Source: Thermoplasmata archaeon
GTDB taxonomy: Archaea > Thermoplasmatota > Thermoplasmata > Methanomassiliicoccales > Methanomethylophilaceae
DNA: 33,296 nucleotides
Assembly (NCBI GenBank): GCA_030539565.1
Contig: JAUNYA010000004.1
Span: 1 to 33,296, forward strand
Direction: 5' to 3'
In this document: one piece after another, positions 1 to 33,296 of the stretch
Layout: each line of letters opens with the position of its first letter
How positions within the stretch are numbered: the stretch's first letter is position 1
Notes under the pieces: model-generated
Seen by the model: the letters and a program-made list of their open reading frames with translations, nothing else
Database searches by the model: none
Told to the model about the DNA's origin: nothing
Made by a program: the position numbers and the translations under genes

Positions 1-1318
1 TCGACAGCCCGAACGAGTCCACGATGTTGTAGCCGTAGATCATGAAGATCACGGCCGCGATGGTCAGCGTGATCATGTACATCATGAAGACCACCAGCGT
101 GGACTGGATCATCGAGTCGTCCACGGTCCTCCCGTCCATCTTCACCGCGTACACCGCGTTCTTGTGGACGATGCCGCGGAATCCGTTCTTGATGTACTCG
201 TAGATGATCCTGATCCTGCTGAACTTGATTCCTCCGCTGGTCGAGCTGGTGGACGCCCCGATGACGGCGACGAGCATCAGCAGGATCATGCACTGCGAGG
301 GCCACAGCGTGAAGTCCTCGATGTAGAACCCGGTGGTGGTTCCCAGGGACACCGTCGTGAAGATCACGTTCTTGAACGTGGTGTAGACGCTGCTCCACGT
401 GGTCTCCTCGCCGTTGGACACGGAGGTCTCCGTCATGAAGAGGAAGAGGATCACCGAGATCGCGAGGAACCAGACGATCATCATCCTGAACTCGGAGTTG
501 CGGCGGTACACCTTCTTCTCGCGCAGGTAGATGGTCCTGTAGTGCAGGTAGAAGTTCGTACCTCCCAGGAACATGAACAGGATGGTCACCCACTGGACCG
601 GGTCCGAGTAGACGGCCATGGAGGAGCTGAACATCATGAGACCTCCCGTGGAGATGGTCGTGAACATCAGGCACAGCGCCTCGATGGGATGCACCTGGAG
701 CAGCAGGAGCAGGACCAGGTTGATCAGGCTCAGGAACATGTAGATGAAGATGAAGGACTTGGCCGCCTTGCTGGTCCTCTGGGTGAAGTTGGAGTTGTCG
801 GACCCGGCCAGCTCGTTCTGGAACAGGCTGCGCCCGAATCCGACCATGGGGAGGAAGTACAGGAAGATGATGACGACGGTGATACCTCCGATCCACTGCG
901 TCATGGAGCGCCAGACCAGCAGGCTGTAGTCCTGGTACTCCAGGTCGCCTATGGCGGTGATCCCCGTGGTCGTAACGCCGCTCACGGATTCGAAGATCGC
1001 GTTCACCGGGTCGATGTCCGACAGGAGGTACGGCACCGAGCAGATCGCGAACATCAGCACCCACACGAGGGCCACGAGGATTATCCCGTTCACGGTCCGG
1101 AAGTTCCTGGACTCGGTGCAGGTCATGTACTGCAGGAACCCGAGCAGCAGGAGCGGCACGACCGGCGCCAGGAACGGGAGCGGGTCCTCCGCGTAGATGA
1201 CGGCGATGAGGGCCGGGACCAGCAGCAGGACGGCGAACATCATCTCCACCAGGCCGAGCAGCCTGACGGTGGTGTTCTCCCACCTGACGAAGCGGTCGTG
1301 GATCTCCTTCCACCTCAT
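1..1318 (-). CDS. trkH: TrkH-type potassium uptake channel subunit (3' end beyond window)
   Basis: Membrane-embedded K+ translocating subunit of the Trk/Ktr system. The visible 439 residues begin MRWKEIHDRFVRWENTT and contain repeated hydrophobic segments. Filter-type loops are recognisable as VSGVTTTGI, TTISTGGLM and SLGTTTGFY, the TTxG-like P-loop signatures of the TrkH/HKT family, with a basic conserved stretch (STSGGIKFSRI) after the third. The gene runs off the left edge after DSFGLS, so the fourth pore repeat is not seen. The start ATG lies 3 nt after the trkA stop, so the two are one operon with trkA first. TrkH needs the cytoplasmic NAD/ATP-binding TrkA ring for gating, which fits this arrangement. 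The family call is firm; ion selectivity (K+ versus Na+/K+) is inferred from family. Confidence 0.93.
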   Translation of the reverse strand, partial: MRWKEIHDRFVRWENTTVRLLGLVEMMFAVLLLVPALIAVIYAEDPLPFLAPVVPLLLLGFLQYMTCTESRNFRTVNGIILVALVWVLMFAICSVPYLLSDIDPVNAIFESVSGVTTTGITAIGDLEYQDYSLLVWRSMTQWIGGITVVIIFLYFLPMVGFGRSLFQNELAGSDNSNFTQRTSKAAKSFIFIYMFLSLINLVLLLLLQVHPIEALCLMFTTISTGGLMMFSSSMAVYSDPVQWVTILFMFLGGTNFYLHYRTIYLREKKVYRRNSEFRMMIVWFLAISVILFLFMTETSVSNGEETTWSSVYTTFKNVIFTTVSLGTTTGFYIEDFTLWPSQCMILLMLVAVIGASTSSTSGGIKFSRIRIIYEYIKNGFRGIVHKNAVYAVKMDGRTVDDSMIQSTLVVFMMYMITLTIAAVIFMIYGYNIVDSFGLS

Positions 1319-1321
1319 GTC

Positions 1322-2674
1322 TCACAACCCCGCCAGGGTGCCCTTGCCGAGCACCTTGATCAGCTCGGACTCCTTCCTTCCGTCGGAGAACATGATGACC
1401 GCGTCGCCGCTCTCCACCTTCGTGTCGAGCACGGGGTAGATGATCGAGTCCCCGCGGCGGATGGCGACCACCCTCAGCCCCTCGGGCATGTTGGCGTCGC
1501 CGACGAAGCGGTCCAGGAGCCTGGATCCCATGTCGACCTGGTGGGTGAAGAATATGCCCTCCGAGCTCTGCATCCTGGCGATGGCCAGCTCGTCGGAGAC
1601 GACGCACTTGATGATCTCGTTGGCGATGATCCTGTCGAACCCGATGATGGTCTGCAGGCCCGTGTACCTGAAGATGTCCTCGTACTCGCGCATGAAGAAG
1701 CGGGCGACGACCTTGTTGGCGTTGTGCCTCTTGGCGGACATGCAGATCAGGAGGTTCGTGTCGTCCTTGCTCGATGTCGAGACGGTGGAGTCGACCTTGA
1801 AGATGTTCTCGTCGTACTGGATGTCCGGGTCGGTGTAGTCCGCGTTGATGACAACGACGCCGCTCAGCTCCCTGGAGAGCGATTTGCACACCTCCGGGTT
1901 CTTCTCGATGATCTTGACGTAGCGCTTGCGCTCGTCCTCGGACAGCATCTTGGCCAGGTTCAGGCCGACGACGGAGCCTCCGAGGATGCAGAACTCCCTG
2001 GCGACCTCCTCCACGCCCATCAGGTCGTTGAACGCGACTATGGCCTGCTCGCTGCCGAACACGCACAGGCGGTCCCCGCTGTGGATCTCCATGGTCTCCG
2101 GGGACGTTATCAGCTCGTCGTCGCGGTACATGGCGAACACCGTGCAGTCCCGGGGGATCGGCAGGTGCATGACGACGCGGCCGACCACCTGGTGGTGCCC
2201 CTCCACTTTGAAAACGGCGACGCAGACGCCCATCTCCTTGATGGTCTCGTACTCCACGGCGTTCTCCAGCACGCAGAGTCTGTACATCTTCTCGGCGGTG
2301 ACCAGGTTCGGGGAGATTATGTGGTCGATGCCCTCGACGCCGGCCGCGGACGTCTCGATGAGGTAGTCGGGCTTGTCCACCGTGGCGATGGTGCGGATCG
2401 AGGGCTTGATCCTCTTGGCCATCATGCACACGAAGAGGTTCTCCGAGTCGGAGTGGAGAGTCGAGACTATGACGTCCGCCTCCTGCGTCTCTATTGCGTA
2501 GCGGAGCACCCTGGGGTTGGTGCCGTCCTCCCTCAGAACTGCGACGTTCAGACGGCTCCTCAGGTTCTCGGCGATGTCCTCGTCCTTCTCGATGACCAGG
2601 ACGTCGTGGACGTCCGCGATGGTCTCCGCGGACACGAAACCGACATCGCCCGCCCCGACGATGATGACCTTCAT
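1322..2674 (-). CDS. trkA: TrkA, cytoplasmic gating subunit of the Trk potassium transporter
   Basis: A 450-residue protein with two tandem RCK modules, the standard full-length TrkA layout. The first Rossmann nucleotide motif is VIIVGAGDVG near the N-terminus; a second nucleotide-binding half starts near residue 230 (CILGGSVVGLNLA). Each N-domain is followed by a TrkA-C type segment (roughly 140-215 and 370-450). It binds NAD(H)/ATP and regulates TrkH. A GTG two codons upstream (2680) could extend the protein by two residues, but the ATG at 2674 lies about 25 nt below a TATA-like element (2699-2704), which favours MKVIIV as a leaderless start. It is followed after 3 nt by trkH. Confidence 0.95.
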   Translation of the reverse strand: MKVIIVGAGDVGFVSAETIADVHDVLVIEKDEDIAENLRSRLNVAVLREDGTNPRVLRYAIETQEADVIVSTLHSDSENLFVCMMAKRIKPSIRTIATVDKPDYLIETSAAGVEGIDHIISPNLVTAEKMYRLCVLENAVEYETIKEMGVCVAVFKVEGHHQVVGRVVMHLPIPRDCTVFAMYRDDELITSPETMEIHSGDRLCVFGSEQAIVAFNDLMGVEEVAREFCILGGSVVGLNLAKMLSEDERKRYVKIIEKNPEVCKSLSRELSGVVVINADYTDPDIQYDENIFKVDSTVSTSSKDDTNLLICMSAKRHNANKVVARFFMREYEDIFRYTGLQTIIGFDRIIANEIIKCVVSDELAIARMQSSEGIFFTHQVDMGSRLLDRFVGDANMPEGLRVVAIRRGDSIIYPVLDTKVESGDAVIMFSDGRKESELIKVLGKGTLAGL

Positions 2675-2698
2675 CGGCACGGCTGACGATATCGACGG

Positions 2699-2704
2699 AT
2701 ATAT
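2699..2704 (-). promoter_or_regulatory. TATA-like element for trkA-trkH
   Basis: ATATAT on the minus strand, centred about 27 nt before the trkA ATG at 2674. This is the spacing expected for a leaderless archaeal transcript. A second, palindromic TATA (CTTTATAAAG, 2721-2730) lies further upstream and could give a roughly 25-nt leader instead. Confidence 0.5.
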
Positions 2705-2785
2705 GACTTTTCAGATGTAGCTTTATAAAGGGGCTCTTCGGGCCCCCCGGCTGTCTATATAGGCTATGTAATCTCTTACCCAATC

Positions 2786-2793
2786 ATATTTAT
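2786..2793 (+). promoter_or_regulatory. TATA box for hisD-ppk-ppx
   Basis: ATATTTAT lies about 28 nt upstream of the hisD ATG (2818), so transcription should begin at or just before the start codon. No Shine-Dalgarno sequence is seen before this ATG, consistent with a leaderless message. Confidence 0.6.
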
Positions 2794-2817
2794 CGCGATT
2801 ACGGGCATTCAGGGCTC

Positions 2818-4074
2818 ATGTGGCAACAGGTAAGCGAAGACTTCTGGAAAGAGAACCGCGAGTCCAAGGTCGGACAGGTGGAGGACACCGTCCGCGGTAT
2901 CATCGACCAGGTCCGCGAAGAGGGCGACAAGGCGCTGCGCGACCTCGCCAAGAAGTTCGACAAGGTCGACCTCGGCGACATCGCGGTCTCCCGCGAGGAG
3001 ATAGAGGAGGCCTACGAGCACGTCAGCCAGGAGCTGGTCGAGGAGCTCGAGAACGCCGCCTACAACATCCAGAGGTTCCACGAGATGCAGATGCCCCCCG
3101 GCCTCTGGCTGAGGGAGGTCGAGCCCGGAGTGACCCTCGGAGTCAAGTCCACCCCGCTCGAGAGGGTCGGATGCTACATCCCCGGAGGCAGGGCGTCCTA
3201 CCCGAGCACCGTGCTCATGACCGCCATCCCCGCGAAGGTCGCGGGCGTGGACGAGGTCATCATGTGCACCCCCGCCCCCATCAACCCCCTCACCCTCGTC
3301 GCGGCGGACATCGCCGGGGTCGACGAGATCTACAAGTCCGGCGGAGCCCAGGCCGTCGCAGCCATGGCCCTCGGGACCGAGAGCATTGAGCCCGTCCAGA
3401 AGATCGTCGGGCCCGGCAACGTCTTCGTCACGGGAGCGAAGATGATGCTCCGCAACAAGGTGGACATCGACTTCCCCGCCGGCCCCTCGGAGATCGGCGT
3501 GCTCGCCGACGAATCGGCCGTGCCCGAGTTCCTGGCCGCGGACCTGATCGCCCAGGCGGAGCACGATCCGTCCTCCGCCAGTCTGCTGGTCACCTGCGAC
3601 CCCGACCTGCCCGACAGGGTGTGGGCCGCCATGGAGCCCATGATCGAGAAGGCCCCCAGGAAGGAGATCATCGACAAGGCCCTGAACAACTCGGGATACA
3701 TCATCGCCGAGGACATGGACCTGGCCATCGAGATCATGAACGGCATCGCCCCCGAGCACCTGTCCATCCAGGTGAAGGACCCGCTGGACGTCCTCGGCAA
3801 GGTCAGGAACGGCGGATCGATCTTCGTGGGACCATACACGCCGGTCGCCGCAGGCGACTACGCGTCCGGGACCAACCACGTGCTCCCCACCTCGGGACAC
3901 GCGGCAACCTGTTCAGGCCTCAACGTCTCCCACTTCATGAAGACCTCCACCGTCCAGATGCTGTCCAAGGAGGGCCTCGCCGCCCTCGCCAGCACCATCG
4001 AGACGCTGGCCACGGCGGAGGGCCTCCACGCCCACTGCGAGTCGGTCAGGGTCAGGAAGCCGGAGGAGGAGTGA
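2818..4074 (+). CDS. hisD: Histidinol dehydrogenase
   Basis: Catalyses the last two oxidations of histidine synthesis, L-histidinol to L-histidine with 2 NAD+ (EC 1.1.1.23). At 418 aa it is full length for the family. Diagnostic stretches are present: GGRASYPSTVLM (about 123-134), VGPGNVFVTGAK (198-208), DFPAGPSEIGVLAD, and AGDYASGTNHVLPTSG. Zinc ligands by family comparison are Q246 and H249 (AQAEH), D347 (GDYASG) and probably H406 (GLHAHCESV); the catalytic Glu-His pair is E313-H314 (APEH). No other his genes are nearby, so the gene is separated from its pathway and instead leads a polyphosphate operon: ppk begins 2 nt after its stop. Start ATG at 2818 is supported by the TATA spacing. Confidence 0.97.
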   Translation: MWQQVSEDFWKENRESKVGQVEDTVRGIIDQVREEGDKALRDLAKKFDKVDLGDIAVSREEIEEAYEHVSQELVEELENAAYNIQRFHEMQMPPGLWLREVEPGVTLGVKSTPLERVGCYIPGGRASYPSTVLMTAIPAKVAGVDEVIMCTPAPINPLTLVAADIAGVDEIYKSGGAQAVAAMALGTESIEPVQKIVGPGNVFVTGAKMMLRNKVDIDFPAGPSEIGVLADESAVPEFLAADLIAQAEHDPSSASLLVTCDPDLPDRVWAAMEPMIEKAPRKEIIDKALNNSGYIIAEDMDLAIEIMNGIAPEHLSIQVKDPLDVLGKVRNGGSIFVGPYTPVAAGDYASGTNHVLPTSGHAATCSGLNVSHFMKTSTVQMLSKEGLAALASTIETLATAEGLHAHCESVRVRKPEEE

Positions 4075-4076
4075 GA

Positions 4077-6182
4077 ATGGTCGCCCGCCGGAAGAAGACG
4101 GACTCCGCCGAGACCCCGGCGGCCCCCGACCTGTACGACGCCAAGTACTACATCAACCGCGAGCTGTCGTGGCTGGAGTTCAACAGGCGCTGCTTGGAGG
4201 AGGCCGAGGACCCGACGAACCCCCTGCTGGAGAGGGTCAAGTTCCTGGCGATCTGCTACGGGAACCTGGACGAGTTCTACATGATCCGCGTCCCGGGGAT
4301 AATCTCGAAGACGCCCATACCCGGCCCCGATTATCTCACCGTGAACTACAACAGCCTCATGCAGCAGGTCTCGGACACCGTCCAGGGTCTGGTTGCGGAG
4401 TACGCCGACTGCTGGAAGGCCCTCACCGCCGAGCTGGCCAAGTCGGACATAATAATCAGCAAGGTCGACGACCTGTCCCCGGACCAGCAGGCCTGGGTCG
4501 CCGGCTTCTACAAGCAGAGGGTCCACCCCCTGCTCACGCCCCTGGCGCTGGACGTCAGCCACCCGTTCCCGTTCATCTCGAACAACTCGCTGAACATCGC
4601 GGTCAGGATGTACGACAGGAACCACGAGCAGCTCTTCGCCCGCGTCAAGGTTCCCGTCGGAACGCTTCCGAGGTTCGTCCAGGTCCCCTCGACCAAGGGC
4701 GAGCACTACGTCCTGCTGGAGGACATCCTGGAGAAGCACATCTCATCCCTCTTCCCCGGCCTCGACGTCGTCGGCGCGTACATGTTCAGGGTCACCAGGA
4801 ACGCCGATGTGAAGGTAACCATCGACGAGGCCTGCGACTTCATGACCGCCGTCGAGGAATCGCTGGAGGACAGGGACATCGGCTTCCCCGTGAGGATGGC
4901 CGTCGAGAGGAGCATGCCCCCCGACATGGTCAAGCTGTTCGCCAGGAACCTCAAGCTCAGCGAGCTCCAGGTCCACAGGACCGACGCGATCAGCCTCGGG
5001 GACCTGTGGGAGATCGTCGGACTCGACCGCCCGAAGCTGAAGGACAAGCCCTTCGAGCCCTACACCCCGCCCGAGCTTGCCGAGGGAATGGACATCTTCG
5101 AGGCCATCAAGGAGAGGGACTGGATCCTGTTCCATCCCTACGAGTCCTTCCAGTCCGTGGTCCGCTTCGTCTCCACGGCGGCGGAGGACCCCTACGTCCA
5201 GAGCATCAAGATCTGCCTGTACAGGATCGGGAAGGACCCCTCGCTGGTCAAGGCGCTTATGCGCGCCAAGGAGAACGGGAAGACCGTCTCCGTCCTGATG
5301 GAGCTCCGCGCCAAGTTCGACGAGAGCAACAACATCCTCTGGGCCAGGGAGATGGAGAAGATCGGCGTGCATGTGGTCTACGGCCCCGTGAACCTCAAGG
5401 TCCACTCCAAGCTGCTCCAGGTCGTGCGCCTAGAGGGCGAGAAGCTGGTCCGCTACACGCACATGAGCTCCGGCAACTACAACACCTCCACCGCCAGGCA
5501 GTACGGGGACATCTCGTTCCTCACCGCCAACCACGAGATCGGGGAGGACGTGGGCGAGCTGTTCAACGCCCTGACCGGATACTTCGGGCCCAGGATGTAC
5601 ACCAAGCTCCTGGTCGCTCCCCTGACCCTCAAGAGCTCCCTCATCGAGAAGATCGAGAGGGAGATCGAGGTCTGCAAGGTCACCGGCCACGGCTACATCG
5701 CCATGAAGGCGAACGGCCTGATCGACTCGGATATAATCGCGACACTCTACAAGGCGTCCAACGCCGGCGTGAAGATCGACCTGAACATCCGCGGCCTGTG
5801 CTGCCTCCGCCCCGGGATCCCCGGCGTGTCGGAGAACATCAGGGTCACCAGCATCGTGGACCGCTTCCTGGAGCACTCGAGGATCTACTACTTCGAGAAC
5901 GGAGGCAACCCCGAGATGTACATGGGCTCGTCGGACATGATGCCCAGGAACCTGCTCGCCAGGGTGGAGGTGCTCTTCCCCGTGCTGGACAGGGACATGC
6001 TGGTGCGCATCCGCGAGGACATACTGAAGATACACCTGGCGGACAACGTGAAGGCCAGGGAGCTGCTGCCGGACGGGACGTACAGGCTCGTCACCAGGAA
6101 GTCCGGCGAGAAGAAGCTGAGGTCGCAGAAGTGGTTCATAGACCACAGAGGATGCTGGCATGGCGGAGAGGAGCAGTCCTGA
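4077..6182 (+). CDS. ppk1: Polyphosphate kinase 1
   Basis: Reversible transfer of the ATP gamma-phosphate to polyphosphate (EC 2.7.4.1). The 701-aa product has the usual PPK1 length. Near the N-terminus is the hallmark YYINRELSWLEFNRR. The phospholipase-D-like catalytic core contains H443 in KVHSKLLQVVR (equivalent to the autophosphorylated E. coli H435) and H600 in FLEHSRIYYF (equivalent to H592), plus HPYESFQSVVRF and MSSGNYNTSTARQYGD. The reading frame is open far upstream inside hisD, but homology starts at MVARRKK. The ATG is preceded by GGAGGAGGAG at the end of hisD, a good Shine-Dalgarno site. The 3' end overlaps the ppx start by 23 nt, indicating translational coupling of synthesis and degradation. 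Confidence 0.97.
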   Translation: MVARRKKTDSAETPAAPDLYDAKYYINRELSWLEFNRRCLEEAEDPTNPLLERVKFLAICYGNLDEFYMIRVPGIISKTPIPGPDYLTVNYNSLMQQVSDTVQGLVAEYADCWKALTAELAKSDIIISKVDDLSPDQQAWVAGFYKQRVHPLLTPLALDVSHPFPFISNNSLNIAVRMYDRNHEQLFARVKVPVGTLPRFVQVPSTKGEHYVLLEDILEKHISSLFPGLDVVGAYMFRVTRNADVKVTIDEACDFMTAVEESLEDRDIGFPVRMAVERSMPPDMVKLFARNLKLSELQVHRTDAISLGDLWEIVGLDRPKLKDKPFEPYTPPELAEGMDIFEAIKERDWILFHPYESFQSVVRFVSTAAEDPYVQSIKICLYRIGKDPSLVKALMRAKENGKTVSVLMELRAKFDESNNILWAREMEKIGVHVVYGPVNLKVHSKLLQVVRLEGEKLVRYTHMSSGNYNTSTARQYGDISFLTANHEIGEDVGELFNALTGYFGPRMYTKLLVAPLTLKSSLIEKIEREIEVCKVTGHGYIAMKANGLIDSDIIATLYKASNAGVKIDLNIRGLCCLRPGIPGVSENIRVTSIVDRFLEHSRIYYFENGGNPEMYMGSSDMMPRNLLARVEVLFPVLDRDMLVRIREDILKIHLADNVKARELLPDGTYRLVTRKSGEKKLRSQKWFIDHRGCWHGGEEQS

Positions 6183-7740
6183 GACCATCGGGTTCATCGA
6201 CGTCGGCACGAACTCGATCCATCTGCTGGTGGTCAGGTTCTACCCGGACACGTCGGGGACCGCCATATTCCAGGACAAGGAGTCCGTCCGCCTGGGCAAG
6301 AGCCTCTACTCCACCGGGGTCATCGACCGCGAGTCCATCGAGAAGAGCGTCCTGGTCATCTCCAGGTTCGCCCAGATATCCAAGGGCCTCGGCGCCGACC
6401 GTGTTATTGCGTTCGCCACATGCGCCGTCAGGGAGGCGGAGAACCGCCAGGAGATCGTCGACGCTCTCGAGGGCATCGTGGAGCTGAAGGTCATCCCCGG
6501 ACCGGAGGAGGCCAGGCTCATCGCACTGGGCGTGTTCGGCGACCAGGGGCCGGAGGAGCGCACCATCGAGCTGGACATCGGCGGAGGGAGCACCGAGGTC
6601 ATCATCCGCGAGAAGGGCGAGGACATCTTCGTCGACAGCCTGAGCTTGGGCGCCGTGCGCTTCAACTACGGCCTGGACATAGACTGCTCCAAGCCCGTGT
6701 CGCAGTCCGACTACGACTACATGCTCCGCACGGTCGACATCTCGTCGTACCGCGCGGTCAACAAGATCCGCTCCATCGGGTTCAGGAAGGCGGTCGGCTC
6801 GTCCGGCACCATGATAGCGCTGGCGGAGATGTGCGCCGCCCGCAGGGCCGACAAGGACGCCTCGTACTTCACGCTCAAGGAGCTCCACTCGCTGATGCAG
6901 GACCTCCGTCCGATGTCCATGCAGCAGAGGCTCGCCGTGCCCGGAATGGGCAAGAGCCGCGCCGACATCATCGTGCCCGGCGGGGCGATAGCGGAGGAGC
7001 TCATGTTCCAGTTCGGCATCCAGCGCATCGAGGTCAGCCAGTCCGGCCTCAAGCAGGGCATGATGCTGGACCACCAGCTGTCCCGCGGGTACACCGTGTT
7101 CAGCGCCCGCCAGTCGTCGGTACGCTCGCTGGCGTACCGCTGCCAGTACGACCGCAGGCACGCCGAGAACGTCGAGAGGAACGCCATGTCCCTGTTCGAC
7201 CAGTCGAAGGAGATGGGCCTGCACTCGCTGGACGCCCAGTGGAGGAGCCTTCTGTCCTGCTCGGCGATCCTGCACGACATAGGCGAGCTTATCAGCTACT
7301 CCAACCACCACATCCTGTCGCAGGTGATCATCGAGAAGGCCGACCTCCAGGGTTTCACCTGCGAGGAGACCCGCGCCATGGGCCTGATCGTCAGGTTCCA
7401 CCACAAGAAGTTCCCCGGCCCGAAGGACTCCCGCTTCGAGGGCATCCCCAAGGACGAGGTCCAGGGCATACGCGTGTGCGCCATGCTGCTGAAGATGGCG
7501 GACGTCATGGACAGGCACAGGAACGGCGCCATCAGGAGCGGGAGGCTCTCGAGGAAGGGCGATACCGTCACGCTCGAGCTCTCCTCCGACGAGGACGCCA
7601 GCATGGAGATCTGGAGCCTGGAGAAGATCCGCCCCGACTTCCGCAGGCTCTTCGGCCTCGATCTTGTTCCGGTCTCTCGCGAGAACCCCTCGCCGGCGGC
7701 CCGCGCCGATGCGGGACTCGTTTCCTCAAAGGGTAATTGA
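6160..7740 (+). CDS. ppx: Exopolyphosphatase / pppGpp phosphohydrolase family protein with HD-type C-terminus
   Basis: Member of the Ppx/GppA branch of the ASKHA fold, hydrolysing terminal phosphates from polyphosphate (EC 3.6.1.11). Visible motifs are the phosphate-binding loop GFIDVGTNSIHLLVV (residues 11-25), the catalytic glutamate region GPEEARLIALG (114-124) and DIGGGSTEVI (139-148). The C-terminal third has the HD-like module of long Ppx proteins: RRHAENV (332-338), LHDIGELISYSNHH (371-384) and RFHHKK. Length (526 aa) matches two-domain bacterial enzymes. The ATG lies inside ppk (23-nt overlap) with AGAGGA upstream as ribosome site. Whether it prefers polyphosphate or (p)ppGpp cannot be read from sequence; the ppk neighbour favours polyphosphate. 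Confidence 0.93.
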   Translation: MAERSSPETIGFIDVGTNSIHLLVVRFYPDTSGTAIFQDKESVRLGKSLYSTGVIDRESIEKSVLVISRFAQISKGLGADRVIAFATCAVREAENRQEIVDALEGIVELKVIPGPEEARLIALGVFGDQGPEERTIELDIGGGSTEVIIREKGEDIFVDSLSLGAVRFNYGLDIDCSKPVSQSDYDYMLRTVDISSYRAVNKIRSIGFRKAVGSSGTMIALAEMCAARRADKDASYFTLKELHSLMQDLRPMSMQQRLAVPGMGKSRADIIVPGGAIAEELMFQFGIQRIEVSQSGLKQGMMLDHQLSRGYTVFSARQSSVRSLAYRCQYDRRHAENVERNAMSLFDQSKEMGLHSLDAQWRSLLSCSAILHDIGELISYSNHHILSQVIIEKADLQGFTCEETRAMGLIVRFHHKKFPGPKDSRFEGIPKDEVQGIRVCAMLLKMADVMDRHRNGAIRSGRLSRKGDTVTLELSSDEDASMEIWSLEKIRPDFRRLFGLDLVPVSRENPSPAARADAGLVSSKGN

Positions 7741-7884
7741 ACAGACGATTATCCTCAAAAGACTTGAAAATCCGTACAGAAATCGGCATTTCGCTGGATT
7801 TTAACGCCGTTTGACCATTTTTGGGAAAAAGATACTTAAACTCCGAGGGGATGTCGAGAATAAAGCGGAAACCGGTCCCCTTGC
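7741..7884. other. Intergenic region before nre, with TATA-like element
   Basis: A relatively AT-rich gap after ppx. GATACTTAAA near 7831-7840 resembles a TATA box on the plus strand and would place a transcription start around 7860-7866, just at the 5' arm of the hairpin at 7865-7912. No T-tract terminator for the ppx operon is obvious. Confidence 0.35.
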
Positions 7885-7912
7885 ATGGAAGAGATTCCAA
7901 ACCGGTTTCTGC
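7865..7912 (+). promoter_or_regulatory. RNA hairpin with GAGA tetraloop spanning the nre start codon
   Basis: GCGGAAACCGGT (7865-7876) pairs with ACCGGTTTCTGC (7901-7912) at 11 of 12 positions. Inside, TGGAA (7886-7890) pairs perfectly with TTCCA (7895-7899) around a GAGA, that is GNRA, tetraloop. The only conventional start codon of nre (7885-7887) sits at the junction of the two helices. The TATA-like element at 7831-7840 would begin a transcript right at the 5' arm. It could control translation or be an RNA in its own right; neither is shown. Confidence 0.5.
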
Positions 7913-9252
7913 TTACCTCGTTCCGGACACGTGTTTTTATCAGTGCACCGCATCCTCCGCGAAGGGGTGAGGGCACGGTCACGGCGACGGGATTCTTCGA
8001 GCAGTCGGCGGCTTACAACGGCACCGAGCTGAAGAGCGGGCTGTGCTCGATCTGCAAGGGCGCCCACAGGCTCTGCGGCAAGGACCGCTGCCCCCTGATG
8101 ATAAAGTTCTACTCCCAGCAGAAGACCCGCCCGCTCATCGACGCCAAGGACCTGGCCGGCTCCAGCCCTCCCGCGGTCTTCGTGGGGCGGTACGGCTACC
8201 CCAAGGTGGACATAGGACCCCTGCTACCGCCGGAGTTCGGGGACACGTCGATCATGGGGACGCCGGAGCGCTGGGTCGGGAAGTCCATAGACGAGATCGT
8301 CGACTTCAGGTTCCGTCTCGTCCGCGGGAAGTACCGCATAGACGCGACGGACTTCCGCAAGTACGGGAGGATAGTGGACAACGTCCAGGAGCTCGCATTG
8401 ACCGAGCGCCCGGTGGACGTGGAGGCATCCTTCACCCAGAAGCCCAAGGGCCGCGTGGTCCTCGACGACAACGTGGAGCCCTTCGGCCCGTCGGCGAGGA
8501 TGGAGCAGATGTCCCTCGGCAACGGCAGGTTCGAGAGGAATCTGGAGAGGAGCTTCTACGACATCGACATGAAGGCGACGGACGCCGTCGTCTCCGCTTA
8601 CCGCAACGGGACGCTCATCTCTGAGATCCAGAAGGCCTTCTCTGTGGGGACGATGGGGGTGGACAAGCGCCGCCGCTTCGTGCCCACCAGGTGGAGCATC
8701 ACCGCCGTGGACGACATCATCGGGAAGGACCTGCTGAAGACGACCAGGTGGAACCCCACGATCGACGACTTCCGCCTGTACAGGTGGGAGGAGCTGGACA
8801 ACCGGTGGGCCATCCTGCTGATGCCGTGCACCTGGAGGTTCGAGCTCATCGAGGCCTGGTATCCCAACACGACCTGGAACCCGTCGGGCAGGACCATCGA
8901 CATCATCCACGACTCGGAGTTCTTCGACGGGAGGACGGAATACGCCCACATCGGCGGCTGCTACTACGCCTCGAGGATGGCCGTGAACGAGCTGCTCATC
9001 GAGGAGGGGCGCACCGCGGGAGCCGTCATAATGAGGGAGGCCCATCCGGGCTACGTGATGCCCGTCGGGGTGTGGAACGTGAGGGAGAACGTCCGCGCGG
9101 CGCTGCGCACCAAGCCGGAGCACTTCGAGACCCTCGACAAGGCCCTCGACGTCGTCGAGTCTATGATGGACATCAAGCGCCAGGGCTGGATCGCCAACTC
9201 CGACGTGATGAGGGACTGGATCGTCCAGAGGAGGATTGAGGACTATTACTGA
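7885..9252 (+). CDS. nreA: Archaeal DNA repair protein of the Nre family, with zinc finger and PIP box
   Basis: Nre proteins are archaea-specific repair factors that bind the sliding clamp PCNA. This copy has a four-cysteine zinc site (C54, C57, C64, C69 in CSICKGAHRLCGKDRCP), the conserved Nre N-domain (VFVGRYGYPKVDIGPLLPPE and GTPERWVGKSIDEIVDFRF) and the C-domain (CTWRFELIEAWYPNTTWNP, HIGGCYYASRMAVNELL). It ends exactly in QRRIEDYY (448-455), a match to the PIP box pattern Qxx[ILM]xx[FY][FY]. The ATG at 7885 is the only ATG, GTG or TTG in frame before the zinc finger, yet residues 1-35 (rich in R, P, T and F) look unlike the rest and overlap an RNA hairpin, so the N-terminus is uncertain. 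It overlaps the next gene by 17 nt. Confidence 0.9.
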   Translation: MEEIPNRFLLTSFRTRVFISAPHPPRRGEGTVTATGFFEQSAAYNGTELKSGLCSICKGAHRLCGKDRCPLMIKFYSQQKTRPLIDAKDLAGSSPPAVFVGRYGYPKVDIGPLLPPEFGDTSIMGTPERWVGKSIDEIVDFRFRLVRGKYRIDATDFRKYGRIVDNVQELALTERPVDVEASFTQKPKGRVVLDDNVEPFGPSARMEQMSLGNGRFERNLERSFYDIDMKATDAVVSAYRNGTLISEIQKAFSVGTMGVDKRRRFVPTRWSITAVDDIIGKDLLKTTRWNPTIDDFRLYRWEELDNRWAILLMPCTWRFELIEAWYPNTTWNPSGRTIDIIHDSEFFDGRTEYAHIGGCYYASRMAVNELLIEEGRTAGAVIMREAHPGYVMPVGVWNVRENVRAALRTKPEHFETLDKALDVVESMMDIKRQGWIANSDVMRDWIVQRRIEDYY

Positions 9253-10096
9253 CACCACCCTGGGCGACTTCACCGGAGAACCGCTGGAATGGGACGGGCC
9301 GTTCAGGCTCGTCGAATGCTCCAGGGCGCTCTCCCCCTCCGGCCTGCCGGAGATGGACTACGCCGTCAACCCCTACGGGGGATGCGAGCACGGCTGCATC
9401 TACTGCTACGCCCCGGGGCACACCCATTCCGAGCTGTCGGAGTGGAGGGTCGTCCGCGTCAAGAGGAACGTGGTCGACAGGCTCGCCAAGGAGCTCCCCT
9501 ACGTCCAGGGAACCGTCGGCCTCGGTACGGTCACGGATCCGTACCAGGCTGCCGAGCGCAGGTTCCGCCTGACCCGCGGCTGCCTGGAGCTCCTCGCCTC
9601 GAGGGGCATGTGCGTGCACATCCACACCAAGTCCGACCTGGTCCTGAGGGATCTCGATCTGCTCAGGGACATGGACGCCGTCGTCGGGATGACGATAACC
9701 ACCGTCGACGACCGCATCTCGAAGATGACGGAGCCGGGCGCGCCGCTGCCCCGCGCGCGCCTCCAGACGCTCGAGCGGCTGGTGGAGGAGGGCGTGGACG
9801 CCTACGCGCTCGTCGCGCCCGTAATGTCCACGCTGGAGGGCCTGGAGGGCGATCTGATGGACGCTCTCAGGGAAACGGGCGTGAGTGAGGTCTACATGGA
9901 CTCCCTGAACCTGAGGCTGGTGGACACGACGCGCCTGGACCGCATGGGGATCCGCCCTTCGCCCGAAGCCGAGAGCATACTCGACTCGCTGTGCAGGGAC
10001 TGCGGGGTCAAGGGCACGAGATGCTTCGGCGACCGCTACCGACGAAGGTCTGGTTCTTCCATCCATTGGATGGTGAGATTAGCAACACTTTTATAG
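9236..10096 (+). CDS. SPL-like radical SAM protein (spore photoproduct lyase / Rv2578c-type family)
   Basis: A 286-aa radical SAM enzyme with the CX3CX2C cluster motif CEHGCIYCY (C50, C54, C57), preceded by NPYGGC, which is typical of the SPL-related radical SAM family often annotated as DNA repair photolyase. The substrate is unknown. The start is TTG at 9236, inside the end of nre and 4 nt after AGAGGAGG, a strong ribosome site, so translation is probably coupled to nre; this supports a shared repair role (inference). The last 18 or so residues ([18 protein letters not shown]) are encoded by the promoter region of the thermosome gene. The TAG stop (10094-10096) is the only TAG in the window and is followed two codons later by TAA. 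Confidence 0.85.
10059..10073. promoter_or_regulatory. Perfect palindrome upstream of the thermosome TATA box
   Basis: CCATCCA-T-TGGATGG: two 7-nt arms around a single base, ending 14 nt before the TATA box of the thermosome gene. The position suits a transcription-factor operator or activator site. No known archaeal heat-shock regulator site was recognised. Confidence 0.4.
10088..10096 (+). promoter_or_regulatory. TATA box of the thermosome gene
   Basis: CTTTTATAG about 46 nt upstream of the ATG gives a predicted leader of about 20 nt that contains AGGTGA (10125-10130), a ribosome-binding site 7 nt before the ATG at 10138. Unlike many genes here, this transcript is leadered. Confidence 0.6.
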
Positions 10097-10137
10097 AAGA
10101 ACTAAATTGTCGGAATCAAACTACAGGTGATACTACC

Positions 10138-11763
10138 ATGTACGGTTCTGGAAACCAGCCCGTTATCGTGCTCAAAGAGGGCACCGAGAGGAGCAAAGAC
10201 AAGGAAGCTCAGTTCAACAACATCAGCGCCGCCAAGGCCGTCGCCGACGCGGTCAGGTCCACCCTCGGACCCAAGGGGATGGACAAGATGCTGGTCAACA
10301 CGATCGGCGACGTCGTCATCACCAACGACGGAGTCACCATCCTCAAGGAGATCGACGTCCAGCACCCCGCCGCCAAGATGGTCGTCGAGGTCGCCAAGAC
10401 CCAGGACGCCGAGTGCGGGGACGGGACCACCACCAGCGTCGTCCTCGCCGGAGAGCTGCTCAAGCAGTCCGAGGCCCTGATCGACGCCAACGTCCACCCC
10501 ACCGTCATCACCAACGGATTCAAGATGGCTGCTGACAAAGCAGTGGAGATCCTCAACGAGATCGCCATCGACGCCAAGAACGACAAGATCCTCAAGACCG
10601 TCGCCCACACCGCCCTCACCGGCAAGTCCGTCGGCGACGAGGAGGATGTCCTTGCCGACATCGTCGTCAAGGCCTGCAAGGCCGTCGAGGAGGACGGAAA
10701 GGTCGACACCAAGAACATCCGCGTCCAGAAGAAGGTCGGCGGGGTCATCGGCGACACCTACCTCGTGCAGGGAGTCGTCATCGACAAGGAGAAGGTCCAC
10801 TCCAGGATGCCCACCCACGTCGAGAAGGCCAAGATCGCCCTGTTCTCCTGCCCCCTCGAGGTCAAGAAGACCGAGTTCGACGCCCAGATCCAGATCACCG
10901 ACCCCACAATGATGTCCTCCTTCCTCGCCGAGGAGGAGAACACCATGAAGGCCATGGTCGACAAGATCAAGGCCGCCGGAGCCAACGTCGTCTTCTGCCA
11001 GAAGGGAGTCGACGAGCTGGTCCAGCACTACCTCGCCAAGAACGGCATCCTCGGATACAGGAGGCTCAAGGAGTCCGACCTCGAGGCCATCGCCAAGGCC
11101 ACCGGAGCCAACATCGTCGGAAACGTCATGGAGCTCACCAAGGCCGACCTCGGAACCGCCGGAGCGGTCGACGAGAAGCAGGTCGGAGAGGACGGAATGG
11201 CGTTCATCACCGGCTGCAAGAACCCCAAGGCCATCACCATCTTCGTGCGCGGCGGAACCGAGCACGTGCTCGAGGAGGTCGAGAGGGCCCTGAACGACGC
11301 CATCCGCGTGGTCGGCGTCGCCATCGAGGACGGGAAGGTCGTCGCCGGAGCCGGAGCCCCCGAGATCGAGCTCGAGCTCAGGCTGGACGACTTCGCCGCC
11401 TCCGTCGGAGGAAGGGAGCAGCTCGCCATCGAGAAGTTCGCCAAGGCCATGGAGATCATCCCCTGGACCCTCGCCGAGAACGCCGGTATCGACCCCATCG
11501 ACAGCATCATCAAGCTGAAGAACGCCCACGAGAAGAAGGCCGCCAAGGCCAAGTACTTCGGACTGGACCTCGACAGCGGCGAGGCAGTCGACATGCAGGC
11601 CAGGAACGTCCTCGAGCCCCTCAGGGTCAAGGTGCAGGCAATCAACTCCGCCCAGGAGGTCGCCAACATGATCCTCAGGATCGACGACGTCATCGCGTCC
11701 CGCAGGGCGCCCCCGATGCCTCCCCAGGGAGCCGGCGGAATGGGCGGAATGCCCGGGATGTGA
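10138..11763 (+). CDS. thsA: Thermosome subunit (group II chaperonin)
   Basis: Cytosolic ATP-dependent protein-folding chaperonin subunit, 541 aa, the usual length. Conserved ATPase motifs are in place: [10 protein letters not shown] (43-52), [10 protein letters not shown] (62-71) and [15 protein letters not shown] (94-108). The C-terminus is the characteristic flexible glycine-methionine tail GGMGGMPGM. The frame is open upstream into the radical SAM gene, but homology starts at [13 protein letters not shown], which has its own TATA box and Shine-Dalgarno site. Codon use is strongly biased to C-ending codons, as expected for a highly expressed gene. It is followed directly by a hairpin terminator. 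Only one subunit gene is present here; paralogues may lie elsewhere. Confidence 0.98.
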
Positions 11764-11778
11764 TCCCGTAAAACTCCA

Positions 11779-11810
11779 GGGGGCCGGAGGCCCCCAAACC
11801 CCTCCTTTTT
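11779..11810 (+). terminator. Hairpin terminator after the thermosome gene
   Basis: GGGGGCC-GGA-GGCCCCC (11779-11795), a 7-bp G+C stem with a 3-nt loop, followed by AAACCCCTCC and a T5 run (11806-11810). It sits 15 nt after the stop codon. Confidence 0.65.
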
Positions 11811-11831
11811 GCAATTCCTGCGAGGACTACC

Positions 11832-12140
11832 ATGGCCGCACACGTCTCCGAGCGCGCCGACAGGCAGGAGACCAGCGCCTGGGTCCAGATGGGCATACTC
11901 GTCCTCGCGGCCACGGCCTGCGCCTCGTTCCTCGTCTACCAGGGCCAGCACATGTCCGGGCTCTGCGTAGGGTTCGCAGGGTGCGTCCTGATAGTCCTGT
12001 CGGGGTTCGTCTCCCTGAACTCGGCGTACCAGATCGACAACGGTTCCAGGGATTACTCCAGACTCGGACTTCTGTGCACCATCGTTTCGATTGTTGCCGT
12101 TATCGGAATCACGTATTGGCTCTGGACTTCCGTTCAGTGA
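11832..12140 (+). CDS. Small membrane protein, unknown function
   Basis: A 102-aa protein with a short charged N-terminus (MAAHVSERADRQETSA) and three hydrophobic segments: about 18-36 (VQMGILVLAATACASFLVY), 42-62 and 80-98. No family was recognised. GCGAGG lies 6 nt before the ATG. It follows the thermosome terminator by about 20 nt, so it may be expressed by read-through. The region after it converges on the minus-strand hydrolase gene. Confidence 0.7.
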   Translation: MAAHVSERADRQETSAWVQMGILVLAATACASFLVYQGQHMSGLCVGFAGCVLIVLSGFVSLNSAYQIDNGSRDYSRLGLLCTIVSIVAVIGITYWLWTSVQ

Positions 12141-12252
12141 AGCCCCTCTGTCGAAGCGCTCATATCTCAAGCACTCGACTCCATTTTGTGTAAGTCGCGG
12201 GACACTGCTGGTATGACAGGCCCACGCGTCGTTTTCCCACGTTTTTGACCAA

Positions 12253-12275
12253 ACCGTCCATTGTTGATGGATGGT
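12253..12275. repeat. Inverted repeat, possible recombinase or regulator site
   Basis: ACCGTCCAT-TGTTG-ATGGATGGT, 8 of 9 arm positions paired. With its left flank (CCAAA) it resembles the dyad at 15225-15241 just after the two recombinase genes, in direct orientation. Function unknown. Confidence 0.35.
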
Positions 12276-12302
12276 CCAGATGCGTGAAGGCTAGAAGGAA
12301 AC

Positions 12303-12330
12303 GGGTTGGAGGGGTTTGAACCCCCGCCCG
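12303..12330 (-). other. tRNA T-arm/acceptor-like fragment
   Basis: On the minus strand GGGGGTTCAAACCCCTCC followed by AACCCG looks like the T stem-loop and 3' acceptor strand of a tRNA. No matching 5' half (CGGGTTG) or anticodon arm occurs in the 70-100 nt upstream, so this is at most a 3' fragment, as left by integration into tRNA genes. The same bases form the palindrome GGGGTT-TG-AACCCC. Confidence 0.25.
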
Positions 12331-12360
12331 TAAGGCGGGATGGGTCCTCAGGCTGAGGAC
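12323..12360 (-). terminator. Tandem hairpins at the end of the hydrolase gene
   Basis: Two adjacent perfect stems: GTCCTCA-GGC-TGAGGAC (12344-12360), which includes the hydrolase stop codon, and CCCGCC-CGTAA-GGCGGG (12323-12339). No long T-tract follows, so termination is plausible but not certain. Confidence 0.4.
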
Positions 12361-13400
12361 AGCGAGTACGTGTACTTCGTGGCGAAGTCCATCACCAGGC
12401 ACAGCGTCATGGTGCCCTCGGTCTTGTTGTAGACGACGGACCACCTGGTCTGGTTGCTGGCGTTGTCCTGCTTAACGGTCTCCAGGAGGTCGAAGCACTC
12501 TGCGGTGTCCATGACCCCTTCGGAGGACTCCATGGCGGCCCCGACGGTGTCGTAGCGGCTCTGACTGCTCTCGGTGACCTCGATCACGCCCTGGAGGTCC
12601 GGGGACACGTAGTGGTTGGTCATGTATGACGTCTCGACTACGTAGTACTCGTTGTCGTAGATCTCGACCACGGCGGTCTTCCCGGAGGCGTCGCTGATCA
12701 TGATGTGGTAGTGCGCCATGCAGAGGTCGTAGTCCATCAGGAGCTCCAGGGCCTTGTCCGTGGAGTCGGCGTTGTCCAGGATCAGGCGCAGGGCGGTGGT
12801 GATGAAGATGGGGGTCCTCCCCTCGTGCGTCATGCTCGCGTACCCGGAGTTCTCGACCGCGTTGATGGAGACGCTCACTCCCTTCTCGTTGACGCCGTCC
12901 ATGGGCATGTACGCGACGGCACGCACCGCATCCTTGGCGGCGAGGGTCTCCGGGGTGTCGCCGGCGGTGTACCCGAACACGTTCAGGTTCACGATGGAGA
13001 GCGATTCGTACCCGTTCTCCGGATCGGTGTGAACGACCGCCGCCACGCTGCCGCTGAAATCCAGGTTCCTGGCGAGGAGCAGGTCCCCGTCCTCATCGCT
13101 CACTGCGAACGTGGAGCACGCGGTGCTCCCGGCGCCGCCGATCCCCGTCCCGTTGGTGACGTTCTCCTTCAGGTAGTTGTTCAGCTCGACCATGGTCGTG
13201 GAGCCCGTGGCGAGGTATCCGTCGAACTTGTAGTCGAAGTCCACGTCGATGTAGAACAGCTTCTGGTCGTCCGACCAGGTGACGGTGATGTCGTTACCCT
13301 CGCTTTCCTGCCCTCCGTTTAGCAGGACGGCCGCTGAGGCGGCCAGTATGACCACAACCACGGCGACGACCGCGATGCCCTTCTTGGTTGAGCTATTCAT
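12348..13400 (-). CDS. Membrane-anchored Ntn-type linear amide hydrolase (choloylglycine hydrolase / C45-C59-like)
   Basis: A 350-aa exported protein. KK then a hydrophobic stretch (about 8-28) forms a signal anchor, so the enzyme should face outside the cell. C95 in GSTACSTFAV is followed by DEDGDLLLARNLDF, the nucleophile and R-N-x-D signature of the penicillin acylase / bile salt hydrolase / acid ceramidase-like Ntn superfamily. Further matches are SINAVENSGY and NQTRWSVVYN. Because the nucleophile is internal, the protein probably cleaves itself before C95 to mature, as C45 and ceramidase-like members do. The substrate (bile salt, N-acyl amino acid, acyl-homoserine lactone or peptidoglycan-derived amide) cannot be told from sequence. 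It is convergent with the small membrane protein gene. Confidence 0.8.
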   Translation of the reverse strand: MNSSTKKGIAVVAVVVVILAASAAVLLNGGQESEGNDITVTWSDDQKLFYIDVDFDYKFDGYLATGSTTMVELNNYLKENVTNGTGIGGAGSTACSTFAVSDEDGDLLLARNLDFSGSVAAVVHTDPENGYESLSIVNLNVFGYTAGDTPETLAAKDAVRAVAYMPMDGVNEKGVSVSINAVENSGYASMTHEGRTPIFITTALRLILDNADSTDKALELLMDYDLCMAHYHIMISDASGKTAVVEIYDNEYYVVETSYMTNHYVSPDLQGVIEVTESSQSRYDTVGAAMESSEGVMDTAECFDLLETVKQDNASNQTRWSVVYNKTEGTMTLCLVMDFATKYTYSLSSA

Positions 13401-13518
13401 CGTATCCCCAGATTTACGCTCTGATTGCTTTTGACTCTTTCCCGCCGGGCTTCGTGTTGCGCCGTGGGATCCGCATCCGGAAAACCTACGAAACTTGGGC
13501 GTAATTTTAGCTCTAACC

Positions 13519-13532
13519 TTTATTTTATATAC
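13519..13532 (+). promoter_or_regulatory. TATA box for the recombinase pair
   Basis: TTTATTTTATATAC about 38 nt before the first recombinase ATG (13564). Transcription would start near 13552 with a very short leader. Confidence 0.6.
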
Positions 13533-13563
13533 CTACCTGACGATTATCCGCACGGGATGCACG

Positions 13564-14337
13564 ATGCGTGCTGCGCTTTACGCCAGGGTCTCGACCGAGG
13601 ATCAGGCGGTGGAGGGATTCTCCCTCGACGCACAGATCAAGCGGCTGGAGGCCTACTGCAGGGTACGCGGCTGGGAGGTCGCGGACGAGTACAGGGACGA
13701 GGGTTTCTCCGGAAGGAACATCCGCCGTCCGGAGTACGAGAGGATGATGTCCGAGTCGGACAGGTGGGATGTGCTGCTTGTCCTGAAGATGGACCGTATC
13801 CACAGGAACAGTGTGAACTTCACCCATATGATGGACGAGCTCCGCGAGATGGGGAAGGAGTTCAACAGCGTCCAGGAGAAGTTCGACACGACGACGGCGA
13901 TGGGCCGCTTCGTCATGGACATCATGCAGAGGATTGCGCAGCTGGAGAGCGAGCAGATCGGCGAGAGGACCTACATGGGCATGGAGTTCAAGGCCCGCAA
14001 CGGCACCGGCCATCTCGGCTCGGGGCATCCCTACGGCTACGTCTACACAGACCGCGGTCTCGAGGTCGTGAAGGATGAGGCGCACACCGTCCGCGCGATC
14101 TACAACATGTACGTCCGCGGGTCCACCATGGAGGACATCGCCGGCTTCCTGAACGATGCCGACGTGCCGGCCAAGAAGGGCGGAAGGTGGAACAAGCAGT
14201 CGGTCTGCAACATCCTCCACAACCCGCTGTACGCCGGATACATGGACTGGAACGGCATCGTCCGCAGGGGCGAGCAGGAGCCCATCGTCGACGTCAAGGT
14301 CTACGAGAAGGTCAACGGCCCCGTAGAGCTCAGCTGA
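13564..14337 (+). CDS. Serine recombinase, short form (resolvase plus recombinase domain), copy 1
   Basis: DNA-cutting and rejoining enzyme of the serine recombinase superfamily. The N-terminal resolvase domain shows the catalytic serine S10 in YARVSTEDQ, the arginines of KMDRIHRN, and the dimer helix (RIAQLESEQIGERT). It is followed by the 'Recombinase' DNA-binding domain ending in NILHNPLYAGYMDWNGIV. At 257 aa it stops where large serine recombinases normally continue into a zinc ribbon and coiled coil, so it lacks the parts that control direction and synapsis. The open frame extends upstream to 13495, but homology starts at MRAALYARVST. The stop is 2 nt before copy 2, so the two are co-transcribed. 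Confidence 0.9.
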   Translation: MRAALYARVSTEDQAVEGFSLDAQIKRLEAYCRVRGWEVADEYRDEGFSGRNIRRPEYERMMSESDRWDVLLVLKMDRIHRNSVNFTHMMDELREMGKEFNSVQEKFDTTTAMGRFVMDIMQRIAQLESEQIGERTYMGMEFKARNGTGHLGSGHPYGYVYTDRGLEVVKDEAHTVRAIYNMYVRGSTMEDIAGFLNDADVPAKKGGRWNKQSVCNILHNPLYAGYMDWNGIVRRGEQEPIVDVKVYEKVNGPVELS

Positions 14338-14339
14338 CC

Positions 14340-15197
14340 ATGCGCGCGGCCATCTACGTCAGGGTCTCGACGGAGGAGCAGGCCGCTGAGGGTTATTCGA
14401 TAGAGGCCCAGAAGGAGATGCTGCAGGACTACTGCATCGTCGACGGCTGGGATGTGGCCGGCGTCTACGAGGACGACGGTTTCTCCGGGAGGAACGAGAA
14501 GCGTCCGGCGTACCGCCGCATGATGTCCGAGATGGACAGCTGGGATGTGGTAGTGGTCATCAAGATGGACCGTATCCACAGGAACAGCCGCAACTTCATG
14601 AACATGATGGAGCAGCTGGACCGCCACGGGAAGATGTTCGTCTCATCGTCCGAAGCGCTGGACACCACCAACGCGCTGGGCAGGTTCGTCGTGGACATGA
14701 TTCAGCGCCTTGCTCAACTTGAAAGCGAGCAGATCGGCGAGAGGACCCACATGGGCATGCGCGAGAAGGCCGAGACCCTCGACTCTGCGGAGACCGGCAA
14801 GCGCACTATGGGATTCACCCCGCCGTACGGATACTCCCTCGAGGACGGCGCCCTCGTGGAGGATCCGTTCGAGCTCTCCGTCGTCCGCAGGATGTTCGAG
14901 GAGTACGCCGAGGGCAGCACCATGGACCAGATCTGCTACAGGCTCAACGGCGAGGGGATCCTGACGAGGAAGGGCAACCCGTGGAACCGCAGGAACATGG
15001 GCAACATACTGCACAATCCCGTGTACGCGGGGTACATGCGCTGGGAGGACCTGCTCATAAGGCACGATGCCGGCACGGCGGTGACACCGAGGGAGTTCAA
15101 CTCCGTGCAGGAGAAGATGGCGTCGAGAGTGAAGGATCCATCCAGGCGCGAAGTGAAGCTGTTGCCAGTCGAGGACGACTTCGCGGCCGGATTCTGA
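14340..15197 (+). CDS. Serine recombinase, short form, copy 2
   Basis: A 285-aa paralogue of the preceding gene, highly similar across the catalytic domain (S10 in YVRVSTEEQ, DGFSGRN, KMDRIHRNSRNF, RLAQLESEQIGERTHMGM). Its DNA-binding half includes GFTPPYGYSLEDG and NILHNPVYAGYMRWEDLL and ends at FNSVQEKMASRVKDPS. Like copy 1 it lacks the zinc ribbon and coiled coil of large serine recombinases. The DNA-binding halves differ more than the catalytic halves, which would fit a heterodimer that recognises two different half-sites (inference). A dyad and a strong TATA box lie within 45 nt of its stop. Confidence 0.9.
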   Translation: MRAAIYVRVSTEEQAAEGYSIEAQKEMLQDYCIVDGWDVAGVYEDDGFSGRNEKRPAYRRMMSEMDSWDVVVVIKMDRIHRNSRNFMNMMEQLDRHGKMFVSSSEALDTTNALGRFVVDMIQRLAQLESEQIGERTHMGMREKAETLDSAETGKRTMGFTPPYGYSLEDGALVEDPFELSVVRRMFEEYAEGSTMDQICYRLNGEGILTRKGNPWNRRNMGNILHNPVYAGYMRWEDLLIRHDAGTAVTPREFNSVQEKMASRVKDPSRREVKLLPVEDDFAAGF

Positions 15198-15200
15198 CCA

Positions 15201-15210
15201 TTTATATTTA
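15201..15210 (+). promoter_or_regulatory. TATA box for the CWPCC microprotein
   Basis: TTTATATTTA, centred about 28 nt before the ATG at 15234, the spacing for a leaderless start on that codon. Confidence 0.6.
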
Positions 15211-15224
15211 ATGTTTATCCAAAA

Positions 15225-15241
15225 TCGTCCATAATGGACGA
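15225..15241. repeat. Perfect 17-nt dyad after the recombinase genes
   Basis: TCGTCCAT-A-ATGGACGA, 8-nt arms around one base. It covers the predicted transcription start and the ATG of the small gene at 15234, so it could be an operator; as it lies next to two recombinase genes it could also be a crossover or binding site. Confidence 0.5.
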
Positions 15242-15299
15242 CGCATCCAATATCATCCAGGCTTACATCCGTAAAATCTGCTGGCCATGCTGCGCCTGA
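15234..15299 (+). CDS. Possible leaderless 21-aa microprotein with C-terminal CWPCC motif
   Basis: A short frame reads MDDASN then IIQAYIRKI and ends ICWPCCA before TGA. It is too short for standard gene calls. Support is positional: the TATA box at 15201-15210 would start transcription on or within a few bases of this ATG, as for many genes in the window, and no other frame explains that promoter. Three cysteines in five residues suggest metal or thiol chemistry. It could instead be a leader for the permease gene downstream, though that gene has its own TATA box. No family recognised. Confidence 0.45.
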   Translation: MDDASNIIQAYIRKICWPCCA

Positions 15300-15307
15300 C
15301 CCTACTG

Positions 15308-15317
15308 TATTAAATAT
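15308..15317 (+). promoter_or_regulatory. TATA box for the permease gene
   Basis: TATTAAATAT; predicted start near 15338-15342 gives a roughly 30-nt leader that carries GGAGG (15358-15362), 7 nt before the ATG at 15370. Confidence 0.55.
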
Positions 15318-15369
15318 CTTGGACGTCGAATCATTGGATGGGTTCGCAAGGCCCATTGGAGGAAAACAA

Positions 15370-15888
15370 ATGACTGACGACTGCAAAACCATCGACCCGA
15401 CAGCCTTCGGACTGTTCATCGTCGCTCTGGTATCGCTCCCACTCGCACTGAGCGGACTTCTCGGATATTTCGGCGTTGACGACATCACCTCGACCGGAAT
15501 CTCCGCGTTCCTGTTCATCGGCGGAATATTCATCCTGATCGCCTCCCTGTATGCCTACAAGGCCGGAAGCAACTTCGGATTCATCGTGTTCGGACTCGTC
15601 GCGATGGGTGTCATCTTCGCCGGACTCGGACTTGCCGACTTCTATGTCTGCATCTCCCTCGGCATCATCTACCTGGTGTGCCTGGTCTGGTCCATCCGCG
15701 CCAAGACCCTGAAGACCCTCACGCTCATCCTGCTGACCACCGCCCTGGTGTTCTTCGCCACCGGATGCAGCGCGCAGTTCGACGGCGACTGGACCACCCT
15801 GTTCTCCGGCGTCGCGGCTCTGCTGAACTTCCTGCTCACCCTGTACCTGGCTTTCGCCCTGGCTGACGAGCACATCCGCTGCTACTGA
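15370..15888 (+). CDS. GPR1/FUN34/YaaH (SatP)-family acetate/succinate permease-like protein
   Basis: A 172-aa membrane protein with six hydrophobic segments. DPTAFGLFIVAL near the N-terminus corresponds to the NPAPLGL-type signature of the acetate uptake transporter family, and GGIFILIASLYAYKAGSNFG (51-70) corresponds to the family's GGxxQxxAGxxxxxxGNTFG stretch. The family moves acetate or succinate with protons. The match is diverged: the asparagine of NPAPLGL is aspartate here, so the substrate is unsure. Acetate is a common carbon source for heterotrophic methanogens, which would fit. An upstream in-frame ATG (15319) is rejected because GGAGG and the TATA box point to 15370. A hairpin terminator follows. 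Confidence 0.75.
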   Translation: MTDDCKTIDPTAFGLFIVALVSLPLALSGLLGYFGVDDITSTGISAFLFIGGIFILIASLYAYKAGSNFGFIVFGLVAMGVIFAGLGLADFYVCISLGIIYLVCLVWSIRAKTLKTLTLILLTTALVFFATGCSAQFDGDWTTLFSGVAALLNFLLTLYLAFALADEHIRCY

Positions 15889-15909
15889 GCGCGGTTCCGG
15901 AAACCTCTT

Positions 15910-15931
15910 ACCCCCCATCGGGGGTCCTTTT
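15910..15931 (+). terminator. Hairpin terminator after the permease gene
   Basis: ACCCCC-CATC-GGGGGT (15910-15925) followed by CCTTTTC, 22 nt after the stop codon. Confidence 0.65.
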
Positions 15932-15969
15932 CTCTGAAAGTTTATTATGGGGTTGCCGATGCCCAGTGC

Positions 15970-16065
15970 ATGAGGAATGACACCAAGAAGAAGGTCCTCG
16001 CGTACGGCATGGTGCTCATCATGGTCGTCGTCTGCGTTGTCGTGGCGGCTTCCGCCATGATCTGA
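15970..16065 (+). CDS. 31-aa single-pass membrane peptide upstream of the SDR gene
   Basis: The frame reads MRNDTKKKVLAYG followed by one hydrophobic helix (MVLIMVVVCVVVAASAMI). Three lysines before the helix suggest an N-in orientation. A TATA-like GTTTATTA (about 15939-15946) lies about 27 nt before the ATG, so it would be leaderless. Its TGA overlaps the ATG of the SDR gene (TGATG), so translation of the SDR is probably coupled to it. No family recognised. Confidence 0.55.
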   Translation: MRNDTKKKVLAYGMVLIMVVVCVVVAASAMI

Positions 16066-16823
16066 TGCCCGGAATCGCGATCGTGACCGGCGCCTCCTCC
16101 GGCATGGGGGCGGAATTCTGCCGGTCCCTGGACTCCGAGGGCTTGGAGTGCATATGGCTCGTCGCGCGCAGGGCCGACAGGCTCGAGGCCGTGGCCTCGG
16201 AACTTAAGACCCCTTCACGCGTCATAACCACGGATCTCTCCGGCCACGAGGGCGTCGATTCCCTTCTGTCCATCGTCGCTTCGGAGAAGCCCGACATCCG
16301 CTTCCTTGTGAACTGCGCCGGGCTCGGGAAGTTCGGGAAGACCTGGGAGGTTCCCGCGGAGGACACCCGCAGCATGGTCGGACTCAACGTCTCCGCCTTG
16401 GTGGACATCACCAACGGCTGCATCCCGCTCATGAGGAAGGGCTCATCCATCATCGAGGTGTGCTCCGCGTCCGCGTACATGCCCCTGGCCGAGCTGAACG
16501 TCTACTCGGCGAGCAAGGCCTTCGTCAGGGCGTACTGCGAGGGCCTGAGGCAGGAGCTCGACGGCACCGGTATCTCGCTAATAGAGGTGTCCCCCGGATG
16601 GGTGGGCACCGAGTTCATCGCGCTCTCCCAGAGCTCCGACTCCGTGCCTGAGAAGGTGTTCAAGCACACCGTCACCTCCGAGCGCGTTGTGGCCGATGCG
16701 ATGAGGGATCTGAAGAAGGGCAGGAAGAGATCAGTCTGCGGGCCGTACAACAAGCTCCAGGTCTTCTTGTGCAGGCACATGCCCGCCATCGCTTCCCGTG
16801 TCTGGAGGAACTCACTCAGATGA
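16065..16823 (+). CDS. Short-chain dehydrogenase/reductase
   Basis: A 252-aa classical SDR, cytosolic, using NAD(P)(H). The cofactor loop is TGASSGMG (8-15), the structural NCAG is at 83-86 (NNAG in most members), and the catalytic triad is recognisable as a serine near 134-136 and Y147xxxK151 in YSASK. ARR after the second strand (34-36) suggests NADPH preference. The substrate is unknown. It starts in a TGATG overlap with the 31-aa membrane peptide and ends in an ATGA overlap with the GNAT gene, so all three form one operon. An N-terminal membrane partner is not part of the usual SDR family picture. Confidence 0.9.
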   Translation: MPGIAIVTGASSGMGAEFCRSLDSEGLECIWLVARRADRLEAVASELKTPSRVITTDLSGHEGVDSLLSIVASEKPDIRFLVNCAGLGKFGKTWEVPAEDTRSMVGLNVSALVDITNGCIPLMRKGSSIIEVCSASAYMPLAELNVYSASKAFVRAYCEGLRQELDGTGISLIEVSPGWVGTEFIALSQSSDSVPEKVFKHTVTSERVVADAMRDLKKGRKRSVCGPYNKLQVFLCRHMPAIASRVWRNSLR

Positions 16824-17410
16824 TCCGCCCCATGAGGGATTCCGACCTCCCCGCGGTCCAGGCCATGGTCCGGGACGTGTGGGAGATGGACACTTACGGC
16901 GAGATCGGTGACGAGGCGTCCTATCTGTACACATCTCAGTGCGTCGACAAGGGTGATTTCTCCTATGTTCTGGAGGAGGATGGCATTATCCTCGGATGTG
17001 TGGTCGGCCGCATCGTGAATACGTTCTCGTTCCCAAGGCATCCGATAAGGATGATGCGCACCGCCCTGTCCATGAGGGGCAGGCCAGGGTACGATGAGGC
17101 GACGTCAGACATGCGCATCCTCGACGCCACGGACGCGGAGCTGCTGAAGTCCACAGGCCGCCGCTTCGACGGGGAGCTGGTGCTCCTGATCGTCTCCGAG
17201 GATGCGAGGGGCAGGGGCATCGGGAGGCAGCTGTACTCGCTGGCGTTGGACGAGTTCAGCTCCGGGGGGTGCAGGGAGATCTTCCTGTTCACCGACGACG
17301 ACTGCGGCTACGGGTTCTACGAGGCATCTGGTGCCGAGCGTCTCGCGGAGAGATCCGTGAGGCTGGCGAACGAGGACCTCCTCATGATGATCTATTCCGT
17401 CGAGCTATGA
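16820..17410 (+). CDS. GNAT-family N-acetyltransferase
   Basis: A 196-aa protein. MIRPMRDSDLPAVQAMVRDV is a typical GNAT N-terminus. Motif A, the acetyl-CoA pyrophosphate loop, is VSEDARGRGIGRQLYSLAL (R130, G131, G133, G135). FLFTDDDCGYGFYEASGAE corresponds to motif B with the usual FYexxGF-like turn. The acceptor is unknown. Its ATG overlaps the SDR stop (ATGA). The open frame upstream to 16769 is inside the SDR gene and is not used. The stop is immediately followed by the TTTCCGA palindromes. Confidence 0.88.
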   Translation: MIRPMRDSDLPAVQAMVRDVWEMDTYGEIGDEASYLYTSQCVDKGDFSYVLEEDGIILGCVVGRIVNTFSFPRHPIRMMRTALSMRGRPGYDEATSDMRILDATDAELLKSTGRRFDGELVLLIVSEDARGRGIGRQLYSLALDEFSSGGCREIFLFTDDDCGYGFYEASGAERLAERSVRLANEDLLMMIYSVEL

Positions 17411-17514
17411 CTTTCCGAGAATTTCGGAAAGTGTTGGGTATGTTAGACATGTATTTCCGAAATTCTCGGAAAGACTGCATGAATTTCCTATAGTATTTCC
17501 GAATTCTCAGGAAA
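17411..17514. repeat. Three TTTCCGA palindromic repeats
   Basis: Copy A at 17411-17431 (core TTTCCGAGAATTTCGGAAA), copy B at 17454-17473 (TTTCCGAAATTCTCGGAAAG), copy C at 17496-17514 (TTTCCGAATTCTCAGGAAA). Each is nearly self-complementary, and A and B are inverted copies of each other across about 20 nt. They begin right after the GNAT stop and end 39 nt before the ATPase gene. They could be operators for that gene, a multi-hairpin terminator for the SDR-GNAT operon, or a small repeat element. Confidence 0.75.
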
Positions 17515-17553
17515 TGCAATCAACATTAAATCCTTGAAACGCATACTTGTACT

Positions 17554-18759
17554 GTGAGCAATGTAAATCGTCCTCGTTATGAGTCCAAGATCCGCCCGTT
17601 CATAGGGAACGGCAACATCAAGGGGATAACGGGAATCAGAAGGTGTGGAAAATCCACGATAATGAAGCTCGTCACCTCTGACATCCCCGGTTCCAATCTG
17701 ATCTATCTCAACATGGACCACAGGTCGAACTGGCCCTACAAGGACTCCGCTCTTCTGGACAAATACATCCACGATCACCTCGTCGAAGATGCACGCAATG
17801 TCCTGGTTATCGACGAGGTCCAGGATATCATAGGCTGGGAGGCTGAAATCAGATCTCTCGGCTTTGAGGAATGCTGCGACATCTACATCACAGGGTCCAA
17901 TGCGCATCTCCTTTCCGGCGAATACGGTACGCTGCTAAGCGGTAGGGTGAATCTGATCAACGCATTCACGCTGACATTCTCCGAGTGCCTCACATTCGAA
18001 CGCGAATACAAGAGCGAGCGCTCCGTAGAGGAGAGCCTGAACAGGTTCCTGCGTGTCGGTGGTTTCCCCAAGCTGTGGCGCTACGGGTATGATGAGGATG
18101 CCTGCCTCCAGGAGGTCCAGGATACGCTCGACATGGCCCTGAAGGTCGATGTCTTCTATCGCTTCAAGGTGACCGAACCCGATCTTTTGGAGCGCATCCT
18201 TGATTTCTTCTGCGACAACATCGGCAACCCCACCTCTGTGTTCAACATCTACAAGGCACTGAAGAAGAACGACCCCTCCACCAACAAGGATCTCGTGTAC
18301 TCCTATGTGCAGTATCTGGAGAGTGCTTGCCTCATCAACAAGGCGAAGGTCCTGGATCTGAAGGGTATGGTACACCTCGAGAAGGGATACAAGTACTTCC
18401 TTGCAGACATCGGGATAAAGAATGTGCGGATCGGGTTCAGACCCACAGACATCTCCGGTTATATGGAGAACATAGTCTATCTCGAACTCCGCAGTCGTGG
18501 ATACTCGGTCTCGATCGGTGACATCGACGGCAAGGAGATCGATCTCGTCGGCATCAAGTCAAATGAACGCGTCTACGTCCAGCTCACGGAGGAGCTCACC
18601 ACCTCGGATGTGGTCAACCGTGAGTTCGGCAATCTCGCTGCGATAGATGACAACTACCCGAAGTATGTCGTGACACTGAAGCGTGGAATGTTTGACAACG
18701 ACATGGATGGGATTCATTGCACCACGCTTTTGGAGTTCCTTCAAATGGAAAAGTTCTGA
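17554..18759 (+). CDS. AAA-type ATPase with DUF4143 C-terminal domain
   Basis: A 401-aa member of the widespread prokaryotic AAA_14/DUF4143 ATPases, whose physiological role is unknown. Walker A is GIRRCGKST (27-35, the typical GxRRxGKS form), Walker B is VLVIDEVQDI (83-92), sensor 1 is YITGSNAHLLS (111-121) and an arginine follows in LLSGR. The C-terminal part has a PD-(D/E)xK-like fold signature (ENIVYLELRSRGY, then GKEIDLVG and VYVQLTEEL), with glutamine replacing the usual E of ExK, as is common in this group. The start is GTG at 17554, about 27 nt after a TATA-like CATTAAATCC. Base and codon use are more AT-rich than in the neighbours, and the flanks carry repeats, suggesting horizontal acquisition. 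Confidence 0.9.
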   Translation: MSNVNRPRYESKIRPFIGNGNIKGITGIRRCGKSTIMKLVTSDIPGSNLIYLNMDHRSNWPYKDSALLDKYIHDHLVEDARNVLVIDEVQDIIGWEAEIRSLGFEECCDIYITGSNAHLLSGEYGTLLSGRVNLINAFTLTFSECLTFEREYKSERSVEESLNRFLRVGGFPKLWRYGYDEDACLQEVQDTLDMALKVDVFYRFKVTEPDLLERILDFFCDNIGNPTSVFNIYKALKKNDPSTNKDLVYSYVQYLESACLINKAKVLDLKGMVHLEKGYKYFLADIGIKNVRIGFRPTDISGYMENIVYLELRSRGYSVSIGDIDGKEIDLVGIKSNERVYVQLTEELTTSDVVNREFGNLAAIDDNYPKYVVTLKRGMFDNDMDGIHCTTLLEFLQMEKF

Positions 18760-18779
18760 TTCGTTATTAATTAAGTTGG

Positions 18780-18800
18780 TAAAGGTATTAGCTTAATTAT
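18780..18800 (+). repeat. AT-rich repeat copy 1
   Basis: TAAAGGTATTAGCTTAATTA followed by T, directly after the ATPase gene. It shares the core TAAAG...TAGCT...AATTA with copies at 19425, 19505 and, inverted, 19027. Confidence 0.6.
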
Positions 18801-19026
18801 TAATGTATTATTGAATTTTTACCTTCAATCCGTCGAAATCATTCCTCCTCTCTAGATAGATGGCGTTTTCATTCATATCTAGAATATCTGATAAAAATCA
18901 ATTAAGTAACGTATTCACATTAATTAATTATAAACAATCAAAACAAGTGGGAAGTTGTGAAAAAATGATGAAACGTCAGATACGTTGAATCTATCGAATC
19001 AAAACGATGATATTGAGTAAATGTAG

Positions 19027-19049
19027 AATTAATTAAGCTGATTACTTTA
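19027..19049 (-). repeat. AT-rich repeat, inverted copy
   Basis: On the minus strand TAAAGTAATCAGCTTAATTA followed by ATT; the inverse orientation of the copies at 19425 and 19505. With them it brackets the G+C-richer core of the region. Confidence 0.55.
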
Positions 19050-19424
19050 TTTGATTAATTAATTCAAGCATATGGAAATTATGCGGAATTATAGGCAACT
19101 ACCCCAGCAATTCTACAGATCCTGAAAACTGATGAAAAAACGTCGATTTTGCCCCGGATCCTATCATTTTCGAGGGCCCAGAAACGGGGTCGTTTTCGGA
19201 CCCGCTTTTGTGCACGTTTACCCTACCCTTTTTGCTCATTTTCCGGGATCCCAAGGTCACATTCGGGAGGCCGTCGTGGACAAAAGAGTGCCCAAAAATC
19301 GATGAAAAATGCGATTTCACCCTGGAATTCAACAAATTTCTGAAATTATCAAAAATCGGGTATAAAACGGCATTTTTCCCTCAAATTTCATAAAATCAAT
19401 ATGGCTTCAAATTATTTAATGAAG

Positions 19425-19447
19425 TAAAGCAATTAGCTATAATTATT
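19425..19447 (+). repeat. AT-rich repeat copy 2
   Basis: TAAAGCAATTAGCTATAATT followed by ATT; nearly identical to copy 3 for the first 16 nt. Confidence 0.6.
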
Positions 19448-19504
19448 AAGCTTCTCCAATTGCCATATTTGCAACGAGTGTAGATATTTAATTAATTTAC
19501 TAAG

Positions 19505-19526
19505 TAAAGCAACTAGCTTAATTAAT
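19505..19526 (+). repeat. AT-rich repeat copy 3
   Basis: TAAAGCAACTAGCTTAATTA followed by AT, 80 nt after copy 2 and about 40 nt before the stop of the coiled-coil gene. Confidence 0.6.
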
Positions 19527-19568
19527 ATCAGATAATGAAAAAAGTTGGAAAAAGTTTAGGGAAACGGG

Positions 19569-20675
19569 TCAATCCACGATCTCGTCCCTCATGTACATCA
19601 TCATGCCCTGCAGACTGTTGACGACGCGGGAGTAGGAGTACTCGAGGGAGGCCTCGTCCTCGGTGAGGGAGTGGACGTACTCGTCCTGGTGCTTCGGATC
19701 CTCGGAATCCTTGACGGCTTCGATGATCCTCTTGAATCCGGCGACGACGCTCGCCTTGACGGTGAAGTCGATCCCGAGCAGCGCGTCGCATATCGCAACG
19801 TCGGTCTTGAGGAACCCGACGATGTCGTCGCAGACGTCCACGTCGATCTCGCCCTTCTCGTAGGCCTCGAGGGTCTCGTCGATCTTCGAGTCCTTCATCG
19901 CCTTGACCCTGCGGATCGTGTCGATGCTCTCGTTGCTCAGGAACTTGCCCTTGTACGAATCATCCCCTGCAGCCGGAGCCTCGGCGACGGGCTCCTCCTT
20001 CTTTGCTTCGGGCTCCGGAGCCTTCTTTGCGGACTGCATCTCCTCGAACGCGGGCTCGAGGACGGAGAGCTTCTGCTCGGCGAGGTTCAGGTCGATGCGG
20101 AGGGACGCGTTCTTCGACTTGAGATCGTCCACCTGGGCGATGAGCATCCTGCGCTCGTCCCTGAGCTCCTTCAGCTCCTCCTCCAGGGTGGCGGCCTCGT
20201 TGCGCGCATACTCGAGATCCTGTGAGAGCTGCTCGACGCGCCTCCTGCATCCGGAGAGCTCGTCCTTCACGGCCTGCAGCGCCTCGGAGGCCTCGGCGGA
20301 CCTGCCGTCGTCGGCGCGGATGGATTCCACCGCCTCCATGAGTAGGCGGCGGACGTAGTCGCCGATGTCGGCCTCCTCGGAGGTCTCGGACTCGGAGGGG
20401 GAGGACTTGAGGGAGTTGAACGACTCCTCGTCGGCGCGCTCGGTGTCGGACAGCCTCGAGTTGTACAGCGCCGAGTCTATGGAATCTAGCTCTATCTCCG
20501 CCGCGCCCTCCGTGTCCAGGAGGATGTCGCAGGCGTCGATGTCGTCCCCGAGGGAGACTATGATGTCGATGTACTCGTCTAGGTTCGCACGGTCGATCTT
20601 GGCGAGCGAGGCGAATACCATGATCTCGTTGAGCTTCCTGTCCCTGACCCTGGCTACGGTGTCCGCGTCCCACAT
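19569..20675 (-). CDS. Coiled-coil protein with C-terminal domain shared with the next gene, unknown function
   Basis: A 368-aa soluble protein. Residues 1-90 are helical and acidic, about 105-215 form a long coiled coil (ELSGCRRRVEQLSQDLEYAR, EEELKELRDERRMLIAQVDD), 216-240 is an Ala/Glu/Pro/Lys linker, and 241-368 is a compact domain with TDVAICDALL (291-300), KHQDEYVHSLTEDEAS and a helical end. That domain recurs alone in the protein at 20768-21196. No known family was recognised. The start ATG at 20675 lies about 28 nt below a TATA-like element (GTTTTTATTA on the minus strand, near 20697-20708), so a leaderless start is likely; longer open frame upstream is unrelated DNA. Confidence 0.75.
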   Translation of the reverse strand: MWDADTVARVRDRKLNEIMVFASLAKIDRANLDEYIDIIVSLGDDIDACDILLDTEGAAEIELDSIDSALYNSRLSDTERADEESFNSLKSSPSESETSEEADIGDYVRRLLMEAVESIRADDGRSAEASEALQAVKDELSGCRRRVEQLSQDLEYARNEAATLEEELKELRDERRMLIAQVDDLKSKNASLRIDLNLAEQKLSVLEPAFEEMQSAKKAPEPEAKKEEPVAEAPAAGDDSYKGKFLSNESIDTIRRVKAMKDSKIDETLEAYEKGEIDVDVCDDIVGFLKTDVAICDALLGIDFTVKASVVAGFKRIIEAVKDSEDPKHQDEYVHSLTEDEASLEYSYSRVVNSLQGMMMYMRDEIVD

Positions 20676-20767
20676 GCGGGGGTCATGAGAATCCAGCGTA
20701 ATAAAAACAAGGGAAATGGTTTCAAGAGGTTTAGAGGAATAGAAACCATGAGTGCAGACCGTGGCGA

Positions 20768-21196
20768 TTACGCGGCGCACCTCATCCTGGCCTGGAGGGC
20801 CTCGATAACCTTGGCGTAGAACAGCTCCATGGACGCCTCGTTGTCGGTGAGGCTCCTGGTGTAGTCCTCCTGGTGGCTGGGCTGCGGGGACGCGCTCACC
20901 ACGGATTTGATGATCTTCATGGCATGGTCCACGCTCGCCTCGTTCCCGAAGTCCGTGTTGATCAGGGTGTCGCAGATGGCGACGTCGGTCATCAGCGCGC
21001 CTGTGACGCCGTTGCACACCTCGGCGTCGATGGCTCCGGCGGCCGTGGCCTCCTGGAATGCGCGGATCTTCCCCTGTTTCATGTCCCTGATCCCCTGGAG
21101 GATGTCACGGCGGTCGTTGGACAGGTACTCCCCATCGGGGATGACCTCTAGCTCGGACCTCGTGAATGACTGTGCGGTGTCGATTTCGCTCATCAT
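20768..21196 (-). CDS. Single-domain paralogue of the coiled-coil protein's C-terminus, unknown function
   Basis: A 142-aa protein corresponding almost entirely to residues 241-368 of the preceding protein: GEYLSNDRRD versus GKFLSNESID, MTDVAICDTLI versus KTDVAICDALL, HQEDYTRSLTDNEASME versus HQDEYVHSLTEDEASLE. The conserved TDVAICD and SLTxxEAS blocks suggest a shared fold and perhaps partner. The start is either of two adjacent ATGs (21196 or 21193), about 26 nt below a TATA-like TTGAAATAC on the minus strand. A 92-nt gap with another promoter separates it from the coiled-coil gene. No known family was recognised. Confidence 0.72.
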   Translation of the reverse strand: MMSEIDTAQSFTRSELEVIPDGEYLSNDRRDILQGIRDMKQGKIRAFQEATAAGAIDAEVCNGVTGALMTDVAICDTLINTDFGNEASVDHAMKIIKSVVSASPQPSHQEDYTRSLTDNEASMELFYAKVIEALQARMRCAA

Positions 21197-21332
21197 GCAA
21201 GAAATCCGGTCCTGCGTATTTCAATGGGAACGGAGATTGGATGCAAATATGGAGTATACTTCCAACTAACATCAAATTACTTACCTTGACATCTGGATAA
21301 GCGGAGCGGGATTCAGCGAACCTGCGATTCCA

Positions 21333-22121
21333 TTAAATATCAGATGGCGGGCATCGCTCCGGATGGTCGGAAACAGTGGCCATCTCGGGGAATCTGGAGT
21401 TGATAATGCACCGCGCGTACATCGCCGAGACGTACTGCCCGGTGTTCTGGCGGAAGGATTCCAGGATGAGCCTCTCCCTCTGGTCGAGGACGTCCATAAA
21501 GAGCGCGTCGAAGTCGGACTCGTCCACACGGTCGAGCTCGGCGACGGCGGCGGAGATCTCCTCGCTGGTGACCGCCTTGAGCGAGTGTATCCGGAGGAGG
21601 ATCGAGCACTCGACCATTACCGCGCCCATGTAGAGCAGGCTGTTCCCGACGACGTCCGGGTCCTGCCCTATCGTCCGGACGGAGCAGATGTTCATGATGG
21701 ACCTGATCGCGATGAGGAGCCTGTCGTCCGCGTCGGTGAGACCGCAGTCCCTCGAATCCGCGAGACGGGCGGCCATCTTCAGAAGTGGCATGTGGCGCAT
21801 CAGCTCGCCGGTCATCCAGACGAACTGCGCCTCATCCTCGCTGTCCCTCTCGCTCAGCGACGAGAAGTACTCGTTCATCAGGTCCGGGGGCATGAAGGCC
21901 AGGTTGTCCTCCAGGATCGGGATCTGCCTGTCCAGGTCGCCGACATCATTGCCCCCTATGGAGGACATCATCCTGGCGCGGGCTATCTGGCGCACGAGGC
22001 TGTCCACCTTCAGTTTGCGGCGCGTCTCGTCGAGCGTGGGGTCGAAGGTGACCATTGCGGTCTCGTATCCCTTCCGGATGACGATCCGGTTCAGGACGGG
22101 GATGTCCTCCTCGTTGAATAT
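21333..22121 (-). CDS. Unknown 240-262 aa helical protein; start codon unclear, possibly ATA
   Basis: The first ATG (22055) gives 240 aa beginning MVTFDPTLDETRRKL. The frame stays open upstream and reads FNEEDIPVLNRIVIRKGYET, protein-like sequence, back to an ATA codon at 22121. A TATA-like TAATTAT (about 22140-22147) lies 25 nt before that ATA, the leaderless spacing seen for the neighbouring genes, and no ATG, GTG or TTG exists between. So the true start may be ATA, or a start codon lost by mutation. The protein is helical and acidic without membrane segments, and no domain was recognised. It ends in TAA at 21333, and a 136-nt gap precedes the next gene. Confidence 0.65.
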   Translation of the reverse strand: MFNEEDIPVLNRIVIRKGYETAMVTFDPTLDETRRKLKVDSLVRQIARARMMSSIGGNDVGDLDRQIPILEDNLAFMPPDLMNEYFSSLSERDSEDEAQFVWMTGELMRHMPLLKMAARLADSRDCGLTDADDRLLIAIRSIMNICSVRTIGQDPDVVGNSLLYMGAVMVECSILLRIHSLKAVTSEEISAAVAELDRVDESDFDALFMDVLDQRERLILESFRQNTGQYVSAMYARCIINSRFPEMATVSDHPERCPPSDI

Positions 22122-22160
22122 CGTGCTTTTTCCTCCAGCATAATTAGTTTAGCTGGTAGC

Positions 22161-22793
22161 TTAATCAGATTGATTATTCTCAGATGACGAATTGACACCC
22201 GAGATGTTCTCCTCGATGATGCGGTCGAGCTTCCTCGAGACCGCGATGGCGAAGCGGAGGCAGTCCTCCTTCGAGTCCTCCACGCGCTGCGACGGACCGC
22301 GGATCACATAGGGCAGGAATCTGACGTTGGGCCTGGCTGAGTCCAGCTCCAGGGAGATCTTGTCGATGTCCTTGCTGGCCTTCTTTATGTATTCGTCGGT
22401 GGTGACCTTGAACAGCGCCCTCTGCCCGTTGACCGAGTTGAACGCCAGGGGCGTGTCGTCCACCACGATGCGGTACCCTGCGATCTCCGAGTACGCGAGT
22501 ACGGGGATGCAGAAGCTGGGCCAGGGCCCCTTGAAGAAGAGGCGGTGCGTGTCATCGAACCTGAGGTCGGCGAACGCCACCGTCTCGGTGAACGCGGCGA
22601 TCCTCTCCAGGAGCTCGGCGTCGGCGACGTGAAGCGACTGCACCTCGTCGGCGGAGGGGTTGTCGAAGGACGCATTTACCGGAACGCAGTAGCGGCAGAC
22701 GTATCCGCCGTTGATCTTGGCCACGCCCTCCCTCTGACCGCACACGAGGCAGGTCTTGTCGGCGGGCTCGTCCCTCTTCTTCCTGAAGAACAT
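22161..22793 (-). CDS. Zinc-ribbon protein of unknown function
   Basis: A 210-aa protein with a basic N-terminus (MFFRKKRDE) and a four-cysteine zinc ribbon, C15, C18, C33, C36 (CLVC and CRYC, separated by GQREGVAKINGGYV). The rest is mixed alpha/beta: an aromatic beta-rich middle (RLFFKGPWPSFCIPVLAYSE, residues about 83-102, then GYRIVVDDTPLAFNSVNGQ) and an acidic C-terminal helix ending in a Ser/Asn-rich tail. The ribbon resembles those at the N-terminus of DUF4428-type proteins, but the middle was not recognised. TATA-like GAAATAAC lies upstream on the minus strand. The neighbours are unknown proteins on the same strand. Confidence 0.72.
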   Translation of the reverse strand: MFFRKKRDEPADKTCLVCGQREGVAKINGGYVCRYCVPVNASFDNPSADEVQSLHVADAELLERIAAFTETVAFADLRFDDTHRLFFKGPWPSFCIPVLAYSEIAGYRIVVDDTPLAFNSVNGQRALFKVTTDEYIKKASKDIDKISLELDSARPNVRFLPYVIRGPSQRVEDSKEDCLRFAIAVSRKLDRIIEENISGVNSSSENNQSD

Positions 22794-22836
22794 GGACTTC
22801 GCATCGCACGCTGTTATTTCAACTGCTCGAATAGCG

Positions 22837-24597
22837 TCACGGATGCTTCGGATAGGAGATCTTGAAGCTGTTGCCCTCGATCGACACGCCGGGGCCGTGC
22901 TCCACGCTGAGGTTCTCCTCGTCGGAGTACCCGATCGTGTCGATCCCGTCCAGGACGACGTCGGTCTCCAGCAGGTACTGGAGCACCCCGCACACGAAGC
23001 GCATGACCTTCTCCGGCGGCGCGTCCGCGTTCAGCACCTCGATCTCGTCCCTGCCGAAGGCCTCCAGACCCTGGGTGTAGGAGCTTATCCCGCCCTCGGG
23101 CGTGCTGTACAGCCCCACCCAGATCCAGCAGCCGACGGGGAGCTCGCCGGACTTCATCCTCATGGCCTCGGCCAGGTACATCTCCGGCGAGAGGACCGTT
23201 CCCTGGAAGTACACGCCTATGGCGTTCCCCAGGCTACACGCGGCCGCCACGAGCTTCGCGTGCATCAGCGCCGCGTCCACCGGCGATCCGGAGTGGTTGA
23301 CCAGAGCCACCATCAGGTGGGCCCTGTGGCGGGAGACCTCCTCCACGCCCTCGGGCCAGAGGAAGTTGTTCGCGGCGTTCTCCTCCGCCTCGCCGTCGGG
23401 GACCGGGTGGCGGACGAGGCTGTACGCCGCGAGGTGCCCGTCGCACTCGAAGACCAGGCTGTCGTCACCGTCGGGCTCGGGGGTCTTTATGCCCCAGTCG
23501 GACTGCAGGGCGGCCCTGACCAGCTCGAGGTCGGCGGACGGGTCGGAGAGGAGGACGATGGCGATGAACGGACCGCCCATGGTGTCCTGCCTCATCACCC
23601 TGAGCTCCTCGTCGAAGGAGACGATCACGGGGCTGTCGTCCTCGAAACCGCCGAAGCTCAGCGTGGGCCTCAGGCGCCTGTCCACCATGACGCCGTAGAG
23701 CGGGCGGGTGGCCGCACGCTCGCCGAGGACCTCTCTGGCCTCCTTCTCCATCTCCGGGATCGAGTCGATTATCCTGCGCAGGTCGTCGGCGGGCATCTTG
23801 GAGATGAACGCCTCGTTCATTGCGAAAGTCACCATGACCTGCCCGGACGGGGTGTCCAGCATGTATGTGCAGTACGGGTGGTCCGGTATCCAGCCCGTGG
23901 GGGAGAGCGCCTCCTTGACCTCAGCCAGGCCCTCGGGGTCCACGGCCATGCCCATCACGGCCTCCGCCCTGAGGGAAGGTTCGCCGTCCTCGTACCAGAA
24001 CGCTTCGTGCACGTCGTCGCCGAGGGTGTCGTCGCGCTCGTCGCCTATGAAGTGGAACTCCATCTCCTCCAGAGAGCGGCCCGCAGATATGTCATCCAGG
24101 AGCCTGTTGAACTCCGCGTCGTCCGGCACGATCTGCAGGCCCCTCATGGCCGCGGCGATGGCGCCCTCGCGGTCCCCGAAGTGGGCTCTCAGACGGCCGA
24201 GCGTGAGCCAGCACCAGGGGTAGTCCGGGTCCTCGTCCACGCCCCTGGAGAGGTACTCCATGGCGAGGCGGGGCTTCCCGATGTAGAGGAGGGCGTTGGC
24301 GTAGCGGTAGTACCATACCCCGCATCCGGATGCGGAGCGCTCCACTCTGGAAAGCCACTCGACGGCGGTGAGGTAGTGCTCGTAGTCGTCGATGTTGTTG
24401 CACGCGTAACCGATCCACAGCGCTATGTCGAGGTCCTCGTGGGCCTGCTTCTCGGTGAACCTTCCCTCGGCTATGCCCTCGGATATTGTGCGTCCGATGG
24501 ATTCCAGCATCGCGTGGAAGTTCCCAGCGTCGCCCTCCATGTAGGACTCGAACCCCTCAATGTCCTGCGGGCGCAGCAGCCCCGACTCTCCGCTCAT
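22837..24597 (-). CDS. TPR protein with DUF4261 C-terminal domain
   Basis: A 586-aa soluble protein in three parts. Residues about 50-170 are TPR-like helical repeats (HYLTAVEWLSRVERSASGCG, then RYANALLYIGKPRLAMEYLS and WLTLGRLRAHFGDREGAIAA). About 180-340 is an uncharacterised acidic alpha/beta region. About 345-586 is DUF4261-like, recognisable by AIGVYFQGTVLSPEMYLAEA, IWVGLYSTPEGGISSYTQGL, EAFGRDEIEVLNAD and DTIGYSDEENLSVEHGPGVS. DUF4261 has no established biochemical function. A TATA-like CTTTTAACC on the minus strand about 25 nt before the ATG gives a leaderless start. It is the largest member of the unknown cluster and the only one carrying a named domain family. Confidence 0.85.
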   Translation of the reverse strand: MSGESGLLRPQDIEGFESYMEGDAGNFHAMLESIGRTISEGIAEGRFTEKQAHEDLDIALWIGYACNNIDDYEHYLTAVEWLSRVERSASGCGVWYYRYANALLYIGKPRLAMEYLSRGVDEDPDYPWCWLTLGRLRAHFGDREGAIAAAMRGLQIVPDDAEFNRLLDDISAGRSLEEMEFHFIGDERDDTLGDDVHEAFWYEDGEPSLRAEAVMGMAVDPEGLAEVKEALSPTGWIPDHPYCTYMLDTPSGQVMVTFAMNEAFISKMPADDLRRIIDSIPEMEKEAREVLGERAATRPLYGVMVDRRLRPTLSFGGFEDDSPVIVSFDEELRVMRQDTMGGPFIAIVLLSDPSADLELVRAALQSDWGIKTPEPDGDDSLVFECDGHLAAYSLVRHPVPDGEAEENAANNFLWPEGVEEVSRHRAHLMVALVNHSGSPVDAALMHAKLVAAACSLGNAIGVYFQGTVLSPEMYLAEAMRMKSGELPVGCWIWVGLYSTPEGGISSYTQGLEAFGRDEIEVLNADAPPEKVMRFVCGVLQYLLETDVVLDGIDTIGYSDEENLSVEHGPGVSIEGNSFKISYPKHP

Positions 24598-24648
24598 GGG
24601 GGGTGTATGGCGGTATGGTTAAAAGCGATTGCGCACCGGATGGCGGAT

Positions 24649-25581
24649 TCAGCGCTCCATGTCGGACCTGAAATTGGAGCCGTCGGGCCCGTGGACCTCG
24701 ATGTCGACCTCCCCGGCGTACTCCCCGACGCCGATCTCCATGGCGCGGATCAGGTGCTTCTCCGCCTCCTCCACGCGCCCGAGCTTCATCAGGGCGCCGG
24801 CGAGGTCGTGGTGCAGCGATATGAGCGGGTCCTTGTCGGGGAGGCCGTGCATCTCCAGCATGCCCTCCAGGATCTGGACCGCCACGGTGAGGTCGGTCAC
24901 GCCGAGCTCCTCGAGCCCGATGTCGGCTTCGGCGCCGGCGCGCATGACCAGGGCCATGACGAGGGACTCGGGGTCCTCCAGGGTCCCGTTCTCGATCAGG
25001 CGGGACCCGGTCTCCACGGCCTCGGTGTACCAGCGGATGCACTCCTTGGGATCGTTCAGCGAGTCCGCGGCCTCGGCAGCCAGGCACTGGAGGTCCATCC
25101 TGCGGTTCTCCGACCAGGGATCGCCGCCGGATGCGGCAGAAAGCCCCCGGTCCAGGAACGGCCCGCAGTCCTCGGAGTGCTCCGAATCGATGAGGTTCTC
25201 GCAGGCCGCGATGCACATCCTGACGATGGAGCGCCTGTCGAAGTGGAGGGAGGTGTCCCTGAGCTCCGCCACCCTCTCGGCGGCGACGGCGTACTCCTCC
25301 ACGGGGTCCCCGCCCTGGTCGAACTGCAGGGATGCCAGGGTGGTGTAGATCTTGACGAACGTACCGGCGTCCACCGCGTCCTCCCCGAGGGACGACGCGA
25401 TCTCCGCGGCGGACTCCAGGTCCTCCATGGCGGACGTGCGGTACTCCATCATGGCGAGGACCGAGCCGCGGTTGACGTACGCCTCCATGAGCTCGGAGGG
25501 GTCCCCTCCGTTCTCCAGCGCGTAGACCCTGTCGTTCAGCTCCTGCAGCGTCGCCTCCAGGTGGGTGTCGGCTCTCTCCAT
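24649..25581 (-). CDS. TPR-type helical repeat protein, unknown partner
   Basis: A 310-aa, strongly acidic, all-helical protein with tetratricopeptide-like repeats (AYVNRGSVLAMMEYRTSAME, then KIYTTLASLQFDQGG, ALVMRAGAEADIGLEELGVT and LHHDLAGALMKLGRVEEAEK). Such proteins are protein-interaction scaffolds. The open frame continues upstream past the promoter, but the ATG at 25581 lies about 28 nt below a TATA box (ATTATACG on the minus strand, near 25606-25613), favouring the leaderless start used here. It is divergent from the pyridoxal kinase gene, with a 97-nt shared promoter region, and lies upstream of the DUF4261 protein in the same orientation. Confidence 0.8.
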   Translation of the reverse strand: MERADTHLEATLQELNDRVYALENGGDPSELMEAYVNRGSVLAMMEYRTSAMEDLESAAEIASSLGEDAVDAGTFVKIYTTLASLQFDQGGDPVEEYAVAAERVAELRDTSLHFDRRSIVRMCIAACENLIDSEHSEDCGPFLDRGLSAASGGDPWSENRRMDLQCLAAEAADSLNDPKECIRWYTEAVETGSRLIENGTLEDPESLVMALVMRAGAEADIGLEELGVTDLTVAVQILEGMLEMHGLPDKDPLISLHHDLAGALMKLGRVEEAEKHLIRAMEIGVGEYAGEVDIEVHGPDGSNFRSDMER

Positions 25582-25647
25582 CGCCGGGGCAATCGGCGGG
25601 GCCACGTATAATGGTTGACAATCAACTCCAACCTCCGAGCAACGCCA

Positions 25648-25655
25648 ACTTAAGA
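25648..25655 (+). promoter_or_regulatory. TATA-like element for the kinase-GNAT fusion gene
   Basis: ACTTAAGA about 28 nt before the ATG at 25679. No Shine-Dalgarno sequence lies before the ATG, so a leaderless start is likely. Confidence 0.45.
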
Positions 25656-25678
25656 TACCCGATACCCATCGTCCCGAC

Positions 25679-27025
25679 ATGAACCATGAGAGGATCCTAG
25701 CCGTGCACGACATCTCGTGCGTCGGGAGATGCTCCCTGACCGTCGCCCTGCCCATCATATCGTCGGTCGGACTGGAGTGCTCCGTGCTGCCCACAGCCGT
25801 CCTGTCCACCCACACCGGCGGATTCAAGGGATTCACCTACCGCGACCTCACGGAGGACCTGGTCCCGATAGACGAGCACTGGGGCACGCTCGACCTGAAG
25901 TTCGGCGCGTTCTACACCGGCTTCCTGGGATCCTTCGAGCAGATCGACATCGTCTGCAGGCTGTTCGACGACCTGTCCCACGAGGGAACCAGGATCTACG
26001 TCGACCCCGTCATGGCGGACGCCGGGAAACTCTACACTGTGTTCGGCCCGGACTTCCCGGCCGGCATGAGGAAGCTCTGCGAGAGGGCGGACGTCATCAT
26101 GCCCAACCTGACCGAGCTGTCGCTGATGCTCGGGACCGAGTGGATCCCCGGGCCGTACACCCACGAGTACGTGGACTCCATGCTGGAGAGGGCCCGCGAG
26201 TTCGGCGTGAAGAAGGTCGTTCTCACCGGAATCAGCTTCGAGCAGGGCATGGTCGGAGCCGTCTACAGGGACTTCGAGACCGGGGAGACCGGCGAGGTCA
26301 TGAGGAAGGAGATCCCCGGATACTACCACGGCACCGGCGACGTCTTCGGATCCGCCCTGGTCGGGGCGTGCGAGTCCGGTCTGACCCTCGCCGAGGCCGT
26401 CGAGGCCGCCGTGAACCTCACGGTGAGCAGCATCATCCGCACCTACGACTCGGGAGCCGACATCAGGTTCGGGGTGGACTTCGAGCCCGGCCTGGCCGAC
26501 TACATCGGGGAGGTGTCCGGATCGAAGCGCGGCATCACCGTCACGCCGGTCACCGACGAGGACAGCCTGCGCATCATCGCGTCCCTCGCGAACACCGTCT
26601 GGAGGGAGGCCTACGAGGGCATCGTCGACAGGGCCCAGACCGCGTACATGATAGAGCGGTTCCAGAGCTACGAGGCCATCAGGGACCAGGTGGACAACAG
26701 GGGCTACACGTACCTGCTGGTACGCGACGGCCCCAGGGTCGCCGGCTACTGCGGCTATGTCCCCGACGACAGGGGGCTCTTCCTGTCCAAGATCTACGTC
26801 CACAGGGACTTCAGGCACAAGGGCGTCTCGTCTCCGGTCTTCGAGCACCTGCGCACGGTCGCCAGGTCCCTCGGGAAGTCCAAGGTCTACCTCACCGTCA
26901 ACAGGGGGAACGAGGCCGCCATCAGGGTGTACGAGCACGTGGGGTTCGAGATCGTCGAGTCCGCGGACAACCCCATCGGGGACGGCTTCGTGATGAACGA
27001 CTACATCATGGAGATGAAGGTCTAA
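25679..27025 (+). CDS. Pyridoxal/pyridoxamine kinase fused to a GNAT acetyltransferase
   Basis: A 448-aa two-domain protein. Residues 1-280 are a PdxK/PdxY-type ribokinase-fold kinase that phosphorylates B6 vitamers (VHDISCVGRCSLTVALPIIS, GGFKGFTYRDL, VDPVMADAGKLY, MPNLTELSLMLG, and GTGD at 218-221 with the catalytic D221). Residues about 286-448 are a GNAT domain (TDEDSLRIIASLANTVWREA, KIYVHRDFRHKGVSSPVFEH at 371-390, and LTVNRGNEAAIRVYEHVGFE). The acetyl-CoA loop RHKGVS departs from the usual Q/RxxGxG/A in its last position. Both domains look intact and no stop or frame change separates them. The acceptor of the acetyl group is unknown. The radical SAM gene starts 5 nt after its stop. Confidence 0.88.
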   Translation: MNHERILAVHDISCVGRCSLTVALPIISSVGLECSVLPTAVLSTHTGGFKGFTYRDLTEDLVPIDEHWGTLDLKFGAFYTGFLGSFEQIDIVCRLFDDLSHEGTRIYVDPVMADAGKLYTVFGPDFPAGMRKLCERADVIMPNLTELSLMLGTEWIPGPYTHEYVDSMLERAREFGVKKVVLTGISFEQGMVGAVYRDFETGETGEVMRKEIPGYYHGTGDVFGSALVGACESGLTLAEAVEAAVNLTVSSIIRTYDSGADIRFGVDFEPGLADYIGEVSGSKRGITVTPVTDEDSLRIIASLANTVWREAYEGIVDRAQTAYMIERFQSYEAIRDQVDNRGYTYLLVRDGPRVAGYCGYVPDDRGLFLSKIYVHRDFRHKGVSSPVFEHLRTVARSLGKSKVYLTVNRGNEAAIRVYEHVGFEIVESADNPIGDGFVMNDYIMEMKV

Positions 27026-27030
27026 GCCAG

Positions 27031-28716
27031 ATGTTCATACCCACCACGAAGGAGGAGATGTCCCGTCTCGGGTGGGACTCCCTCGACATTGTGCTCGTAT
27101 CGGGCGACACATACTCCGACAACTCGTACAACGGGTCCGCGCTTGTGGGGCACTGGCTGATCGACCACGGCTTCCGCGTGGGCATCATCGCGCAGCCGGA
27201 TGTGAACTCCGGGGACGACATCACCCGCCTGGGCCAGCCGGAGCTCTTCTGGTCCGTGTCCGCGGGATGCGTGGACTCGATGGTGGCCAACTACACGCCC
27301 ACCAGGAAGTTCCGCAAGGACGACGACTTCACGCCGGGCGGGGTCAACGACCGCCGTCCGGACAGGGCCTGCATCGCGTACACCAACCTGATCAAGAAGC
27401 ACTCCAAGGGGAAGCCCATCATCCTGGGCGGGATAGAGGCCAGCCTCAGGCGCATAGCGCACTACGACTTCTGGTCCGACTCGGTCCGCAGATCCATTCT
27501 ATTCGATTCCAAGGCGGACGCCCTCGTCTACGGCATGGGGGAGCTCTCCAACCTCGAGATCGCCCAGCGCATGCGCGACGGGAGGGACTGGAGGGGGGTC
27601 CGCGGGATATGCTGGATCTCCTCGCAGAAGCCGGAGGGCTGCGTCGAGATCCCCTCGTACGAGGAGGTCAGCCGCAGGGACGAGCGCCGGAGGTTCATGA
27701 AGGCCTTCTCGATCTTCCGCCACAACTGCGACCCCGTGACCGCTAAGCCCCTGTGTCAGAAGCACGGCGACAGGTGGCTGGTGCAGAACAGACCGCAGAG
27801 GTGCATGACGCAGGATGAGCTCGACGCCGCGTACGAGTCGTCCTTCGAGAACGCCGTCCACCCGTACTACGCGAAGCAGGGGAAGGTCAAGGCAATGGAG
27901 ACAGTGAGGAACTCGGTCACGACGCACCGCGGCTGCTACGGGGACTGCTCCTTCTGCGCCATTTCCGCCCACCAGGGCACGACCGTCGTCTCGAGGTCCG
28001 AGGCATCGGTCGTGCGCGAGGTGACCCGCATGGCCGCCGCGAAGGGCTTCAACGGGACGATACAGGACGTCGGTGGACCGACGGCGAACATGTACGGCAT
28101 CGAATGCTCGAAGAAGGCAGCCAAGGGCCGCTGCGAGGACAGGAGGTGCCTCGTCGGGCAGCCCTGCCCGAGGATGCCCATGGACCACTCAGCTCAGATA
28201 CATCTCCTCAACTCGATCTCAGAGATTGACGGCGTACGCAAGGTGTTCGTGAACTCGGGCATCCGCCACGACATGATCGTGGCGGACCGCGCCCACGGGA
28301 GGGAGTACCTGGACCTCCTCGTGACGAAGCACGTCTCCGGCCAGATGAAGATCGCCCCGGAGCACGTGTGCGACAACGTCCTCCAGCTGATGGGCAAGCC
28401 CGGTAGGGACGTCCTGGTCCGCTTCAAGGGCATGTTCGACGCCAGCTGCAGGGAGCGCGGCAAGGACGAGTACCTCACATACTACTTCATCGCCGCCCAC
28501 CCGGGATGCACGGACGCCGAGATGAAGGAGCTGTCGGAGTTCTGCAGGGGCACCCTGGGGATCTGTCCGGAGCAGGTTCAGGTGTTCACGCCCACGCCCT
28601 TGACCTACTCCACCGCCATGTGGTGGTGCGGATGCGACGAGAAGGGCCGTTCCGTCAGGATAGAGCGCTCCATCCAGGGGCGCCAGAGGCAGAAGGACGC
28701 TGTCGTCGGGAGGAGG
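27031..28716 (+). CDS. ygiQ: YgiQ-type radical SAM protein (UPF0313), 3' end irregular
   Basis: A radical SAM protein of the YgiQ family, function unknown, with an N-terminal cobalamin-binding-like region (DIVLVSGDTYSDNSYNGSAL, KPIILGGIEASLRRIAHYDF) and the cluster motif CX3CX2C at C302, C306, C309 (HRGCYGDCSFCAI). Further family blocks are TIQDVGGPTANMYG, CPRMPMDHS, HVSGQMKIAPEHV, YYFIAAHPGCTDAEM and VQVFTPTPLTYSTAMWW. Family similarity fades near GRQRQKDAVVGRR at about 28715, but no stop occurs in this frame until 29910, through the whole next gene. The end given here is where family sequence ends, not a seen stop. A one-base shift would reach a TGA at 28743-28745. A frame error or a lost stop is likely. 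Confidence 0.85.
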
Positions 28717-28717
28717 G

Positions 28718-29404
28718 ATGGACGCCGCGCTCACCGATCTGCTGACCGACCGCTGCTCCCGCTACGTGGACAGGGTCGAGGCCTCGTTCGTGCCGAAGAA
28801 GGACTTCTACTACGCCTGGTCCGCCAGGAACGGCGTCGCCACGGTGCAGATGTCCGACTACCTGGAGGGCGCTCCCGACGAGGTGCTCGCCGACTTCGGC
28901 GAGATGGTGGTCCGCAGGGCCCTCCGCCTGAAGTGGGAGGAGCCCCAGTCGTTCCTCGACTTCGTCCGCTCCGACTACTTCGTCGTGTCCAGGAGGCCCG
29001 TTTTCATCCGCAGGAGCAGGAACCTCATGAGGACCGACCGGGGGGAGCACCGCTTCCTCCCGGACTCGGTGGACAGGCTCATGTACGCCGGCCTCCTAAC
29101 CGCGGACGACATAACCAACTCGTGGTTCTCCTGGACCCGCAGGGACAACCTGAGGCGCCTGGGCTTCTGCGGTACGATGTTCCGCGTCGTCGGCGTGTCG
29201 TCGGTCCTCGACTCCCCGGACATCCCGGACGAGATGGTCGACTTCGTGGTGTACCACGAGTGCCTCCACCTCCGCCAGGGCTACCGCCCCTCCTCCAGGG
29301 TGCACGACTCGCAGTTCCGCGCATGGGAGCGCCGTTTCCCCGATTCCAGGGCCGTCGAGGAGCGCCTCAGGGAGCTGGGCGGCATCCGACGGCAACTATT
29401 CTAA
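28718..29404 (+). CDS. SprT/YgjP-like zinc metallopeptidase-type protein
   Basis: A 228-aa protein with a gluzincin active site, H180-E181-C182-L183-H184 (VYHECLHL), and a third probable zinc ligand at H196 in VHDSQFRAWERRFPD. This pattern of HExxH followed by H and a W/F-rich helix resembles the SprT-like and YgjP/WLM-type metal hydrolases. The N-terminal part (residues 1-150) is not recognised; it includes a basic stretch RRPVFIRRSRN. Substrate unknown. The ATG is preceded by GGGAGGAGGG, a good ribosome site that lies at the end of ygiQ, so the two are translationally close. The codon pattern shows this frame, not the overlapping ygiQ frame, is the coding one here. Confidence 0.75.
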   Translation: MDAALTDLLTDRCSRYVDRVEASFVPKKDFYYAWSARNGVATVQMSDYLEGAPDEVLADFGEMVVRRALRLKWEEPQSFLDFVRSDYFVVSRRPVFIRRSRNLMRTDRGEHRFLPDSVDRLMYAGLLTADDITNSWFSWTRRDNLRRLGFCGTMFRVVGVSSVLDSPDIPDEMVDFVVYHECLHLRQGYRPSSRVHDSQFRAWERRFPDSRAVEERLRELGGIRRQLF

Positions 29405-29407
29405 CGG

Positions 29408-30301
29408 ATGCCGTCATGCGGTGGCATGGACGAGCAGCAGGGTTTCCTCTTCCAGGGGACCGACGGCGAGGCGGAGTACGACATCGACCAGGTCCGCGAG
29501 ATGGCGGCCAGGGACGAGCCGGATGGAGTGTACGCGCTCGCGATGGCGTACCTCTTCGGATGGGACGTGGAGGCCGACGAGGACCGCGGGTACGAGCTGC
29601 TCGAGAAGGCGGTGGACCTGGGGCAGACCGACGCCATGGCGCTGATGGTCCGCCTCTACATGCAGAGCGAGTACGACGGCATCGACAACGACCGCGCCGC
29701 CGAGCTCGCTATCACCGCCTCCAAGGACGGGATCCCGGAGGCCCAGCTGTACGCCGGTCTGGCGTACATGGACGGAGTGTCCGTCCAGCAGGACTACGCC
29801 GAGGCGGCGAGGCTCTTCTCGCTCGCGGCGAACCAGGGAGACCAGGAGGCCAGGACCACGCTCGGCTACCTCTACGAGAACGGCCTCGGCGTACCGAAGG
29901 ACGAGGCTAAGGCGTTCAAGATGTACAGGACCGCCGCACGCGGTGGATCCGTGAACGCCATGTTCCATGCGGGAGTGTGCCTCGAGTTCGGCACCGGGAC
30001 GCCCGTGGATATCCCGAAAGCACGCGAGTGGTACCTGCGCGGGGCCCAGATGGGCGACGCGTTCGCCATGGAGCGCCTGGGCCACCTGATGATGGAGGAC
30101 AGCCCCGGGGAGGGCTTCGAGTGGTTCCTGAAGGCGGCCATGGAAGGTGTCGCCACGGCAATGGGCACCGTCGGGTTCTGCTACCTCGGAGGGACCGGTG
30201 TCGAACAGGATTCCGAAGAGGCCAGGAAGTGGCTGAGGATGGCCGCGGACAACGGCATAGAGGAGGCCTCGGAGGCACTCCTCGACCTGGAGAATCAGTG
30301 A
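29408..30301 (+). CDS. Sel1-like repeat (SLR) protein
   Basis: A 297-aa soluble protein made of about 36-residue Sel1-type helical hairpins: AQLYAGLAYMDGVSVQQDYA, then TTLGYLYENGLGVPKDEAKA, AMFHAGVCLEFGTGTPVDIP, AMERLGHLMMEDSPGEGFEW and MGTVGFCYLGGTGVEQDSEE, with earlier weaker copies near residues 40-110. SLR proteins act as scaffolds and adaptors; the partner is unknown. The first ATG (29408) is 3 nt after the previous stop; a second in-frame ATG (29426, MDEQQGF) is an equally good start. It closes the kinase-ygiQ-peptidase run and is followed by a hairpin shared with the convergent ABC gene. Confidence 0.85.
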   Translation: MPSCGGMDEQQGFLFQGTDGEAEYDIDQVREMAARDEPDGVYALAMAYLFGWDVEADEDRGYELLEKAVDLGQTDAMALMVRLYMQSEYDGIDNDRAAELAITASKDGIPEAQLYAGLAYMDGVSVQQDYAEAARLFSLAANQGDQEARTTLGYLYENGLGVPKDEAKAFKMYRTAARGGSVNAMFHAGVCLEFGTGTPVDIPKAREWYLRGAQMGDAFAMERLGHLMMEDSPGEGFEWFLKAAMEGVATAMGTVGFCYLGGTGVEQDSEEARKWLRMAADNGIEEASEALLDLENQ

Positions 30302-30306
30302 AAGAA

Positions 30307-30320
30307 GGGGGATATCCCCC
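30307..30320. terminator. Bidirectional hairpin between convergent genes
   Basis: GGGGG-ATAT-CCCCC. On the plus strand it is followed by TGTTTTC; on the minus strand by TTCTTTC. It lies between the stops of the Sel1-repeat and ABC ATPase genes. Confidence 0.6.
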
Positions 30321-30331
30321 TGTTTTCGCCC

Positions 30332-31111
30332 TCACTCCTCGGGAACCGAGTCGTTGAGGATCACGTGTGGCCTTCCGTCGCGCTCGATGATCTCCGCATC
30401 CACCCCGTACACCACGCGGAGATTCTCCTTCGTGAGCACCTCCATAGGAGTGCCGGTGGCGTAGATCTCGCCGTCGTGCAGGAGCACGATGCGGTCGGCG
30501 AACTTCGCCGTGATGTTGATATCGTGGCTGATCATGATGACCATCATGCCCTTCTCCCGGGGCAGACGGCTCAGGACCTTCGTGACCTCGAGCTGGTGCC
30601 TGATGTCGAGGTTCGATGTGGGCTCGTCCAGCAGGACCACGGGAGGCGACCTGACGAGTCCGCGCGCCAGCATGACCTTCTGGTGCTGACCCGCCGAGAG
30701 CTCGTCGAAGTTGCGCATGGCGAGATGCTCGATCTGCATCAGCCTGAGGACTCCGTAGACCTTTTCCAGGTCCTCGCGGCTCGTCCCGAACTTACTGTCT
30801 ATCTGCAGCCCGACCATGACCGTGTCGACCACGGTCAGCGGGAACGAGTCCTCGCTCGACACCGGGACGTAGCCCATCTTCTCGGCCACATCCTTTAGCT
30901 TCATCTCGTTGACGTCCAGCCCGTCGATGAGGAGCTCCCCGCCGGTGGGCTTCAGGATCTTGTTCATGCAGTGGATCATGGTGGACTTGCCGACCCCGTT
31001 GGGGCCCATGATGCAGATGAACTCCGGCCTGTCGAAGTCGAAGGTGATGCCCTTCAGCACGGGCACCTTCGGGTCGTAGCCGAACTCCAGTTGCTTCAGC
31101 TGTATCTCCAT
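30332..31111 (-). CDS. ABC transporter ATPase, FecE/BtuD type (iron-siderophore or cobalamin uptake)
   Basis: Cytoplasmic ATPase of a type II importer, 259 aa. Walker A is GPNGVGKST (36-44), the Q-loop lies near GYVPVSSED (with no glutamine where many members have one), the signature is LSAGQHQKVMLARGL (138-152), Walker B is VVLLDEPTSNLD (158-169) and the H-loop is ISHD. It ends with the GTPMEVLTKENLRVVYGVDA segment typical of FecE-like ATPases. It starts 4 nt after the permease stop, so it is the last gene of the operon. The substrate is set by the binding protein and is not certain. Confidence 0.93.
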   Translation of the reverse strand: MEIQLKQLEFGYDPKVPVLKGITFDFDRPEFICIMGPNGVGKSTMIHCMNKILKPTGGELLIDGLDVNEMKLKDVAEKMGYVPVSSEDSFPLTVVDTVMVGLQIDSKFGTSREDLEKVYGVLRLMQIEHLAMRNFDELSAGQHQKVMLARGLVRSPPVVLLDEPTSNLDIRHQLEVTKVLSRLPREKGMMVIMISHDINITAKFADRIVLLHDGEIYATGTPMEVLTKENLRVVYGVDAEIIERDGRPHVILNDSVPEE

Positions 31112-31115
31112 GGTA

Positions 31116-32246
31116 TCACCACATCGATCTCCTCTGCCTGATCAGCAGGTAGAGGAACATCGGGCATCCGATGAACGCCGTTATCACTCCGACCGGGAGG
31201 AACGTGGGCGCGATGATGACCCTCGAGATCAGGTCGGCTATCATCAGCAGGACGGCTCCGAATGCCGCGGACGCCGGGATTAGGTACCTGTTGTCGGAGC
31301 CGATGAACAGCCTCACGATATGGGGCGCCACGATTCCGATGAACCCGATGATTCCCGTGTAGCACACCACGGAGGCGGCCATGAGCGACACGATGATCAG
31401 CAGGACGATCCTCAGCTTGTGCGCGTTCAGCCCTAGCGCGGTGGCGTTCTTGTCCCCGGTGATCAGGATGTTCAGCTTCTTCGACATGAACATCAGTATG
31501 ACCGAACCGACCAGCGTGAATCCCGTGATTACGTAGAACGAGGTCCACGTGGCGCTGCTCAGGTCCCCGATGGTCCACCTGTACACGGCGGCGAGGCTGG
31601 CGTCCGATGCGCTCAGCTGGATGATGGTCGTGCAGGCGTTGAACAGGTACATGACCGCGATACCCGCCAGGATCATGGTCGCCGCGGAGGTGCTCTTGAG
31701 CGACGAGACCAGGATGATGACGGCCGCGGGGATCAGCGAGAACACGAAGGCGGTCAGGACGAGTCCGCCGGATCCCCCGAGGCTCGAGACGCTGAACCCG
31801 CAGACGATGGCCAACGTGGCTCCGAATGAGGCTCCCGACGAGATTCCCGTGGTGTACGGGTCGGCGAGCGGATTCTTCAGCATGCTCTGCATGGCTGCGC
31901 CAGTGACTCCCAGCGACATTCCCGCCACGAGTCCTGTCAGGATGCGGGGCAGGCGGTTGGTGAAGACGATCCAGTCCGTGGTCTCGTTCACCTTGGATGG
32001 ATCCACGAAGTGGTACCATATGTCCCTGTAGACATCGAAGGCGCTGATCCCGGACGACCCTATGGTCGCCGCGTATCCTAGGATGGCTATCATCGCGATG
32101 ACGCAGATGACGATGAACAGGATCTTGCGCCCTACATACTTGCGGTAGTCGTACTCCATGCACTCGCCGGAGTATGGCTCGCTCCTGTCGGAATCGGCGG
32201 GCTCCCTGCTGAAAGCAGCGGCGAGCCTGCCCTTCTCCCTAGACAT
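31116..32246 (-). CDS. FecCD/BtuC-family ABC transporter permease
   Basis: A 376-aa membrane protein with a charged cytoplasmic N-terminus (about 45 residues) and about ten helices. The family core is clear: NRLPRILTGLVAGMSLGVTG, then AMQSMLKNPLADPYTTGISS and GASFGA. Later blocks are KNATALGLNAHKLR (coupling helix) and GIIGFIGIVAPHIVRLFIGS. It passes iron-siderophore complexes, heme or cobalamin. The ATG at 32246 is chosen; MEYDYRKYVGRK further in is an alternative that would lose the charged leader. It lies between the binding-protein gene (46-nt gap with a hairpin) and the ATPase. Confidence 0.93.
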   Translation of the reverse strand: MSREKGRLAAAFSREPADSDRSEPYSGECMEYDYRKYVGRKILFIVICVIAMIAILGYAATIGSSGISAFDVYRDIWYHFVDPSKVNETTDWIVFTNRLPRILTGLVAGMSLGVTGAAMQSMLKNPLADPYTTGISSGASFGATLAIVCGFSVSSLGGSGGLVLTAFVFSLIPAAVIILVSSLKSTSAATMILAGIAVMYLFNACTTIIQLSASDASLAAVYRWTIGDLSSATWTSFYVITGFTLVGSVILMFMSKKLNILITGDKNATALGLNAHKLRIVLLIIVSLMAASVVCYTGIIGFIGIVAPHIVRLFIGSDNRYLIPASAAFGAVLLMIADLISRVIIAPTFLPVGVITAFIGCPMFLYLLIRQRRSMW

Positions 32247-32261
32247 GTTATCAGAATAATT

Positions 32262-32283
32262 GGGGGCGGAGGTACCCGCCCCC
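32262..32283 (-). terminator. Hairpin between the binding-protein and permease genes
   Basis: GGGGGCGG-AGGTAC-CCGCCCCC, an 8-bp perfect stem starting 9 nt after the binding-protein stop on the minus strand, followed by AATTATTCTGATAAC before the permease ATG. It could terminate part of the transcripts or protect the 3' end of the binding-protein message, so that binding protein exceeds permease. Confidence 0.5.
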
Positions 32284-32292
32284 GGGGTTTGA

Positions 32293-33296
32293 TCAGCTGT
32301 AGTAGTCCAGCACGTCCTGCATCTCGTAGTAGACCAGTCCGGCGAAGTCCTCGACAGAATAGTCGGGGTGGTACTTCTCCAGGTACTCGGCGAACAGGGC
32401 ATCGCAGTCGAAGTCGAACAGATCGGGGTACAGGTGGTTGGCCAGGTAGGCGACGGTGATGTAGCTCGCCGGTCCCATGTACATGCCCTGGCCGAAGCCG
32501 AGGACGTTCCCCTCCTTGTAGGCGTTGGTCTGCTCGATGGCCTTGAAGTACTTGGTGTCCGTGTTGGTCAGCATGTCGTAGACGGTGGCCTTGGTCGTCT
32601 CCAGGGAGTCGTAATCCTCCAGGAACCCGTAGTAGAGCGAGAACACGATCCAGTCGGGATCCATGGTGATGATCCCCTCCCCGTCGATGCTTCCGTTGGA
32701 GTAGCCCTCGTCGATAGGGGTCCTTCCGCCGGCGGCGGTGACGAACTCGTGGACTCCGTTGTGCATTGTGGAGATGCTCGTTCCGTTGTAGGAGGCGAAC
32801 ACGAGGGGCCTCTCGGAGAGAGGGATGTCGGCGACAGCCTCCTCGATGGTGTCCAGGACGGAATCGGCCATCTCGGCGTACTCGTAGGCGGCATCCTCGC
32901 AGCCGAGGAGGTATCCGAGGGTGATGATACCGGAGACTGTCACATTGTCCTCCCAGAAGGGAAGGCGCACGACATCGACTCCGAGGGGAGCTAGGGTCTC
33001 CTCCATGTCCGCGTCGAACCATGCCCTGGTTCCGGTGATGAAGGCGCTGGGAGCCTCGTTGTCCCCCTGGGCGAAGACCTCGTAGTCGGGTGTGAACCTG
33101 CTTCCGATGTTCTGGGCCTGGGAGAAGTACTGGTGGTACCACTTGTAGTAGATGCTCGATGAGTCGGCGACCTGGTTGCACGCGTAGAGGACGTTCTCGT
33201 TGGCGCCGCAGATCAGTACCGCCTCGTAGTTGGACTTGTATCCTATTCTCCCGGCCTCTTGTTTAACTATGTTCAGTCTGCCCTCGGTCCGAATCC
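32293..33296 (-). CDS. ABC transporter substrate-binding protein, FecB/BtuF-like (5' end beyond window)
   Basis: The visible 333 C-terminal residues run in one frame from the right edge to TGA. An internal ATG at 33006 is not the start, since protein-like sequence continues upstream (IGYKSNYEAVLICGANENVL, ITGTRAWFDADMEETLAPLG). The pattern of RPLVFASYNGTSIS, then GGRTPIDEGYSNGSIDGEGI, DPDWIVFSLYYG and a C-terminal helix with LANHLYPDLFDF fits the helical-backbone metal-receptor fold of iron-complex and cobalamin binding proteins. The signal peptide or lipobox is outside the window. The ligand is not determined. It heads the importer operon with the permease and ATPase downstream. Confidence 0.85.
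   Translation of the reverse strand, partial: IRTEGRLNIVKQEAGRIGYKSNYEAVLICGANENVLYACNQVADSSSIYYKWYHQYFSQAQNIGSRFTPDYEVFAQGDNEAPSAFITGTRAWFDADMEETLAPLGVDVVRLPFWEDNVTVSGIITLGYLLGCEDAAYEYAEMADSVLDTIEEAVADIPLSERPLVFASYNGTSISTMHNGVHEFVTAAGGRTPIDEGYSNGSIDGEGIITMDPDWIVFSLYYGFLEDYDSLETTKATVYDMLTNTDTKYFKAIEQTNAYKEGNVLGFGQGMYMGPASYITVAYLANHLYPDLFDFDCDALFAEYLEKYHPDYSVEDFAGLVYYEMQDVLDYYS

Follow-up and report, generated by a model that had tools for sequence, protein, structure and literature searches.

A family-restricted helical domain and a conserved 35-bp iteron array at one locus of Ca. Methanomethylophilaceae

The window, by which we mean the whole stretch of 33,296 nucleotides analyzed here, corresponds to contig C105 in a metagenome assembly of 1.4 Mb. 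Six consecutive genes lie on its minus strand, and all six open reading frames of the original prediction are present and coding. The first, g1 (19569-20675, 368 aa), comprises a copy of a helical domain (aa 1-90), a coiled coil and a second domain copy (aa ~246-368). g2 (20768-21196, 142 aa) is a single domain copy, recognized by our merged domain profile A6 with E 6.8e-37, and g3 (21333-~22124) combines a copy in its N-terminal half with a helical C-terminal half. They are followed by genes for a zinc-ribbon protein with a CxxC...CxxC motif (g4, 22161-22793), a TPR and DUF4261 protein (g5, 22837-24597) and a TPR protein of family F2 (g6, 24649-25581), the last of which is divergent from a PdxK-family gene, a pairing seen in other genera too. 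Pfam matches are confined to TPR and DUF4261 (PF14080; E 2.5e-15, 56.7 bits against a gathering cut-off of 27) in g5 and to TPR in g6; g1-g4 have no Pfam match above the curated cut-off. Compared with the closest relative G004 all six genes are under purifying constraint, with approximate dN/dS values of 0.28 (g1), 0.25 (g2), 0.58 (g3), 0.29 (g4), 0.55 (g5) and 0.37 (g6).

A TATA-like element had been proposed before each start. AT-rich boxes are indeed found at about -27 to -32 before g1, g2, g3 and g4, with A or T at 7-8 of 8 positions, a level that 5% of random positions reach, whereas the boxes of g5 (CTTTTAA) and g6 (ATTATA) are weaker. At the g3 start codon position the window has ACG where the G004 orthologue has ATG. 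The g3 frame is open upstream to 22148, and use of the ATG at 22055 would remove the beginning of the conserved domain. Either the ACG is used as a near-cognate start or the metagenome consensus is in error at that site. Elsewhere in the window, a YgiQ-like radical SAM frame (27030-29910) continues through the following two genes with no stop codon and may contain a frameshift near its end. A protein of the choloylglycine hydrolase/acyltransferase family (12348-13400), which has a hydrophobic segment at its N-terminus, may be a gut adaptation. The thermosome gene (10138-11763, compared with L160 3-1280) is 97% identical to that of G004 with a dS of 0.06, while nearby genes show dS 0.4-0.8, pointing to recent exchange or strong codon constraint.

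The proposed paralogy between g2 and the g1 C-terminus is supported by 43% identity, but the proposal had missed that the domain is common to g1, g2 and g3. Profile comparisons indicate that a single helical domain recurs at both ends of g1, in g2 and in the N-terminal half of g3: the g1 N-terminus aligns with the g1 C-terminus/g2 (96%, E 1.6e-9) and with the N-terminal half of g3 (91%, E 1e-6; 94%, E 1e-7 in a further hhalign comparison), compared with ~0-2% for unrelated neighboring genes. The domain is also carried by F9, a 130-aa gene directly before g3 in ~15 genomes. Moreover, A6 recovered F22, a family that was absent from its building set, which provides independent support for the unity of the domain. 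By this search 13 genomes of the genus carry F22, that of the window among them (G000:C150). Each of four other genera in the archaeal family has F22 as a single copy, and an F22 profile built from those genera aligns by hhalign with the g1 N-terminus (85%), the g1 C-terminus (94%), the N-terminal half of g3 (95%) and F9 (93.5%), with controls below 1%; column-shuffled profiles gave nothing comparable. A search of 400 Thermoplasmata genomes revealed no copy of the domain beyond this family. Together with the single-copy state of F22 in those genera, this makes F22 probably the ancestral form and g1, g2, g3 and F9 copies that arose later. In the window's genus the domain has expanded to ~5 copies, mostly side by side, and K14, Y71 and E83 (g1 numbering) are invariant among the paralogues, with L42 nearly so. 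Family-wide, F22 is paired with F7, which encodes a serine protease of trypsin type whose His/Asp/Ser motifs are conserved, and the pair adjoins Sel1-repeat genes (L202-L217).

The shared domain is absent from Pfam, NCBIfam and PDB, and Foldseek searches of PDB with the g1 and g3 models gave no match at E <= 0.001. The AlphaFold2 model of g3 is all-helical (pLDDT 88, pTM 0.83). That of g1 displays two helical heads on a long connecting helix (pLDDT 81.5), with a pTM of 0.37 that leaves the placement of the heads relative to each other uncertain. The connecting linker is almost absent in some species and ~500 residues long in another (L187), so it is the heads that are conserved. The domain proteins are all acidic, with median pI values of 4.4-4.9, and thus not obvious DNA binders. 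Two candidate relationships were rejected. A PDB profile search returned Protein A repeats as sums only, with no single stretch passing alone, and a second domain repeat in the C-terminal half of g3, suggested by the model, finds no support in sequence (3%). We also observed recurrent in-frame TAG codons in g3 orthologues of one clade (L122, L125, L173, L174, L175 and L176, from G009, G013, G024, G007, G019 and G030, respectively). They fall at two homologous sites, one following 'RC.AM' and the other preceding 'LP.DLY', and are probably pyrrolysine sites in a non-methyltransferase protein; further such candidates have been predicted in Ca. M. alvus (PMC4153887).

The relatives we compared are Ca. 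Methanomethylophilaceae and related Thermoplasmata, several of animal-gut origin, and gene counts were taken over 31 genomes of the genus (~30 species besides the window's), 17 of them near-complete. Both g1 and g6 occur in 27 of the 31, including 17/17 and 16/17 of the near-complete genomes, respectively. g3 is present in 21, full-length g5 in eight that all belong to one clade, and g4 in three. The order g1-g2-g3-g4-g5-g6 is retained in G004 only. At least three of the six genes are nonetheless neighbors in eight genomes, in partly rearranged order: g6, g5, g3 and g1 lie within ~10-20 kb, with insertions and one inversion, the block being divided between two contigs in G023 and g3 and g1 being fused in one reading frame in G021. 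These eight genomes form a single clade in the g6 tree, which indicates that the gene association was inherited and not repeatedly assembled. The idea that the six genes make up one system does not hold, as g6 is an older neighbor at the family level, g5 is clade-limited and g4 is rare; these three are neighbors rather than core parts. Paralogues of g5 (F32; L163, L162, L144, L157 and L167) are multidomain proteins of 1.2-1.5 kaa with TPR/DUF4261-like parts and in some genomes adjoin genes with ankyrin repeats. Outside the archaeal family, a long AT-rich stretch of L153 (G064, another family of the order) holds a copy of the C-terminal half of g5 with 41% identity, a possible case of transfer.

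The cluster had been placed in a typical accessory setting, next to an AAA/DUF4143 ATPase. This gene (AAA_14/DUF4143; 17554-18759, plus strand) lies between the array described below and the recombinases on its far side, is not conserved, is missing at that place in G004 and is probably a local insertion. It matches PADLOC PDC-S01 with 386 bits. Together with the scaffold-type repeats and DUF4261, this neighbor would fit an uncharacterized defense or conflict cluster, but the PADLOC matches of g1-g6 are of coiled-coil type or marginal only and the locus has no viral relatives. The near-universal presence of g1 and g6 in near-complete genomes does not suit an accessory region and makes a defense role very unlikely.

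Beside g1 the original prediction had noted repeat-rich AT DNA. The AT-rich block is there (18641-19700) and its position is conserved in the family; what had escaped notice is that it holds a conserved array of 35-bp iterons, with a further copy in the g3 promoter. The window has five array iterons, at 18766-18800 (minus strand, 37.6 bits), 18893-18927 (minus, 29.0 bits), 19029-19063 (plus, 44.7 bits), 19411-19445 (minus, 33.6 bits) and 19491-19525 (minus, 38.6 bits), the last two being 80 bp apart. Across the window's genus and others, an iterated matrix search with dinucleotide-shuffled controls found 156 copies in 30 of 31 loci, where ~1 would be expected by chance. Arrays contain 4-8 copies in irregular orientation, often spaced by 70, 80 or 91 bp, and the iteron core AAG-N7-CTT is a dyad. 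Two serine recombinases flank the array on one side and g1/g3/F9 on the other. F22 and the protease F7 take the place of g1/g3/F9 in other genera, which have the array without F9, g3 or g1; in genomes of the TAG clade g1 is located elsewhere, away from the array. In 800 kb sampled from G030, strong iteron matches occur only at the array and the F9 promoter, with one weak match elsewhere. TAG-clade loci L172, L174, L175 and L176 also have iterons, often two overlapping, between g6 (F2) and the helicase-like F6. A viral or mobile origin of the locus was considered and rejected: no viral contig carried the iteron or relatives of g1 or F9, and Rfam gave no match.

The additional copy (22144-22178, plus strand, 36.2 bits) is a single, operator-like iteron before g3 that overlaps the last 18 nt of g4. 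It still scores 29.9 bits when the matrix is built solely from other genera. A census at >=20 bits over 1.18 Mb of loci counted 128 copies in arrays and 31 elsewhere. Of the latter, 13 are centered 18-28 bp before the F9 start, mostly at exactly 28 bp, and another two lie before g3 in the window and in G004, which lack F9 at that place. Distance and orientation are nearly fixed relative to the lead gene of the F9-g3 operon. A matrix trained on the arrays of other genera alone found the site in 15 of 22 F9/g3 lead promoters versus 1 of 717 others, and that single match is the same F9-g3 site viewed from the divergent gene. As the training arrays come from genera without the F9-g3 operon, the link between operon and array is free of circularity. 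A location over the TATA region would suggest repression.

The iterons could be mere transcription-factor operators, with lineage-specific genes gathered at a permissive terminus region and the domain proteins having an unrelated role in the cytosol, for example as F7/Sel1/TPR adaptors. The proximity of F22 to F7 (0-2 genes away in most loci of other genera), the retention of the His-Asp-Ser motif regions by F7 and a Sel1-F22 fusion in G029 are consistent with this explanation, which we nevertheless consider unlikely: 4-8 clustered copies, nearly all outside promoters, in 30/31 loci and several genera exceed what an operator would require.

In five of six complete genomes the array lies 47.7-49.7% of the chromosome away from orc1. 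For contigs starting at orc1 the values are 48.9% (G007), 47.7% (G014), 48.8% (G051) and 48.4% (G101), and the G030 array (1,352.6-1,353.4 kb) is 4 kb from the point opposite orc1. The exception is G033 with 31%. The naive probability of five in six being so close is ~1e-6, a figure to be read with the relatedness of the six genomes, which are not independent. In G030 the GC skew, measured by sampling, is lowest at 504-546 kb, with a range reached by 0 of 2000 shuffles, and orc1 is found at 525 kb, which places the origin at orc1 in this one genome. The ORB boxes flanking orc1 there resemble those described for the order (PMC4153887). Around the array the skew is flat, so the terminus reading rests on position; a sharp terminus skew is likewise missing in Thermococcales according to Cortez et al. 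(PMC2958812). AT-rich iterons resemble origins in general and members of the order have two orc1/cdc6 genes (PMC4153887), so a second or dormant replication origin might be envisaged. This seems most improbable, since the G030 skew minimum is at orc1 and not at the array, ORB boxes were found at orc1 and none at the array, and the array is opposite orc1; the cdc6.1 and cdc6.2 genes of Ca. M. alvus are separated by ~695 kb on a genome of 1.667 Mb and are not antipodal (PMC4153887).

The recombinases near the array, F8a (13564-14337) and F8b (14340-15197), are encoded in tandem on the plus strand and both contain Resolvase and Recombinase domains. In 12 loci of the genera labeled g1, g4 and g12 (genus labels, not genes) the pair lies within reach of the array, at a distance of 0.7-8 kb, and one further locus has a single F8 member at its edge. 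We identified no iteron-binding protein; among known families, the serine recombinases are the strongest candidates to bind a dyad site. If F8 binds the iteron, the leading rival to the reading we favor would be a multi-subsite res-like site at which F8a/F8b resolve chromosome dimers, with F8 also binding the F9-g3 promoter and the domain genes being regulated neighbors. The dyad core, the conserved F8 pair and the terminus position of the array would all suit such a role. Set against it, the F8 promoters had no iteron, six loci with >3 kb of sequence on the recombinase side had no F8, and 4-8 irregularly oriented sites exceed a three-subsite res. We regard dimer resolution of this kind as unlikely, albeit a serious contender.

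The array, the operator and the domain family are established at the level of sequence; that the same protein occupies array and promoter, and that the encoded proteins function at the array, we infer. Our preferred reading, held tentatively and with somewhat less than even confidence, is that the operon shares its regulation with the conserved iteron array near the terminus and probably acts there, in a partition-like or recombinase-associated manner. One DNA-binding factor would recognize both the array and the F9-g3 promoter, and operon output would track occupancy of the array, much like that of autoregulated partition operons. The acidic helical proteins would assemble with that factor at the terminus, where g1, a rod of variable length with a head at each end, would link complexes to one another. 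Their role would lie in handling the terminus: nucleoid organization, segregation or dimer resolution. A more far-reaching version, possible but on the doubtful side, is an undescribed archaeal terminus system in which the array opposite the origin and F22-type proteins form a nucleoprotein complex, the expanded operon of this genus is autoregulated through the iteron and sister chromosomes are organized or separated. Borrel et al. state that the histones found in other Euryarchaeota are missing from Methanomassiliicoccales, whose DNA-packaging proteins are elusive (PMC4153887). We found nothing in the literature on the end of replication or chromosome separation in this order, which appear little studied. 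The novelty of domain and element follows from the lack of a known homologue and from membership tests that placed them in no known family, rather than from function. With a compact, conserved, sequence-defined element almost opposite the origin and a defined operon, the terminus question becomes directly testable, and the domain family (g1, g2, g3, F9, F22) gives a name to genes that many methanogens of gut and rumen carry.

Autoregulated partition operons (ParMRC, TubZRC, SegAB) have an iteron array beside the operon and the same site in the promoter. The present locus is similar in having an array beside an operon whose operator is the same site. It differs in that no NTPase or known centromere-binding family was recognized: Pfam and NCBIfam revealed no NTPase among g1-g6 or F9, and no ParA/SegA-like NTPase lies beside the domain proteins, so we do not class the locus as a partition operon despite its layout. 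Unlike partition systems, moreover, the array is chromosomal, opposite the origin and present without the F9-g3 operon in other genera. The DUF4261 and TPR of g5 and the TPR of g6 are uninformative on the domain shared by g1-g3. MatP/matS and Tus/Ter likewise tie repeated sites to the terminus; those sites are dispersed, whereas the present array is compact and local, and no MatP or Tus homologue was recognized. Archaeal XerA/dif pairs one 28-bp dif with a tyrosine recombinase near the terminus (PMC2958812). The concept of a terminus-proximal recombination site is shared, with a terminus not sharply resolved by skew, but here serine recombinases accompany several 35-bp sites. Finally, archaeal ORB elements (PMC4153887) and the putative iterons are both repeated protein-binding boxes; they are unrelated in sequence, and ORBs lie at orc1 whereas the iterons do not.
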